From positions 1 through 58,937 of the forward strand of contig NZ_BBPM01000007.1 in the NCBI RefSeq assembly GCF_000787775.1: a DNA stretch of 58,937 nt, written 5' to 3'. Within the stretch, counting starts at the first letter, position 1. Every line of letters begins with the position of its first letter. Shown here in pieces: positions 1-58,937 of this stretch. This stretch comes from Streptacidiphilus carbonis. Its GTDB lineage: Bacteria; Actinomycetota; Actinomycetes; Streptomycetales; Streptomycetaceae. Under the pieces are notes generated by a model, which saw only the letters and a program-made list of their open reading frames with translations, did no database searches and was not told the origin of the DNA. Made by a program: the position numbers and the translations under genes.

Positions 1-800
1 AGTCAACCCCTGCCCCGGCCGGGACCACCCCAGCCGCGGCCGCAACAACCGCCGCCTCCGGCGCGGCGAAGGCCGCAGCCGCCGGCACGGTGCTGCTGCT
101 CGCTGTCGGCCTCGCAGTCTTCGGCGCTGGTGCCGGCGGGGTGGACCGGGCCTGGGCCGACCCGTCCGGTCCCGCGTCCGCGCAGTCGGCGGGTGCCGCG
201 CTCGGCACCCTGGCCTTCGACTATCCGTCCGGCCATGACGACGACCCGATCGACACGCTGACCTCCGGGGCCTGCCCGCACACCACCGACCAGCTGATGG
301 CCTCGATCAAGGGCGCGGGCTTCCCGGCCGCAGGCTCCTCCCTGCTGGGCCTGACGCCGGTGTCGATCTTCCCCAAGGCCGCCAACGGCGGCTATGTCGT
401 ACCGCTGCCGCAGACGCTGAGGCAGACCGCCAGCGAGACCGGAGTCACCCTCCGCGGCGGCTACACCGTGGACGTCTACTGCCGGACCCGGTTCAACCCC
501 GCCCACCTCAGGGACTTCAGCGGCACCCTGGACTTCTCCGCACCACGGATCTGGAAGGCCAAGGACGTGGCCCCGGCCGGCTCGATCCACGCCGCGGTCA
601 AGGCCGCCGCGACGGTGGCCCCCGCCCCCGCGCCGACCTCGACCGCCGTGGCGGAACCGGCCGCGGCCCCCGCCGCCCCTTCGGCCGGCACCCCGGTGGG
701 TTCGGTGCTGGCGATGGTCTGCGGCGGTCTGCTGCTGGCCGGCCTCGGCGCAAGTTCGCTGCGCCGGCAGCGGGCCCGGGCCAAGGCGGCCGGACGATGA
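1..800 (+). CDS. Cell-surface anchored protein of a phosphate cluster (5'-truncated)
   Basis: The reading frame is open back to the window edge, so the true start may lie upstream; a GTG at 90 is an internal alternative. A low-complexity Ala/Pro/Thr stretch is followed by a hydrophobic signal-like segment ending near AWA-DPS, an extracellular domain of about 130 residues with two cysteines (SGACP and VYCRT), an Ala/Pro-rich stalk, and a C-terminal membrane helix with a basic tail (SLRRQRARAK). That is the architecture of a wall- or membrane-tethered surface protein, but I see no LPXTG motif. Its stop overlaps the start of the sortase-fold gene (ATGA), so the two are translationally coupled and sit just before pstB. 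The specific function is unknown; a link to phosphate uptake is inferred from context only. Confidence 0.6.
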   Translation, partial: STPAPAGTTPAAAATTAASGAAKAAAAGTVLLLAVGLAVFGAGAGGVDRAWADPSGPASAQSAGAALGTLAFDYPSGHDDDPIDTLTSGACPHTTDQLMASIKGAGFPAAGSSLLGLTPVSIFPKAANGGYVVPLPQTLRQTASETGVTLRGGYTVDVYCRTRFNPAHLRDFSGTLDFSAPRIWKAKDVAPAGSIHAAVKAAATVAPAPAPTSTAVAEPAAAPAAPSAGTPVGSVLAMVCGGLLLAGLGASSLRRQRARAKAAGR

Positions 801-1744
801 CCATTACCGCGCCCCCGCCCGCCGCCCCGCAGGAACCCGCCCCGGCCGCCGAGCCGGTGGTGCCGCCCAAGCCCCCGCACACCCGGCGTCCGGGCCGTCC
901 GGACGCCGCCGGCGCTTACGGCACCGCCCTGCTCCTCCTGGCCGCACTGGTCTTCGGCCTGCTGCTGGACATCGGCCCGATCGGCGACGTCCGGCACGCC
1001 AGGGACCGGGAGACCGGCTACGCGGCCCTGCGCAAGGACCTCGCCGAGGGCACCGTCCCGGTGGGACAGACCGATGGCAGCGGCGCCCCAGTACGGCAGG
1101 GGCAGCCAGTGGCCCTGCTGACGATCCCTCAACTCGACCTGAAGGAAGTCATCCTGGAGGGCACCACGTCCGGAGTGCTGGCCACCGGCGTGGGCCACCG
1201 CCGGGACACCCCGCTGCCGGGACAGGCCGGTACCAGCGTGCTGATGGGGCGTCAGTCTGGCTTCGGCGGCCCCTTCGGCCACCTGGCCGACCTGCGTCCC
1301 TCGGAGACCTTCACGGTGCTCACCGGCCAGGGCACGCAGACCTTCCGGGTGCTGGACATACGCCGGGCCGGCGACCCGGTGCCGCCGGTCGTCAAGGACG
1401 GCGCCGGACGACTGGTCCTGGTCACGGCTGACGGCCCCGCGTTCACCCCGGACGGACTGCTGCTGGTCGACGCCGACCTGGTCGGCAAGTCCGTCCCCGC
1501 TCCCGCGCGTCCGCTGGGCAGTGACGGGCTCTCGGCCGCGGAGAAGCCGATGGGGACCGACCCCTCGGCCTGGGTGCCGCTGGTGCTGTGGGCCGAGGCG
1601 CTGCTGCTGGCCGCCGTGGGGGTGACCCTGGCCCGGCTGCGCTGGGGCCGCTGGCAGGCCTGGATCTGCGGGGTCCCGGTGCTCGGCGCACTGGGGCTGT
1701 CCGTCGCCGACCAGGTGGTCCGGCTGCTGCCCAACCTCATCTGA
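797..1744 (+). CDS. Sortase-fold membrane protein lacking catalytic residues
   Basis: A 315-aa protein with a Pro-rich cytoplasmic N-terminus, one membrane helix (about residues 42-60) and an extracellular sortase-like beta-barrel. The sortase landmarks align well: a TIPQLDL strand, the GVGH/TPLPGQAGTSVL segment and the final LVLVT strand. Sortases normally read GH at the active-site His and TC at the nucleophile. Here these positions are Gly-Arg (R152, codon 1250-1252) and Thr-Ala (A211, codon 1427-1429), and the usual downstream Arg is not evident (PDGLLLVDADL). The protein should therefore be unable to perform transpeptidation. It overlaps the upstream surface-protein gene by 4 bp and precedes pstB by 35 bp. 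A binding or scaffolding role is possible but not shown. Confidence 0.8.
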   Translation: MTITAPPPAAPQEPAPAAEPVVPPKPPHTRRPGRPDAAGAYGTALLLLAALVFGLLLDIGPIGDVRHARDRETGYAALRKDLAEGTVPVGQTDGSGAPVRQGQPVALLTIPQLDLKEVILEGTTSGVLATGVGHRRDTPLPGQAGTSVLMGRQSGFGGPFGHLADLRPSETFTVLTGQGTQTFRVLDIRRAGDPVPPVVKDGAGRLVLVTADGPAFTPDGLLLVDADLVGKSVPAPARPLGSDGLSAAEKPMGTDPSAWVPLVLWAEALLLAAVGVTLARLRWGRWQAWICGVPVLGALGLSVADQVVRLLPNLI

Positions 1745-1779
1745 ACCGTCCGCGATCGTCCGAAGTCTGAAAGGCCATC

Positions 1780-2637
1780 ATGTCCGGTACCCCCAGCAGC
1801 GCAGAGACCGTGGAGTTCCCCGCCGTCGCGGACGGCCCGGGCCCGGGCCGGGCGGCCGCGCGGCCCGGTGGCCTGGAGGCCCTCGCGGTCTCGGCCTGGT
1901 TCGGCGACCACAAGGTGCTGCAGCAGGTCTCGCTGCAGATGCCGGCCGGCCAGGTCACCGCCCTGATCGGCCCCTCCGGCTGCGGCAAGTCGACCTTCCT
2001 GCGCATCCTCAACCGGATGCATGAGCTGGTCCCGTCCGCCACCCTCAGCGGCGAGGTGCTGCTGGACGGCGAGGACGTCTACGCCCCCGGCCGCCGCCTG
2101 ACCGACGCCCGGCGCCGGATCGGCATGGTGTTCCAGAAGCCCAATCCCTTCCCCGCGATGTCCATCTACGACAACGTCACCGCCGGGCTCAAGCTCACCG
2201 GCGTCAGGACCGGGCGCGGCGAGCGGGACCAGCTGGTGCAGGAGTGCCTGACCAGGGCCGGTCTGTGGCAGGAGGTCAGGGACCGGCTCCGGCAGCCCGG
2301 CGGCGCCCTGTCCGGCGGCCAGCAGCAGCGCCTCTGCATCGCCCGTTCTCTGGCGGTCCGCCCGCAGGTGCTGCTGATGGACGAGCCCTGCTCGGCCCTG
2401 GACCCCACCTCGACCCGGCGCATCGAGGAGACCATCAGGGAACTGGTGGACGAGGTGACCATCGTCATCGTCACCCACAACATGCAGCAGGCGCAGCGGG
2501 TCTCCGACCGCTGCGCCTTCTTCCTGGCCTCCCAGAACACCCCGGGCGGCATCGTCGAACACGGCCCCACCGAGGCCATGTTCGAGTCCCCCCAGGACCC
2601 CCGCACCGCCGACTACGTTAACGGCCGCTTCGGCTGA
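1780..2637 (+). CDS. pstB: Phosphate ABC transporter ATP-binding protein
   Basis: A 285-aa ABC ATPase: Walker [10 protein letters not shown] at residues 64-72, Q-loop VFQKPNPFP, signature LSGGQ at 177-181, Walker B LLMDEP around 198-203, and a switch His in IVTHNMQQA. The RILNRMHEL segment after Walker A and the [13 protein letters not shown] block are typical of PstB, which powers PstSCA phosphate import at the inner face of the membrane. The N-terminal 30 residues are an extra low-complexity extension compared with the roughly 255-aa family norm. pstC and pstA do not follow; the next gene is convergent, so the permease genes must lie upstream of the window or elsewhere. It shares its transcription unit with the two surface genes before it. 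Confidence 0.9.
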
Positions 2638-2660
2638 GCCGGGCCACTTCCCGGCCCGGC
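2638..2660. terminator. Hairpin between convergent pstB and TIGR03085 genes
   Basis: GCCGGGCC at 2638-2645 pairs perfectly with GGCCCGGC at 2653-2660 across a 7-nt loop, starting right after the pstB stop. There is no U-tract, as is usual in actinomycetes. It could serve both converging genes. Confidence 0.5.
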
Positions 2661-2672
2661 CGGGCCCGTCGG

Positions 2673-3305
2673 CTACATCCCCAGTTCGGCGTGCTGGACC
2701 TTTTCGACGGCTTCCTTGTCGCCTTCCAGTTCGACCTGGGCCTGGTTCTGCCGGCCCATGACGAAGAGCAGCAGCTCGCCGGGCTCGCCGGTGGCGGTGA
2801 CCACCGGGGTGCCCTTGCGGGCGACCGCGGTCTGGCCGTCCGGGCGGCGCAGTACCAGCCCGGAGGGGGAGCGGCGGCCGTTCATCGAGGCGGACTGGGC
2901 CAGCCGCTTCCACAGCTGGTCGGCGAAGTCCTGGTCCAGCACCCGGGGCGCCCAGCCGTCCTGGGCCCGGCGGACGTCCTCGCCGTGGACGAAGAACTCC
3001 ACGGTGTTGGCCAGTTCGTCGGCGCCGGGGATGCCGAACAGGGACAGCCGCGGCGGCCCGGTGCGGATCAGCTCCAGCAGTTCGGGATAGGGCTTGGCGG
3101 CGTACTCGCCCTGGACCTTGGCGAGCCGCGCGGCCAGCGGCTTGATCATGATGCCGCCGGCGGCGTCCGGGCGGCGCTCACGGACGACGACATGTGCGGC
3201 GAGGTCCCGGGTGGTCCAGCCCTTGCAGAGGGTGGGCGCGTCGGGGCCGGCGCTCTCCAGTAGGTCAACCAGCAGTAGGCGTTCGCGTCGGGCATGGTTC
3301 GGCAT
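2673..3305 (-). CDS. TIGR03085 family metal-binding protein
   Basis: A 210-aa soluble protein of the DinB / mycothiol-dependent maleylpyruvate isomerase fold group. The N-terminal segment with CKGWTTRDLAAHVVVRERRPDA and the later FFVHGEDVRRAQ motif carry the histidines expected for the family's metal site. The C-terminal part (RSPSGLVLRRPDGQTAVARKG, then GEPGELLLFVMGR) is the small domain that follows the helical bundle in this family. The physiological substrate is not known; some relatives act on mycothiol adducts, but that is not demonstrable here. It is a stand-alone gene convergent with pstB. Confidence 0.8.
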   Translation of the reverse strand: MPNHARRERLLLVDLLESAGPDAPTLCKGWTTRDLAAHVVVRERRPDAAGGIMIKPLAARLAKVQGEYAAKPYPELLELIRTGPPRLSLFGIPGADELANTVEFFVHGEDVRRAQDGWAPRVLDQDFADQLWKRLAQSASMNGRRSPSGLVLRRPDGQTAVARKGTPVVTATGEPGELLLFVMGRQNQAQVELEGDKEAVEKVQHAELGM

Positions 3306-3386
3306 GTGTTCAGCCTACGTCTGATGGGGCGTCAATGCGCGGCCCGGACGGTGGGCCCGGACGGTGGGTCCGGACGGTGCTGCGGC

Positions 3387-3956
3387 TCAGCGCAGCGGCG
3401 CGGTCAGCCGGGGGCCTGCCGGGTCGTGCTCGATGGCGCAGGTGGCGGTGCGCCGTCCGGCCCGGTAGGAGGCCAGGTCCGGCCAGATGACGCCGCCGGA
3501 GACCAGCGGTTTGAGGGTCTGCCGGGCGCGGACCGGGGCGGTGACCGGGTAGCAGAGGCTGTTGGCCTTCTCGACCAGGGCGACCCCGCTGGTCAACCCG
3601 CCCGGGAGCTGCAGCAGCCCGATCACCTGGCCGTCGTGCGGCTGGTGGCAGTCCTGCTCGGTGTAGCGGGAGGCTGCGCCGGTGTGCCCGGGGGCGTCGA
3701 AGCAGTCGCCGGGGCGCAGCAGCAGGTACGACAGCGTCTGCGGGAGGGGGGAGGGAGACGGCGCGGGCGGGATGCTGGTCGCCGTGGTGGGGCTGGGCGT
3801 GGGGCTCGGGGAGGCGGAACCGGCGGCGGCCGCGGGCTTGCCGTGGCCGCTGCCGCTGCTGAGGACCATCGCGAGGACGGCGGCCAGCACCAGCGCCAGC
3901 AGCCCGGCGGTGATCGCGAGCGTCCGCCGCCGGGGCCGGGGCTGATTCGGGCTCAT
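3387..3956 (-). CDS. Septum-formation-family membrane-anchored protein (copy 1)
   Basis: A 189-aa protein with a short basic N-terminus, one membrane helix (residues 12-32), a Ser/Pro/Thr-rich linker of about 45 residues and an extracytoplasmic domain. The domain carries GDCFD, DCHQPHDGQV, SLCYPV and TATCAIEHD, and the Cys spacing plus the CxxPHDGQV core match the Septum_form/DUF4190-linked domain common in actinomycetes. The family name derives from weak links to cell division; no activity is known. The next minus-strand gene (3985-4851) is a longer paralogue 28 bp away with the same Cys pattern and the same closing sequence (LTAPLR and LTAALR), so the pair arose by tandem duplication. Confidence 0.7.
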   Translation of the reverse strand: MSPNQPRPRRRTLAITAGLLALVLAAVLAMVLSSGSGHGKPAAAAGSASPSPTPSPTTATSIPPAPSPSPLPQTLSYLLLRPGDCFDAPGHTGAASRYTEQDCHQPHDGQVIGLLQLPGGLTSGVALVEKANSLCYPVTAPVRARQTLKPLVSGGVIWPDLASYRAGRRTATCAIEHDPAGPRLTAPLR

Positions 3957-3984
3957 GTTCCCCAGGATGCCCGGTGATGGGGTC

Positions 3985-4851
3985 TCACCGCAGGGCCGCG
4001 GTCAGTTTGGGGTCGCCGACGTCGATGGTGAGGGTGCAGTAGGCCTTGTGGTCGCCGCCCTGGTACCCGTCGAGGAGCGGGTAGAAGACGCTGCCCGACA
4101 GATGCAGGCTGCTCGACTGCCGCTGGTAGACGGCGGAGTTGAGGGGGTGGCAGAGGCTGTCCGCCTTGTTGCTGATCTCGTCGCTCGTGGTCAGCCCGCC
4201 GGGCAGCGCCACCACCGCGGTCACCTCGCCGTCGTGCGGGCTGCTGCAGCCGCGCTTGGTGATGTCGTTGATGGTGAGGGTGACGGCCGGGTCGCTGTAG
4301 CACTCACCCTGCGTCATCGTGACCGCGTTGTAGGTGAGGCTGCTGGACGAGGCGCTGGGCGTCACGCTCGCCAGATCGCTGGGCAGATCGCTGGGCAGAT
4401 CGCTGGGCAGGTCGGAGGGGAGGGCGGAGGGCAGTGTGTCCGAAGGCAGGGCGAAGGGCGAACTCGACGACGCGACCGGGCTCTTGGAGTGCGAGCCGCC
4501 GGAAGCGACGGCTATCACCGTGCCGACGATGCCCAGGGCGACTATCGAGCCGACGACGATGGCGACGACCTTCCCCCGGCCGCCGCCCCCGCCGGGCGGC
4601 GTCGGCCCGTACGGGGACTGCGGCTGGCCCTGGTAGGGCTGCGGCGGACCGGGGTACTGGGGAGGCTGTCCGCCGGGGTACTGCGGCTGGTCCCCGTACT
4701 GGGGCTGGTCCCCGTACTGGGGCTGGTTGGGGAAGTTCTGGTACTGCGGCGGCCCCGGATAGGGCTGCGGCGGTCCATAGCCCTGCGCAGGCTGCTGTGG
4801 CGGCTGGTCCTGGCCACCGTAGGGCGGTTGCTGTGGAGGCGGGTAACTCAT
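3985..4851 (-). CDS. Septum-formation-family protein with Pro/Gln-rich N-terminus (copy 2)
   Basis: I start this at the ATG giving MSYPPPQQPPYGG (about 288 aa). The frame is open to 4902, but an N-terminus opening directly in the Pro/Tyr/Gln region is typical of DUF4190-type proteins. Order: a Pro/Gln/Tyr-rich cytoplasmic region with repeated GDQPQY units; one membrane helix (VVAIVVGSIVALGIVGTVIAVA); a Ser-rich linker with LPSD repeats; and an extracytoplasmic domain with GECYSD, GCSSPHDGEV, SLCHPL and AYCTLTIDV. The last domain is the same as in the neighbouring shorter protein. The role is unknown; Pro/Gln-rich tails of this type often mediate protein contacts. Confidence 0.7.
   Translation of the reverse strand: MSYPPPQQPPYGGQDQPPQQPAQGYGPPQPYPGPPQYQNFPNQPQYGDQPQYGDQPQYPGGQPPQYPGPPQPYQGQPQSPYGPTPPGGGGGRGKVVAIVVGSIVALGIVGTVIAVASGGSHSKSPVASSSSPFALPSDTLPSALPSDLPSDLPSDLPSDLASVTPSASSSSLTYNAVTMTQGECYSDPAVTLTINDITKRGCSSPHDGEVTAVVALPGGLTTSDEISNKADSLCHPLNSAVYQRQSSSLHLSGSVFYPLLDGYQGGDHKAYCTLTIDVGDPKLTAALR
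4373..4408. repeat. 12-bp tandem repeat encoding LPSD units
   Basis: Three exact copies of agatcgctgggc run from 4373 to 4408, followed by diverged copies to about 4430. They encode the LPSD linker of the copy-2 protein, so the linker length is probably variable between strains. Confidence 0.85.
4687..4722. repeat. 18-bp tandem repeat encoding GDQPQY units
   Basis: The unit ctggtccccgtactgggg occurs twice in exact tandem and encodes GDQPQY repeats in the Pro/Gln-rich N-terminus of the copy-2 septum-formation-family protein. Confidence 0.85.
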
Positions 4852-5003
4852 GGCGTACACAATGCCGGTAGGTAAGGGGGCGATGAGAGTCGGGTCGAAC
4901 AAAAAGGCCTATCAACCTCGCCGAAGTCGGAGAAATCGACTGAATCCTTCCCATCTGTCCGCCCTGATGCCCTCACGCCCCGCCGCCTTGGCACAATGGA
5001 CGC

Positions 5004-5396
5004 ATGCCCGCATCTCCCGCCGCCCCCGGCAGCACCGCTCTGGACCCGCAGGTCGCCGCACGTCTCAAGCGCGACCCGCAGGGGCTCGTCCCCGCCGTCG
5101 CGCAGCAGTACGACACCGGGGAGGTGCTGATGATGGGTTGGATGGACGACGAGGCCCTGCACCGAACCCTCACCACCGGGCGCTGCACCTACTGGTCCCG
5201 CAGCCGCGGCGAGTACTGGGTCAAGGGCGACACCTCGGGCCACCTGCAGCTGGTCAAGTCCGTCGCCCTGGACTGCGACGGCGACACCCTGCTGGTCCAG
5301 GTCGACCAGATCGGCGCCGCCTGCCACACCGGCGACCGGACCTGCTTCGACGCCGGATCGCTGCCGGTCTCGGGGCCCGGCGCGGCCACGGCCTGA
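5004..5396 (+). CDS. hisI: Phosphoribosyl-AMP cyclohydrolase
   Basis: A 130-aa protein that hydrolyses the adenine ring of PR-AMP, the third step of histidine synthesis. The metal sites are intact: DCDGD (D90, C91, D92, D94) binds Mg and C107/C114 of ACHTGDRTC complete the Zn site. The family core [17 protein letters not shown] and [18 protein letters not shown] are well conserved. The length is standard for the single-domain enzyme (no HisE fusion). trpE begins 28 bp after its stop, so hisI probably leads the transcription unit into the trp genes; the rest of the his pathway is elsewhere. Confidence 0.96.
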
Positions 5397-5424
5397 ACCC
5401 CCTCATCGGATACGCTGCGGAGCC

Positions 5425-7031
<1,607 letters not shown>

Positions 7032-7035
<4 letters not shown>

Positions 7036-7721
7036 CCGCGCTGCCCGAGACCGAACCGACCGAGACCGAACCGACCGAGACGTCCGCCGACGACACCCCT
7101 GCGGCCCCCGCGGCCCCCCGCCGCCCGGACCGGCGCAGCCTCGCGCTGATGCTGCTGCTCACCGTCCTCGGTGCGGCCGTGGTGCTGCTCGCCGCCGGGC
7201 AGACCTGGGCGCACGGCAGCGTCGCCTTCCAGGGCACCCGGCTGAAGGTCTCCGCCAGCGGCTCCGAGACCAGCGGTCTGCCCGGGGCGCTCGCGCTGGT
7301 CGCGCTGGCCGCCGCGGTGGCCGTGTTCTCGGTGCGCGGCGCCGCCCGGGCCGCGGTCGGCGCGCTGCTCTCGCTGGCCGGAGCCGGGGTGGCGGCGTCC
7401 GCCCTGGTCGCCGCCACCGGGGTCGGCGCCCTGAACGGCAAGGCCGCCCGAGCCATCGGCCTCACCAGGGCCGCCGCGACCGGTGTCGAGCACACCCTCT
7501 GGCCCTGGGCCGGCGCCCTGGGCGGCGTGCTGCTGATCCTCGGCGGCCTGCTGGTGCTCGCCAGGGGCCGCGACTGGCCCGGGATGTCCTCCCGCTACGA
7601 CGCCCCGGGCAGCGCCGCGGGACGGCCCCGCGCGGCCGCCGCCAAGCGCGCCACGCCCGACCGGGAAAGCCCCGCCGACCTGTGGAAGGCCCTGGACCGG
7701 GGTGAGGATCCGACACGTTGA
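7032..7721 (+). CDS. Trp biosynthesis-associated membrane protein (TIGR02234-like)
   Basis: A 229-aa protein starting at a GTG that overlaps the trpE stop by 4 bp (GTGA). An acidic, repetitive N-terminus is followed by four predicted membrane helices: [20 protein letters not shown], the [19 protein letters not shown] segment, the [22 protein letters not shown] segment, and [27 protein letters not shown] after helix 1 and the [13 protein letters not shown] plus [13 protein letters not shown] tail are characteristic of the Trp-operon-associated membrane family of actinomycetes. Function is unproven; a role in Trp or precursor transport has only been guessed from context. Coupling to trpE suggests co-expression. 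Confidence 0.85.
7047..7076. repeat. 15-bp direct duplication at the head of the Trp-associated membrane gene
   Basis: gagaccgaaccgacc occurs in exact tandem at 7047-7061 and 7062-7076 and encodes [10 protein letters not shown] in the cytoplasmic N-terminus. Confidence 0.85.
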
Positions 7722-7808
7722 GACGGCAGTGTGCCACCCCGCACGGCGGCACGGACCGGCGTACGGAACAATGTCCAGCGAGAGTCAACGTGCAACCTAG
7801 GAGCAGCA

Positions 7809-8063
7809 ATGTCGGGTAGTGCCCACGGACACACCACCGCCGCCTGGACCGGTGTGACCATCTCCTTCGTCGGCTTCATGATCGCCGGTGTGGCCATGGT
7901 CGTCCCGATGCCGATCCTGGTCATCGTCGGACTCGTGCTGGCTCTCGTCGGCCCGGGCGTCGGCAAGATGATGTCGGCCGCCGGCTACGGCAAGAAGGTC
8001 GACCCGGCCCCGAAGGCCGACGCCGCCAAGAAGACCCCGGTCGGCTCGGGCGCCTCGAACTGA
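7809..8063 (+). CDS. HGxxPAAW-family small membrane protein
   Basis: An 84-aa protein starting at the ATG preceded by AGGAG at 7798-7802; longer in-frame starts have no such site. The N-terminal SAHGHTTAAWTGV matches the HGxxPAAW signature in degenerate form (Thr-Thr-Ala for the usual residues). Two hydrophobic helices follow (VTISFVGFMIAGVAMVV and MPILVIVGLVLALVGPGVG), then a Lys-rich cytoplasmic tail. This small protein is regularly found between trpE and trpC in streptomycetes; its role is unknown. The next gene starts 2 bp after its stop, so the two are co-transcribed. Confidence 0.85.
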   Translation: MSGSAHGHTTAAWTGVTISFVGFMIAGVAMVVPMPILVIVGLVLALVGPGVGKMMSAAGYGKKVDPAPKADAAKKTPVGSGASN

Positions 8064-8065
8064 CC

Positions 8066-8509
8066 ATGGCGGATGCGGCGGGACGCCCCGCCCCCCGGTC
8101 CCTCACCGCGCCGGCGGCCGCGCTCGCGGCGGTCGGCGCGGCGACGGCGTACGTGGCCGAGGTCGACCCGGACCGCCCCGGCCACTACCCGACCTGTCCG
8201 TTCCTGCTGCTCACCGGCTGGTGGTGCCCGGCCTGCGGCGGCCTGCGCTGCGTCCACGAGCTGACCCGCGGCGACCTCTCGGCCGCGCTGCACGACAACG
8301 TCCTGGTGGTCGTCTCGGTGGTGCTCGCCACGGCGTTCTGGGCCCGCTGGACCTACCGCGCGGCCCGCGGGCGGCGCAGCCCGGTGCCGGCGATCCCCCG
8401 CCGCCGGGTGTGGGGACTGATCGCCGTCCTGGTGGCCTTCACGGTGTTCCGCAACCTCCCGGCCGGCTCCTTCCTGGCCCCGCCCTCGGTACCGCTGCCG
8501 GGCCTGTGA
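8066..8509 (+). CDS. DUF2752 membrane protein
   Basis: A 147-aa protein with three membrane segments (residues 12-30, about 75-95 and 110-130). The DUF2752 core [32 protein letters not shown] is conserved, including the CPxCGGLR motif, in which cysteines and an arginine lie at the membrane face. The biochemical function of the family is unknown. The ATG follows the preceding stop by 2 bp. It ends 133 bp before trpC, in a region I searched for a Trp leader peptide without finding one. Confidence 0.88.
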
Positions 8510-8642
8510 CCAGCGATATCGTGTCCGCTCAACGAGACCGGGCGCGGTTCGATGCGAGCCGCGCGGGTTCTGGCGGATACCATCGACAGTGGCTGGAGGC
8601 AGCCGCACCCGCCATCCACACCTGCAGAAGGGGGCGTCCAGC

Positions 8643-9449
8643 GTGAGCGTGCTCGACGAGATCATCGCCGGAGTCCGTGAGGACCTCGAAGAGCGCCAGA
8701 AGCTGGTGTCCCTGGACGAGCTCAAGGAACAGGCCGCCCGCGCCCCGCTGGCCAAGGACGGCGTCGCCGCACTGCGCGGCGACAGCGTGCGGGTCATCTG
8801 CGAGGTGAAGCGCTCCAGCCCCTCCAAGGGCGCCCTGGCCGCGATCGCCGACCCGGCGGCCCTCGCCGCCGACTACGCCGCGGGCGGGGCGGCGGCCATC
8901 TCGGTCCTCACTGAGCAGCGCCGCTTCGGCGGCTCGCTGGCCGACCTCAGGGCGGTCCGCGCGGCGGTGGACACCCCGCTGCTGCGCAAGGACTTCATCG
9001 TCACCGCCTACCAGCTGTGGGAGGCCCGCGCGGCCGGCGCCGACCTGGCGCTGCTGATCGTCGCCGCGCTGGAGCAGCCCGCGCTGGAGTCGCTGATCGA
9101 GCGGGCCCAGTCGATCGGGCTGACCCCGCTGGTCGAGGTGCACGACGAGGAGGAGGTCGCCCGCGCGGTGGACGCCGGCGCGCGGATCATCGGCGTGAAC
9201 GCCCGCAACCTCAAGGACCTCAAGGTCGACCGGGACACCTTCGCCAATGTCGCGCCGTCCATCCCGGACCACATCGTCAAGGTCGCCGAGTCCGGCGTCC
9301 GCGGCCCGCACGACCTGATCGCCTACGCCAACGACGGGGCGGACGCCGTCCTGGTCGGCGAGTCCCTGGTCACCGGCCGCGATCCGCGGGCCGCGGTGGC
9401 CGACCTGGTCGCCGCGGGGGCGCACCCGGCGATCCGGCACGGGCGCTGA
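8643..9449 (+). CDS. trpC: Indole-3-glycerol phosphate synthase
   Basis: A 268-aa (beta/alpha)8 enzyme that converts carboxyphenylamino-deoxyribulose phosphate to indole-3-glycerol phosphate. Catalytic strands are present: [12 protein letters not shown] (general acid Lys), [34 protein letters not shown] and VAESGVRG. I start at GTG 8643 ([15 protein letters not shown]), the usual N-terminus of actinomycete TrpC; the frame is open to 8589, but that part is not conserved-looking. GTG 8649 is an alternative. Its gap to trpM is 16 bp. trpD and trpF are not in this window; in actinomycetes PriA often supplies the TrpF activity. Confidence 0.95.
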
Positions 9450-9465
9450 GGAATCCGCTAGTCTC

Positions 9466-9729
9466 ATGGCCATGTCCCCCCGTCTCCAGCCCGGATGCAA
9501 GCCGCATCGAGGGTCGGCCGCAGCCGCTGCTCCACTGCGGGCGGGTACCGGGCACTCGTTCCTCGCACCCGATCCCCACCCTCCGGTGCGCATCGGCTAC
9601 GTCCTCCAGCGCGGCTGCCGCGCGCCTGCCCGCAGGGTGCTGGGGCGGCGGGTGCGGTATGTGATCGGTGCGGAGCCGGGGCAGGTGCCGGGGCGGCGAT
9701 GGCGTTGCCGCAGTAGGGGTTCGCTCTAG
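9466..9729 (+). CDS. trpM: TrpM-like small tryptophan biosynthesis modulator
   Basis: An 87-aa Arg- and Pro-rich protein, with an alternative ATG at 9472. The C-terminal block RGCRAPARRVLGRRVRYVIG followed by AEPGQVPGRRWRCRSRG is what I recognise from TrpM, the small protein encoded between trpC and trpB in Streptomyces coelicolor and reported to influence Trp synthesis and differentiation. The N-terminal half here is longer and less conserved than the roughly 63-aa S. coelicolor protein as I recall it. The ORF is flanked by trpC (16 bp) and, 128 bp on, trpB. No enzymatic domain is visible; it is probably a protein- or RNA-binding regulator. Confidence 0.75.
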   Translation: MAMSPRLQPGCKPHRGSAAAAAPLRAGTGHSFLAPDPHPPVRIGYVLQRGCRAPARRVLGRRVRYVIGAEPGQVPGRRWRCRSRGSL

Positions 9730-9766
9730 CGGTGTCGCCTTGGTGCGGGTCTGTTGCGGTTGCTGT

Positions 9767-9788
9767 TCGCGCAGTTCCCCGCGCCCCT
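9767..9788 (+). repeat. Dispersed 22-nt intergenic repeat, copy 1
   Basis: This is an exact copy of the sequence beginning TCGCGCAGTTCCCCGCGCCC that recurs at 48123 and 56851. It lies in the trpM-trpB gap, that is, inside the trp cluster. Confidence 0.85.
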
Positions 9789-9815
9789 GGGTCTCCTCTG
9801 GCTGGGCTCCTGCTG

Positions 9816-9844
9816 TTGGTCGACGTCTCTGTCACAGCTATGTT
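9816..9844 (+). promoter_or_regulatory. Possible internal promoter before trpBA
   Basis: TTGGTC (9816-9821) and TATGTT (9839-9844) are spaced 17 bp, fitting an HrdB-type promoter. Transcription would begin near 9851, just after the GAGGA at 9846-9850 and only 7 nt before trpB, so either the mRNA is nearly leaderless or this is a chance match. Confidence 0.35.
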
Positions 9845-9857
9845 CTGAGGACCAGTC

Positions 9858-11078
9858 ATGTCTTCGCACGACCTCACACCTGACCCCCGCGGCTACTTCG
9901 GGGCCTACGGCGGCCGCTTCATCCCCGAGGCCCTCGTCGCCGCCGTGGAGCAGGTCGCCGACGAGTACGAGAAGGCCAAGGCGGACCCCGCCTTCGGCGC
10001 CGAACTCGCGGCCCTGCTCAAGGACTACACCGGGCGTCCGAGCCCCCTCACCGACGTCCACCGCTTCTCCGCCGAGGCGGGCGGAGCCCGCATCCTGCTG
10101 AAGCGCGAGGACCTCAACCACACCGGCTCGCACAAGATCAACAACGTGCTGGGCCAGGCCCTGCTCACCCGCCGGATGGGCAAGACCCGGCTGATCGCCG
10201 AGACCGGCGCCGGCCAGCACGGGGTGGCCACGGCCACCGCCGCCGCGCTGTTCGGCATGGACTGCACCATCTACATGGGCGAGGTCGACACCCGGCGCCA
10301 GGCGCTGAACGTCGCCCGGATGCGGATGCTCGGCGCCGAGGTGGTCCCGGTCACCTCCGGCAGCCGCACCCTCAAGGACGCCATCAACGAGGCCTTCCGC
10401 GACTGGGTCGCCAACGTCGACTCCACCCACTACCTGTTCGGCACGGTCGCCGGACCGCACCCGTTCCCGATGATGGTCCGCGAGTTCCACCGGGTGATCG
10501 GCATCGAGGCCCGGGCCCAGGTGCTGGACCGCACCGGCGCGCTCCCGGACGCCGTGGTGGCCTGCGTCGGCGGCGGCTCCAACGCGATGGGCATCTTCTA
10601 CGACTTCATCCCGGACGCCGGCGTCCGCCTGGTCGGCATCGAGGCCGCGGGCGAGGGCGTGGACACCCCGCGCCACGCCGCCACACTGACCAAGGGCGAC
10701 CCGGGGGTGCTGCACGGCTCCCGCACCTACGTCCTGCAGGACGAGGACGGCCAGACCATCGAGAGCCACTCCATCTCGGCCGGTCTCGACTACCCGGGCG
10801 TCGGCCCCGAGCACGCCTACCTCAAGGACTCGGGCCGCGCCGAGTACCGCCCCTGCACCGACGACGCCGCCATGCAGGCGCTGCGGCTGCTGTCCCGCAC
10901 CGAGGGCATCATCCCGGCCATCGAGAGCTCCCACGCCCTCGCCGGGGCGCTGGAGCTGGGCCGCGAGCTCGGCCCGGGCGCGACCATCCTGGTCAACCTC
11001 TCCGGGCGCGGCGACAAGGACATGCACACGGCCGCCGAGTACTTCGGCCTGCTCGACCAGAACGAGGCGGGGAACTGA
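9858..11078 (+). CDS. trpB: Tryptophan synthase beta chain
   Basis: A 406-aa PLP enzyme that condenses indole, channelled from TrpA, with serine to give tryptophan. K93 in HTGSHKINN forms the Schiff base; GAGQHG, the [10 protein letters not shown] phosphate-binding loop and the monovalent-cation region near [12 protein letters not shown] are intact. The N-terminus [15 protein letters not shown] is canonical for the TrpB1 type that partners TrpA. A GAGGA lies 8-12 nt before the ATG. The stop overlaps the trpA start (ATGA), as expected for an obligate alpha2beta2 complex. Confidence 0.97.
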
Positions 11079-11884
11079 TGAACACCAAGCTCAGTGGAGT
11101 CCTCGCGGCGGCGAAGGCCGAGAACCGGGCCGCCCTGATCGGCTACCTCCCGGCCGGGTTCCCGACCATCGACGGTGCGGCCCAGGCCGTGCAGGCGCTG
11201 CTCGACGGCGGCGCGGACGTGGTCGAGATCGGTCTGCCGCACAGCGACCCGGTGCTGGACGGGCCCACCATCCAGACCGCCGACGACATCGCCCTGCGCA
11301 ACGGCGTCCGCACCAGGGACGTGCTGGAGACGGTCCGTCAGGTCACCACCGCCAACCCGGCCGTGCCGGTGCTGGTGATGACCTACTGGAACCCGGTGGA
11401 CCGCTACGGCGCCGCCCGGTTCGCCGCCGACCTCGCCGCCGCCGGGGGAGCCGGCTGCATCCTGCCCGACCTGCCGGTCGAGGAGGCCGGCCCGTGGCTG
11501 GCGGCCGCCGAGGAGCTGGGTCTGGCCACGGTCTTCGTGGTCGCCCCGTCCAGCAGGGACCAGCGGCTCGCCACCATCACCGCCAGCGGGACCGGCTTCG
11601 TCTACGCGGCCGCGGTGATGGGGGTGACCGGCAGCCGCAACCAAGTCGGCGAGATGGCCGAGGACCTGGTGAAACGCACCAGGGCCACCACCGACCTGCC
11701 GGTCTGCGTCGGCCTCGGGGTCTCCACGGCGGCGCAGGCCGCCGAGGTCGCGGCCTTCGCCGACGGGGTGATCGTCGGCTCCGCCTTCGTTCAGCGCATC
11801 CTGGACGCGGCCTCCCACGAGGCCGGCTACGCCGCCGTGCGCGAGCTCGCGGCCGAGCTCGCCGAGGGCGTCCGCAAGCGCTAG
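11078..11884 (+). CDS. trpA: Tryptophan synthase alpha chain
   Basis: A 268-aa TIM-barrel enzyme that cleaves indole-3-glycerol phosphate to indole and glyceraldehyde-3-phosphate. The catalytic Glu (VVEIGLPHSD) and Asp (PVLDGPTIQ) are both present, as are the TYWNPVDRYG loop, DLPVEEAGPW and the phosphate-binding GLGVSTAAQ and GVIVGSAFV segments. It overlaps trpB by 4 bp. A stable hairpin follows the stop, so trpA ends the transcription unit. Confidence 0.97.
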   Translation: MNTKLSGVLAAAKAENRAALIGYLPAGFPTIDGAAQAVQALLDGGADVVEIGLPHSDPVLDGPTIQTADDIALRNGVRTRDVLETVRQVTTANPAVPVLVMTYWNPVDRYGAARFAADLAAAGGAGCILPDLPVEEAGPWLAAAEELGLATVFVVAPSSRDQRLATITASGTGFVYAAAVMGVTGSRNQVGEMAEDLVKRTRATTDLPVCVGLGVSTAAQAAEVAAFADGVIVGSAFVQRILDAASHEAGYAAVRELAAELAEGVRKR

Positions 11885-11904
11885 CTGCAGGCCCCGCACC
11901 GAAC

Positions 11905-11944
11905 CGCCACGCGGTCACTCGTTCAGGTGAGTGGCCGCGTGGCG
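11905..11944 (+). terminator. Terminator hairpin after trpA
   Basis: The arms 11905-11919 and 11930-11944 pair over 15 bp with a single G-U wobble around a 10-nt loop. It starts 20 nt after the trpA stop and has no U-tract. Confidence 0.7.
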
Positions 11945-12044
11945 CGTATCCGCAGGGGTGCCCTCCTCGTTGATGATCCGGCAGGTGGCTCCTTTCCGGG
12001 CCGCCCGTGCGCGCATGCACGAACGCGATCCGAGGAGGTCCACC

Positions 12045-12887
12045 GTGGCTGCTTCCACCCGTGCCCGGGCGACCCGGGCGGCTGTTGCCGTCGTCGCGCT
12101 CGCTGTGGCCGTGGGCGGCGAGGCCAGCGTGGGCAAGGCCCTCTCCGAGGGCGGCCGGCAGCGGTTCGTCGCCGAGCAGACCGGCTACGACCGCAGCGCC
12201 CCCATCGTCGCCAGCCGCAGCGTGCACCGTCCTGCGCTGATCGCCGACGTCGCCCAGCGCAAGGACCTCAGCGGACTGCCGGCGCGGCTGGCCCCGGACG
12301 GCGCCGGCATCGACGTCGGCTATCCGGACGCGCCGGTCGTGCTGACCCTCTTCGAGGACTTCCGCTGCTCCTCGACCCGTGACTTCGAGCGCGCCCAGGG
12401 CGCCGGGCTGGCCGCCCTGACCGCCCGTCACCAGGTGCTGCTCCGCTACGTCATGGAGTCATCGCTGGACCAGCGGCTGCCCGGTCCCGGCGCGCTGCTG
12501 GCCACCAACGCGGCCCGCGCGGCCCTGTCCCGAGGCCGGTTCCCGCTGTTCCACGCGCTGCTGTTCGCCAACCAGCCGGGCGAGCAGGTGAACGGCTTCA
12601 CCGTGCCCCGGCTGCTGGACGTCGCCGGCAGCGTGCCCCACCTGCGCGGCCAGGCCTTCGACACCGAGGTCCGCACGGTCTGGTACCGGGACTGGGTCAA
12701 GGCGGCGCAGACCGCCTACGACGACGCACCCGTTCCGCGCGGAACGCCCTCGATGCTGCTGGACGGCGCCCCGGTGGACCTCGGCGCACAGCCCGCACTG
12801 CTGACGAGTCCCGCGGCGCTGGGCGCCTTCGTCGCGCACGCGGCCGCGCACAAGGCCGCGCAGAAGGCCGCGGCGGAGCAGTACTGA
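12045..12887 (+). CDS. DsbA-like thioredoxin-fold envelope protein without CxxC
   Basis: A 280-aa protein starting at GTG 12045, preceded by a strong GAGGAGG at 12032-12038. An N-terminal signal-anchor (TRAAVAVVALAVAVGG) is followed by a thioredoxin-like domain opening PDAPVVLTLFEDFRC. The active-site motif is C108-S-S-T instead of CPxC, and C108 is the only cysteine in the whole protein. The DsbA-like helical insertion (ALLFANQPGEQVNGFTVPRLLDVA) and the cis-Pro strand (RGTPSMLLDGAPVD) are kept. It cannot make the usual intramolecular disulfide. It precedes the MauE/DoxX gene by 43 bp and a CPAC-containing DsbA homologue further on, so it is part of an envelope redox set. It may be a chaperone or a monothiol variant. 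Confidence 0.85.
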   Translation: MAASTRARATRAAVAVVALAVAVGGEASVGKALSEGGRQRFVAEQTGYDRSAPIVASRSVHRPALIADVAQRKDLSGLPARLAPDGAGIDVGYPDAPVVLTLFEDFRCSSTRDFERAQGAGLAALTARHQVLLRYVMESSLDQRLPGPGALLATNAARAALSRGRFPLFHALLFANQPGEQVNGFTVPRLLDVAGSVPHLRGQAFDTEVRTVWYRDWVKAAQTAYDDAPVPRGTPSMLLDGAPVDLGAQPALLTSPAALGAFVAHAAAHKAAQKAAAEQY

Positions 12888-12930
12888 GGCTGCGGCCTCA
12901 CACAACTAAATCGCAGGGAGGCGATAGCGG

Positions 12931-13446
12931 ATGGCCACGGATCAGATGAGCCGGACGGACGGGAAGGAATCGGGAAGGGGCCGCCGCACCGCGGTGGTCA
13001 CCGGGATCGGCACGGCCGCCCGGCTGGGCCTCGCGGTCGTCTGGGCCTGGGCCGGGCTGGCCAAGATCTCCGACCCGGAGGCCGCCGCGCAGGCGGTACG
13101 CGCCTACCGGCTGCTGCCGGAGTCGCTGGTGAAACCGTTCGGCTACGGCCTGCCCTTCCTGGAGCTGGCGCTGGCCCTGCTGCTGCTGGTCGGCCTGGGC
13201 ACCCGGATCGCGGCCGGGCTCTCGGCGCTGCTGCTGGTGGTCTACATCGGCTCCATCGCCTCGGTCTGGGCCCGCGGGATCTCCATCGACTGCGGCTGCT
13301 TCGGCGGCGGCGGCGCGGTGAGCGCCTCGCACACCGCCTACCTCCAGGAGATCCTGCGCGACATCGGCTTCCTGCTCCTGGCCGGCTGGCTGATCAGGTG
13401 GCCGCGCACCTGGGTCTCGCTGGACGGCCTGCTCGCAACGGACTGA
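12931..13446 (+). CDS. MauE/DoxX-family membrane redox protein
   Basis: A 171-aa protein with four membrane helices. AGLAKISDPEAAAQAVRAYRLLP is the MauE/DoxX signature of helix 1 and its following loop, and the IDCGCFGGGG motif (CxC) supplies the redox-active thiols at the membrane surface. MauE-type proteins pass electrons to periplasmic or extracytoplasmic thioredoxin-fold partners, and here DsbA-like genes lie on both sides. Start: an ATG with GGGAGG about 9 nt upstream; the first 25 residues are a polar cytoplasmic extension. The genes are closely spaced (43 and 58 bp) and co-directional, consistent with an operon. Confidence 0.85.
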   Translation: MATDQMSRTDGKESGRGRRTAVVTGIGTAARLGLAVVWAWAGLAKISDPEAAAQAVRAYRLLPESLVKPFGYGLPFLELALALLLLVGLGTRIAAGLSALLLVVYIGSIASVWARGISIDCGCFGGGGAVSASHTAYLQEILRDIGFLLLAGWLIRWPRTWVSLDGLLATD

Positions 13447-13504
13447 CCCACCGCAGTACCGCAGTTGTTCAACCTGTCCCCGGATATTTGGTGATGAAGC
13501 AGCA

Positions 13505-14356
13505 ATGAGCCAGAAGAACAGCAGTGAGGCCAAGCGCACCGCGCGCGAACGCATGCAGGAGGAGCGGGCCGCGCAGGAGGCCAAGGCCCAACGGATCCGC
13601 AAGTTCAGCATCATCGGCACGGTGCTCGCCGTGATCGTGGTGGCTGTGGTGATCGGCCTGGTGGTGCAGAACAGCCGCACCAGTTCCTACAACGCCTCGC
13701 AGGCCCCGGCCGGCACCATCGGCGCCAACAAGCTGGTGATCCCGGTGGGTTCGACGGCGGCCCCGTCCACGCTCACCGTCTACGAGGACCTGCGCTGCCC
13801 GGCGTGCGGCTCCTACGAGAAGAGCTTCCACACCACGGTCAACCAGCTGATGGCCCAGGGCAAGGTCCAGGTCCAGTACCACGTGGTCTCGTTCATCGAC
13901 CGCAACGACAACGGCACCGGCTCCAAGAACGCCGCCAACGCCGTGGCCTGCGCGCAGAACGTCGGCAAGTTCCACGGCTACCACGACGTGCTCTACGCCA
14001 ACCAGCCGGACGAGACCGACGACGCCTGGGCGGACAAGTCCAAGCTGATCACCCTGGCCAAGCAGGTCCCGGGGCTGGACACGCCCGCCTTCGAGTCCTG
14101 CGTGAACAGCAACAGCTTCGGCGCCTGGGTCACCGCGGTGCAGAAGGACTTCGACAAGTCCGGCCACACCTCCACGCCGACCATCCTGCTCAACGGCACC
14201 TCGGCCTACCCCACCTACAACGGGGAGCAGATCAGCACGGCCAACCTGATCAAGTGGGTGGACGCCGCCAACAAGGGCAAGACCCCGGCGTCACTGGCCC
14301 CGTCGGCCTCGGCCGCCCTGGTCTCGCCGAACGCGTCGCCCAACGCCTCGGGCTGA
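13505..14356 (+). CDS. Membrane-anchored DsbA-family thiol oxidoreductase
   Basis: A 283-aa protein with a charged cytoplasmic N-terminus rich in Glu/Lys/Arg (probably helical), one membrane helix (KFSIIGTVLAVIVVAVVIGLVV) and an extracytoplasmic DsbA-like domain. The active site C98-P-A-C101 is intact in YEDLRCPACGSYEK, and the cis-Pro is in TSTPTILLNGT. The domain also contains the NAANAVACAQNVGKFHGYHDVLYANQPDE helix typical of this family. The C-terminal SASAALVSPNASPNASG is a low-complexity tail. It is probably the working oxidoreductase of the MauE set; it ends 22 bp from the convergent regulator gene. Confidence 0.88.
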   Translation: MSQKNSSEAKRTARERMQEERAAQEAKAQRIRKFSIIGTVLAVIVVAVVIGLVVQNSRTSSYNASQAPAGTIGANKLVIPVGSTAAPSTLTVYEDLRCPACGSYEKSFHTTVNQLMAQGKVQVQYHVVSFIDRNDNGTGSKNAANAVACAQNVGKFHGYHDVLYANQPDETDDAWADKSKLITLAKQVPGLDTPAFESCVNSNSFGAWVTAVQKDFDKSGHTSTPTILLNGTSAYPTYNGEQISTANLIKWVDAANKGKTPASLAPSASAALVSPNASPNASG

Positions 14357-14378
14357 GCCGCCGCGAGGCCGTCGCAGG

Positions 14379-15038
14379 TCAGCGGGACCGTCGCAGCAGG
14401 CCGCCCTGGTGGGCGGCGGCGATCGCGGCGGTCCTGCTGTCCACCCCGAGCTTGTCGTAGACGTGGACCAGATGCGTCTTCACCGTGGCCTCGCTGATGA
14501 ACAGCCGCCGGGAGATCTGACGGTTCGCCAGGCCTTCGGCGACCAGCTCCAGGATCTCGGTCTCGCGGGGGGAGAGCGTGGGACCGCCCGAGCGGACCCG
14601 GCCCAGCAGCCGAGCGGCGACCGGCGGGGCGAGCACCGTCTCGCCGCGCGAGGCCGCCCTGATCGCGGCGGCCAGTTCCTCCGGCGGGGCGTCCTTGAGC
14701 AGATAGCCGGTGGCCCCCGCCTCGACGGCGGCCAGGATGTCCCCGTCGGTGCTGTAGGTGGTCAGGATCAGCACCGACGGGGGATCGGGCAGCGCGGTGA
14801 TCCGCCGGGTGGCCTCGACCCCGTGCATCCCGGCGCCCATCTGAAGGTCCATCAGCACCACGTCCACCCGGTCCGCGCCCGCCTGCGCGGCCTCCGCCAG
14901 GAAGCGCAGGGCGGCGGCCCCGTCGGCGGCCTCGCCCACCGGCTCCAGTTCGGGCAGCTCCTCCAGCAGGGCGCGCATTCCGCGCCGCACCACCGGATGG
15001 TCGTCCACCAGCAGCACCCGGATCATCGGACCGGTCAT
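14379..15038 (-). CDS. NarL/LuxR-family response regulator
   Basis: A 219-aa protein started at the ATG overlapping the kinase stop (ATGA); the in-frame ATG at 15026 (MIRVLLVDDHP) is an alternative. Receiver domain: VDDHP acidic pair, phospho-acceptor Asp in VVLMDLQM, Thr in ILTTYS and Lys in LLKDAPPEE. The C-terminal LuxR helix-turn-helix is canonical: LSPRETEILELVAEGLANRQI followed by SEATVKTHLVHVYDKLGVDSRT. It pairs with the overlapping histidine kinase and probably controls the divergent ABC exporter genes, a common arrangement in streptomycetes. Confidence 0.93.
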   Translation of the reverse strand: MTGPMIRVLLVDDHPVVRRGMRALLEELPELEPVGEAADGAAALRFLAEAAQAGADRVDVVLMDLQMGAGMHGVEATRRITALPDPPSVLILTTYSTDGDILAAVEAGATGYLLKDAPPEELAAAIRAASRGETVLAPPVAARLLGRVRSGGPTLSPRETEILELVAEGLANRQISRRLFISEATVKTHLVHVYDKLGVDSRTAAIAAAHQGGLLRRSR

Positions 15039-16258
15039 CGGGCCGCCCCCTGCAGCGCGGTCAGCGGCAGCGACGCCGCGACGACGGTGCCCTCGCCGGG
15101 GGCGGACTCGATCTCCAGGCGGCCGCCGAGGTCGGTGATCCGCTCCCGCATCCCGTGCAGGCCGAAGCGGCCACCTCGCGGCGTCCCGTCGCCGCCCGCG
15201 CTGAAGCCCTTTCCGTCGTCGTAGACGTCCAGGGTGACCTGGTCGTCCAGGTACGAGAGGGTCACCGCGGCGCGGTGCGCGTCGGCGTGCCGGCGGACGT
15301 TGGCCAGCGCCTCCTGGGCCAGCCGCAGCAGCGCCACCTCGGCCTCGACCGGCAGCGGGCAGGCGTCCCCGTCCTGGTGGAAGGAGACCTCGGGGACCGG
15401 CCCGTACCCGGCGGCGACCCGGCGCAGCGCCTCCGGGAGGGTGGCGTCCTGGAGCGACGGGGGAGTCAGGGCGGCGACGAAGCGCCGTGCCTCGGCGAGG
15501 TTGTCGGCGGCGGTCGCGCCGATCTCCCTGATCCGCTCCCTGGACGACTCGGCCCCGTCCGGCAGCGAGCTCTCCGCCGACCGCGACAGCAGCACGATGC
15601 TGGACAGGCCCTGGGCCAGGGTGTCGTGGATCTCCCGGGCCAGCCGGCCCCGCTCGGCCAGCCGCCCGGCCTCGCGCTGGCTGGCGGCGAGCTCGTCCCG
15701 GGTCCGGACCAGGTCGTCGATCAGCCGCTGCCGGGTGGCACTCTCGCGGTACAGCACCGAGTAGCCGTAGGCGGTGAGCACCGCGACCAGGGCGCCCACG
15801 CACGGCCCTATCACCTTGGCCGGCGTCAGCCCGCCCGGCGTGGTCGCCTGCGCCGCCACCACCACGCCGGTGAGCAGCACGATCACCGGCAGCGACCAGC
15901 GGGTCGGCAGCAGGTGCAGGCACAGCAGGTACAGCGGGAACACCACATAGCCGGCCGCCGGGTCCAGCACGGCCAGCGCCACCCACAGCGCCGCCACCCC
16001 GGCCAGCCAGAACCGTGAGGCCTGACGCGAGACCCGCACCGCCGACAGCCCGCCGCAGGCGTACGCGGCCCCCAGCAGCACTCCGAGCACGATCGCCCCA
16101 GGTCCGGCGCCGTTCAGCAGCCCGGCCACCAGCAGCGCATAGAACATCACATGCAGGGCGGCGCTCATCACCCGCAGCGCGGGCAGATGGACGGGCGGGG
16201 CGTCGGTACTGGTCACAGCCGTCGAGCCTACGGCCGTCCGGGCCGGTTCCCGGGGCAT
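15035..16258 (-). CDS. Membrane sensor histidine kinase (HisKA_3 type)
   Basis: A 407-aa kinase. An N-terminal membrane domain of about five helices (residues 30-150) has very short loops and therefore probably senses in or at the membrane. It is followed by a coiled linker (RLIDDLVRTRDELAASQREAGRLAERG), the H-box LAREIHDTLAQGLSSIVLL with the phosphorylated His, the N-box LRLAQEALANVRRHADA and G-boxes DDGKGF and GGRFGLHGMRERI. The start at 16258 is uncertain; GTG 16216 (VTSTDAPPVHL) is an alternative. It lies divergent from an ABC permease, with about 110 bp between them that must hold both promoters. Confidence 0.92.
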   Translation of the reverse strand: MPREPARTAVGSTAVTSTDAPPVHLPALRVMSAALHVMFYALLVAGLLNGAGPGAIVLGVLLGAAYACGGLSAVRVSRQASRFWLAGVAALWVALAVLDPAAGYVVFPLYLLCLHLLPTRWSLPVIVLLTGVVVAAQATTPGGLTPAKVIGPCVGALVAVLTAYGYSVLYRESATRQRLIDDLVRTRDELAASQREAGRLAERGRLAREIHDTLAQGLSSIVLLSRSAESSLPDGAESSRERIREIGATAADNLAEARRFVAALTPPSLQDATLPEALRRVAAGYGPVPEVSFHQDGDACPLPVEAEVALLRLAQEALANVRRHADAHRAAVTLSYLDDQVTLDVYDDGKGFSAGGDGTPRGGRFGLHGMRERITDLGGRLEIESAPGEGTVVAASLPLTALQGAAR

Positions 16259-16365
16259 CCGGCATTAACCTTTCGATGGATCGGGGACCGCTCCTCTCCC
16301 TGATGGCACCGGGCGCCGACTCCAGGAGCGTGGGAGCCGTACCGGCCCACCCCTGGAGGATCCCG

Positions 16366-17439
16366 TTGTTCGTCGCCCTGCGTGACATCCGCTTCGCCCG
16401 TGGGCGGTTCGCCCTGATGGGCGCTGTCGTCACGCTCATCACCATGCTGGTCGCCTTTCTGTACGGGCTGACCGGCGGGCTCGCCGCCGACGCCTCCTCG
16501 GCGGTGGCGCGGCTCCCGGCCGCCTCGATCGTCTTCGGCTCGCCCCAGGGCACCGCCCTCGAGGTCTCGTTCAGCAACAGCAGCATCGGTCCGGCCCAGC
16601 TCACCGCCTGGCAGTCCGCCCCCGGGATCGGCACGGTCGCCCCGCTGGGCATCGCCATGTCCCGGCTGACCAGCCAGGACACCGCGGCCTCGGTCAGCGT
16701 CCTGGGCACCGGCGCGGCCCTGCTCCCGCCGCTGGTGTCCGGCCGCGCGCCCGCCGAGGGCCAGGTCGCCGTCGGCGCGAAGACCGCACGGGCGGACCGG
16801 ATCACCGTCGGCAGCCGCGTCACCGTCGGCGCGCAGACCCTCACCGTCTCCGGCATCACCGCCGACCGCTCCTACGGCCACGCCGCGAGCGTCTGGACCA
16901 CCGAACCCACCTGGCAGCGGGTCAGCGGAGCCACTGCCCCCAGCGCCCTCGCCGTCCAACCGGGAAGCGCGGACACCGCGGCGCTCGACCGGGCCCGGAA
17001 CACCCGTACCGTCAGCCGCGGCGGCGCACTGGCCGGTATCGACGGGTACTCCGCCGAACAAAGCAGCCTGCGGATGATCCAGGGCTTTCTCTTCGTCGTG
17101 AGTGCCCTGGTGGTGGGCGCCTTCTTCACTGTCTGGACCGTACAGCGCGGCACTGACATCGCCGTCCTCAAGGCCGTCGGCGCCTCCAGCGGCTACCTGG
17201 TCAGGGACGCGCTGGCGCAGGCACTGGTGCTGCTGCTCGGCGGCACCCTCACCGGCGCGGCCGTCGGCGTCGCCGGCGGCGCGCTCCTGAGCGGCGGCGG
17301 CCTGCCCTTCGCACTCAGCGGCGCCACGGTCGCCGTCCCGGTGCTGGCCATGGTGGCGCTCGGCCTGGCCGGAGCCGGCCTGGCCGTCCGCCGGATCACC
17401 TCCGTCGACCCCCTCACCGCACTGGGAGCCAGCCGATGA
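16366..17439 (+). CDS. FtsX/MacB-type ABC transporter permease
   Basis: I start at TTG 16366 because GGAGGA lies 5 nt upstream and the resulting N-terminus (FVALRDIRFARGRFALMG) is the canonical start of these permeases; ATG 16276 is a longer alternative without a ribosome site. The protein is 357 aa: one N-terminal membrane helix, a large extracytoplasmic MacB_PCD-like domain (about residues 45-230), then three membrane helices with the FtsX core VWTVQRGTDIAVLKAVGASSGYLVRDALAQA. It overlaps the ATPase gene by 4 bp. The substrate is unknown; the neighbouring two-component system suggests envelope or antimicrobial stress. Confidence 0.9.
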   Translation: MFVALRDIRFARGRFALMGAVVTLITMLVAFLYGLTGGLAADASSAVARLPAASIVFGSPQGTALEVSFSNSSIGPAQLTAWQSAPGIGTVAPLGIAMSRLTSQDTAASVSVLGTGAALLPPLVSGRAPAEGQVAVGAKTARADRITVGSRVTVGAQTLTVSGITADRSYGHAASVWTTEPTWQRVSGATAPSALAVQPGSADTAALDRARNTRTVSRGGALAGIDGYSAEQSSLRMIQGFLFVVSALVVGAFFTVWTVQRGTDIAVLKAVGASSGYLVRDALAQALVLLLGGTLTGAAVGVAGGALLSGGGLPFALSGATVAVPVLAMVALGLAGAGLAVRRITSVDPLTALGASR

Positions 17440-18107
17440 ACGGCCTCACCCTGGACGACGTCGTCCTCAGCTACCCGGACGGCGACCGCCGCCTCACCGC
17501 CCTGGACCGGGTCAGCCTGGACGTCGACCCCGGCGGCTTCACCGCGATCGCGGGTCCCTCCGGCTCCGGCAAGTCCAGCCTGCTCGCCGTCGCCGCGACG
17601 CTGCTGCGACCCGATTCGGGACGGGTGCTGATCGCCGGGCAGGACACCGCCGCGCTCAGCCCCCGCCGCGCCGCCGAACTGCGCCGGGACCGCATCGGCA
17701 TCGTCTTCCAACAGCCGAACCTGCTGCCCTCGCTGACCGCCCTGGAGCAGCTCCAGGCCGTGGCGCACCTGCGCGGCGACAGTCCGAAGGCCGCACTTCC
17801 GCGCGCCGCCCAGCTGCTCACCGCCGTCGGCCTCACCGACGCCCAACAGCGCCGCCGCCCGCACCAGCTCTCCGGCGGCGAGCGCCAGCGCGTCAACATC
17901 GCCCGCGCCCTCTTCACCCGACCCGCCGTCCTCCTGGTCGACGAGCCCACCTCCGCCCTCGACCGCACCCGCGGCGCCGCCGTCGTAGACCTCCTCGCCA
18001 CCGTCACCCGCGACCACGCCACCGCCACGGTCATGGTCACCCACGACCTCACCCTGGCGGCCCGCGCCGACCAGGTCCTGCACATAACCGACGGCCGGCT
18101 GCGCTGA
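17436..18107 (+). CDS. LolD/MacB-type ABC exporter ATP-binding protein
   Basis: A 223-aa ATPase: Walker A GPSGSGKSS, Q-loop FQQPNLLPSLTALEQ, signature LSGGERQRVNIARAL, Walker B LLVDEPTSALD and H-loop MVTHDLTLA. The ATG overlaps the permease stop (ATGA). Together with the single adjacent permease it would form a MacB/FtsX-like transporter or mechanotransmitter, with the permease acting as a homodimer or with a partner encoded elsewhere. It is the last gene before an intergenic break of 41 bp and the Uma2 gene. Confidence 0.93.
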   Translation: MNGLTLDDVVLSYPDGDRRLTALDRVSLDVDPGGFTAIAGPSGSGKSSLLAVAATLLRPDSGRVLIAGQDTAALSPRRAAELRRDRIGIVFQQPNLLPSLTALEQLQAVAHLRGDSPKAALPRAAQLLTAVGLTDAQQRRRPHQLSGGERQRVNIARALFTRPAVLLVDEPTSALDRTRGAAVVDLLATVTRDHATATVMVTHDLTLAARADQVLHITDGRLR

Positions 18108-18148
18108 TCCGACCGGTTCGGACGCTTCTCGCTTGGTACCGTGCGGAC

Positions 18149-18700
18149 ATGGCGCCCGAACCCTCCACACCGAGCAACCGGCTCGTCCAGGCCTGGCGCG
18201 ATCTGGAAATCCCGGCAGGACTGTATGTCGAACTGCTGGACGGCGAGCTCGTCATGCAGGCGAACCCCGGATCGATCCACGACCTCCCCGGGCGTGCCTT
18301 CGTCCGCCGGACGCCGGAGCCGTTCGCCGCCTGGTCCGAGCGCGGTGTCTTCCTGGCCGACGACTACCGTCCCAGGGCCGACGCCGTCGTGGTGAGGGCC
18401 GAGGACACCCCGCTGACCATGGATGACTGGCCGTCCCAGATCCTGCTCGCTGTCGTCGAAACGGTCTCCACGACCCGGGCGGCGATCAAGCGCGACTGGG
18501 AGGACAAGCGGCTCGCCTACGCGGCGGCCGGCATCCCGGTGTACGTGATCGTCGACCCCAACGACGCGGGCTGGCATGTCCTGGAGCTGGACGGCAGCCG
18601 CTATGTCGAGACCACGCAGGGCGTCTTCGGGCAGCCGCTGAGAATGCCGGACCCCATGGACTTCACCATCGACACCCACGGCTGGCACCCCTACGCCTGA
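18149..18700 (+). CDS. Uma2-family (DUF820) PD-(D/E)XK nuclease-like protein
   Basis: A 183-aa protein of the Uma2 fold, abundant in streptomycetes. Family features: YVELLDGELVMQANPGSIHD near the N-terminus, the Asp of PRADAVVV, the Glu of LLAVVETVSTT, then the DK of DWEDKRLAYAAAGIPVYVIVD. These give the D...E...K pattern of the PD-(D/E)XK core, though the ETVS segment replaces the more usual EVxSPST. The nuclease activity of Uma2 proteins is unproven and they are often found as lone genes. No partner toxin or transposase lies next to it. Confidence 0.85.
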   Translation: MAPEPSTPSNRLVQAWRDLEIPAGLYVELLDGELVMQANPGSIHDLPGRAFVRRTPEPFAAWSERGVFLADDYRPRADAVVVRAEDTPLTMDDWPSQILLAVVETVSTTRAAIKRDWEDKRLAYAAAGIPVYVIVDPNDAGWHVLELDGSRYVETTQGVFGQPLRMPDPMDFTIDTHGWHPYA

Positions 18701-18748
18701 GCGGTAAATCGTTGGCCCGGCCCGTGTCAGCCCGGGCAAGCTCGTCGT

Positions 18749-19399
18749 ATGAACGTACTGCTGGCCGGTGTTGTCGGCTCGACCGCCTACGGGCTCGCGC
18801 ACGAGGGCTCGGACGTCGATGTGCTCGGGATGTTCGCGGCGCCCACCGTGGAGCTGTTCGGGCTGCACGGTCCGCAGGAGTCGGTGGTGAGGACCAACCC
18901 GGACAGCACCTTCCACGAGGCGCGCAAGGCGGTGCGGCTGATCCTGAGCAGCAATCCGACCGCGAGCGAGATCCTCTGGCTGGACCGGTACGACACCCGC
19001 ACCGCGCTCGGCGACGAGCTGATCGCGCTGCGCGGGTCGCTGCTGTCGGAGCGCGGGGTGCGCAACGCCTATCTCGGCTACGCCACCCAGCAGTTCCGCA
19101 AGCTGCTGACCCGCGACCCCGCGCAGCACGCCCGGGCCGCAAAGCACGCCCGCCATCTGGTGCGGCTGCTGCGGCAGGCGGAGGAGCTGCACACCACCGG
19201 GCAGCTCACGGTCCGCCTGTCCGACCCGGACGAGGTGCGGCGGCTGGGCGAGTGGATCGCCGAGCAGCCGGAGCGCGCCCAGCCGCTACTGGCCCGTGCA
19301 GAGTCGGTGCTGGACGGCCCGGGGGTGCTGCCGGTCGCGCCGGACGAGGCCGCCGCCGATGCCTGGCTGCGCCGGGTCCGGCGTGCCTTCTACGCGTGA
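18749..19399 (+). CDS. Nucleotidyltransferase-fold protein
   Basis: A 216-aa protein with the nucleotidyltransferase signature right at the N-terminus: GVVGSTAYGLAHEGSDVDVLGMF (GS followed by DxD). It belongs to the stand-alone nucleotidyltransferase group (PF10127-like) rather than the short MNT antitoxin type, since a long helical C-terminal region follows (KHARHLVRLLRQAEELHTTGQLTV). The target is unknown. There is no HEPN partner next to it. Its stop codon lies within the putative iron box of the following VIT gene. Confidence 0.8.
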   Translation: MNVLLAGVVGSTAYGLAHEGSDVDVLGMFAAPTVELFGLHGPQESVVRTNPDSTFHEARKAVRLILSSNPTASEILWLDRYDTRTALGDELIALRGSLLSERGVRNAYLGYATQQFRKLLTRDPAQHARAAKHARHLVRLLRQAEELHTTGQLTVRLSDPDEVRRLGEWIAEQPERAQPLLARAESVLDGPGVLPVAPDEAAADAWLRRVRRAFYA

Positions 19400-19416
19400 A
19401 GGCAAGGCTGACCTTG
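19398..19416 (+). promoter_or_regulatory. Iron-box-like (DmdR/IdeR) operator upstream of VIT gene
   Basis: GAAGGCAAGGCTGACCTTG agrees at 14 of 19 positions with the DtxR/IdeR consensus TWAGGTTAGSCTAACCTWA. Its core is a perfect inverted repeat, GCAAGG-ctga-CCTTGC (19402-19417). It lies about 70-90 bp before the start of a predicted Fe/Mn transporter and overlaps the preceding stop codon. Confidence 0.45.
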
Positions 19417-19481
19417 CAGGTCAGAGGTGCGGTAAGGCAGTACTTCCTTACTGGAACAAAACTTGGACACAGTCTAGTTTT
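19408..19481 (+). promoter_or_regulatory. Three further dyads and a likely leaderless promoter before VIT gene
   Basis: CTGACC-ttgca-GGTCAG (19408-19424), GTAAGG-N8-CCTTAC (19432-19451) and AAAACT-N12-AGTTTT (19458-19481) are all perfect inverted repeats. TAGTTT at 19475-19480 is a good -10 element 8 nt before the GTG start, which would give a leaderless mRNA. The last dyad overlaps this -10 element. Confidence 0.45.
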
Positions 19482-19487
19482 AGTGAC

Positions 19488-20261
19488 GTGACCAGTACCG
19501 CAGCAGCTCCCCACGCCCAAGGCGGCTCCGCCGCCGTCCCTTCTGCCGAGTCCATAGCCGCCACCGCCGAGGCGTACGCGCACACCCACCGCGACGTCAA
19601 CGGCGGCTGGTTGCGTCCGGCCGTGTTCGGGGCGATGGACGGACTGGTGTCCAACTTCGCGCTGATGGCCGGTGTGGTCGGCGGCAATGTGGGCCACCAG
19701 GCGATCGTGCTCACCGGCCTGGCGGGGCTGGCGGCCGGCGCCTTCTCCATGGCGGCTGGGGAGTACACCTCGGTGGCCTCGCAGCGCGAGCTGGTCCAGG
19801 CCGAGCTGGAGATCGAGCGGTTGGAGCTGCGCCGCAACCCCAACGAGGAGCTGGCCGAGCTGGCGCAGCTCTACGTGGAGCGCGGGGTGGAGCCCAAGCT
19901 GGCCTTCGAGGTCGCCCAGCAGCTGACCGCCGACCCGGAGAAGGCCCTGGAGGTGCACGCCCGCGAGGAGCTGGGCATCGACCCGGACGACCTGCCGTCG
20001 CCGCTGGTCGCCGCTGCCTCCTCGTTCGCGGCCTTCTCCGTCGGGGCGCTGCTGCCGCTGCTGCCCTACCTGCTGGGCGCGACCAGCCTGCTCCCGGCGC
20101 TCGGACTGGCCATGGCCGGGCTCTTCGGCTGCGGCGCCGTGGTCAGCAAGGTGACCGCGCGCAGCTGGTGGTTCAGCGGGCTGCGGCAGCTCGCCCTGGG
20201 CACCGCGGCGGCCGGGATCACCTTCGCCCTGGGCCACCTGATCGGGGCGCACGTCGGCTGA
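19488..20261 (+). CDS. VIT1/CCC1-family Fe/Mn transporter
   Basis: A 257-aa protein from GTG 19488. Family core: HRDVNGGWLRPAVFGAMDGLVSNFALMAG (helix 1 with the substrate Asp) and the AAGAFSMAAGEYTSVASQREL helix. A cytoplasmic Glu-rich metal-binding region (residues about 95-165: QAELEIERLELRRNPNEELAEL and following) comes next, then three more membrane helices. VIT proteins move Fe(II) or Mn(II) across membranes, usually out of the cytosol. The dense set of operator-like dyads upstream, one resembling an iron box, fits metal-responsive control. It is followed by a 337-bp intergenic region leading to gltB. Confidence 0.9.
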   Translation: MTSTAAAPHAQGGSAAVPSAESIAATAEAYAHTHRDVNGGWLRPAVFGAMDGLVSNFALMAGVVGGNVGHQAIVLTGLAGLAAGAFSMAAGEYTSVASQRELVQAELEIERLELRRNPNEELAELAQLYVERGVEPKLAFEVAQQLTADPEKALEVHAREELGIDPDDLPSPLVAAASSFAAFSVGALLPLLPYLLGATSLLPALGLAMAGLFGCGAVVSKVTARSWWFSGLRQLALGTAAAGITFALGHLIGAHVG

Positions 20262-20456
20262 CCTGCGGGGGTCTGCCCAGGGCCGCAGCAGGTCCGGGTG
20301 GTGTTACTCACACCATGCGGACGCATGAACCCTCTGTTTCGCACGCCTGTCGTTCGGGCACACTTGCGAGGACGTCCGAGCTCTCCCCACCCCACGAGAT
20401 CCGGGCGGTTCCGGTATCGCCGCGCATGCCACACCTCTGGCCTGACCTGCTGCGTT

Positions 20457-20491
20457 GTCCACATCGTGGACTCAAGAATCCACTTTGTGGA
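20457..20491 (+). promoter_or_regulatory. Paired TCCAC/GTGGA operator-like dyads upstream of gltB
   Basis: GTCCAC-atc-GTGGAC (20457-20471) and TCCAC-ttt-GTGGA (20479-20491) have centres 21 bp apart, two helical turns, as expected for cooperative binding by a dimeric regulator. The rest of the 337-bp gap (20262-20456) holds nothing I can assign. Confidence 0.5.
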
Positions 20492-20505
20492 ATCCATTGC
20501 ATCAT

Positions 20506-20521
20506 GTAACCTGCACGAAAT
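20506..20521 (+). promoter_or_regulatory. GlnR-box-like site upstream of gltB
   Basis: GTAAC-ctgcac-GAAAT matches the actinomycete GlnR half-unit pattern gTnAc-N6-GaAAc except for the last base. It lies 78 bp before the gltB start. A second unit in register is not visible. Confidence 0.45.
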
Positions 20522-20598
20522 CGCAGAGGGCCAGCGTCGTCCCGGATGCGCATGTGAATTGTGACCATGCCGAACACGACGACACGACGGGAGAGCCG

Positions 20599-23500
20599 AT
20601 GCTGTCTGCGTCCCCGCAGAATTCCCCCAAGCCCTACTGGGCTCTGGCGGACGCGCGCCCCGCTCAGCAGGGCCTGTACGACCCCAGCAATGAGCATGAC
20701 GCCTGCGGCGTCGGCTTTGTGGCGACGCTCACCGGCAAGGCCGAGCACCGCATCGTCGAGCAGGCACTCACGGTTCTGCGCAATCTCGAACACCGCGGCG
20801 CGACCGGTGCCGAGCCCGACTCCGGCGACGGCGCGGGCATCCTCACCCAGGTCCCGGACGCGTTCCTGCGCGGCAAGGTCGCGTTCGAGCTCCCCGCCGC
20901 CGGCTCCTACGCGGTCGGCATCGCCTTCCTCCCCGACGCGGACGAGGCCGAGGCCGCCGCCGTCTCGACCATCGAGACGGTCGCCGCCGAGGAGGGCCTC
21001 ACCGTCCTGGGCTGGCGCGACGTCCCGGTCACCCCCGACCTGCTGGGCGTCACCGCCCGCTCGGTCATGCCCCGCTTCCGCCAGCTCTTCGTCGCCGACG
21101 CCACCGGCGGCGCCGACGCCCGGAGCGGCCTGGAGCTGGACCGCATCGCGTTCGTGCTGCGCAAGCGCGCCGAGCGCGAGGCCGGCGTCTACTTCCCCTC
21201 CCTGTCGGCGCGCACCCTGGTCTACAAGGGCATGCTCACCACCGGCCAGCTGGAGCCGTTCTTCCCCGACCTCTCGGACCGCAGCTTCGCGTCCGCGATC
21301 GGCCTGGTGCACTCGCGCTTCTCCACCAACACCTTCCCGAGCTGGCCGCTGGCCCACCCGTACCGGTTCATCGCCCACAACGGCGAGATCAACACCGTCA
21401 AGGGCAACCGCAACTGGATGACGGCGCGCGAGTCCCAGCTCGCCACCGACCTGTTCCCGGACAGCCGGACCGGCCAGGGCCTGGACCGGATCTTCCCGAT
21501 CTGCACCCCGGACCACTCCGACACCGCGTCCTTCGACGAGGTGCTGGAACTGCTGCACCTGGGCGGACGCTCGCTGCCGCACTCGGTGCTGATGATGATC
21601 CCGGAGGCGTGGGAGAACCACGCCACCATGGACGCCCAGCGCCGCGCCTTCTACCAGTTCCACTCCAACCTGATGGAGCCCTGGGACGGCCCGGCCTGCG
21701 TCACCTTCTCCGACGGCACCCAGATCGGCGCCGTGCTGGACCGCAACGGCCTGCGCCCGGCCCGCTACTGGATCACCGAGGACGGCCTGGTCGTGCTCGC
21801 CTCCGAGGTCGGTGTGCTGGACATCCCGCAGGACCAGGTGGTCCGCAAGGGCCGGCTGCAGCCCGGCAAGATGTTCCTGGTCGACACGGCCGCCGGCCGG
21901 ATCGTCGAGGACGAGGAGATCAAGGCCGAGCTGGCCGCCGAGCACCCGTACCAGGAGTGGCTGCACGCCGGCTCGATCACCCTGGACGCGCTGCCCGAGC
22001 GCGAGCACATCGCGCACACCCACGCCTCGGTGACGCGCCGTCAGCAGACCTTCGGCTACACCGAGGAAGAACTCCGGGTCATCCTCGCGCCGATGGCCAA
22101 GACCGGCGGCGAGCCGCTCGGCTCGATGGGCACCGACTCGCCCATCGCCGCGCTCTCCGACAAGCCCCGGCTGCTGTTCGACTACTTCACCCAGCTGTTC
22201 GCGCAGGTCACCAACCCGCCGCTGGACGCCATCCGGGAGGAGCTGGTCACCTCGCTGTCCAGCAACCTCGGCCCCGAGGGCAACCTGCTGCACGCCGAGG
22301 CGGCCTCCTGCCGCTCCGTCACCATCCCCTTCCCGGTGATCGACAACGACGAGCTGGCCAAGCTCGTCCACATCAACGCCGACGGCGACCTGCCCGGCCT
22401 CAAGGCGGTCACCCTCTCCGGCCTCTACAAGGTCTCCGGCGGCGGCCCCGCCCTCGCCGCGCGGCTCACCGAGATCGCCGCCGAGGCCGACGCCGCGATC
22501 GCCGACGGCGCCCGCATCATCGTGCTGTCCGACCGGCACTCCGACGCCGAGCACGCGCCGATCCCCTCGCTGCTGCTCACCGCCGCCGTGCACCACCACC
22601 TGATCCGCACCAAGCAGCGCACCCACGTCGGCCTGATCGTCGAGGCCGGCGACGTGCGCGAGGTGCACCACGTGGCGCTGCTGATCGGCTACGGCGCCGG
22701 GGCGGTCAACCCGTACCTGGCCATGGAGTCGGTCGAGGACATGGCCTCGTTCGGCAACTTCGTCGACGGCGTCGAGCCCGAGAAGGCCATCCGCAACCTG
22801 ATCTACGCGCTCGGCAAGGGCGTCCTCAAGGTGATGTCCAAGATGGGCATCTCCACCGTCGCCTCCTACCGCGGCGCCCAGGTCTTCGAGGCCATCGGCC
22901 TCGCCCAGGAGCTGGTGGACACCTATTTCGCCGGCACCACCACCAAGCTCGGCGGCGTCACCCTGGACCAGATCGCCCAGGAGACCGCCGCCCGGCACGC
23001 CCAGGCCTACCCGGTCTCCGGCATCTCCCCGGCCCACCGCCGGCTGGAGATAGGGGGCGAGTACCAGTGGCGCCGCGAGGGCGAGCCGCACCTGTTCGAC
23101 CCGGAGACGGTGTTCCGGCTCCAGCACTCCACCCGCACCAAGCGCTACGACATCTTCAAGCAGTACACCGGGCGGGTGAACGAGCAGTCCGAGCGGCTGA
23201 TGACGCTGCGCGGACTCTTCAAGTTCAACGGCGAGGGCCGCACCCCGATCTCCATCGACGAGGTCGAGCCGGTCTCCGAGATCGTCAAGCGGTTCTCCAC
23301 CGGCGCCATGTCCTACGGCTCCATCTCCATGGAGGCCCACGAGACCCTGGCCGTCGCCATGAACAGCATCGGCGGCAAGTCCAACACCGGTGAGGGCGGC
23401 GAGGACCCCGAGCGCCTCTACGACCCGCAGCGGCGCTCGGCGATCAAGCAGGTCGCCTCCGGCCGCTTCGGCGTCACCAGCGAGTACCTGGTCAACGCGG

Positions 23501-25209
23501 ACGACATCCAGATCAAGATGGCCCAGGGCGCCAAGCCCGGCGAGGGCGGCCAGCTGCCGGGCCACAAGGTCTACCCCTGGGTCGCCCGCACCCGGCACTC
23601 CACCCCCGGCGTGGGCCTGATCTCCCCGCCGCCGCACCACGACATCTACTCCATCGAGGACCTCGCCCAGCTGATCCACGACCTCAAGAACGCCAACCCG
23701 GCCGCCCGCATCCATGTGAAGCTGGTCTCCGAGGTCGGCGTCGGCACGGTCGCGGCCGGCGTCAGCAAGGCCCACGCGGACGTCGTGCTGGTCTCCGGCC
23801 ACGACGGCGGCACCGGCGCCTCCCCGCTCACCTCGCTCAAGCACGCGGGCGGCCCCTGGGAGCTCGGCCTCGCCGAGACCCAGCAGACGCTGCTGCTCAA
23901 CGGCCTGCGCGACCGCATCGTGGTGCAGACCGACGGCCAGCTGAAGACCGGCCGGGACGTGGTCGTCGCCGCGCTGCTGGGCGCCGAGGAGTTCGGTTTC
24001 GCCACCGCGCCCCTGGTCGTCTCCGGCTGCATCATGATGCGCGTCTGCCACCTGGACACCTGCCCGGTCGGCGTCGCCACCCAGAACCCGGTGCTGCGCG
24101 AGCGCTTCAGCGGCAAGCCCGAGTTCGTGGTGAACTTCTTCGAGTTCATCGCCGAGGAGGTCCGTGAGATCCTCGCCGAGCTGGGCTTCCGCACCATCGA
24201 GGAGGCCGTCGGCCACGCCGAGCTGATCGACGCCACCAAGGCCGTCGACCACTGGAAGGCCAACGGGCTGGACATAGCGCCGCTGCTGCATGTGCCCGCG
24301 CTGCCCGAGGGCACCGCGCTGCACCGCACCACCGAGCAGGACCACGCCCTGGACAAGGCCCTCGACAACCAGCTCATCGAGCTGGCCGAGCAGGCCCTGC
24401 AGCACGGCGAGGCGGTCCGCGCCCAGGTCCCGATCCGCAACGTCAACCGCACCGTCGGCACCATGCTCGGGCACGAGGTGACCAAGCGGTACAAGAGCGA
24501 GGGCCTGCCCGAGGGCACCATCGACATCACCTTCAACGGCTCGGCCGGACAGTCCTTCGGCGCCTTCGTCCCGCGCGGCATCACGCTGCGTCTTGAGGGC
24601 GACGCCAACGACTACGTCGGCAAGGGCCTGTCCGGCGGCGTCGTGATCGTCCGCCCGGCCCGGGACGCCGCCGCCATCGGCGCCGACGCCCAGGCCCACG
24701 TCATCGCCGGAAACACCATCGGCTACGGCGCCACCGCGGGCCGGATCCACCTGCGCGGCAAGGCCGGCGAGCGCTTCGCCGTCCGCAACTCCGGCGCTAC
24801 CCTGGTCGTCGAGGGCGTGGGCGACCACGGCCTGGAGTACATGACCGGCGGACGGGTCGTCATCCTCGGCGAGACCGGGCGCAACCTCGCAGCCGGCATG
24901 TCCGGCGGCATCGCCTACGTCCTGGACATGCGACCCAACAACGTCAACACCGGCATGGTGGGCATCGAGGCCCCCGACGCGTCGGACCGCGAATGGCTGC
25001 GGGAGACCGTCCAGCAGCACTACGAGGAGACCGGCTCCACCGTGGCCGCCGAACTCCTCGCCGACTGGGGCAGCGGCGTCTCCCGCTTCTCCAAGATCAT
25101 GCCCCGTGACTACAAGGCCGTGCTCGCCGCCAAGGACGCCGCCGAGCGAGACGGGCTCTCCGAGTCCGCGACCACCGCGAAGATGATGGAGGCTGCCAAC
25201 CGTGGCTGA
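20599..25209 (+). CDS. gltB: Glutamate synthase large subunit
   Basis: A 1536-aa subunit that, with GltD, makes two glutamates from glutamine and 2-oxoglutarate. The start at 20599 ([14 protein letters not shown]) is supported by GGGAGAG just upstream; the 48 residues before it in the open frame look non-coding. C36 in [12 protein letters not shown] is the nucleophile of the class-II amidotransferase and becomes the N-terminus after propeptide removal. FMN/2-oxoglutarate domain: [26 protein letters not shown] and [12 protein letters not shown]. The 3Fe-4S cysteines are in [19 protein letters not shown]. The C-terminal GXGXG helix domain ([12 protein letters not shown] onward) is complete. It overlaps gltD by 8 bp. 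Confidence 0.97.
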
Positions 25210-26665
25210 CCCCAAGGGCTTCCTCACCACGCCCAAGCAACTCGCCGAGCGCCGCCCCGTCGACGTCCGCATCAAGGACTGGAACGAGGTCTACGTCGAA
25301 CGCAGCCTCCTGCCCGTCATCACCAAGCAGGCCGGCCGCTGCATGGACTGCGGCATCCCGTTCTGCCACAACGGCTGCCCGCTGGGGAACCTCATCCCCG
25401 AGTGGAACGACCTGGCCTACCGGGACGACTGGAACGGCGCCATCGAGCGCCTGCACGCGACCAACAACTTCCCGGAGTTCACCGGGCGGCTGTGCCCCGC
25501 GCCCTGCGAGTCGGCCTGCGTCCTGGGCATCAACCAGGACCCGGTGACCATCAAGAACGTCGAGGTCACCATCATCGACAAGGCGTGGGACAACGGCGGC
25601 GTCGCCCCGCAGCCGCCCGAGCGCCTCTCCGGCAAGACCGTCGCCGTCATCGGCTCGGGGCCGGCCGGACTGGCCGCCGCCCAGCAGCTCACCCGGGCCG
25701 GCCACACCGTGGTCGTGTACGAGCGCGCGGACCGCATCGGCGGCCTGCTGCGCTACGGCATCCCCGAGTTCAAGATGGAGAAGCGGCACGTCAACCGGCG
25801 GGTCGAGCAGATGCGCGCCGAAGGCACCCGGTTCCGCACCGGCGTCGAGGTCGGCGTCGACATCACCGGCCGCCAGCTGCGTGAGCGCTTCGACGCGGTC
25901 GTGGTCGCCGCCGGCGCCACCACCGCCCGCGACCTGCCGGTCCCCGGCCGCGAGCTCAAGGGCATCCACCAGGCGATGGAGTACCTGCCGCTGTCCAACA
26001 AGGTGCAGGAGGGCGACTACGTCGACTCCCCGATCAGCGCCAAGGGCAAGCACGTCATCGTCATCGGCGGCGGCGACACCGGCGCGGACTGCCTCGGCAC
26101 CGCGCTGCGCCAGGGCGCGGCCTCGGTCACTCAGCTGGAGATCATGCCCCGCCCCAGCGACGACCGCCCGGCCCACCAGCCCTGGCCGACCATGCCGATG
26201 ACCTACAAGGTCACCTCGGCCCACGAGGAGGGCGGCGACCGCGTCTACGCGGTCAACACCACCCGCTTCACCGGCGACGAGGACGGCAACGTCCAGGAAC
26301 TGCACCTGGTCGAGGTCGAGTTCAAGGCCGGGAAGTTCGAGCCGGTCCCCGGCACCGAGCGCGCCATCCCGGCCCAGCTGGTCACCCTCGCCATGGGCTT
26401 CACCGGCACCGACGTCCAGAACGGCCTGGTCGAGCAGCTCGGCGTCGACCTGGACGCCCGCGGCAACGTCGACCGGGACGGGAAGTTCGCCACCAACGTG
26501 GACGGCGTCTTCGTGGCCGGCGACGCCGGCCGCGGCCAGTCGCTGATCGTCTGGGCCATCGCCGAGGGCCGCTCGGCCGCCAAGGCGGTCGACAGCTACC
26601 TGTCCGGCCGCCCCTCGACCCTGCCGGCCCCGATCCGTCCCACGGACCGCCCGGTCACCGTCTGA
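25202..26665 (+). CDS. gltD: Glutamate synthase small subunit
   Basis: A 487-aa subunit that takes electrons from NADPH through FAD and passes them via 4Fe-4S clusters to GltB. The N-terminal cluster cysteines are in [17 protein letters not shown] and [14 protein letters not shown]; the FAD site is [16 protein letters not shown]; the NADPH site is [15 protein letters not shown]; the closing FAD motif is [20 protein letters not shown]. Start GTG 25202 lies inside the end of gltB, so the subunits are translationally coupled. Two successive hairpins follow the stop. Confidence 0.97.
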
Positions 26666-26668
26666 CCT

Positions 26669-26696
26669 CCGGGGCGGCTCGTCAGAACCGCCCCGG
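26669..26696 (+). terminator. Terminator hairpin after gltD
   Basis: CCGGGGCGG (26669-26677) pairs perfectly with CCGCCCCGG (26688-26696) across a 10-nt loop, 4 nt after the gltD stop. Confidence 0.7.
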
Positions 26697-26778
26697 TGAT
26701 CCCGGGAGCCACATCCTCCGGGATCCGCACCACCGCGTCCCCGCCAGCGTCGCCGGATCGCACGCGGAGAACAACAAA

Positions 26779-26822
26779 GGCACCTGCCTCTCGTCCCCGA
26801 CCAAGGTTGAGAGGCAGGTGCC
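26779..26822 (-). terminator. Intrinsic terminator of the minus-strand phosphoesterase gene
   Basis: GGCACCTGCCTCTC (26779-26792) and its exact complement (26809-26822) form a 14-bp stem with a 16-nt loop. Read on the minus strand the stem is followed by TTTGTTGTT, a U-rich tract, 28 nt after the phosphoesterase stop. It could also stop gltD read-through. Confidence 0.8.
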
Positions 26823-26849
26823 GCCGTGTTCTGGGCCCTCAGGTCCGGA

Positions 26850-28712
26850 TCAGACCTTCGCCGCGCGGGCCTTCCGGTTCCGGCGCGACACGGTGAAGCC
26901 CGTGCCCATCGCGGCCAGCGCCGCCGCACCGAGACCGAAGGACAGCACCGCGGAGTCGCTCGACCCCGCAGGGCTCGTGGACGCCGCGTCGCCGACGGCG
27001 AAGCTGGTGACGGTGTCGCGGTCGTCACGGCCGCCGATCGGCTTCACCGACGCCACCGAACCGTCGGCGTTCAGCAGCACCTGCTTGTTGTTCGGGTCCC
27101 AGAAGTCGAACGCCGAGGCCAGCGAGCCGGCCGAGGCGTCGAAGGACGCGTCGCCGAGGCGGCCCGTCCTCCAGTTGTCCTCGATGAACCTGGTGATCGA
27201 GGCCTGGGTGGTGAAGGTGTGGTCGACGCTGTTGGTCTTCGCGTAGGGCGAGACCACCAGCAGCGGCTGACGCGGGCCGGGGCCGCAGCGGTCGGCGTAG
27301 CCGCCGAGCGGAGCGGTCTTCTTGGCGGAGGCCGCCGCCACGCACGCCGCGGCGTCCTGCGCGGTGTCCGCGGAGCCGTTGGTGGGCGTGTGGTAGACGT
27401 GGTCGTACCAGCCGTCCGAGTCGTCGTAGGCGATCACGACGGCGGTCGAGGACCACTCCGGCGACTTCTGCAGCGTGTTGATCTGCTTGACGAGGAAGTT
27501 CTGCTCGTCGGTCGGGTCCGAGTAGCCCGCGTGGCCGTCCTGGTACTCGGCGGCCTTGACGAAGCTCACCGCGGGCAGCTTGTCCGCGGTCACGGCCTGG
27601 TCGAAGTACGACAGGTCGTAGTTGTGGTTCGCCTGCCCGTTGTGGCCGATCTCGTCGATGCCGGCCGGCAGGGTGTGGTGCGGGTTGGACGTCGAGGCGT
27701 AGTACGCGAACGGGTTGTGGTGCGGGCTGTAGTCCTCGACCGCCGCGCCGCCGACGTTGGTGTGGGTGGCGCCCGCGCACTTGGCGTACGTGCCGGCCTT
27801 GCCCGTGTAGGCGGTGCTGGGGGAGAAGCCGCCCTGGAACCAGCCCCAGGTGACGTTCTTCCGGTTCAGCAGGTCGCCGATGTTGGCGCCGGTCATCTCA
27901 CCCAGCGCGCTGGTGCTGGTGTGGTCGCCGTCCGCGCAGTCGTCGTACGCCGGGTCCGGGTCGCCGATGACCGTGCCCACGCCCTGGGCGTTCGGCGAGT
28001 GCACCGTGTAGGAGTCCGGGGTGGAGGTCTGCACCGGCTTGGTGGTGCTGCCGGTGCCGCTCACCGAGATCACGCCGTGCGTCTGACCGGCGATCAGGTT
28101 CAGCGCACCCGGGGTGGAAGGACCGTAGGTGTTGCTGAACGAGTTGTCGTTCAGGGTGTAGTTCTGCGCGTAGTTCCACAGCGCCGTGACGGTGTTGCCG
28201 TCGTAGTAGTCCATGCCCAGACCGGGCGTCCCGTAGAGGCCGCCGGAGCAGGTGTCCTTGTCCGTGTTCTGGACGAACAGGTTGGCCTTGCCGCTGTTGT
28301 AGGCCAGCTGCTCCGGGCCGTAGTTGTGGTTCTGGTCGCACGTCATAGCCTGCGCGGAGGTCAGCCGCTGCGGCGCGTACAGGTTCGGGTTGGACGTCAG
28401 CAGCCCTGAGTTGGTCAGGTTGTTGACCTTCTTGGGGGTGTGCTTGGAGGCCTTGAACGTGGTGCCGTCGGTGTTCGCCGCCATCGGGTAGGTACCGAAG
28501 TAGTGGTCGAAGGAGACGTTCTCGTCATAGATCACAACAAGGTGCTTGATCGGGGTCGCCGTCGACACATGGGTCGGCTGCGAGCCGCCGCCGTGGCCAT
28601 GGCCCCCGTCCCATGCCCAAGCCGGAGAGGTCCCCGCAGCCGCCACCAGCGCTGCCGCGCCCGCGAGGGCCGCCCAACGGGCGCCCCTCCTGCCACCAGT
28701 CACTATCGCCAT
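26850..28712 (-). CDS. Secreted, membrane-tethered phosphoesterase (phospholipase C/acid phosphatase family)
   Basis: A 620-aa protein with GGAGGG 8 nt before the ATG. A signal peptide (residues 1-33, ending SPAWA-WD) precedes the phosphoesterase domain of the phospholipase C/acid phosphatase superfamily. That domain opens HLVVIYDENVSFDHYFGTYP, where the Asn of ENxSFDHYFG is a metal/phosphate ligand in relatives, and later has GGAAVEDYSPHHNPFAYY, EIGHNGQANHNYDLSYF, AYDDSDGWYDHVYHTP and GPGPRQPLLVVSPYAK. The C-terminus is a Ser/Asp linker plus a membrane helix (VLSFGLGAAALAAMGTGFTV) and basic tail, keeping the enzyme at the cell surface. A PHO-box-like site lies 79 bp upstream, so it is probably a phosphate-scavenging enzyme. 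Confidence 0.88.
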   Translation of the reverse strand: MAIVTGGRRGARWAALAGAAALVAAAGTSPAWAWDGGHGHGGGSQPTHVSTATPIKHLVVIYDENVSFDHYFGTYPMAANTDGTTFKASKHTPKKVNNLTNSGLLTSNPNLYAPQRLTSAQAMTCDQNHNYGPEQLAYNSGKANLFVQNTDKDTCSGGLYGTPGLGMDYYDGNTVTALWNYAQNYTLNDNSFSNTYGPSTPGALNLIAGQTHGVISVSGTGSTTKPVQTSTPDSYTVHSPNAQGVGTVIGDPDPAYDDCADGDHTSTSALGEMTGANIGDLLNRKNVTWGWFQGGFSPSTAYTGKAGTYAKCAGATHTNVGGAAVEDYSPHHNPFAYYASTSNPHHTLPAGIDEIGHNGQANHNYDLSYFDQAVTADKLPAVSFVKAAEYQDGHAGYSDPTDEQNFLVKQINTLQKSPEWSSTAVVIAYDDSDGWYDHVYHTPTNGSADTAQDAAACVAAASAKKTAPLGGYADRCGPGPRQPLLVVSPYAKTNSVDHTFTTQASITRFIEDNWRTGRLGDASFDASAGSLASAFDFWDPNNKQVLLNADGSVASVKPIGGRDDRDTVTSFAVGDAASTSPAGSSDSAVLSFGLGAAALAAMGTGFTVSRRNRKARAAKV

Positions 28713-28790
28713 TACCGGTCCCTCCGCAGGACATCAAGACTGAGTCGTTCGCCCCGCATCCTCCGCCGCACGCACGTCCGGATGCGTGCC

Positions 28791-28812
28791 CGCGGATGAC
28801 CGGAACGTGAAC
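28791..28812 (-). promoter_or_regulatory. PHO-box-like site upstream of phosphoesterase gene
   Basis: Read on the minus strand there are two adjoining 11-nt direct-repeat units: GTTCACGTTCC (28812-28802) and GGTCATCCGCG (28801-28791). The second fits the Streptomyces PhoP unit GGTCAYYYRSG at every position; the first fits its GTTCA core. It sits 79 bp before the start codon. Confidence 0.5.
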
Positions 28813-28868
28813 GCCGTATGAGAAGACGGTGAGTCAGTGCGCGTAGACCGTACCCCTCAGGGGTCCCG

Positions 28869-30131
28869 CTAGAGCATCAGCCTGCTGCCGAAAACGTCGC
28901 TGGAATCACGCACCCCGGGCAGCGCGAAGAAGTACCCGCCGCCGAACGGCGTGATGTAGTCGACGAGCGGCTCACCCGCCAACTTCTTCTGCACGGCGAT
29001 GAACTGACGGTCCAGATCCTGTTGGAAGGCGCAGAAGACCAGACCCATGTCCAGGTTGCCGTTGCTGTCGGTACCCCGGTCGTAGTTGAAGCCGCGACGC
29101 AGCATCCGCAGCGAGTCGGACCCCGCGGTACGCGGGTTCGCCAGCCGCATATGGCTGTCCATCGGGATCACGTCGCCGGTCGGATCCGCGGCGTAGCGGG
29201 GGGCGTCCGTCTCCACCTGGCCGTCCAGCGGAGCCCCGGACACCTTGGCCCGGCCGAACATCCGCTCCTGCTCGTTCAGCGACACCCGGTCCCAGAACTC
29301 CACCAGCATCCGGATCAGCCGCACCGCCAGATACGAGCCGCCCTCCGCCCAGGCCGGCTCGCCCTGGGCCGGGGTCACCCAGACGACCTGGTCCATCGTC
29401 CGGGAGTCGGTGACCGCGGGGTTGGCGGTGCCGTCCCGGAAGCCCAGCAGGTTGCGCGGCGTGCCGGAGGGCCGCGGCGGCGAGGAGAAGCCGTCGATCC
29501 GCCAGCGCACCTGCATCGCACCCCGGGTGTGCTGGGCCAGGTCGCGCAGCGCGTGCGCCACCGTGTCGGCGTTGTCCGCCCCCAGCTGCAGCAGCAGGTC
29601 GCCCTGGCACCAGGCCGGATCCAGGTCGTCATCCGGGAAGGACTCCATCGGGCGCAGCAGCTTGGGCTTGCGCGCCGACAGCCCGAACCTGCCGTCGAAC
29701 AGCGAGGAACCCACCGCCACCGTCACCGTCAGGCCGTCCGCCGGGACCACCGGGCCCAGCACGCCGGAGTCCGAGGGCGGCGCGCTGATGCCCAGCGGCT
29801 CCGGCACCCCGCCGGCCATCAGGAACCTGACCCGCTCGGTCAGCGTCTTCAGCAGCGCCGACAGGCCCGCCCTGTCCTTCGCCGTCACATCGAACGCGAC
29901 GAACGCCGCACAGCGCTGCTTGGCCGTCAGAATGCCGCTCTGATGCACCCCGTGGAAGTCGAAGACGCCGTCGGCACTCTCGCTCCCGCTCCCGCTCCCA
30001 CTTCCGGTCGACGGCGACGACGGTGACGCCGCCGCTCCCGACAGCCCCACCGCGGTCGCGCCGGCGGCTCCCGCCGCCACCGCACCGCGCAGCACCGACC
30101 GCCGGTCCACCTGTCCCGACCCGCCCATCAC
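28869..30131 (-). CDS. efeB: Deferrochelatase/Dyp-type peroxidase, Tat-exported
   Basis: A 420-aa protein. The twin-arginine signal DRRSVLRGAVAAGAAGATAVG at the N-terminus indicates folded, haem-loaded export. A Ser/Gly linker follows, then the Dyp-peroxidase fold with the distal GFRDGTANP motif (catalytic Asp and nearby Arg) and the proximal haem His in PMDSHMRLANPR. The closing FGGGYFFALPGV is typical. EfeB acts with the lipoprotein EfeO in iron acquisition. Its ATG overlaps the efeO stop (ATGA), so both are made from one mRNA. No terminator is evident in the 156 bp between its stop and the phosphoesterase start upstream. Confidence 0.94.
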   Translation of the reverse strand: MMGGSGQVDRRSVLRGAVAAGAAGATAVGLSGAAASPSSPSTGSGSGSGSESADGVFDFHGVHQSGILTAKQRCAAFVAFDVTAKDRAGLSALLKTLTERVRFLMAGGVPEPLGISAPPSDSGVLGPVVPADGLTVTVAVGSSLFDGRFGLSARKPKLLRPMESFPDDDLDPAWCQGDLLLQLGADNADTVAHALRDLAQHTRGAMQVRWRIDGFSSPPRPSGTPRNLLGFRDGTANPAVTDSRTMDQVVWVTPAQGEPAWAEGGSYLAVRLIRMLVEFWDRVSLNEQERMFGRAKVSGAPLDGQVETDAPRYAADPTGDVIPMDSHMRLANPRTAGSDSLRMLRRGFNYDRGTDSNGNLDMGLVFCAFQQDLDRQFIAVQKKLAGEPLVDYITPFGGGYFFALPGVRDSSDVFGSRLML

Positions 30132-31345
30132 GACGTCCTCCGCACATCACACACAGCCGCCACCGGCGCCAGTTCCGTCACCAGTTCGCCGAACACCGCG
30201 TTCACCTGCTCGCGGTCGGTCACCGACAGCCCCGACAGCGGCACCGGCCCCAGTGCGGTCAGCTCCGCCGACGCCGCCTTCATCGCCGCGTCGATCGCCG
30301 GCAGCGAGGGCATCCTGGTCACCAGCAGCGGCCGCAGCAGCGCCAGCGACTCCGCGGTCCCCTGCAGGTTCGCCTGCGCCGTCGCCAGGTTCGACCCGCT
30401 GCCGTAGTCCGTGCGTGCGGTCAGCTCGAACTGGATGGTGTTCTCCACGATCTCGTGCGCCCGCAGACCCAGGGCCAGCGGATCCATCTGCGCCTTCGCC
30501 CAGTCCGAACGGAGCTTCTCGACGTCCTTGGTCAGCTGCGCCGCGACCGGTCGCAGCGAGGCCGCCGGCCGCCCGTGCCACAGCCCGTACTCCAGCCGGT
30601 GGAAGCCCACGAAGCCGGGGTCGGCCAGGCCGCCCGGCAGGCCCTTGGTGGTGCCGTTGATGCTGCCGTCGAGGTCGCCGAAGGTCCCGTAGGCGGCGCC
30701 GAGGCGCTCGTAGTCCAGGTGTGCCGGCAGCCAGGCCTTCCTGGCCGCGGCGGTGTCGCCGCCGTCGACGGCGGACTGCAGCGACTGCACGGCGGTGACC
30801 AGCGCGGGGAGTTGGGCGGCGACCCACTTCTGGTAGGCCAGCGTCGGCGGGATCAGGTCCTGCTGGGTCACCGGGACGACGGCCGGCGTGCCCGCCGCGC
30901 TGCCGTCCGTCACCACGACGGTGGGGCCGGTGATGGTGTCGATGTCCTGCGGCAGGCAGGAGAAGGCGTACTTCCCGGCGGACAGCCGGACCACCATCGG
31001 GCGCGAGGTGCCCGGCGCCAGGCCCTCGACGTCGCCCAGGACCGCGCCGGTGGCCGGGTTCTTGAGGTAGGCCTCCTCGGGCTGGCTGCCGGTGTTGCTC
31101 ACCTCGAACACCTGCAGACCCGCCTTCGGCTCGGTCCACCCCGTACCGCAGCCGCCCGGCGACACCTGCACCGTGGTGTGCGGCAGGTCCGGGTAGTCGC
31201 CCGCCGCGCTCGCGCCCTTCCTGGGCGCCGGACCACCGCACCCGCCGACCGCCGCGAGGACGACCACCGTCCCGGCTATCAGCCAGGGCCGGATCGACCC
31301 CAGCGGCCCTGTCGGCCCCGTCGGCCTCCGCACCACGCACCCCAC
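30128..31345 (-). CDS. efeO: Iron-uptake lipoprotein (cupredoxin plus M75 domain)
   Basis: A 405-aa protein. The signal peptide ends in a lipobox (LAAVGGC), so it is anchored to the outer face of the membrane. An N-terminal cupredoxin-like domain (HTTVQVSPGGCGTGW to VVVTDG) is followed by the all-helical imelysin/M75 domain carrying the metal motif HRLEYGLW (HxxE). In the EfeUOB system EfeO binds iron for delivery to the EfeU permease. No efeU is present next to it: the gene upstream is pyk on the opposite strand. The exact start within the first 20 residues is uncertain. I found no convincing iron box in its 5' region. Confidence 0.93.
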   Translation of the reverse strand: MGCVVRRPTGPTGPLGSIRPWLIAGTVVVLAAVGGCGGPAPRKGASAAGDYPDLPHTTVQVSPGGCGTGWTEPKAGLQVFEVSNTGSQPEEAYLKNPATGAVLGDVEGLAPGTSRPMVVRLSAGKYAFSCLPQDIDTITGPTVVVTDGSAAGTPAVVPVTQQDLIPPTLAYQKWVAAQLPALVTAVQSLQSAVDGGDTAAARKAWLPAHLDYERLGAAYGTFGDLDGSINGTTKGLPGGLADPGFVGFHRLEYGLWHGRPAASLRPVAAQLTKDVEKLRSDWAKAQMDPLALGLRAHEIVENTIQFELTARTDYGSGSNLATAQANLQGTAESLALLRPLLVTRMPSLPAIDAAMKAASAELTALGPVPLSGLSVTDREQVNAVFGELVTELAPVAAVCDVRRTS

Positions 31346-31532
31346 AACCTGACAACCGCTCCGACCAGCATCTCGACGCCGATGCTAGGCAAGCCGGACA
31401 CCTGCCCGATACCCCGGACAGGAACCGCTCCCAAGGTTCCCCCGGTGTTCACCTCCCGTACGCGCGCGAGGACGCTGCGAATTGTTCAAGGAACCGTCAT
31501 CCGCACGCCATCTGACGCTCCATGAGGGCTTC

Positions 31533-31560
31533 TTCACTACTCACCGGTAAGACCTACGCT
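31533..31560 (+). promoter_or_regulatory. Probable leaderless promoter of pyk
   Basis: TTCACT (31533-31538) and TACGCT (31555-31560) are spaced 16 bp. Transcription would start about 7 nt after the -10 element, at or next to the pyk ATG (31568), and no ribosome site precedes that ATG. The 31346-31532 stretch holds no gene and presumably contains the divergent efeO promoter. Confidence 0.4.
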
Positions 31561-31567
31561 CGGTGTT

Positions 31568-33013
31568 ATGCGCCGAGCAAAAATCGTCTGTACTCTAGGG
31601 CCCGCCACCGATTCGTACGACCAGATCAAGTCCCTGGTCGACGCCGGTATGGACGTGGCCCGCTTCAACCTCAGCCACGGCTCCTACGCCGAGCACGAGG
31701 AACGCTACCGCCGGGTCCGCAAGGCGGCCGACGAGACCGGCCGCAGCGTCGGCATCCTGGTCGACCTGCAGGGACCCAAGATCAGGTTGGAGACGTTCGC
31801 CGAGGGTCCGGTCCTGCTGGAACGCGGCGACGAGTTCACCATCACCACCGAGGACCACCCCGGGGACCGCAACGGCTGCGGTACCACCTACAAGGGCCTG
31901 TGCGGCGACGTCTCCCCGGGCGAACGCATCCTCATCGACGACGGCCGGGTAGCCATGGACGTCGTCGCGGTGGACGGGCCCCGGGTCCGCTGCACCGTGG
32001 TCGAGGGCGGCATGGTCTCCGACCACAAGGGCCTCAACCTCCCCGGTGTGGCCGTCAGCGTTCCCGCGCTCAGCGACAAGGACGTCGCCGACCTGCGCTG
32101 GGGACTCCGTATCGGAGCCGACATCGTCGCGCTCTCCTTCGTCCGCAGCGCCGCCGACATCGCCGACGTGCACGCGATCATGCGTGAGGAGGGACGTTTC
32201 GTCCCGGTCATCGCCAAGGTCGAGAAGCCGCAGGCGGTCGACAACCTCGAAGGGATCGTCAACGCCTTCGACGGCGTGATGGTCGCCCGCGGCGACCTGG
32301 GCGTGGAGATGCCGCTGGAGCAGGTCCCGCTGGTCCAGAAGCGCGCCATCAAGCTGTGCCGCCGCAACGCCAAGCCGGTGATCGTGGCGACGCAGATGCT
32401 GGACTCCATGATCAATGCCTCCCGCCCCACCCGTGCCGAGGCCTCCGACGTCGCCAACGCCGTACTCGACGGCGCCGACGCGGTGATGCTCTCCGGTGAG
32501 ACCAGCGTGGGCAAGTACCCGACCGAGACCGTCCGCACCATGGCCCGCATCGTCTGCGCCGCCGAGGAGGACATCATCGAGGGCGGGCTGCCGCCGCTCA
32601 CCGAGAACAACAAGCCCCGCACCCAGGGCGGCGCGGTGGCCCGCGCGGCCGCCGAGATCGGCGACTTCCTGGGCGCCAGGTACCTGGTCGCCTTCACCCA
32701 GTCCGGCGACACGGCGCGCAGGCTCTCCCGCTACCGCTCGCCGATCCCGGTGCTGGCCTTCACCTACGAGCCGGCGGTGCGGAGCCGGCTCTCGCTCAGC
32801 TGGGGCGTGGAGACCTTCATGGGTCCCTTCGTGGAGACCACGGACGAGATGGTCGCCCAGGTCGACAACGCCCTGCTGGCCATCGGCCGCTGCGAGCCGG
32901 GCGACATCGTCGTCATCACGGCCGGCTCCCCGCCCGGCCTGGCCGGCTCCACCAACCTGGTCCGGGTCCACCACGTGGGCGAGGACGACAGCCCGCGGGA
33001 CGTGACCGTCTGA
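31568..33013 (+). CDS. pyk: Pyruvate kinase
   Basis: A 481-aa enzyme that converts phosphoenolpyruvate and ADP to pyruvate and ATP. The N-terminus MRRAKIVCTLGPATDSYDQI is canonical; VARFNLSHG binds K/ATP; VIAKVEKPQAVDN carries the catalytic Lys; and VMVARGDLGVEMP binds the divalent metal. The ATQMLDSMINASRPTRAEASDVANAVLDGADAVMLSGET segment is the family signature. The small C-terminal allosteric domain (TQGGAVARAAAEIGDFL to the end) is complete. The mRNA appears leaderless. A 20-bp perfect hairpin after the stop separates it from the convergent permease gene. Confidence 0.97.
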   Translation: MRRAKIVCTLGPATDSYDQIKSLVDAGMDVARFNLSHGSYAEHEERYRRVRKAADETGRSVGILVDLQGPKIRLETFAEGPVLLERGDEFTITTEDHPGDRNGCGTTYKGLCGDVSPGERILIDDGRVAMDVVAVDGPRVRCTVVEGGMVSDHKGLNLPGVAVSVPALSDKDVADLRWGLRIGADIVALSFVRSAADIADVHAIMREEGRFVPVIAKVEKPQAVDNLEGIVNAFDGVMVARGDLGVEMPLEQVPLVQKRAIKLCRRNAKPVIVATQMLDSMINASRPTRAEASDVANAVLDGADAVMLSGETSVGKYPTETVRTMARIVCAAEEDIIEGGLPPLTENNKPRTQGGAVARAAAEIGDFLGARYLVAFTQSGDTARRLSRYRSPIPVLAFTYEPAVRSRLSLSWGVETFMGPFVETTDEMVAQVDNALLAIGRCEPGDIVVITAGSPPGLAGSTNLVRVHHVGEDDSPRDVTV

Positions 33014-33047
33014 GCCCTCGGGCGGAGCCGCAGGACGGAGACAGCGT

Positions 33048-33091
33048 CAGCGGGCCCGGCCGGTGAGTACCCTCACCGGCCGGGCCCGCTG
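33048..33091. terminator. Perfect 20-bp hairpin between convergent pyk and permease genes
   Basis: The arms 33048-33067 and 33072-33091 are fully complementary around a 4-nt loop (tacc). It lies 34 nt from the pyk stop and 17 nt from the permease stop and would act on transcripts from both sides. Confidence 0.85.
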
Positions 33092-33108
33092 TGCGTGCTG
33101 ACGACAGG

Positions 33109-34752
33109 TCAGTGACCGCCCTCGTCGACGACGGCGACCTCGTCGATGTTCCGCTCGATGTCCTCGCGCTTGAGGCCGACGGCAACGGCCCAGTAGTAGA
33201 CGGCGAGCGCGAACACGGCGATCAGACCCATGTCCCACCACAGGTGGATGTGGCCCTCGGAGCCGACGCCGAAGCCGCCCTGCCATGAGATGACCCCGAT
33301 GCCGATCAGGTAGACCGGCAGCCACTGTGCGGCCTTCCAGTCCAGCTGCGGGGCGTTCGGCAGGTTCTTGGAGCGGGCGTAGGCGGCGTACGAGCCGAGC
33401 AGGATGTAGCCGAGGATGATGGCCACGCCCAGGCGCCACAGCGTGGCCCAGCCGGCCCAGTAGATGATCAGGCTGGCGATCACGAACGACACCGGTGCGA
33501 TGACCTGCCCGGCGGGAAGCCGGTAGGGGCGCTCACGGTCCGGCAGCCGGTTGCGCAGCACTCCGTAGGCGAGCGGCGCGCCCGCGTACATCAGCACGCT
33601 GGCGGAGGTGATGAAGCTGACCAGCTGCTGCCAGCTGGGGAACGGCAGGAAGCAGATCACGCCGGTGACGAAGGAGATGATCAGACCGAACCACGGCACG
33701 CCGCGCTTGTCGGTCGCCTCGAACAGCTGCGGCGCATAGCCGTTGCGGCTCAGACCGTAGGAGATCCGGGAGGTCGAGGTGGTGTAGATCAGGCCGGTGC
33801 CGGCCGGGGAGATGATCGCGTCCAGGTAGAGGATCCAGGCCAGCCACCCCAGGCCGATGACGGTGGCGAGACCGGCGAAGGGACCGCTGATGCCGGTGTA
33901 GGCGAGGTTCGCCCAGCCGTGGACGAAGGAGGAGCCGGGCAGCGCGCCGATGTAGACCACCTGCAGCAGCATGTAGATCAGCGCACCGATCGCCACCGAG
34001 CCGAGCACGGCGCGCGGGATGTCCTTCTTCGGGTTGCGGCTCTCTCCGGAGAGCTGGATCGCCTGCTCGAAGCCCAGCAGGGCGAAGATGATGCCGCTGG
34101 TGCTGATCGCCGCGAGGATGCCCTTCGCGCCGAACGGGGCGAAGCCCTGCGAGGTGAAGTTGCCGGTGTGGAAGTGCGTGATCGCCAGCACGAAGATGGC
34201 GAGCAGCGGGATCGCGATCTTCCACCAGGTCGCGGCGCTGTTGGTGTGCGCGAGCAGTCGCACTCCGAGGAAGTTCACCGCGACGAACACCGCCATCAGT
34301 ACGACGGCGATGACGAACCCGGACGCGGTCAGCGTCCCGTTGGGGTGCTGGAACCCGGACGCCCAGGACCAGTGCTGGGCGTATCCGATCATGGCCTCGA
34401 CCTCGATCGGCGCGACGGTGGCCGCCTGCAGCCAGGAGAACCAGCCGAACGACATCCCGGCCAGTCCGCCGAAGGTGTAGTGCGGGTACCTCGCGGTACC
34501 GCCGGCCACCGGGAACATCCCGCCCAGTTCCGCGTGTACCAGCGCCAGCAGGATGATCGCGACGGCGCCGATCCCCCAGGAGATGATCGCCGCCGGCCCG
34601 GCGACCACGACGGCCTCCTTGGCCCCGAAGAGCCACCCCGAACCGATGATCGACCCGACGGACGCCCACATCAGACCGATGAGGCCGATCTCCCGCCGTA
34701 GCGAGCGGGACCCGGTGTCGGGGGATTTGGGCAACAGATCAGTGGGTGCCAT
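33109..34752 (-). CDS. APC-family amino-acid permease
   Basis: A 547-aa protein with 12 or more hydrophobic segments. Helix 1 carries the APC substrate-binding break GSIIGSGWLFG; helix 6 has the GIIFALLGFEQAIQLSGESRNPKKDIPRAV signature. The C-terminal tail is charged (LKREDIERNIDEVAVVDEGG). It is an importer or exchanger of amino acids or polyamines at the cytoplasmic membrane; the specific substrate cannot be read from the sequence. It is a monocistronic gene with a long upstream region and a hairpin at its 3' end. Confidence 0.9.
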   Translation of the reverse strand: MAPTDLLPKSPDTGSRSLRREIGLIGLMWASVGSIIGSGWLFGAKEAVVVAGPAAIISWGIGAVAIILLALVHAELGGMFPVAGGTARYPHYTFGGLAGMSFGWFSWLQAATVAPIEVEAMIGYAQHWSWASGFQHPNGTLTASGFVIAVVLMAVFVAVNFLGVRLLAHTNSAATWWKIAIPLLAIFVLAITHFHTGNFTSQGFAPFGAKGILAAISTSGIIFALLGFEQAIQLSGESRNPKKDIPRAVLGSVAIGALIYMLLQVVYIGALPGSSFVHGWANLAYTGISGPFAGLATVIGLGWLAWILYLDAIISPAGTGLIYTTSTSRISYGLSRNGYAPQLFEATDKRGVPWFGLIISFVTGVICFLPFPSWQQLVSFITSASVLMYAGAPLAYGVLRNRLPDRERPYRLPAGQVIAPVSFVIASLIIYWAGWATLWRLGVAIILGYILLGSYAAYARSKNLPNAPQLDWKAAQWLPVYLIGIGVISWQGGFGVGSEGHIHLWWDMGLIAVFALAVYYWAVAVGLKREDIERNIDEVAVVDEGGH

Positions 34753-35143
34753 AGGGGCGCCACCTCTCGAAATATCTGACAGGGCAAGTAGGGCAGGGAG
34801 GAACAGGGGTCGAGACGGACCCGATGGGCGTCGGAGGGCTGCCTCAGATTAGGTGCAGATTGCGCTCATGCATAGATGGCGACGCTGAATACATGCGTTC
34901 TCTTGAGCTTCTTCACACGTGATCCCCGGCAGAATCACCGTCTCGATGCCGACCGGAACGGGGGGTATCGCCACAGGTGGGGGGCGTGTGGTAGGGCGCG
35001 ACTCGATGGAATGTGGGCCAACTGAGAAATTTGAGCATTACTTGAGGAAGGCCGCCGAGGCGGGCCTTCCGGGCATGGATAGAGCTATTGAATGATCGTC
35101 AACCCTCATGCCCGCTTCGACGCAGAGCATTCCCGACGCGCGG
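34753..35143. other. Gene-free stretch upstream of the permease
   Basis: These 391 bp hold no ORF I would accept. The part nearest the permease start must contain its promoter. Parts of the stretch (around 34840-34925 and 35025-35095) are clearly richer in A+T than the surroundings, which marks the edge of the accessory spot with the LAGLIDADG genes. Confidence 0.6.
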
Positions 35144-35929
35144 TCAGTACTTGGCCCCGATGTGCTCGTCCATCAATGCGACAGAAGCCCTCCGGGCGAC
35201 GGAGACGTGGTAGGGATCGGACCCGCGCCGGGAAGTCCGCCAGCCGACGCCGACGAAGTCGAGGGTGTCGCTGAAGATCCGCCGCACGTCGTCGGACTTG
35301 TTGGTGAAGATGTAGCGCGGGTACTCGTACCGCTTGGTGCTGCCGTCGGCCAGCGCCGCCGTGGTCCAGTTGGTGACACGGCACCCGTCGGAGTGGATCA
35401 GGCCACGGATGAGCGGCCAGGGATGCGCATCCACGATCTGCTGCTGCCAGCCGTCCAGGGCGATGACACGGGTGTGCTTCATCCCGGGACCGTGCTGCGG
35501 GAACAGGCACGGGAGGTGCTTGGAGTAGAGCTTCACACTGGTGCAGCCCCTGGCTCGGACGCGGCAGACCGAGTTGTGGGGGAACACCGCTCGCATCGCG
35601 GCCTCGGCTGCGTCCATGAGGCCGGGCCAGGTATCCGTGCAGGCGATCGAGAGGTTGTGCACGCGGTGCTTCTTAGGGAGGACGATGTGGCCGTCCCCGA
35701 GGTAAAGCCCGAGCAGGTATGCGTAGGCGGCGCCGTCGAGCTCGTCCCCGTCGCAGCGATGGCAGGTGGACCGGCGCGCCCCGGGCAGAGCGCCGCGTTC
35801 CGCACGATCCTGGTGGATCCACCAGGCGACTGTTCCCTTGGGAACGCCGAGCGCGCGAGCCACTGCGTTCGTCTTCCCGCTGCGACACGCTGTCAGGGCC
35901 CGATCACGGGTCTCCGGGGGCCAGTTCAT
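35144..35929 (-). CDS. HTH-LAGLIDADG protein, paralogue A
   Basis: A 261-aa protein when started at MNWPPETRDRAL (ATG 35929), which parallels the start of its neighbour; ATG 35980 adds 17 residues. Residues 8-37 form a homeodomain-like helix-turn-helix (RALTACRSGKTNAVARALGVPKGTVAWW). A short CHRCDG motif follows, then two LAGLIDADG helices: YLLGLYLGDG (71-80) and LIRGLIHSDG (173-182), both retaining the acidic residue (D79, D181) that binds the catalytic metal in homing endonucleases. Other conserved blocks are CLFPQHGPGMKHTR, RVTNWTT, YIFTNKSDDVRRIF and VSVARRASVALMDEHIGAKY. It is a free-standing protein, not in an intron or intein. The pairing of HTH and LAGLIDADG recalls WhiA, but with the order reversed. 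The function is unknown. Confidence 0.75.
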   Translation of the reverse strand: MNWPPETRDRALTACRSGKTNAVARALGVPKGTVAWWIHQDRAERGALPGARRSTCHRCDGDELDGAAYAYLLGLYLGDGHIVLPKKHRVHNLSIACTDTWPGLMDAAEAAMRAVFPHNSVCRVRARGCTSVKLYSKHLPCLFPQHGPGMKHTRVIALDGWQQQIVDAHPWPLIRGLIHSDGCRVTNWTTAALADGSTKRYEYPRYIFTNKSDDVRRIFSDTLDFVGVGWRTSRRGSDPYHVSVARRASVALMDEHIGAKY

Positions 35930-36080
35930 GGATCCAGCGTGCGGCGGCTCCGGACCGGACTCCTCGCGAACCTCGATCAATCATTCGTTCGCGTGAACTG
36001 CGTCAATCCCGCTCCATCAACATCACTCCTACAGGGCTTGATCGCCTCGCCGGAGCCCGCGCTGTGAGGCCCGGAGGCGC

Positions 36081-36842
36081 TCAGTACTTGGCTCCGATGT
36101 GCTCGTCCATCAACGCGACGGAGGCTCTCCGGGCGACGGAGACGTTCAATGCGTTCGCCTGCTTCCACTCGACGCCCAGGGAGTCAAGGGTGGCTGTGTA
36201 GAGCCGACGGATGTCTGCGGATTTGTTGCTGAAGAAGTAGCGCGGGTAGTCGTAGCGCCGCACGCCGGCGGCAAGGCGCCGGGTGGTCCAGTTGGTCACA
36301 CGGGCGCCGTCCGAGTGAATGAGGCCCCGCAGGAGCGGCCAGGGGTGGGTGTCGACGAGTTCTTGCTGCCAGGTCGTCAGTTCGATGCTGCGGGTGTGCT
36401 TGGGGCCCGGCCCGTGCTGCGGGAACAGGCACGGCCAGTGCTTGCTGTAGCTGCCGACGCTGGTGCACCCCTTGCACTGCGTCCGCCCCACCTTACTGGT
36501 CGGCATCACGCCGCTGAGCGCCTCAGCGCAGGAGTCGATCAAGCCCGGCCAGGCGTCGGCACAAGCGATGCGCATCGAGTGGACGCCCTTGCCGACGTGG
36601 CTGATGCAGCCGTCGCCGAGATAGAGGCCGAGGAGGTACGAGTAGGTGCTTGGTGGGACTTCGGGTGTGAGGCGGCCATCCGAAACCGGGCACTCGGCGC
36701 TGACTCCGGGCAACGGCTCGACGCGGACCGTCCAGGCGCGGATCGCGGCCCGGGAGATGCCCGTGCGATGGCTCACCTGGTTGAGGCTCATGCCCGCATC
36801 AACGAGAGAGAGGGCCTGATGGCGGGTGGCTCTGTCGTACAT
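36081..36842 (-). CDS. HTH-LAGLIDADG protein, paralogue B
   Basis: A 253-aa tandem paralogue of the preceding entry with the same layout. HTH at residues 5-38 (ATRHQALSLVDAGMSLNQVS, then a recognition helix near SRAAIRAWTV); LAGLIDADG helices YLLGLYLGDG (69-78, D77) and LLRGLIHSDG (170-179, D178). The blocks CLFPQHGPGPKHTR, RVTNWTT, YFFSNKSADIRRLY and VSVARRASVALMDEHIGAKY are shared almost residue for residue, while the HTH and linker differ strongly, so the two copies probably recognise different DNA. The CHRC motif of paralogue A is absent. It lies 151 bp upstream of paralogue A on the same strand and 109 bp from a tRNA gene. Confidence 0.75.
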   Translation of the reverse strand: MYDRATRHQALSLVDAGMSLNQVSHRTGISRAAIRAWTVRVEPLPGVSAECPVSDGRLTPEVPPSTYSYLLGLYLGDGCISHVGKGVHSMRIACADAWPGLIDSCAEALSGVMPTSKVGRTQCKGCTSVGSYSKHWPCLFPQHGPGPKHTRSIELTTWQQELVDTHPWPLLRGLIHSDGARVTNWTTRRLAAGVRRYDYPRYFFSNKSADIRRLYTATLDSLGVEWKQANALNVSVARRASVALMDEHIGAKY

Positions 36843-36930
36843 GGGGCCGACATTCGCGCCCGTGGCTCGATGGCGCGCTCAGAATGCGAGACAACCACTT
36901 GATGTGATGAAGATCGCCAGCGCGCCGTGA

Positions 36931-36947
36931 ACCTTCGAATCGAAGGT
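36931..36947 (-). terminator. Short hairpin behind the tRNA gene
   Basis: ACCTTCG-aat-CGAAGGT is a perfect 7-bp inverted repeat starting 5 nt past the tRNA 3' end on the minus strand and probably ends its transcript. Confidence 0.55.
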
Positions 36948-36951
36948 GAAG

Positions 36952-37026
36952 TGCCCCGAGTCGGATTCGAACCGACACTGTATGGGTTTTGAATCCATTG
37001 CCTGCTGCCAATTGGGCTACCGGGGC
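36952..37026 (-). tRNA. tRNA with CAA (Leu) anticodon on a class-I body
   Basis: The 75-nt minus-strand gene folds as a cloverleaf. Acceptor GCCCCGG/TCGGGGC (one G-U pair); T8 and A14; D-loop with GG; anticodon loop TTCAAAA (anticodon CAA, reading UUG); variable region ACAGT (5 nt); T-arm GTCGG-TTCGAAT-CCGAC; discriminator A; CCA not encoded. All usual invariant bases are present. Two oddities: leucine tRNAs normally have a long class-II variable arm, absent here; and the anticodon stem ATGGA/CCCAT has an A-C mismatch next to the loop. The D-arm resembles tRNA-Gln types. I call the gene confidently but not its charging identity. Confidence 0.8.
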
Positions 37027-37121
37027 CTACGGAATGAAGGTTCTCCCTCAACCGCCGCGCCTCAAACATACCGTGTCTAGGTAGGCTCTTGCACGTACCC
37101 CCCGCGTCAACGAGGAGCACC

Positions 37122-37787
37122 GTGACCGCCGCCGACGAGCAGCACGAGCAGCATGTCCCGCCGACGACGACCCGTGTGGTCATCGCCGAGGACGAGGCAT
37201 TGATCCGCCTCGACCTCAAGGAGATGCTCGAGGAGGAGGGCTACACCGTCGTCGGTGAGGCCGGGGACGGTGCCGAGGCGGTGAAGCTGGCGACCGAGCT
37301 CCGCCCGGACCTGGTCATCCTGGACGTGAAGATGCCGATCCTGGACGGCCTGTCCGCCGCTGAGCAGATCCATGAGGCGCACATCGCGCCCACCCTGATG
37401 CTCACCGCCTTCTCGCAGCGCGAGCTGGTCGACCGGGCGCGGGACGCCGGCGCGATGGCCTACATCGTCAAGCCGTTCAACAAGAGCGACCTCGTGCCGG
37501 CCATCGAGATGGCCGTCTCCCGCTACAGCGAGATGCGCGCGCTGGAGGAGGAGATCGCCGACCTCAGTCTGCGCCTGGACACCCGCAAGCTGGTGGACCG
37601 CGCCAAGAGCGTGCTGCAGACCAAGTTCGGGCTGACCGAGCCCGCCGCCTTCCGCTGGATCCAGAAGACCTCCATGGACCGCCGGATGACCATGAAGGCC
37701 GTCGCCGAGGCGGTCATCGAGGAGGGTGCCGCCCAGGACGCCAAGAAGAAGGCCCCGGCGGACCCGGAAACGGCCCCGGAGGCCTGA
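37122..37787 (+). CDS. ANTAR-domain response regulator (PdtaR-like)
   Basis: A 221-aa protein from GTG 37122, chosen for the GAGGAG at 37112-37117. Receiver domain: acidic pocket in VIAEDEALIR, phospho-acceptor Asp in LVILDVKMP, Thr in MLTAFSQ and Lys in IVKPFNKSDL. A linker coiled coil (MRALEEEIADLSLRLDTRKL) leads to a C-terminal ANTAR RNA-binding domain (VDRAKSVLQTKFGLTEPAAFRWIQKTSMDRRMTMKAVAEAVI). Such regulators act as phosphorylation-controlled antiterminators, binding paired hairpins in nascent mRNA. The actinomycete orthologue beside pyk has no linked kinase gene, as here. A strong terminator follows. Confidence 0.93.
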   Translation: MTAADEQHEQHVPPTTTRVVIAEDEALIRLDLKEMLEEEGYTVVGEAGDGAEAVKLATELRPDLVILDVKMPILDGLSAAEQIHEAHIAPTLMLTAFSQRELVDRARDAGAMAYIVKPFNKSDLVPAIEMAVSRYSEMRALEEEIADLSLRLDTRKLVDRAKSVLQTKFGLTEPAAFRWIQKTSMDRRMTMKAVAEAVIEEGAAQDAKKKAPADPETAPEA

Positions 37788-37794
37788 GAACGGC

Positions 37795-37840
37795 GAATGC
37801 CGTTGCAGACCGGGAGCGACCCCGGCCTGCAACGGCATTC
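37795..37840 (+). terminator. Terminator hairpin after the ANTAR regulator
   Basis: GAATGCCGTTGCAG (37795-37808) pairs exactly with 37827-37840; inside it a CCGGG/CCCGG stem continues the helix beyond small bulges. It also lies just beyond the convergent livF stop and can act on both strands. Confidence 0.8.
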
Positions 37841-37861
37841 AGCGACGCCGACGTGCCCCCG

Positions 37862-38574
<713 letters not shown>

Positions 38575-38578
<4 letters not shown>

Positions 38579-39513
38579 TGCTCGTCCTCCTCGGGAATGG
38601 TGCCTTCGGCATCGCTCGCGCTGCCGGAGTCCGCGTCGGCGCGGGATCCTGCGTCAGCGCCGGATCCTGCGTCCGCGGTGGAGCCGGGCGCGGCCTCGTA
38701 CGGGGTGCCGAGGTAGGCGGCGATGACGCGTTCGTCGGCCTGGACCACCTCCGAGGTCCCCTCGACCAGCTTCTCGCCCTGGACCAGGACGGCGACGCGG
38801 TCGCAGAGGTTGAAGATGAACCGCATGTCGTGCTCGATCACCAGCACCGCGATGCCGCGGTCGCGGATCGCGAAGACCAGTTCCTCGGTGGCCCTGGTCT
38901 CCTGCGGGTTCATGCCCGCCGTGGGCTCGTCGAGCAGCAGCAGGCCGGGTTCGCTGGCGAGCGCGCGGGCGATCTCCAGCTTCCGCTGCTCGCCGTAGGG
39001 CAGGTTGCGCGCCAGGTGGCTGGCCTTGCGGGCGAGGCCGGTGAACTCCAGCAGCGCCATGGCCTTCTCGCGGGAGTCGGCTTCCTCGCGGCGGTAGCCG
39101 GGCCCGCGCAGGATGGCGGAGACGATGCCTTCCTTGGTGCGGGTGTGCCGGCCGACGAGGACGTTCTCCAGGACGGACATGTTGTGGAACAGCCGGATGT
39201 TCTGGAAGGTACGGGCCATGCCGGCCTGGGTGACCTTGAACGGCTTGGGCGGCAGCACCGTGCCCTTGTAGGTGACCTGCCCCTCGGTGGGGATGTACAG
39301 CCCGGTCAGGCAGTTGAAGAAGGTGGTCTTGCCGGCCCCGTTGGGGCCGATCAGGCCGATGATCTCACCGGTGTTGACGGTGAGGTCGACGTTGTTGACG
39401 GCGGTGAGGCCCCCGAAGCGCATGATGACGCCGCGGGCTTCGAGCAGCGGGGTGCCGGGTGCGGGGGCGCTGCCGGTGCCGGGTGCGATGGTGGTGTCGG
39501 TCATCTGGTTCAC
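38575..39513 (-). CDS. livG: Branched-chain amino-acid ABC transporter ATPase
   Basis: A 312-aa ATPase. I use GTG 39513, which overlaps the livM stop (GTGA); the ATG three codons on (MTDTTIAPG) is an alternative. Walker A GPNGAGKTT, FQNIRLFHNMSVLENVLVGRH, the degenerate LivG signature LPYGEQRKLEIARALA, Walker B LLLLDEPTAGMNP and switch IEHDMRFIFNLCDRVAVL. A Ser/Ala/Asp-rich C-terminal tail of about 40 residues is an unconserved extension. Confidence 0.95.
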
Positions 39514-41282
39514 GCCCCCGCGGTGCTGAGTTCGGCGGATTCGGTCTCGTCCTCGTGGAACTCCAGCCGGCGCTGCTTGTTGGCGATGAGGCCTTCCGGC
39601 CGGAAGCGCATGAACAGGATCAGTGCGATGCCGAACAGCAGCAGCTGGTAGCTCTGCAGGAACTGCAGCTTCGCCTGGAGCAGGTAGAAGAGCGCCGCGC
39701 CGATCAGCGGTCCGGTGACGGTTCCCATGCCGCCGATGACCACGGCGGCCAGCAGGAAGGCGGAGTTGGGCGGTACCGGACCGGCGAATACGAACGGGTC
39801 GGGGACGACGCTGAAGTTGACGTGGGCCATCACCGTCCCGGCGAGGCCGGCCAGGGTGGCGCCGAGGGCGAAGGCCAGCAGCTTGAACCGGAAGGCATTG
39901 ATGCCCATGGCGGTGGCGGCGGTCTCGTCCTCGCGGATGGCGACCCAGGCGCGGCCGATGCGGGAGCTGCTGGAACGGCTGAAGATGAGCACGATGATGG
40001 CGATGAACACCAGCATCAGCTCGAAGTAGTTGGCGAACCGGCCGAGGGTGATGCCGCCGATGGTGTGCGAGTTCCCGAGGTTGAATCCGAAGATGGTCAG
40101 GTCGGGGATGTTGGGGATGCCGTTGGGGCCGCCGGTGACGTTGGGGCCGGAGACGCCGTCGAGGTTGTTGACGACGATACGGAAGATCTCACCGAAGCCG
40201 AGGGTGACGATGGCGAGGTAGTCGCCGCGGACCCGCAGGGTGGGCGCGCCGAGGATGATGCCGAAGATTCCGGAGATCGCCGCGCCGGTGAGCGCCGCCG
40301 CCCAGAACGGGAAGGTGACGTGCACCGACGAGGTGGCAGCGCCGGAGACCAGCGCCGCGGTGTAGGCGCCGACACCGAGGAAGGCGACGTAGCCGAGGTC
40401 CAGCAGGCCGGTGAGGCCGACGACGACGTTGAGGCCGAGGGCGGTGCCGCCGAAGATCAGCAGGTTGACGCCGATGGTGGCGTTGGCGTCATTGCTCTGG
40501 GTGAAGGGGAAGACCGCGGCGGCGACGAAGGCCAGGACCGCGCTGTAGACGCGGTGCCTGCCGGTGATGTCGGTGAGCCGGCCGAGTGCGCCGGAGCGGC
40601 TCAGCGCCCAGGAGGCGAAGGAGGCGGCGATGAGGAACCCGCCGAAGAGTTCGCCGTAGCTGGTGTCGATGCCGAAGGTGAAGATGCCCAGGCCGATGGC
40701 GACGGCCACGGCGATGACCAGGAGTTCGACCGCGGCGGGGAGGGCCGGGGCCGGGCTGAGGTCGGGCCGATTGCCCGGGTAGGCGAGGATGCGCTTGAGC
40801 GGGTTCTTCTCACCGCTCTCGGTCCTGTCCCGGGGCAGTCCCAGGGCGCCGAGCAGGCCGAGGAGGGACGCGATGCCGGCGATCCAGCCGCCGCTGGTGA
40901 GGTTCGCGAGGCCGCCGAGTTCGTCGGCGATGGCGATGAGGGTGAACCAGGTGGTCGCCAGGGCTCCGACGGCGACGATGACGGTGGCGCCGTCCGCGCC
41001 GCCGGGGGTGAGCCAGCGAAGGCCGCGGATGCGGTAGCCGCTGAGTGCGAAGAGGAGGACCAGCGCGCCCGCGACGAGGGTGACCCACTGCAGGCCGCCG
41101 GGGTAGCCGGTGACGGTGAGGTCGCCGGGGAAACTGGAGCTGTAGGTCCAGGAGAGGAACGCGGAGGCCGCGGTGGCCAGTCCGCCGACGGCGACGAGGC
41201 CGCGGGCGGCGGTCTCGGGCAGCGGGAGGGCGGGGCGCGGGGCCGTGGCCGGGGTGGTCGTGGTTTCGGTCATGTCGTTCAC
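39510..41282 (-). CDS. livM: Branched-chain amino-acid ABC permease, enlarged LivM
   Basis: The start is GTG 41282 or ATG 41273; the GTG gives the same GTGA overlap as livG. At 590 aa it is much longer than a typical LivM (roughly 300-420 aa). The first 270 or so residues add about six hydrophobic segments (LVAVGGLATAASAFLSW to AVLAFVAAAVFPF) separated by short charged loops. The conserved permease core starts near GVNLLIFGGTALGLNVVVGLTGLLDLGYVAFLGVGAY and includes RGDYLAIVTLGFGEI and the EAA-like coupling loop GRAWVAIREDETAATAMGINAFRFKLLAF. The C-terminus is charged and cytoplasmic. It partners LivH. Confidence 0.93.
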   Translation of the reverse strand: MNDMTETTTTPATAPRPALPLPETAARGLVAVGGLATAASAFLSWTYSSSFPGDLTVTGYPGGLQWVTLVAGALVLLFALSGYRIRGLRWLTPGGADGATVIVAVGALATTWFTLIAIADELGGLANLTSGGWIAGIASLLGLLGALGLPRDRTESGEKNPLKRILAYPGNRPDLSPAPALPAAVELLVIAVAVAIGLGIFTFGIDTSYGELFGGFLIAASFASWALSRSGALGRLTDITGRHRVYSAVLAFVAAAVFPFTQSNDANATIGVNLLIFGGTALGLNVVVGLTGLLDLGYVAFLGVGAYTAALVSGAATSSVHVTFPFWAAALTGAAISGIFGIILGAPTLRVRGDYLAIVTLGFGEIFRIVVNNLDGVSGPNVTGGPNGIPNIPDLTIFGFNLGNSHTIGGITLGRFANYFELMLVFIAIIVLIFSRSSSSRIGRAWVAIREDETAATAMGINAFRFKLLAFALGATLAGLAGTVMAHVNFSVVPDPFVFAGPVPPNSAFLLAAVVIGGMGTVTGPLIGAALFYLLQAKLQFLQSYQLLLFGIALILFMRFRPEGLIANKQRRLEFHEDETESAELSTAGA

Positions 41283-42208
41283 GCCCTGTCCGCGACGCGT
41301 TCGCCCAGCAGACCTTGTGGTCTGACCATGAGCACGAGGATGAGGATGACGAAGGCCCAGACATCCTGCCAGGCGGCACCGCCGAACTGGCTCATGCCGG
41401 GGATCTTCTCTATGTATCCGGCGGCGAGGGACTCGGCGACGCCGAGGACGATGCCGCCGAGCATGGCGCCGTAGATGTTGCCGATGCCGCCGAGGACGGC
41501 GGCGGTGAAGGCCTTGAGTCCGGCGACGAAGCCCATGTCGAAGGAGACCTGGCCGTAGCGCAGGCCGTGGGCGACGCCGGCTACTGCGGCGAAGGTGGCG
41601 CCGAGGATGAAGGCGATCACGATCACCCGGTCGGTGTCGATGCCCATCAGCTTGGCGGTGTCCGGGTCCTGCGCGGTGGCCTGCATGGCGCGGCCGGTGC
41701 GGGTGCGCTGCACGAAGTAGGCGAGGAAGAGCATCGACGCGATGGCGGCGACCACGACGAAGATGTCCGCGGACTGGAAGGTGATGGAGCCCAGGTGGAA
41801 CGGGCCGCCGGGGAGCGAGGGGAATACGCGCGGCGACTTGGCCTTGGGGTAGAAGCCCCAGACGAGTTGCTGCAGGGTGATGGAGAGCCCGATCGCGGTG
41901 ATCAACGGTGCCAGGCGCGGCGCGTTGCGCAGTGGCCGGTAGGCGAAGCGCTCGGCGAGGACGGCGATCACCGTCGCGGTGACGATGCCGCCGACCAGCA
42001 TCAGTGGCAGTGCGATCCACATGGAGGTACCGGAGCCGAGGCCGAGGTACACCGTGAGGGCGCCGAAGCCCCCGGTCATGAAGATCTCGCCGTGGGCGAA
42101 GTTGATGAGTTGGACGATGCCGTAGACCATCGTGTAGCCGACGGCGATGAGTCCGTAGGTTGCGCCGAGGAGTAGGCCGTTGGCTAGGTTTTGCGGCAGT
42201 TCGTGCAC
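41279..42208 (-). CDS. livH: Branched-chain amino-acid ABC permease
   Basis: A 309-aa permease with about eight membrane helices, starting at a GTG preceded by GGAGG. The family opening LANGLLLGATYGLIAVGYTMVYGIVQLINFAHGEIFMTGG is canonical, as are the coupling loop TGRAMQATAQDPDTAKLMGIDTDRVIVIAFILGA and the closing FVILILVLMVRPQGLLG. A strong hairpin lies between livK and this gene, so it and the downstream liv genes are probably expressed at a lower level than livK. Confidence 0.95.
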   Translation of the reverse strand: MHELPQNLANGLLLGATYGLIAVGYTMVYGIVQLINFAHGEIFMTGGFGALTVYLGLGSGTSMWIALPLMLVGGIVTATVIAVLAERFAYRPLRNAPRLAPLITAIGLSITLQQLVWGFYPKAKSPRVFPSLPGGPFHLGSITFQSADIFVVVAAIASMLFLAYFVQRTRTGRAMQATAQDPDTAKLMGIDTDRVIVIAFILGATFAAVAGVAHGLRYGQVSFDMGFVAGLKAFTAAVLGGIGNIYGAMLGGIVLGVAESLAAGYIEKIPGMSQFGGAAWQDVWAFVILILVLMVRPQGLLGERVADRA

Positions 42209-42299
42209 CGCGGGCCTCCGTTGTCAGGGGGGCGGGTGAGCCGGAAATGGGCGTGGGCAGCGGGATGCTTGGTTCTGGGGAACGTGGGTTGATGCAACT

Positions 42300-42337
42300 C
42301 CGCGCGGGGGCGCTTGACCTGCTGCGCCCCCGCGCGG
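42300..42337 (-). terminator. Attenuating hairpin between livK and livH
   Basis: CCGCGCGGGGGCGC (42300-42313) and its exact complement (42324-42337) form a 14-bp, almost pure G-C stem with a 10-nt loop, 28 nt after the livK stop. The placement between binding-protein and permease genes suggests partial termination or 3'-end stabilisation of livK mRNA. Confidence 0.8.
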
Positions 42338-42364
42338 TGGTGGTGCGGTTCGGGAGGTGGTGCG

Positions 42365-43612
42365 TCAGCCGGAGAAGGTGCCGGTCTTGACGGTGGTCCA
42401 GGCGCCGTTCTTCACGCCGTAGACGGTGAGCTGCTTGTTGGTGGCGTCGCCGTACTGGTCGAAGGAGACCGTGCCGGTCACGCCGCTGAAGCTGACGCTG
42501 CTCATCGCGGTCTCGACGGCCTGGCGCGGGTTGGCCGGGAGCTTGCCCGAGTTGGCCGCAGCGACGGCCTTGACGGCCTCGATGATCGCCCAGGCGCTGT
42601 CGTAGGAGTAGCCGCCGTAGGCCGCGTAGGGGTCCTTGTAGCCGGCCGCGTTGTAGTCGGAGACGAACTTGGTGGCGGAGGGGAGGGTCTCCACCGGCGC
42701 GCCCACGGAGGTGGCGTAGTCGCCGTTGGCGGCGGCACCGGCCAGCTTGATGTAGGTCGGGTCGTACATGCCGTCGCCGCCGATGAGCGGGATGTTGTCG
42801 CCGGCCGCCTTGAGCTGCTTGGTGAGCGGGCCCGAGTCGGGGTACTCGCCACCGAAGTAGACGAAGTCGGCCTTGGAGTTCCTGATGGCGGTGACGGTGG
42901 AGGAGAAGTCGTTGGCGCCGCTGGTGACGTGGTCCTGGCCGACCACGGTGCCGCCGAGCTTGGTGAACTCGTCCTTGAAGGTGGCCACCAGGCCGACGCC
43001 GTAGGTCAGCTTGTTGTCGACCAGGAACACCTTCTTCTTGTTGAGGGTGCTGTAGGCGAACTGGGCCGCGAACGGGCCCTGGATGGCGTCGGTCGTGGCG
43101 GTGCGGAAGTACGACTTGAACGGACGGACCTTGGTGCCGGTCTGCCAGTTGGGGCCCTGGGTCAGGGTGGGGTTGGTGTTCGCGGGGGAGACCTCGACCA
43201 GGTTGGCCTCGTCGAAGATCTTCTGCATGGAGACGGCGACGCCGGAGTTGAGCGGGCCGACCACACCGACGACATTGCTGTCGGCGACCAGGGCGGTGGC
43301 GTTCTGCTGGCCCTGCTGCGGGGACTTCTTGTCGTCCAGCGCCGAGATCTTGAAGGTGACTCCGGGGACCTCATGGGTGGAGTTGGCGGTCTTGATCGCC
43401 AGATCCACGGAGTTCTGGATGCCCAGGCCCAGGGCGGACAGGGAACCGGTCAGAGGGGCGTCCACGCCGATGGTCACGGTGGTGGACCCGGCGGCGGCGC
43501 TGGAACTGCCACTCGGGGTGGAGTTGCTGTTGGCGCGCGATCCGCACGCGGTGAGGCTGAGGGCGCCTGTAACGGCAAGAGTGGTGACGATGAGCAGCGA
43601 ACGGTTTCGCAC
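42365..43612 (-). CDS. livK: Branched-chain amino-acid binding lipoprotein
   Basis: A 415-aa protein from a GTG with GGAAAGGA upstream. The signal peptide ends in lipobox LTAC, so it is a lipoprotein on the outer membrane face. A Ser-rich linker follows, then the type-I periplasmic-binding fold: TIGVDAPLTGSLSALGLGIQNSVDLAI, VVGVVGPLNSGVAVSMQKIFDEANLVEVSPANTNPTLT, VFLVDNKLTYGVGLVATFKDEF and VYFGGEYPDSGPLTKQLKAAG. It delivers branched-chain amino acids, or possibly amides or urea-type ligands since the family is broad, to LivHM. It leads the operon; the 243 bp upstream hold its promoter, which I cannot place with confidence. Confidence 0.94.
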   Translation of the reverse strand: MRNRSLLIVTTLAVTGALSLTACGSRANSNSTPSGSSSAAAGSTTVTIGVDAPLTGSLSALGLGIQNSVDLAIKTANSTHEVPGVTFKISALDDKKSPQQGQQNATALVADSNVVGVVGPLNSGVAVSMQKIFDEANLVEVSPANTNPTLTQGPNWQTGTKVRPFKSYFRTATTDAIQGPFAAQFAYSTLNKKKVFLVDNKLTYGVGLVATFKDEFTKLGGTVVGQDHVTSGANDFSSTVTAIRNSKADFVYFGGEYPDSGPLTKQLKAAGDNIPLIGGDGMYDPTYIKLAGAAANGDYATSVGAPVETLPSATKFVSDYNAAGYKDPYAAYGGYSYDSAWAIIEAVKAVAAANSGKLPANPRQAVETAMSSVSFSGVTGTVSFDQYGDATNKQLTVYGVKNGAWTTVKTGTFSG

Positions 43613-43855
43613 GATCAGTCCTTTCCTCTGGGCGAGGGTCGAACCGCGCGCAGGCCCCGACCTGTCGATCCGATGGCGCGGTGACTGGCCGTGACTCTAG
43701 GCCTCTACCAGCGGCTTAGGCAGAGCTAACACGCTGTATGTGATGGTCTTGTTATGACCTGAGGAAAACTTGAGGCTTGATCCAGCCACCCCGGTCCGGG
43801 GTGCGGATCCGGCCCGATTCTCGCCGAGGGTCGGTTGATCGGATGATCGCCCAGG

Positions 43856-44566
43856 TCAGCCCGGGGAGGTCACCACTGTCGACGGAGCGGGCGGAAGGGA
43901 CGCGGGAGTACGGCCGCAGCGTTCGGCGATCTCCCGGCCCAGATCATCGCTGTAACTTCCGCCGAGGATTTCGCTTTGCGTCTGTATTGCGCGCGCGTTA
44001 CTCAACGTTACGTCAAGGAAAGGAAGATCGTCCCGCTCCGGGGTCCTGGCGCAGTCGCGGACCTCGGCCAGTACCCGCACGATCCGGGATTCGCCCGGGG
44101 CGACGCCGATGGGCAGTGGGTCCTCGGTGGTGACGGACAGTCCGGCGTAGGGCTGCGCTATGTGATGGATCGTCACCGGGCTGCGGTCCAGGTCGGCGAT
44201 GGACAGCAGGAAGACGAACCGGCTGCTCCTCGGATCGTTGCCGGGGGCCAGGCCGGCGTAGTAGACGTCGGTGACCTGGGCGGGCCAGGGGGCGGGGGCC
44301 GGCGGCTGCGCGGGCCCGGCCCGGTGCGGGGGTGCGTCGGAGACGGCGGTCAGGATCAGGGCGGCGGCCGCGCCGAGGCCGGCGGCCGCGAGCAGGCCGC
44401 GGCGCACCGGCCGGGGCAGCCCGCGCCACCAGCCGCTCAGCCGCCGTTCGACGGCGAGGCCGTCGGCTTCGCTGATCTGCAGTTCCGTCAGCGCGGTTGA
44501 GTCGCCGTCAGGTTCCGGCGGACCTACGTCGCCGACCCGGCCGGGCCGCTCGGGACCACCGGTCAT
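43856..44566 (-). CDS. Single-pass membrane protein of unknown function
   Basis: About 236 aa from ATG 44566, which has a purine-rich GGGGG about 8 nt upstream; GTG 44575 adds three residues. A roughly 55-residue acidic/Arg-rich cytoplasmic N-terminus is followed by one membrane helix (RRGLLAAAGLGAAAALILTAV), a Pro-rich linker and an extracytoplasmic beta-rich domain. The domain's motifs are DVYYAGLAPGNDPRSSRFVFLLSIADLDRSPVTI and GESRIVRVLAEVRDCARTP, with two cysteines. I do not recognise the family by name; similar proteins occur near polA in streptomycetes. Confidence 0.65.
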   Translation of the reverse strand: MTGGPERPGRVGDVGPPEPDGDSTALTELQISEADGLAVERRLSGWWRGLPRPVRRGLLAAAGLGAAAALILTAVSDAPPHRAGPAQPPAPAPWPAQVTDVYYAGLAPGNDPRSSRFVFLLSIADLDRSPVTIHHIAQPYAGLSVTTEDPLPIGVAPGESRIVRVLAEVRDCARTPERDDLPFLDVTLSNARAIQTQSEILGGSYSDDLGREIAERCGRTPASLPPAPSTVVTSPG

Positions 44567-44662
44567 CGCCCGCACCCCCTTGTCGAGGCGGGCGATGCCC
44601 GGAGCCGCAGCGGGTCAAACCCGTCCCAGGCGTCCTTCGGATGTGCCAGGTGCCGTGCCAGG

Positions 44663-44693
44663 TGTCGTGCTCAGCTGTCGTGCTCAGCTGTCG
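44663..44693. repeat. 13-bp tandem repeat at the thioesterase 3' end
   Basis: TGTCGTGCTCAGC occurs twice in exact tandem (44663-44688) with a third partial copy to 44693. The repeat runs across the thioesterase stop codon into the intergenic region. Confidence 0.75.
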
Positions 44694-45148
44694 CGGAGCA
44701 TGCAGGTGAGGCGGCAGCTGGTGATGCGGCGGCCCTGGTCGTCGGTGACGGCGATCTCGTAGGTGGCGGCGGTGCGGCCCTTGAAGACCGCGGTGGCGAC
44801 CCCGGTGACCAGTCCGGAGGTGGCCGAGCGGTGGTGGGTGGCGTTGAGGTCGACGCCGACGGCGTACCGGCCCGGACCCGCGTGCAGCATCGCGCCGACC
44901 GAGCCCAGGGTCTCGGCGAGGGCGGCCGAGGCGCCGCCGTGCAGCAGTCCGTACGGCTGCTGGTTGCCCTCGACCGGCATGGTGCCGACGACCCGGTCCG
45001 GGGAGGCCTCGACCACCCTGATGCCCAGCCGCTCGCCGAGGTGTCCCCCGGAGAAGGTGCTCAGGTCGACGCCCAGCTTGGCGAAGTGGTCGATCACGTC
45101 CTGCGGGATCTTGAAGTGGGGTCCAGGCTCAGGGTGCCGCTCGGACAT
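44684..45148 (-). CDS. PaaI-family hotdog-fold thioesterase
   Basis: A 154-aa protein started at the ATG with AGGAG 8 nt upstream (MSERHPEPGPHFKIPQ); the frame is open further up but that part overlaps the intergenic region toward polA. The hotdog-fold core has NQQPYGLLHGGASAALAETLGSVGA with the HGGxxxxLAE catalytic motif (Asn, His and Glu region), followed by YAVGVDLNATHHRSATSG and VTGVATAVFKGRTAATYEIAVTD. It hydrolyses an aryl- or acyl-CoA; the substrate is not assignable. It is divergent from polA. Confidence 0.9.
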   Translation of the reverse strand: MSERHPEPGPHFKIPQDVIDHFAKLGVDLSTFSGGHLGERLGIRVVEASPDRVVGTMPVEGNQQPYGLLHGGASAALAETLGSVGAMLHAGPGRYAVGVDLNATHHRSATSGLVTGVATAVFKGRTAATYEIAVTDDQGRRITSCRLTCMLRDS

Positions 45149-45314
45149 GGTGCTCCTGACGTCGTTGTTCGGGACTGCCAGTGATCGTACGACTCCCCTT
45201 CGGCGGCGTGGGTGGGGGGCACTGTCAGTGGCGGGCCATAGGATTTCGTCTCGGCAGTGGCAGGCAGTGGGGCACGGACGACGGTGCCTACGAAAAGCGG
45301 GGCTGGTGGCAGTA

Positions 45315-48080
45315 ATGGCGAGTACGACCGGAAACAGCGGCAAGGCGGCAGGCGGGGCGGCGCGGCCCAGGCTGCTGCTGCTCGACGGCCATTCCATGGC
45401 GTACCGGGCCTTCTACGCCTTCCCGGCGGAGAACTTCGCCACCTCCACCGGGCAGCCGACCAACGCGGTGTACGGCTTCGCCTCGATGGTCGCGAACATC
45501 CTCCGCGACGAGGCGCCTACGCACTTCGCGGTGGCCTTCGACGTGTCCAGGAAGACCTTCAGGGCCGGGATCTACCCCGAGTACAAGGCGACCCGCTCGG
45601 CCTCCCCGGAGGAGTTCCGCGGCCAGGTCGAGCTGGTGAGCGAGCTGCTGGACGCGATGCAGGTGCCGCATCTGCGGCTGGCCGAGTACGAGGCCGACGA
45701 CATCATCGCCACCCTGGCGACCCGGGCCGCCGCCGACGGCTTCGAGGTGCTGATCCTCACCGGCGACCGCGACGCGCTGCAGCTGGTCTCCGAGGACGTC
45801 ACGGTGCTCTACCCGACCAAGGGCGTCTCCGAGATGACCCGCTACACCCCCGACAAGGTGTTCGAGAAGTACGGGGTCACCCCGGCCCAGTACCCGGACC
45901 TGGCGGCGCTGCGCGGCGACCCGTCCGACAATCTGCCCGGCATCCCCGGGGTGGGCGAGAAGACCGCCGCCAAGTGGATCAGCCAGTACGGCTCCTTCGC
46001 CGAGCTGGTCGAGCACGCGGACGAGGTCAAGGGCAAGATCGGCGAGAAGCTGCGGGCCGGGCTGGACGCGGTGAAGCTCAACCGCGAGCTCACCGAGCTG
46101 ATCCGCAACGTCGAACTGCCAATCGGCTTGGACGAGTTGGGGCGGAAGCCGTACGACAGGGACGCCACCCTGCTGCTGCTGGACACCCTGGAGTTCCGCA
46201 ACCAGGCGCTGCGCGACCGGCTGTTCGCGGCGGACCCCGGCGCCGGCGAGGGCAGCGAGGGCGCTCCGGCCGCGACCGGTCCCGGCGTCGAGGTCGAGGG
46301 CGAGCTGCTGACCGACGACGGTGCGCTGACGGCCTGGCTGGCCGAGCACGCCTCCGGCGCCGCCCGCACCGGGCTGGCCGCCGACTACACCTGGGCGCTG
46401 GGCGAGGGCAGCGTCAGCGCGGTGGCCCTGGCCGTCGAGGGCGGTCCGGCCGCCTGGCTCGACCCGGCGGTGCTGGCGGAGGCCGACGAGCAGGCCTTCG
46501 CGGCCTGGCTGGCCGACGCCGAGCGCCCCAAGGCGCTGCACATCGCCAAGCAGGTGATGCGGGCCTTCGCCGAGCACGGCTGGCGGATCGAGGGCGTCGC
46601 CGCGGACAGCGCCCTGGCCGCCTACCTGGAGAAGCCGGGCCGCCGCACCTTCGGCCTGGACGTGCTGGCCGAGGAGTACCTGGGCCGCCAGCTGGGCTCC
46701 GCCACCACCGCCGACACCGGGCAGCTGGCCTTCGGCGACGAGTCCGGCGACGCCGACGACCAGGCCCTGGCCGCGGCCCAGGCACTGATGGTGCAGGCCC
46801 GCACCGTGCTGGACCTGTCCGAGGTCTTCGAGAGCCGGCTCGACAAGGACGGCGCGCTGCGGCTGATGCGGGACGTGGAGCTGCCGATCGCCGCTCTGCT
46901 GGCCCGGATGGAGCGGTCCGGCATCGCCGCCGACCTGGACTGGCTCACCCAGCTGGAGATCCAGTTCGGCGCCGCGGTGCAGCAGGCCGTGAAGGAGGCG
47001 CACGCCGCCGTCGGCCACGAGTTCAACCTCGGCTCGCCCAAGCAGCTCCAGGAGATCCTCTTCACCGAGCTGGAGCTCCCCAGGACCAAGAAGATCAAGA
47101 CCGGCTACACCACCGACGCCGACGCACTGACCTGGCTGGCCGCACAGACCACCCATGAGCTGCCGGTGATCCTGCTGCGCCACCGGGACCAGACCCGGCT
47201 GCGCAGCACCGTCGAGGGCCTGATCAAGACGGTCGCCGCGGACGGCCGGATCCACACCACCTTCAACCAGATGGTCGCCGCCACCGGCCGGCTCTCCTCC
47301 ACCGATCCCAATCTGCAGAACATCCCGGTGCGGACCGAGGAGGGCCGGATGATCCGCCGGGCCTTCGTCGTCGGCCCCGGCTACCAGGAGCTGCTGACCG
47401 CGGACTACAGCCAGATCGAACTGCGGATCATGGCGCACCTGTCCGAGGACACGGCCCTGCTGGCCGCCTTCTCCAGCGGGGAGGACCTGCACACCACGGT
47501 CGGCTCCCAGGTGTTCGCGGTGGAGCCGGCCCGGGTCGACGCGGAGATGCGGCGCAAGATCAAGGCGATGTCGTACGGGCTGGCCTACGGTCTGTCGGCG
47601 TTCGGCCTGTCCCAGCAGCTGAACATCGCCACCGGCGAGGCGCAGCGGCTGATGGACACCTACTTCGAGCGGTTCGGCGGGGTGCGGGACTATCTGCGCC
47701 GGGTGGTCGACGAGGCCCGCAACACCGGGTACACCGAGACCGTCCTCGGCCGCAGGCGCTATCTGCCGGACCTGACCAGCGACAACCGGCAGCGCCGGGA
47801 GATGGCCGAACGGATGGCGCTGAACGCGCCGATCCAGGGCTCGGCGGCGGACATCGTGAAGATCGCGATGCTGAAGGTGGACGCGGCGCTGACCGCAGCC
47901 GGGCTGCAGTCGCGGATGCTGTTGCAGGTCCACGACGAAATCGTGCTGGAGGTGGCTCCGGGGGAGCGCGAGGCGGTGGAGGCGCTGGTCCGTCGTGAGA
48001 TGGCGGACGCGTATCCGCTGACGGCGCCGCTGGACGTCTCCGTCGGTGTCGGCAGGGACTGGGAGACGGCGGCGCACTGA
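45315..48080 (+). CDS. polA: DNA polymerase I
   Basis: A 921-aa enzyme for Okazaki-fragment processing and repair. N-terminal 5'-nuclease domain: LLLLDGHSMAYRAFYAFPAENF, EADDIIATLA, LTGDRDALQLV and DPSDNLPGIPGVGEKTAAKWI. The central 3'-5' exonuclease-like domain lacks the usual DEDD residues, so proofreading is probably absent, as in other actinobacterial Pol I. Polymerase: motif A LTADYSQIELRIMAHLS, motif B RRKIKAMSYGLAYGLSAFGLS and motif C LQVHDEIVLEV. The start at 45315 gives the standard N-terminus; the open frame upstream to 44763 is the shadow of the divergent thioesterase gene. Confidence 0.96.
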   Translation: MASTTGNSGKAAGGAARPRLLLLDGHSMAYRAFYAFPAENFATSTGQPTNAVYGFASMVANILRDEAPTHFAVAFDVSRKTFRAGIYPEYKATRSASPEEFRGQVELVSELLDAMQVPHLRLAEYEADDIIATLATRAAADGFEVLILTGDRDALQLVSEDVTVLYPTKGVSEMTRYTPDKVFEKYGVTPAQYPDLAALRGDPSDNLPGIPGVGEKTAAKWISQYGSFAELVEHADEVKGKIGEKLRAGLDAVKLNRELTELIRNVELPIGLDELGRKPYDRDATLLLLDTLEFRNQALRDRLFAADPGAGEGSEGAPAATGPGVEVEGELLTDDGALTAWLAEHASGAARTGLAADYTWALGEGSVSAVALAVEGGPAAWLDPAVLAEADEQAFAAWLADAERPKALHIAKQVMRAFAEHGWRIEGVAADSALAAYLEKPGRRTFGLDVLAEEYLGRQLGSATTADTGQLAFGDESGDADDQALAAAQALMVQARTVLDLSEVFESRLDKDGALRLMRDVELPIAALLARMERSGIAADLDWLTQLEIQFGAAVQQAVKEAHAAVGHEFNLGSPKQLQEILFTELELPRTKKIKTGYTTDADALTWLAAQTTHELPVILLRHRDQTRLRSTVEGLIKTVAADGRIHTTFNQMVAATGRLSSTDPNLQNIPVRTEEGRMIRRAFVVGPGYQELLTADYSQIELRIMAHLSEDTALLAAFSSGEDLHTTVGSQVFAVEPARVDAEMRRKIKAMSYGLAYGLSAFGLSQQLNIATGEAQRLMDTYFERFGGVRDYLRRVVDEARNTGYTETVLGRRRYLPDLTSDNRQRREMAERMALNAPIQGSAADIVKIAMLKVDAALTAAGLQSRMLLQVHDEIVLEVAPGEREAVEALVRREMADAYPLTAPLDVSVGVGRDWETAAH

Positions 48081-48122
48081 CGGGTTCTGAGGGATGCCGT
48101 GGTGCAGACCGTAGTTGGCTTG

Positions 48123-48144
48123 TCGCGCAGTTCCCCGCGCCCCT
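48123..48144 (+). repeat. Dispersed 22-nt intergenic repeat, copy 2
   Basis: Exact copy of the element at 9767 and 56851, 43 nt after the polA stop. The following bases (atgggg) let CCCC fold back on GGGG as a short stem. Confidence 0.85.
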
Positions 48145-48255
48145 ATGGGGCTGCAACTGAATGCAGGCGCCGCACCCGAGAGCATTGGTAGAACCTGTTC
48201 TCATTTCGCCGCCCCCGCGTTACGGTGCGGGGCGGCGGGACGAGGGAGGTGGCCG

Positions 48256-48390
48256 ATGCGTGCACTGGTGGCTGCGGCGGTCGGGGTGCTGGTCGCCCTG
48301 GTGGTGGGTCTGGTGATGGTGCCGCTTGCGCACCAGGGCGGTCCGACCTCGCCCAAGCCCCTGCTGACCAGCGCTCCGGCGCATCCGTAG
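48256..48390 (+). CDS. 44-aa single-helix membrane peptide
   Basis: A small ORF with GGGAGGTGG 5 nt before its ATG. It encodes one membrane helix (LVAAAVGVLVALVVGLVMVPL) and a short polar tail ending SPKPLLTSAPAHP. Tiny proteins of this look occur in the same place in streptomycetes (the SPW_0924-type family, from memory). It is 15 bp upstream of the DUF3068 gene and probably co-transcribed. Function unknown. Confidence 0.65.
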   Translation: MRALVAAAVGVLVALVVGLVMVPLAHQGGPTSPKPLLTSAPAHP

Positions 48391-48405
48391 GGGGCGGGTT
48401 CCGCG

Positions 48406-49509
48406 ATGCATCGCCGACTGAGCCTGGTGCTGGTCGCCCTGGCCGCCTTTCTGGCGACCCTGGGGCCGATGATGCGCTGGTACGACTACCCCCGGGTGGT
48501 CGAGGTGCCGGCAAGCCAGTACCAGGCCGTGGTGCTGCAGGCGAAGGACGCCACGCTGATCGACTACGGCACCCTCACCGGCGTCCCGCACCAGACCGTC
48601 ACCATCGTGCAGACCCTCAAGGGCGACACCGCCGCCGCGGCCGCCGAGAAGAAGCGCACCGGCCGCGATGTCGTGGTCTGGGACGGCCTCTCCTATGTGC
48701 TGGGCACCGACGGCAAGATGATCTCCAGCATCCCCGAGGTCTACGTCTTCGACGCGCACAGCCAGGAGCCGGTGCACTGCTGCGGCGAGAGCGTGGACGG
48801 CGACCCGGTGACCCGCACCGGCATCGAGTACAAGTTCCCCTTCGACACCCAGCCCAGGGACTACCAGTACTACGACCCGCAGACCCGGACCTCCGCGCCC
48901 ATCCACTACCAGGGCACCCGCGACTACCGGGGGATGACCGTCTACTACTTCGAGCAGACCATCCCCTGGACCCAGGTCGTCTTCCCCAAGACCATGCCGG
49001 CCGGGATCACCGGACTGACGCCGGCGACCATCACCGCGCTCGGCTACCAGCGCTGGTACACCACCACCCGGGAGTTCTGGGTGGACCCGGTCACCGGCGC
49101 TCCGGTCAACGGCGAGGAGCAGCACCACGAGGAGCTGCGCTTCGCCAAGGGCAGCGGAAGGGCGCCGGTCACCGTCTTCCAGGGCGATGTGAAGATCCGC
49201 TCCGACTACCTGGACGCGACCTTCGGACAGGTCCGCTCGCAGCGGCAGCTGGTCCTGGCGCTGAGCACCTACATCCCGTGGGGTGCGCCGCTGCTGGGCG
49301 CGGTCATGCTGGGGCTCGCCTTCCTGTTCGAGGTGCGCGGCCGGAAGAGGCCGGCCCGGAACGGGGGCCCGGACTCAGTCGGCGACGGTGACGAAGACGG
49401 CGGTGCCCGGCAGGTGCCGCCCCCGGAGCGGGCTCCAGCCGCCCCACTCCTGGGTCAGCCCTTCGGGCCACTCGGGTTCGACCAGGTCGACCAGTCGGAA
49501 GCCCGCTGA
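48406..49509 (+). CDS. DUF3068 membrane protein (porin PorA-family-like)
   Basis: A 367-aa protein: N-terminal membrane helix (LSLVLVALAAFLATLGPMMRW), an extracytoplasmic domain of about 270 residues, a second membrane helix (WGAPLLGAVMLGLAFLFEV) and a charged cytoplasmic tail. DUF3068 landmarks include the ATLIDYGTLTG, RDVVVWDGLSYVLGTDG, YKFPFDTQPRDYQYYDPQT and YYFEQTIPWTQV blocks. A CC pair (EPVHCCGES) lies in the outer domain. Function unknown; the family is actinobacterial. The last 135 bp overlap the 3' end of the convergent methyltransferase gene, so the C-terminal tail from about residue 323 is encoded in shared DNA. Confidence 0.85.
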   Translation: MHRRLSLVLVALAAFLATLGPMMRWYDYPRVVEVPASQYQAVVLQAKDATLIDYGTLTGVPHQTVTIVQTLKGDTAAAAAEKKRTGRDVVVWDGLSYVLGTDGKMISSIPEVYVFDAHSQEPVHCCGESVDGDPVTRTGIEYKFPFDTQPRDYQYYDPQTRTSAPIHYQGTRDYRGMTVYYFEQTIPWTQVVFPKTMPAGITGLTPATITALGYQRWYTTTREFWVDPVTGAPVNGEEQHHEELRFAKGSGRAPVTVFQGDVKIRSDYLDATFGQVRSQRQLVLALSTYIPWGAPLLGAVMLGLAFLFEVRGRKRPARNGGPDSVGDGDEDGGARQVPPPERAPAAPLLGQPFGPLGFDQVDQSEAR

Positions 49510-50259
49510 CGTCAGCTCCCGCACCCGGTCGCCGAGGGTGCGGTGGTGCTCCACATAGACGGCCCGGCCCTGTTCGTCCTGCTCCACGTACGGGGTGCGG
49601 TCGAAGTAGGAGGAGAGCGCGGTCAGCCCCTCGGGGCCCGGCTCGTCCGGGAAGGCCCAGCGGATCGGGTGGGTGACCGAGAAGACCCAGCGGCCGCCGG
49701 GCCGCAGCACCCGGCGCACTTCGCGCATCAGCCGCGCGGTGTCCGCGGCGAAGGGCACCGCCCCGTAGGCGGAGCAGGCCAGATCGAAGGCGGCGTCGGC
49801 GAACGGCAGCACGGCGGCGTCGGCCTGCACCAGCGGGACCGGCGCCAGCCCGAGCTGCTGGTCGATCCGCAGCGAGTGCTGCAGCTGGCGGTGCGAGAGG
49901 TCGAGGGCGACCGGCTTCGCCCCCTGCGCGGTCAGCCAGCGCGAGCACTGCGCGGCGCCGGCGCCGATCTCCAGCACGGTACGGCCGCGGAGCGCGTCCG
50001 GGTCGCCGAGGAGGCGGGCCTCGGACTCGTCCAGGCCCTCGGGGCACCAGGTGAAGCGGGCGTCGCCGAGGAAGGAGCCGTGCTCGTCCTGGTACTCGTC
50101 GGCGTTGCTGTCCCACCAGTGGCGGTTGGCGCGGCTGCTCTCGGCGGTGCCGGCCTGGCGGCGGACGGCCTCGCCGTCGTCCCCGTCATCCCCGTCGAGC
50201 CGGCCTGAAAGGCCGTCAGGAGATTCGACGGCTGGGTTGCTTGCCTGGTGCGTACTCAT
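49375..50259 (-). CDS. Class I SAM-dependent methyltransferase
   Basis: A 294-aa protein with an Asp/Gly-rich N-terminus, then HWWDSNADEYQDEHGSFLGDARFTWCPEGLDE, a block typical of a streptomycete methyltransferase group. SAM-binding motif I is VLEIGAGAAQCSRWL, the acidic end of strand 2 is PVALDLSHRQL, and the post-motif is DLACSAYGAVPFAADTARLMREVRRVLRPGGRWVFSVTHP. The methyl acceptor is unknown. It is encoded opposite to DUF3068 with a 135-bp tail overlap and is divergent from rpsA. Confidence 0.9.
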   Translation of the reverse strand: MSTHQASNPAVESPDGLSGRLDGDDGDDGEAVRRQAGTAESSRANRHWWDSNADEYQDEHGSFLGDARFTWCPEGLDESEARLLGDPDALRGRTVLEIGAGAAQCSRWLTAQGAKPVALDLSHRQLQHSLRIDQQLGLAPVPLVQADAAVLPFADAAFDLACSAYGAVPFAADTARLMREVRRVLRPGGRWVFSVTHPIRWAFPDEPGPEGLTALSSYFDRTPYVEQDEQGRAVYVEHHRTLGDRVRELTSAGFRLVDLVEPEWPEGLTQEWGGWSPLRGRHLPGTAVFVTVAD

Positions 50260-50400
50260 CTCACAGGTAGCGTAGCCTTGGTCCTGTAGCGTCCGGGCGT
50301 CGCCGGAAAGGTCGCCAGCTCGATCCTGGAGCTGGGAGAGTGCTGTTCAGACCGGTCTGTCCGGTCTGTGTGGGGCTCTCCCGCACTGCGGCATCCCGCA

Positions 50401-50429
50401 TTGACCGTGCATGGCTGTCCCCGTATGCT
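50401..50429 (+). promoter_or_regulatory. Strong HrdB-type promoter of rpsA
   Basis: TTGACC (50401-50406), a 17-bp spacer and TATGCT (50424-50429) match the vegetative consensus closely. Transcription from about 50436 gives a leader of about 208 nt. The rest of the 384-bp gap (50260-50643) holds no gene; the leader has no strong SD next to the ATG. Confidence 0.75.
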
Positions 50430-50643
50430 ACAAGTTGCGCTGCGGGCCTGCGCGCCTCGGACGGAGCAGGTCGCGCTCGCATCTGTTGAAGACCCCACAG
50501 TCACAGCCCGGGGTATCGGCTTCCAGTAGATCTGGATGCGGCGATACACCGGCTCAACCCTGTCTGGTCCTTGGTGGAGCGATAACGGGTCCCCGGCGCA
50601 GTAGTACCTACGACTTCATGTCCGTACCGGAGCCCTTTTCCTA

Positions 50644-52158
50644 ATGACGACCAGCAGCACCGAGGCCCGTACCACCCCGCAGGTGGCGGTCAACGACATC
50701 GGCGACGCAGACGCTTTCCTCGCGGCGATCGACGAGACCATCAAGTACTTCAACGATGGCGACATCGTCGAGGGCATCATCGTGAAGGTCGACCGTGACG
50801 AGGTCCTCCTCGACATCGGTTACAAGACCGAGGGCGTCATCCCCTCTCGCGAGCTGTCCATCAAGCACGACGTCGATCCCCATGACGTCGTCAAGGTCGG
50901 CGACAACATCGAGGCCCTGGTTCTCCAGAAGGAGGACAAGGAGGGTCGTCTCATCCTGTCCAAGAAGCGCGCTCAGTACGAGCGCGCCTGGGGCACGATC
51001 GAGAAGATCAAGGAAGAGGACGGCATCGTCACCGGTACCGTCATCGAGGTCGTCAAGGGTGGTCTCATCCTCGACATCGGCCTCCGTGGCTTCCTGCCGG
51101 CCTCGCTGGTCGAGATGCGTCGGGTCCGCGACCTCCAGCCCTACGTGGGCAAGGAGCTCGAGGCGAAGATCATCGAGCTGGACAAGAACCGCAACAACGT
51201 GGTCCTGTCCCGCCGTGCCTGGCTGGAGCAGACCCAGAGCGAGGTCCGCCAGACCTTCCTCACCACCCTGCAGAAGGGCCAGGTGCGCTCCGGCGTCGTC
51301 TCCTCCATCGTCAACTTCGGTGCCTTCGTGGACCTGGGCGGCGTCGACGGCCTGGTGCACGTCTCGGAGCTGTCCTGGAAGCACATCGACCACCCGTCCG
51401 AGGTCGTCGAGGTCGGCCAGGAGGTCACCGTCGAGGTCCTCGACGTGGACATGGACCGCGAGCGCGTCTCCCTGTCGCTGAAGGCGACCCAGGAGGACCC
51501 GTGGCAGCAGTTCGCCCGGACCCACCAGATCGGCCAGGTCGTCCCGGGTAAGGTCACCAAGCTGGTTCCGTTCGGTGCGTTCGTCCGCGTGGACGAGGGG
51601 ATCGAGGGCCTGGTCCACATCTCCGAGCTGGCCGAGCGCCACGTGGAGATCCCGGAGCAGGTCGTCCAGGTCGGCGACGAGATCTTCGTCAAGGTCATCG
51701 ACATCGACCTCGAGCGCCGCCGCATCAGCCTCTCGCTGAAGCAGGCCAACGAGTCCCTCGGTGCCGACCCGGCCTCGGTCGAGTTCGACCCGACCCTCTA
51801 CGGCATGGCTGCCTCGTACGACGACGCCGGCAACTACATCTACCCGGAGGGCTTCGACCCCGAGGCGAACGACTGGCTGCCCGGCTTCGAGAAGCAGCGT
51901 GAGGAGTGGGAGCGCCAGTACGCCGAGGCGCAGACCCGCTTCGAGCAGCACCAGGCCCAGGTCATCAAGAGCCGCGAGGCCGACGCCGAGGCCGCTGCCG
52001 CTGGTGAGGGCGCTGCCCCCGAGGCCGCTGCCGCCGGTGGCGCCGGTGCGATCTCCGGTGGCTCGTACTCCTCGAGCAGCGACGAGACCTCGGGCGCCCT
52101 GGCGACCGACGAGGCCCTCGCCGCGCTGCGCGAGAAGCTCGCGGGCGGCCAGAGCTGA
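50644..52158 (+). CDS. rpsA: 30S ribosomal protein S1
   Basis: A 504-aa protein with four S1 RNA-binding domains, at about residues 38-107, 125-190, 210-280 and 295-365. Examples are GDIVEGIIVKVDRDEVLLDIGYKTEGVIP and GQVRSGVVSSIVNFGAFVDLGGVDGLVHVSEL. The C-terminal 130 residues are an acidic/Ala/Ser-rich tail typical of actinobacterial S1, replacing the fifth and sixth domains of the E. coli protein. S1 brings mRNA to the 30S subunit and may matter especially for weak-SD mRNAs here. Codon use is strongly biased, consistent with high expression. A strong terminator follows. Confidence 0.97.
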   Translation: MTTSSTEARTTPQVAVNDIGDADAFLAAIDETIKYFNDGDIVEGIIVKVDRDEVLLDIGYKTEGVIPSRELSIKHDVDPHDVVKVGDNIEALVLQKEDKEGRLILSKKRAQYERAWGTIEKIKEEDGIVTGTVIEVVKGGLILDIGLRGFLPASLVEMRRVRDLQPYVGKELEAKIIELDKNRNNVVLSRRAWLEQTQSEVRQTFLTTLQKGQVRSGVVSSIVNFGAFVDLGGVDGLVHVSELSWKHIDHPSEVVEVGQEVTVEVLDVDMDRERVSLSLKATQEDPWQQFARTHQIGQVVPGKVTKLVPFGAFVRVDEGIEGLVHISELAERHVEIPEQVVQVGDEIFVKVIDIDLERRRISLSLKQANESLGADPASVEFDPTLYGMAASYDDAGNYIYPEGFDPEANDWLPGFEKQREEWERQYAEAQTRFEQHQAQVIKSREADAEAAAAGEGAAPEAAAAGGAGAISGGSYSSSSDETSGALATDEALAALREKLAGGQS

Positions 52159-52203
52159 TCCGCTCGGCTCTGCGTGTGAACGCCGGCTGAGTATTCGGCC
52201 GTG

Positions 52204-52237
52204 AAGGACCCCGTCCGGGAGACCGGACGGGGTCCTT
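52204..52237 (+). terminator. Terminator of rpsA
   Basis: AAGGACCCCGTCCGG (52204-52218) pairs exactly with 52223-52237 around a gaga tetraloop, followed by TTTC. It lies 45 nt after the rpsA stop. Confidence 0.9.
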
Positions 52238-52309
52238 TCGCATGTCCGGACGGTCTGAGCGGTTCATAAGGGACATCAGGGTGTTCTCACGGTGATTCTG
52301 GCCATAGCT

Positions 52310-52355
52310 GGAAGAACTTCCTATTCATCTGGATATGGGCGAAAGTTCCAGGAAC
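52310..52355 (+). promoter_or_regulatory. Two GGAA/TTCC dyads upstream of the MmpL-type gene
   Basis: GGAAG-aa-CTTCC (52310-52321) and GTTCC-a-GGAAC (52345-52355) are perfect inverted repeats, 31-76 bp before the start codon. They could be operators of a transporter-linked repressor; no regulator gene is adjacent. Confidence 0.35.
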
Positions 52356-52385
52356 ACCTCTTCCTGATGCAAGGCGCCCCCACTT

Positions 52386-54599
52386 ATGCACGCACCCTTC
52401 TCCCGTGTCGGCGGACCGTTCGCCGCGGTGGGACGCTTCAGCCATCGGCGCCGGCGCTGGGTGCTGCTCGCCTGGGCCCTGCTGATCGCGGTCGGGCTGG
52501 TGTTCGGCACCAAGGTCTTCGACACCGCCGCCCCCACCGCGGCCGCCGCCGGCTCCGAGTCCGCGACCGGGAGCGCGCTGCTGGCCGCGGCCAGCGCCTC
52601 GGACTTGAGCATCACCGCGCTGGTGGACGGCAGGCCGGTGGACGACTCGGCGGTGAAGGCGGCGGTCACCGCCGCGGCCGCGGACCTCTCGCACATCGCC
52701 GGGGTCACCTCGGTCTCCGACGCCTACACCGGCGGCGGCTCCGCGCTCAGGTCCGGTGACGGGACCGCGAGCCTGGTCCAGGTCCAGCTCAGCACCGACA
52801 GCAGGAGCACGGTCGCCGAGGTCTCCCGGCGGCTGGAGGCGATCGAAGCCGCCTCGGGCACGACCGTCGACCTCGGCGGCACCCAGATCCTGAACGCGCA
52901 GGTGCAGCAGCAGACCCAGAAGGACACCGAACTGGGCGAACTGCTGACGCTGCCGATCACCCTGCTGGTGATGGTGCTGATCTTCGGCGGCTTCCTGGCC
53001 GCCGGGCTGCCGCTGATCGGCGCGGTCGGCTCGATCGCCGGGGCGTTCCTGGCCCTGCTGGGCTTCAGCCGGATCATGCCGATGGACACCAGCGTGCTGC
53101 CCATCGCCACCGTGCTGGGGCTGGGGCTCTCCATCGACTACGCGCTGCTCATGGTCAACCGCTTCCGCGAGGAGCGCGGCCATGGCGCGGACGTGGCCGC
53201 GGCGGTGGAGCGCAGCTGCGCGACGGCCGGGCGCACCATCGCCTTCTCGGCGGTGACGGTGGCCGCCGCGCTGTCCGGGCTGTTCGTCTTCGTCAGCCCG
53301 ATCTTCCGGGCGGTGGCGGCCGCCGGGGTCAGCGTGGTGGTGATCACCGTGCTGTCCGGGCTGACCCTGGTTCCGGCGCTGCTGGGTTTCGTCGGCGCCC
53401 GGATCAAGCCGGCGGCGCCCGGCGGCGGCTCCGACGACGGGGTGTTCGCCCGTACGGTGCGCCGGGTGCAGCGCCGTCCGCTGCCGGTGGCGATCGGGGT
53501 CAGCGCGCTGCTGCTGGCGCTGGCCGCGCCGTTCGTGACCGCGCACGCGCAGAGCGCTGGGGCGGACGTGCTGCCGAAGTCGTTCAGCAGCCGGGCGGTC
53601 GCGGACGCGGTGGAGGGCCGGTTCCCGGCGCAGCGGCAGGCGGCGGTCACCGTCGCGGTGCAGGACGGCACCGCGCAGGCCGACCGCTACGCCGCCGAGG
53701 TGCGCACGCTGCCGGGGGTGACCGGGGCGACCGTGCAGTCCGTCGGCGACGGCCTGGTCCAGGTCGCGGTGAGCGTGGACGGCGGTGCTCAGGGCACGAC
53801 GGCCCGGCAGGTCGTCGGCGAGCTGCGGGCCGACCGGGGCGGGTTGACCACCTGGGTGACCGGTGACGCCGCGACCGTGGTCGACTTCAAGCACGAGGTC
53901 TCGACCCGCGGGCCGTGGGCGCTGGCGCTGGTGGTGAGTGCGACCTTCGCGCTGCTGTTCATGATGACCGGCTCGCTGCTGGTGCCGCTGAAGGCGCTGC
54001 TGACCAATCTGCTGTCGCTGGGCGCCTCGCTGGGGGTGATGACCCTGGTGTTCCAGGACGGCTGGTTCAGCGGGCTGCTCGGCTTCACCCCGACCGGCGG
54101 CCTGGAGACCTGGATCCCGGTGCTGGTGTTCGCCTTCGCCTTCGGTCTGTCGATGGACTACGAGGTGTTCCTGCTGGCGCGGATCAAGGAGCTGCACGAG
54201 GAGGGGCACCGCTGCCGCAAGGCGGTGGAGCTCGGCGTGCAGCGCAGCGGGCGGATCATCACCTCGGCGGCGCTGCTGATGGTGGTGGTGTTCGCCGGGT
54301 TCTCCGCCGGGAGCATGCTCTACATCAAGGAGATCGGACTGGGGCTGGCCGTCGCGGTGCTGGTGGACGCCACGCTGGTACGGATGCTGCTGGTGCCGGC
54401 CACGATGACGCTGCTGGGGCGGGCCAACTGGTGGGCGCCGGGCTGGTTGCAGCGGCTGCACGCCCGGATCGGCCTGCGCGAGGGGCAGACGCTGCCGCCG
54501 CTGCGGGCGGGCTGGGGCGGAGCGCTCGGCAAGGTGCTGGTGCCGCCGCAGCGGCCGCCGCAGCGGGTGCCGAGGCCGGTGCGGGGCGGGTCGGTCTAG
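52386..54599 (+). CDS. MmpL/RND-family transporter
   Basis: A 737-aa protein with the RND layout: helix 1 (WVLLAWALLIAVGLVFG), extracytoplasmic domain 1, a five-helix bundle (LPITLLVMVLIFGGFLAAGLPL to VLSGLTLVPALLGFV) carrying GLSIDYALLMVNRFREE, helix 7, domain 2 and a second bundle with FGLSMDYEVFLLARIKELHEEG. The two DY motifs are the proton-relay signature of MmpL proteins, which export lipids, siderophores or drugs using proton motive force. The cargo is unknown. The C-terminal Pro/Arg tail is cytoplasmic. coaE starts 34 bp later. Confidence 0.93.
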   Translation: MHAPFSRVGGPFAAVGRFSHRRRRWVLLAWALLIAVGLVFGTKVFDTAAPTAAAAGSESATGSALLAAASASDLSITALVDGRPVDDSAVKAAVTAAAADLSHIAGVTSVSDAYTGGGSALRSGDGTASLVQVQLSTDSRSTVAEVSRRLEAIEAASGTTVDLGGTQILNAQVQQQTQKDTELGELLTLPITLLVMVLIFGGFLAAGLPLIGAVGSIAGAFLALLGFSRIMPMDTSVLPIATVLGLGLSIDYALLMVNRFREERGHGADVAAAVERSCATAGRTIAFSAVTVAAALSGLFVFVSPIFRAVAAAGVSVVVITVLSGLTLVPALLGFVGARIKPAAPGGGSDDGVFARTVRRVQRRPLPVAIGVSALLLALAAPFVTAHAQSAGADVLPKSFSSRAVADAVEGRFPAQRQAAVTVAVQDGTAQADRYAAEVRTLPGVTGATVQSVGDGLVQVAVSVDGGAQGTTARQVVGELRADRGGLTTWVTGDAATVVDFKHEVSTRGPWALALVVSATFALLFMMTGSLLVPLKALLTNLLSLGASLGVMTLVFQDGWFSGLLGFTPTGGLETWIPVLVFAFAFGLSMDYEVFLLARIKELHEEGHRCRKAVELGVQRSGRIITSAALLMVVVFAGFSAGSMLYIKEIGLGLAVAVLVDATLVRMLLVPATMTLLGRANWWAPGWLQRLHARIGLREGQTLPPLRAGWGGALGKVLVPPQRPPQRVPRPVRGGSV

Positions 54600-54633
54600 G
54601 ACCACCACTCCGGCGAAGGCCTAAGCTGCCCGC

Positions 54634-55242
54634 ATGCTGAAGGTGGGACTGACAGGCGGAATCGGTGCGGGCAAGAGCGAGGTGTCGCGGCTGCTGGCCT
54701 CCTACGGGGCGGTGCTGGTCGACGCCGACCTGATCGCCCGTGAGGTGGTGGCGCCCGGGACGCCCGGGTTGGCGAGCGTCGTCGCCGAGTTCGGGCCGGA
54801 GGTGCTGCTGCCGGACGGCGCGCTGGACCGGCCCAAGCTGGGGTCGATCGTGTTCGCGGACCCGGCGCGGCTGGCGGCGCTCAATGCGATCGTGCATCCG
54901 CTGGTGCGGGACCGCTCGGCCGAGCTGGAGGGCCGGGCCGGGCCCGGCGACGTGCTGGTCAACGATGTGCCGCTGCTCGCGGAGAACGGGCTGGCCGAGC
55001 TGTTCGACCTGGTCGTGGTCGTGGACGCGGCGGACGCGACCCGGCTGGACCGGCTGGTGCGGCTGCGCGGCATGGGCGAGGAGGAGGCGCTGGCCAGGAT
55101 GGCGGCGCAGTCCTCGCGGGAGGACCGGCTGGCGGTGGCGGACCTGGTCATCGACAACGACGGGCCGCTGGCGGCACTGGAACCGCAGGTCCGTGAGGTA
55201 TGGGTGGAGCTGCGGCGACGGGCGGCGGAACGGGAGGGGTAG
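54634..55242 (+). CDS. coaE: Dephospho-CoA kinase
   Basis: A 202-aa P-loop kinase that phosphorylates dephospho-CoA, the last step of CoA synthesis. Walker [14 protein letters not shown] at the N-terminus, substrate residues in [16 protein letters not shown] and [31 protein letters not shown], and the lid [20 protein letters not shown]. The single-domain length is normal (no C-terminal UPF0157 fusion, which many actinobacteria have). It may share a transcript with the upstream MmpL-type gene. Confidence 0.95.
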
Positions 55243-55271
55243 TAGAAAGGTCCAAAAGAATAAACAATCTG

Positions 55272-55311
55272 TTGACGCTGCTCCTGGACGGTTCTACGTT
55301 TCGTTGAAACG
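55272..55311 (+). promoter_or_regulatory. Promoter and overlapping operator of the NCS2 permease gene
   Basis: TTGACG (55272-55277) and TACGTT (55295-55300) are spaced 17 bp. A perfect palindrome, CGTTTC-gtt-GAAACG (55297-55311), overlaps the -10 element and the predicted start site, the position expected for a repressor operator. Start codon GTG 55419 is about 110 nt further on. Confidence 0.6.
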
Positions 55312-55418
55312 CCGTCACGGATCGCCGTCCGGACGACTGTTCGACACCCCCTGCCCGCAGGCCGTCCCCTGCCTCAGGTTTCCCCCTTCTGTGGACCCAC
55401 CTACCTGGAGGCATCAAC

Positions 55419-56813
55419 GTGGATACCTCGTGCCCGGACGCAGCACCCGCACCAGCCGTTCATCCCGTGGACGAACTCCTGCCCGCGCCCAAGCTGACCG
55501 CCTATGCACTGCAGCACATCGCCGCGATGTACGCCGGGGTGGTCGCACCGCCGCTGATCGTGGGCGCGGCGGTGGGGCTCTCGGCCACCGAGATGACCGT
55601 GCTGATCGGCGCCGCGCTGCTCACCTCGGGGCTGGCCACCCTGCTGCAGACGCTGGGGGTGTGGAAGGTCGGCTCGCGGATGCCGTTCGTCAACGGGATC
55701 AGCTTCGCCGGGGTCGCTCCGATGCTGGCGATCGCCAAGACGACGGGCCACGGGCACGCGCTGCCGGTGATCTACGGCTCGATCCTCGTCGCGGGGGCGG
55801 TGACCTTCCTGGTCGCGCCGTTCTTCGGCAAGCTCGGCCGGTTCTTCCCGCCGGTGGTGAGCGGGACCGTCATCAGCCTGATCGGCCTGTCGCTCTTCCC
55901 GGTCGCCTTCGGCTGGGTGACCGGCAACGACGCGACGGCGAAGGACTACGCGTCGGTGTCGCGGGTGCTGCTGGCCGCGATCACGCTGCTGGTGGTGCTG
56001 GGACTGAACCGGTTCCTGACCGGGTTCCTGCGCAGTATCGCCATCCTGCTGGGGCTGGTCATCGGCACACTGCTGGCGATCCCGTTCGGGCTCTTCGACG
56101 CCTCGGCGCTGAGCAGCACGCCGGTGTTCGCGGTGCCGTCGCCGTTCCACTTCGGCGGCCCGGAGTTCCAGGCCGGGGCGATCGTCTCGATGCTGATCGT
56201 GATGCTGGTGTCGATGACCGAGAGCACGGCGGACATGCTGGCGCTCGGTGAGGTCGTGGAGATGCCGGTCACCGAGAACACCATCGCGGCCGGGCTCCGG
56301 GCGGACGGGGCGGCGACGTTCGTCGCTGCGGTCCTCAACGGCTTCGTGGTGTCGGCGTTCGCCCAGAACATCGGGCTGATCGCGCTCACCCGGGTGCGGA
56401 GCCGCTTCGTGGTCGCGGTGGGCGGGGGCATTCTGATCCTGCTGGGCCTGTTCCCGATCGCCGGGGCGATCGTCGCGATCGTGCCGCAACCGGTGCTGGG
56501 GGGCGCGGGGTTCGCGCTGTTCGGGACGGTGGCGGCGAGCGGGATCAAGACGCTGGCGCGGGCGGGGCTCGGGGACAGCAACAACCTGCTGATCGTGGCG
56601 GTGGCGCTGGGGTTCGGGCTGCTGCCCATCGCGTCGCCGAACTTCTGGGTGCACTTTCCGCAGGTGGTGCAGACGGTGATGGGTTCGGGCATCAGTGCCG
56701 GGTGCCTGGCGGCGATCGCTTTGAACTTGTTCTTCAACCATCTGGGCAAGCGCGGAGAGGTTTCGCCGGGGGAGCGTGTTGCCGCCGAGGCCGAGCCGAC
56801 GCTGGTGCACTGA
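55419..56813 (+). CDS. NCS2/NAT-family nucleobase (uracil/xanthine/urate) permease
   Basis: A 464-aa protein from GTG with GGAGG 9 nt upstream. About 12-14 membrane segments; YALQHIAAMYAGVVAPPLIVG is the family's first helix with the QH motif, and FAQNIGLIALTR matches the NAT signature (Q-N-x-G-x4-T-R) of substrate binding. Similarity of the core to xanthine/urate transporters rather than UraA is my impression, not a proven assignment. It imports a purine or pyrimidine base with protons or Na. The upstream palindrome suggests purine-catabolism-type repression. It ends with a short acidic tail. Confidence 0.88.
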   Translation: MDTSCPDAAPAPAVHPVDELLPAPKLTAYALQHIAAMYAGVVAPPLIVGAAVGLSATEMTVLIGAALLTSGLATLLQTLGVWKVGSRMPFVNGISFAGVAPMLAIAKTTGHGHALPVIYGSILVAGAVTFLVAPFFGKLGRFFPPVVSGTVISLIGLSLFPVAFGWVTGNDATAKDYASVSRVLLAAITLLVVLGLNRFLTGFLRSIAILLGLVIGTLLAIPFGLFDASALSSTPVFAVPSPFHFGGPEFQAGAIVSMLIVMLVSMTESTADMLALGEVVEMPVTENTIAAGLRADGAATFVAAVLNGFVVSAFAQNIGLIALTRVRSRFVVAVGGGILILLGLFPIAGAIVAIVPQPVLGGAGFALFGTVAASGIKTLARAGLGDSNNLLIVAVALGFGLLPIASPNFWVHFPQVVQTVMGSGISAGCLAAIALNLFFNHLGKRGEVSPGERVAAEAEPTLVH

Positions 56814-56850
56814 CGGGTCCTGTCGGCGGGTGTGGGGGCTGCATGGTTCG

Positions 56851-56926
56851 TCGCGCAGTTCCCCGCGCCCCTGCGGGCAGCAACCGAACCGCTGTGGGTC
56901 CGGTTGCACCTGCTCAGGGGCGCGGG
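56851..56926. terminator. Dispersed 22-nt repeat copy 3 within a long bidirectional hairpin
   Basis: The third exact 22-nt copy (56851-56872) lies between the convergent permease and treZ genes. Its right part, CCCGCGCCCCTG (56862-56873), pairs perfectly with 56915-56926, and an inner GCAACCG/CGGTTGC stem (56880-56886 with 56901-56907) extends the fold. The far arm overlaps the treZ stop codon. Confidence 0.7.
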
Positions 56927-58683
56927 CGGCCAGGCTCCACGCCGATCCACGCGGCATGTGGCGGCAACGTGATTGACGGCCCGTCAGGAGCGGTGGCGGG
57001 AAAGGCGGCAAGGGTCTCCCATGACGCCGTGTCCAGGGGGACGGTGCGGGTCTCGTCGGAGAGGTTGACCGCGGTGCGGTAGGGGCCGCGGTGGAGGACG
57101 AGCCAGCGGGCCGCCTCGTCGAAAGCGACGTGGACGGCGGACAGGTCCGGGTCGGTGAACTGCGGGTGGGCGCGCCGCAGGGCGAGCAGCGTGCGGTACC
57201 AGCCGAGCAGTTCGGCGTGGGGCTTGCGGTGCGGTTCGGTCCAGTCGAGCTTGGAGCCGAGGAAGGTCGCGGGGGCCTGCGGGTCGGGGACCTCCTCGGG
57301 GCTCCAGCCGTGGCCGGCGAACTCGCGGCGGCGGCCGTTGCGCACCGCGTCGGCCAGGTCCGGGTCCTGGTGGTCGGTGAAGAACTGCCAGGGGGTGCGC
57401 GCCCCCCACTCCTCGCCCATGAACAGCATCGGGGTGAAGGCGGAGGAGAGCAGCAAGGCCGCACCCGCCGCCAGCAGGCCGGGGTCCAGCTCGGCCGACA
57501 GCCGGTCGCCGAGGGCGCGGTTGCCGATCTGGTCGTGGGTCTGCAGGTAGCCGAGGAGCCGGTGGGCCGGGGTGCGGTGCAGCAGCAGCGGCCGGCCGTG
57601 GGTGCGTTCCCTGAAGGAGGACCAGGTGCCGTCGTGGAACCAGCCCCGGGTCAGGGTCTTGGCCAGTCCCGCCAACGGCCGGGCGGCGAAGTCGGCGTAG
57701 TAGCCGCGGGCCTCGCCGGTGAGGGTGGCGTGCAGACTGTGGTGCAGGTCGTCGCTCCACTGGGCGGCCAGGCCGAGGCCGCCGGCCTCGCGCGGGGTGA
57801 TCAGCCGCGGGTCGTTGAGGTCGGACTCGCCGATCAGGAACAGTGGCCGGCCGGTGGCGGCAGCCAGGGCGTCCACGGCGGCCGCCAGTTGCTCCAGGAA
57901 GTGCACGGCCCGGGTGTCGACCAGGGCGTGCACGGCGTCCAGGCGCAGGCCGTCGATGCGGTAGTCGCGCAGCCAGGCCAGGGCGCTGCCGATGAGGTAG
58001 GCGCGGACCTCGTCCGAGCCGGGGGCGTCCAGGTTCACCGCCGAGCCCCAGGGCGTGTGGTGACGGTCCGTGAAGTACGGGCCGAAGCGCGGGAGGTAGT
58101 TGCCGGACGGCCCGAGGTGGTTGTGCACGACGTCCAGGACCACGCCCAGGCCGCGGCGGTGGGCGGCGTCGACGAAGCGCTTCAGCCCCTCCGGGCCGCC
58201 GTAGGGCTCGTGGACGGCCCAGAGCGAGACGCCGTCGTAGCCCCAGCCGTGCGTCCCCGGGAACGGGCACACCGGCATCAACTCGACCAGGTCGACCCCG
58301 AGTTCGACCAGGTGGTCCAGGCGGGCCGCGGCGGCGTCGAAGGTGCCCTCCGGGGTGAAGGTGCCGATGTGCAGCTCGTAGAGGACGCTGCCGGGCAGGG
58401 CGCGGCCGTGCCAGGGGCCGTCCGACCAGGGGAACGCGGAGTGGTCGGTGAGCTGGGAGGGGCCGTCGGGGCCGTCGGGCTGGCGCGGGGAGCGGGGGTC
58501 GGGGAGCAGGGTGCGGTCGTCGTCCAGGCGGAAGCCGTAGCGGGAGCGGGAGGGGTCCGCGGGGGCGGCCGCCTGCCACCAGCCGGGGTGGGAGCGGTCC
58601 CGCGCCATGGGGATGGGGGTGCCGTCGACCTCGACCTCGACGCGGTGGGCGGTGGGGGCCCAGAGCTCAAAGCGGTGCGGCAT
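56914..58683 (-). CDS. treZ: Malto-oligosyltrehalose trehalohydrolase
   Basis: A 589-aa GH13 enzyme that releases trehalose from maltooligosyl-trehalose made by TreY. An N-terminal CBM48-like domain (residues 1-95) precedes the catalytic barrel: GVDLVELMPVCPFPGTHGWGYDG, nucleophile D249 in GLRLDAVHAL, acid/base E286 in LIGESDLND and transition-state Asp D384 in THDQIGNRALG. The GEEWGARTPWQFFTDHQDPDLADAVRNGRRREF block is specific to TreZ. The treY stop is only 3 bp upstream, so they are co-transcribed. The 3' end overlaps the long hairpin. Confidence 0.96.
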   Translation of the reverse strand: MPHRFELWAPTAHRVEVEVDGTPIPMARDRSHPGWWQAAAPADPSRSRYGFRLDDDRTLLPDPRSPRQPDGPDGPSQLTDHSAFPWSDGPWHGRALPGSVLYELHIGTFTPEGTFDAAAARLDHLVELGVDLVELMPVCPFPGTHGWGYDGVSLWAVHEPYGGPEGLKRFVDAAHRRGLGVVLDVVHNHLGPSGNYLPRFGPYFTDRHHTPWGSAVNLDAPGSDEVRAYLIGSALAWLRDYRIDGLRLDAVHALVDTRAVHFLEQLAAAVDALAAATGRPLFLIGESDLNDPRLITPREAGGLGLAAQWSDDLHHSLHATLTGEARGYYADFAARPLAGLAKTLTRGWFHDGTWSSFRERTHGRPLLLHRTPAHRLLGYLQTHDQIGNRALGDRLSAELDPGLLAAGAALLLSSAFTPMLFMGEEWGARTPWQFFTDHQDPDLADAVRNGRRREFAGHGWSPEEVPDPQAPATFLGSKLDWTEPHRKPHAELLGWYRTLLALRRAHPQFTDPDLSAVHVAFDEAARWLVLHRGPYRTAVNLSDETRTVPLDTASWETLAAFPATAPDGPSITLPPHAAWIGVEPGRPRP

Positions 58684-58686
58684 GGG

Positions 58687-58937
58687 TCAGGGCTCCTCGG
58701 GGGTGCGGATCAGCAGGGCGACGGGGAGGGACTGCAGCAGCGTGGCGAGGGGGGTGGCGCCGGTGCGGGGCGGGGCGTCGGTGAGGGCGTCGGTCCATCG
58801 GCCGGGCGGGAGGGCGATGGTTGCATCCCCCCAGCCGGAGACTTCCAGGCGGTGGGGGAGGCGCGTCGCCACCGCGATGATGTCGTCGCCCCGGAGGTAG
58901 GCCACGGCGTTGGGGGGGGCGGGGTCGGGGGGTAGGG
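58687..58937 (-). CDS. treY: Malto-oligosyltrehalose synthase, C-terminal end (partial)
   Basis: The frame is open to the window edge on the minus strand and only the last 83 or so residues are seen. AVAYLRGDDIIAVATRLPHRL, GWGDATIALPPGRWTDALT and the closing ATPLATLLQSLPVALLIRT match the C-terminal beta domain of TreY. TreY isomerises the reducing-end alpha-1,4 bond of maltodextrins to alpha,alpha-1,1 before TreZ cleaves. Identity rests on this fragment plus direct linkage to treZ. Confidence 0.85.
   Translation of the reverse strand, partial: LPPDPAPPNAVAYLRGDDIIAVATRLPHRLEVSGWGDATIALPPGRWTDALTDAPPRTGATPLATLLQSLPVALLIRTPEEP

Follow-up and report, generated by a model that had tools for sequence, protein, structure and literature searches.

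The window, a stretch of 58,937 nucleotides from Streptacidiphilus carbonis, encodes two adjacent paralogous proteins that join a helix-turn-helix (HTH) to a LAGLIDADG part and lie beside a tRNA gene. It could be asked whether such proteins are domesticated regulators or selfish endonucleases; an initial annotation proposed both, either as an undescribed family of regulators or as a pair targeting the neighbouring tRNA locus. Genes A and B are located between tRNA-Leu(CAA) and an APC-type permease, both on the minus strand, in the following layout:

31568..33013, plus strand: conserved far flank ORF, which we take to be pyruvate kinase (pyk)
33109-34752: APC-type permease between pyruvate kinase and A
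35144..35980, minus strand: gene A, HTH and two-motif LAGLIDADG, HG-type N-terminus (AlphaFold2 mean pLDDT 89.1)
36007..37076, minus strand: putative incoming cassette of tRNA promoter region, class I tRNA and gene B (edges set by homology)
36081..36842, minus strand: gene B, HTH and two-motif LAGLIDADG, YD-type N-terminus (AlphaFold2 mean pLDDT 94.7)
36931..36947, no strand: 17-bp palindrome ACCTTCGAATCGAAGGT directly past the tRNA 3' end (read by eye)
36951..37026, minus strand: tRNA-Leu(CAA), class I shape, 76 nt, 5-nt variable loop, phage-like
37089..37787, plus strand: ANTAR response regulator at the locus flank, presumably pdtaR-type

The two paralogues are present where the initial annotation placed them, and its statement that they lie in neither an intron nor an intein was borne out: when the ORFs and the tRNA were read, both ORFs were found complete and free-standing, tRNA-Leu(CAA) uninterrupted, and no intron or intein was seen at A or B. 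Judging from the sequence, A probably starts at ATG 35929 rather than at TTG 35980. A and B are 54% identical over 259 aligned columns. Identity rises along B from 27% (residues 1-60) through 54% (61-140) to 69% (141-253), which agrees with the claimed divergence of the N-terminal heads, each of which comprises three helices in the AlphaFold2 models. The last 20 residues of both proteins are identical, also as described before. Their codons differ at 5 of 60 bases, so the identity is one of protein level and not of a very recent DNA copy, and recent gene conversion is not needed to explain it. Of the pair only A carries CHRC, as had been noted; since the family consensus is CPRC, B has probably lost the second Cys rather than A having gained the motif.

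Profile libraries recognize these proteins poorly. Pfam LAGLIDADG_3 matches A with E 2e-4 and 22.0 bits (cut-off 22.5) and B with E 0.065; every Pfam and NCBIfam match of A and B is under the curated cut-offs, and the WhiA profile is not among them. The best PHROGs match of A, 'MerR-like transcriptional regulator', is weak (E 2.4e-4). Among 50 scanned family members, LAGLIDADG_3 matches 30 and HTH_23 matches 34 (E 0.001). In the open-licence PMC literature no description was found of an HTH-LAGLIDADG tRNA-Leu family or of a class I tRNA-Leu(CAA) in Streptomyces. With sub-threshold profile matches, a weak PHROGs match and no such description, the 'undescribed family' of the initial annotation is plausible.

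Structure prediction is more informative. In AlphaFold2 models built on the alignment, B consists of an HTH followed by two alpha-beta-beta-alpha-beta-beta-alpha halves (mean pLDDT 94.7), and A of an HTH and a two-half LAGLIDADG fold (mean pLDDT 89.1). In a Foldseek search with B, the best 50 of 891 PDB matches (E <= 10) are all LAGLIDADG endonucleases, engineered variants or maturases, with I-Tsp061I at the top (E 4.7e-8, TMq 0.54). According to the models, A and B adopt the two-motif LAGLIDADG endonuclease fold with an N-terminal HTH, as the initial annotation had anticipated. I-Tsp061I, I-AniI and I-DmoI share this fold, with two motifs in one chain; these enzymes are intron-encoded, whereas A and B are free-standing and carry the N-terminal HTH. 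WhiA likewise joins an HTH to a LAGLIDADG-like domain; its LAGLIDADG part is N-terminal and its HTH C-terminal, an order opposite, as the initial annotation had noted, to that of A and B, whose modelled HTH is N-terminal. In WhiA the LAGLIDADG catalytic residues are degenerate, and the protein is a conserved regulator, not known to be tRNA-linked or patchy in occurrence. A and B keep their catalytic residues.

The Asp-Gly of both LAGLIDADG motifs is present in both proteins (D77 and D178 in B, D96 and D198 in A, alignment numbering). Retention of both acidic residues, pointed out earlier for the pair, extends to 87 of 87 aligned sequences (85 relatives, A and B, including the badly decayed L087, in which the alignment of the first motif is doubtful), to 50 of 50 in the class-wide set and to 31 of 31 in a set with four viral proteins. 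Family genes are under purifying selection, dN/dS being 0.09-0.40 in ten pairwise comparisons. Given these ratios and the kept aspartates the proteins are maintained, and there is no sign of catalytic-position loss.

Two observations go beyond the initial annotation, namely that the neighbouring tRNA is a class I CAA tRNA and that relatives of A and B are found beside tRNA-Leu almost everywhere they were looked for. tRNA-Leu is described as class II, and class I is not the described shape for bacterial tRNA-Leu, in the portion of PMC7609411 consulted. The pattern for class I tRNA-Leu(CAA) matches once in the window's own genome. All ten tRNA matches of class II length in this genome were read and none is CAA, so that the class I tRNA is apparently the sole CAA tRNA, in a check that left about a dozen class I-length tRNAs out of the one-by-one reading. 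One tRNA-Leu(CAA) gene each is given for six Streptomyces genomes in the available part of PMC4932002. In E. coli, Leu identity rests on A73 and tertiary contacts and not on the long arm (PMC9976931, as excerpted); since identity there is independent of the long arm, leucine charging of a class I tRNA would be plausible by analogy. A73 and the cloverleaf are present by eye in the window tRNA. It matches 203 phage records, 138 of them over at least 80% of its length, and the class I CAA pattern is matched by 265 of 394 genomes of the family and by at least 120 viral stretches. Of the tRNAs at the loci read, this pattern detects 153 of 155 in class I and 0 of 23 in class II. It serves as a proxy: G020 matches despite a class II tRNA at its locus, and the extra matches in G019 and G037 are not tRNA-like.

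The initial annotation proposed to see whether homologues track tRNA genes. They do, and almost all of these genes are tRNA-Leu. Relatives are encoded by 395 genome-contig stretches, of which the best 80 were fetched together with five from the window's genus (L003-L087). In all 85 loci tRNA-Leu(CAA) lies 75-244 bp upstream on the same strand, all gene DNAs being distinct, and the gene order is liv genes, pdtaR, tRNA, gene and, usually, pyk. The gene or a piece of it occurs in 293 of 394 genomes in the family survey. In the class-wide survey 97 of 393 genomes match, 60 of them outside the family (table count), and 45 of these 60 yielded 45 loci. An adjacent tRNA-Leu was found in 43 of the 45 (CAA on the same strand in 31, CAA on the opposite strand in 4, UAG on the opposite strand in 8), at a distance of 33-270 bp in 41 of the 43 and, at two stacked loci, for the nearer gene. 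The two loci without tRNA-Leu are weak matches (L176, which was not re-found, and L177). The pdtaR synteny is common to most other families read. In family f4 the gene stands by tRNA-Leu(UAG) with different flanks, and in family f17, at three of four loci, it is found on the pdtaR side of the tRNA instead, the fourth showing no pdtaR.

In other classes of the phylum, 24 of 246 genomes searched match, and 15 of these gave 16 loci. Fourteen lie within 81 bp of tRNA-Leu (CAA 10, CAG 2, UAG 1, UAA 1). The tRNA precedes the gene at some loci and follows it at others, and both relative orientations occur. One of the remaining two loci is beside tRNA-Trp and the other, the weakest match (E 8e-8), beside none. 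The genome G766 carries two gene copies at two different tRNA-Leu genes. A rule that the gene start always faces the tRNA is true for 186 class loci and fails in the other classes, where the tRNA follows the gene at 6 of 16 loci. The pdtaR-tRNA-gene-pyk synteny accounts for many adjacencies, but not for those of f4, f17 or the other classes. Since sides, orientations and anticodons (CAA, UAG, CAG, UAA) differ, shared synteny alone is insufficient, and because contexts vary across classes, the location of the family is by tRNA-Leu rather than at one inherited site.

Within the window's genus the gene occurs in 6 of 14 genomes, and two copies are found only in the genome of the window. No gene match was obtained in the other 8 of 14 genomes, one of which is only 76% complete; in the empty genus-mates L237-L241 a terminator-like hairpin directly follows the tRNA (by eye). 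Patchy presence, decayed copies and absent copies are signs of mobility, and transfer of family genes between genomes may be inferred from allele mosaics and viral copies.

Several alleles occur at this one locus. After removal of 12 duplicates (same genome in two collections) from 191 family loci read, 179 distinct loci remained, a sample chosen largely via the gene and hence no census; 134 have a class I tRNA, 32 a tRNA of type IIa and 13 of type IIb. Their tRNA-Leu(CAA) genes comprise 111 distinct sequences with a mean pairwise identity of 76%; identity to the window's tRNA ranges from 0.58 to 0.99 and reaches at least 92% in just 46 of the 179. The control, tRNA-Leu(CAG), shows 92-100% identity to that of the window's genome in 60 of 61 family genomes, G033 having 86%.

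Gene type was compared with tRNA allele. Class I loci carry YD-type genes in 108 cases, HG-type in 5, fragments in 8 and none in 13. IIa loci carry HG-type genes in 19 cases, a fragment in 1 and none in 12, and IIb loci HG-type in 10, HG and YD together in 1, YD in 1 and none in 1. The YD-type is thus found in 0 of 32 IIa loci, occurring with class I (108) and IIb (2), and the HG-type occurs with class I (5), IIa (19) and IIb (11, one beside YD). In the genome survey, where 'class II' means no class I pattern match, class I genomes number 187 with and 78 without the gene, and class II genomes 106 with and 23 without, and on these counts the idea that the gene is present strictly with class I tRNA was rejected. 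Gene and tRNA class are associated by type and not by mere presence. The N-terminal start of the profile match is related to tRNA class (Fisher p 3e-21 for 149 of 293 genomes, among the matches listed, which favour the best ones; kinship is ignored in this value). On a pdtaR tree of 177 de-duplicated loci, a weak species proxy, tRNA class changes between I and II frequently, 30 times, compared with a mean of 40.2 (range 33-45) in 200 label shuffles; since the changes are fewer than with shuffled labels, inheritance by descent is also present.

The history of the pair could be followed through its genus-mates. Compared with seven class II mates (L083, L085, L086, L235, L236, L237 and L240; L238, L239 and L241, also class II, were left out), homology on the pdtaR side ends at 37077, 50 bp before the tRNA, L083 additionally sharing one 43-bp block at the tRNA 3' end. 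With the two class I mates L084 and L087 homology continues past the tRNA. With L086, which has a class II tRNA and an A-like gene, homology is back at 36006, just upstream of A, and lasts as far as the comparison went, into the permease. Between these sharp edges the window holds about 1,070 bp (36007-37076), and L086 holds 244 bp with the class II tRNA. From these edges, A appears to have been resident and the class II tRNA upstream of it to have been exchanged for a cassette of class I tRNA and B. The closest relatives of B are Streptomyces-type genes (best 65%, with A and B at 54-55%), and those of A are genes of genus-mates (best 70%). Simple tandem duplication was rejected on this grouping by identity and on the sharp cassette edges. 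A second stacked locus, L385, has a YD-type gene (1001-1753) followed by an HG-type gene (1796-2563) behind a IIb tRNA. No convincing class II tRNA remnant was found at bacterial class I loci in 174 loci scanned (12 duplicates included), the viral L408 being excepted. One further remnant match, at L029, looks like chance.

Ten viral contigs encode relatives, and all ten of these genes lie beside a tRNA (Leu 7, Met 3), in a set that is partly redundant: L411-L413 are 94-99% alike and L415-L417 identical over the matched part, with the three tRNA-Met relatives identical to each other. A class I tRNA-Leu(CAA) abuts the gene end in L408 and L410 (the latter by eye). In L408 and L414 a class II tRNA-Leu truncated past the D arm, so that only its 5' half is left, stands directly before the gene, and in L409 a similar half precedes, by eye, the tRNA before the gene. 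HNH genes occupy comparable positions: one separates another tRNA half from a class I tRNA-Leu(TAA) in L414, and one separates a tRNA half from a class I tRNA-Leu(CAA) in L315. L414 and L302 also have halves that no such gene accompanies. In L414 the half and the class I tRNA match in the acceptor stem; this match was set aside as possibly chance, being absent from L408/L281, L302 and L315. Among 120 fetched viral class I tRNA loci just one has the family gene, and only three, with the contig of L408 among them, have a tRNA half within 1.5 kb upstream (four viral loci were flagged by the pattern for halves; L333 and the second L281 flag are intact tRNAs, which leaves three). Of the ORFs that abut these 120 tRNAs, at least 6 of 46 on the upstream side and at least 10 of 50 on the downstream side match an HNH profile (E 0.01). 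No protein match to B was found in the annotated phage and plasmid collections, nor to the viral L408 protein in the annotated phage collection. The arrangement of these sequences suggests that class I tRNA-Leu genes may stand in, uncut, for class II genes that an endonuclease has broken.

Taken as a whole, A and B are likely to be free-standing, tRNA-Leu-associated LAGLIDADG homing endonucleases whose spread carries the neighbouring tRNA allele. A family protein would cut at or near the tRNA-Leu gene of an allele without the endonuclease gene, the break would be repaired from the donor allele, and the endonuclease gene would spread together with the adjoining tRNA-Leu allele by co-conversion. 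At the A/B locus, the class II tRNA-Leu(CAA) before A could in this way have given way to B and a phage-type class I tRNA-Leu(CAA) together with the promoter region of that tRNA, A being left stacked behind B. DNA cleavage, its exact target, the cleavage-driven swap and leucine charging of the class I tRNA are what we infer here from comparison of sequences. In its genomic prediction, the selfish pair of the initial annotation is strongly supported by homologues that track tRNA-Leu in bacteria and phages, by undecayed aspartates and by copies gained, decayed and lost; its targeting of the tRNA gene itself would be the conjectural part. Against homing speak the loose coupling of gene and tRNA class in the family, where class I tRNAs without the gene are common, and the presence of the gene at only 1 of 120 viral class I loci. 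Class II tRNAs accompanied by an HG-type gene also resemble, by eye, those that have none, which leaves the immunity of such hosts unexplained. The Streptomycetaceae loci read have the gene at a single syntenic place, as vertical descent with losses would also give; the long-term synteny leaves room for much descent of this kind, and the tRNA class changes on the pdtaR tree point to some of it. That such descent explains everything, by one old insertion at tRNA-Leu(CAA), later losses and one tandem duplication in this strain, is very improbable. It would account for the pdtaR-tRNA-gene-pyk order kept in Streptomycetaceae and most other families read, but it agrees neither with the cassette edges, the other tRNA-Leu contexts and the viral copies nor with the identities of the two genes, since B has its nearest relatives among Streptomyces-type genes and A among genus-mates, which makes the pair no simple duplication.

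Alternatively, relatives could swap variable alleles of tRNA-Leu(CAA) by ordinary homologous recombination, under selection from, e.g., defence or toxin systems that cut tRNA, with the endonuclease gene riding along. The 78 of 265 class I-pattern genomes without the gene and the many phage class I tRNA-Leu genes without a family gene agree with this proposal; it is nevertheless unlikely, since independent insertions by tRNA-Leu of several anticodons and on both sides are unexplained by exchange at one locus, and stacked insertions (the window, L385) also tell against it. A domesticated WhiA-like regulator, whose LAGLIDADG part no longer cuts and which binds near tRNA-Leu (e.g., at the palindrome) to control read-through or the divergent pdtaR promoter, is rather improbable. 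The HTH, the gene or a piece of it in 293 of 394 family genomes, the purifying selection and the weak MerR-like match of A would suit a regulator, as would the palindrome-like hairpins that by eye trail most class I tRNAs among the Streptomycetaceae loci listed. No palindrome was seen by eye at loci of other families, though, and a universal operator between tRNA and gene was rejected, the palindrome being mostly at Streptomycetaceae class I loci and no motif being common to all (CTGTCGG is present in 13 of 43 other intergenic stretches). Retention of the catalytic aspartates in all of the 87, 50 and 31 sequences, absence from 8 of 14 genus genomes (one 76% complete), decayed copies, carriage by phages, the stacked insertion and the replacement of the tRNA allele all fit poorly with the domestication proposed in the initial annotation.

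The homing reading could tentatively be extended to a natural cleave-and-rescue system. Engineered cleave-and-rescue drives link a nuclease to an uncut rescue copy; they are synthetic and CRISPR-based and not a natural bacterial tRNA system. In a natural counterpart the endonuclease would destroy the class II tRNA-Leu of the host, and the linked phage-derived class I tRNA-Leu, lacking the target, would take over decoding. Such units would be common to phages and actinomycetes, some with unrelated (HNH) nucleases, and the chromosomal tRNA would thus have been replaced repeatedly across a bacterial family. This extension is possible but doubtful. Arrangements that such a system could leave are the cassette of class I tRNA and gene in the window and, in viruses, the units in which a class II tRNA-Leu 5' half, an endonuclease gene and a class I tRNA-Leu stand together.

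Free-standing homing endonucleases near tRNAs are already known. Endonucleases of group I introns in tRNA genes, e.g., cyanobacterial tRNA-fMet, also have a tRNA gene as their home; the A/B locus differs in having no intron and an uninterrupted tRNA. A close parallel in location is T4 SegB, which is free-standing, adjoins tRNA genes and is tied to inheritance of the tRNA region in the excerpts consulted (PMC2988022, PMC13096335). The former describes free-standing phage endonucleases with separate cut and insertion sites and co-conversion, and the latter ties SegB to tRNA regions. SegB, as far as these excerpts go, is a GIY-YIG enzyme, found in phage only and not tied to tRNA-Leu, and chromosomal tRNA replacement is not described for it there. 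Phage-derived mycobacterial tRNA clusters likewise hold an endonuclease gene and encode a tRNA-Leu(TAG) with a short variable loop (PMC6582537, in part); that endonuclease is of the HNH family and the cluster is a large import, in contrast to the replacement of the host's own tRNA gene considered here. As far as the literature searched shows, the HTH-LAGLIDADG form on bacterial chromosomes, together with tRNA replacement, is new.

If the proposed reading is true, phage tRNAs, homing endonucleases and turnover of the chromosomal tRNA set become linked. A selfish nuclease driving tRNA replacement, the handling of class I tRNA-Leu by LeuRS in bacteria and a possible role of phage class I tRNA-Leu genes as immune copies would become testable. 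The family is also a source of single-chain LAGLIDADG proteins that carry an extra HTH and are tied by location to conserved tRNA genes.

In the viral contig L414, positions 372-999 hold a class II tRNA-Leu half (the 5' part, ending after the D arm), an HNH ORF (454-936) and a class I tRNA-Leu(TAA), in this order, the latter overlapping the end of the HNH ORF. The layout is the same as that of the units of the HTH-LAGLIDADG family; the nuclease is unrelated. The viral locus L315 has a further unit composed of a half tRNA, HNH and a class I tRNA; it is found upstream of the class I tRNA-Leu(CAA) of this locus, at a distance of about 1 kb. The family ORF of L414 (3938-4738) includes a predicted class I tRNA-Leu(CAA) (4127-4200), which keeps the reading frame and separates the HTH part from the LAGLIDADG part.

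Judged by eye, the viral gene of L410 (4760-5072) extends beyond the usual family end: a stretch rich in Cys is added, as is a C-terminus that resembles an HTH and ends at the class I tRNA. L415-L417 encode viral relatives that are more distant and partial, their match covering only residues 55-217 of the A3 query; here tRNA-Met, not tRNA-Leu, is the neighbour.

The class I tRNA of the window is directly followed by one feature:

36931-36947, no strand assigned, perfect palindrome of 17 bp

By eye, a similar hairpin follows most class I tRNAs among the Streptomycetaceae ones listed. Three genomes (G145, G195 and G337) each have two matches instead of one to the class I CAA tRNA pattern, which is a proxy for this tRNA; sequence letters were seen for G145 and G195 only.

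Broken copies of the family gene adjoin the tRNA in six loci of relatives (L249, L257, L262, L183, L186 and L187), and these copies are stages of decay.
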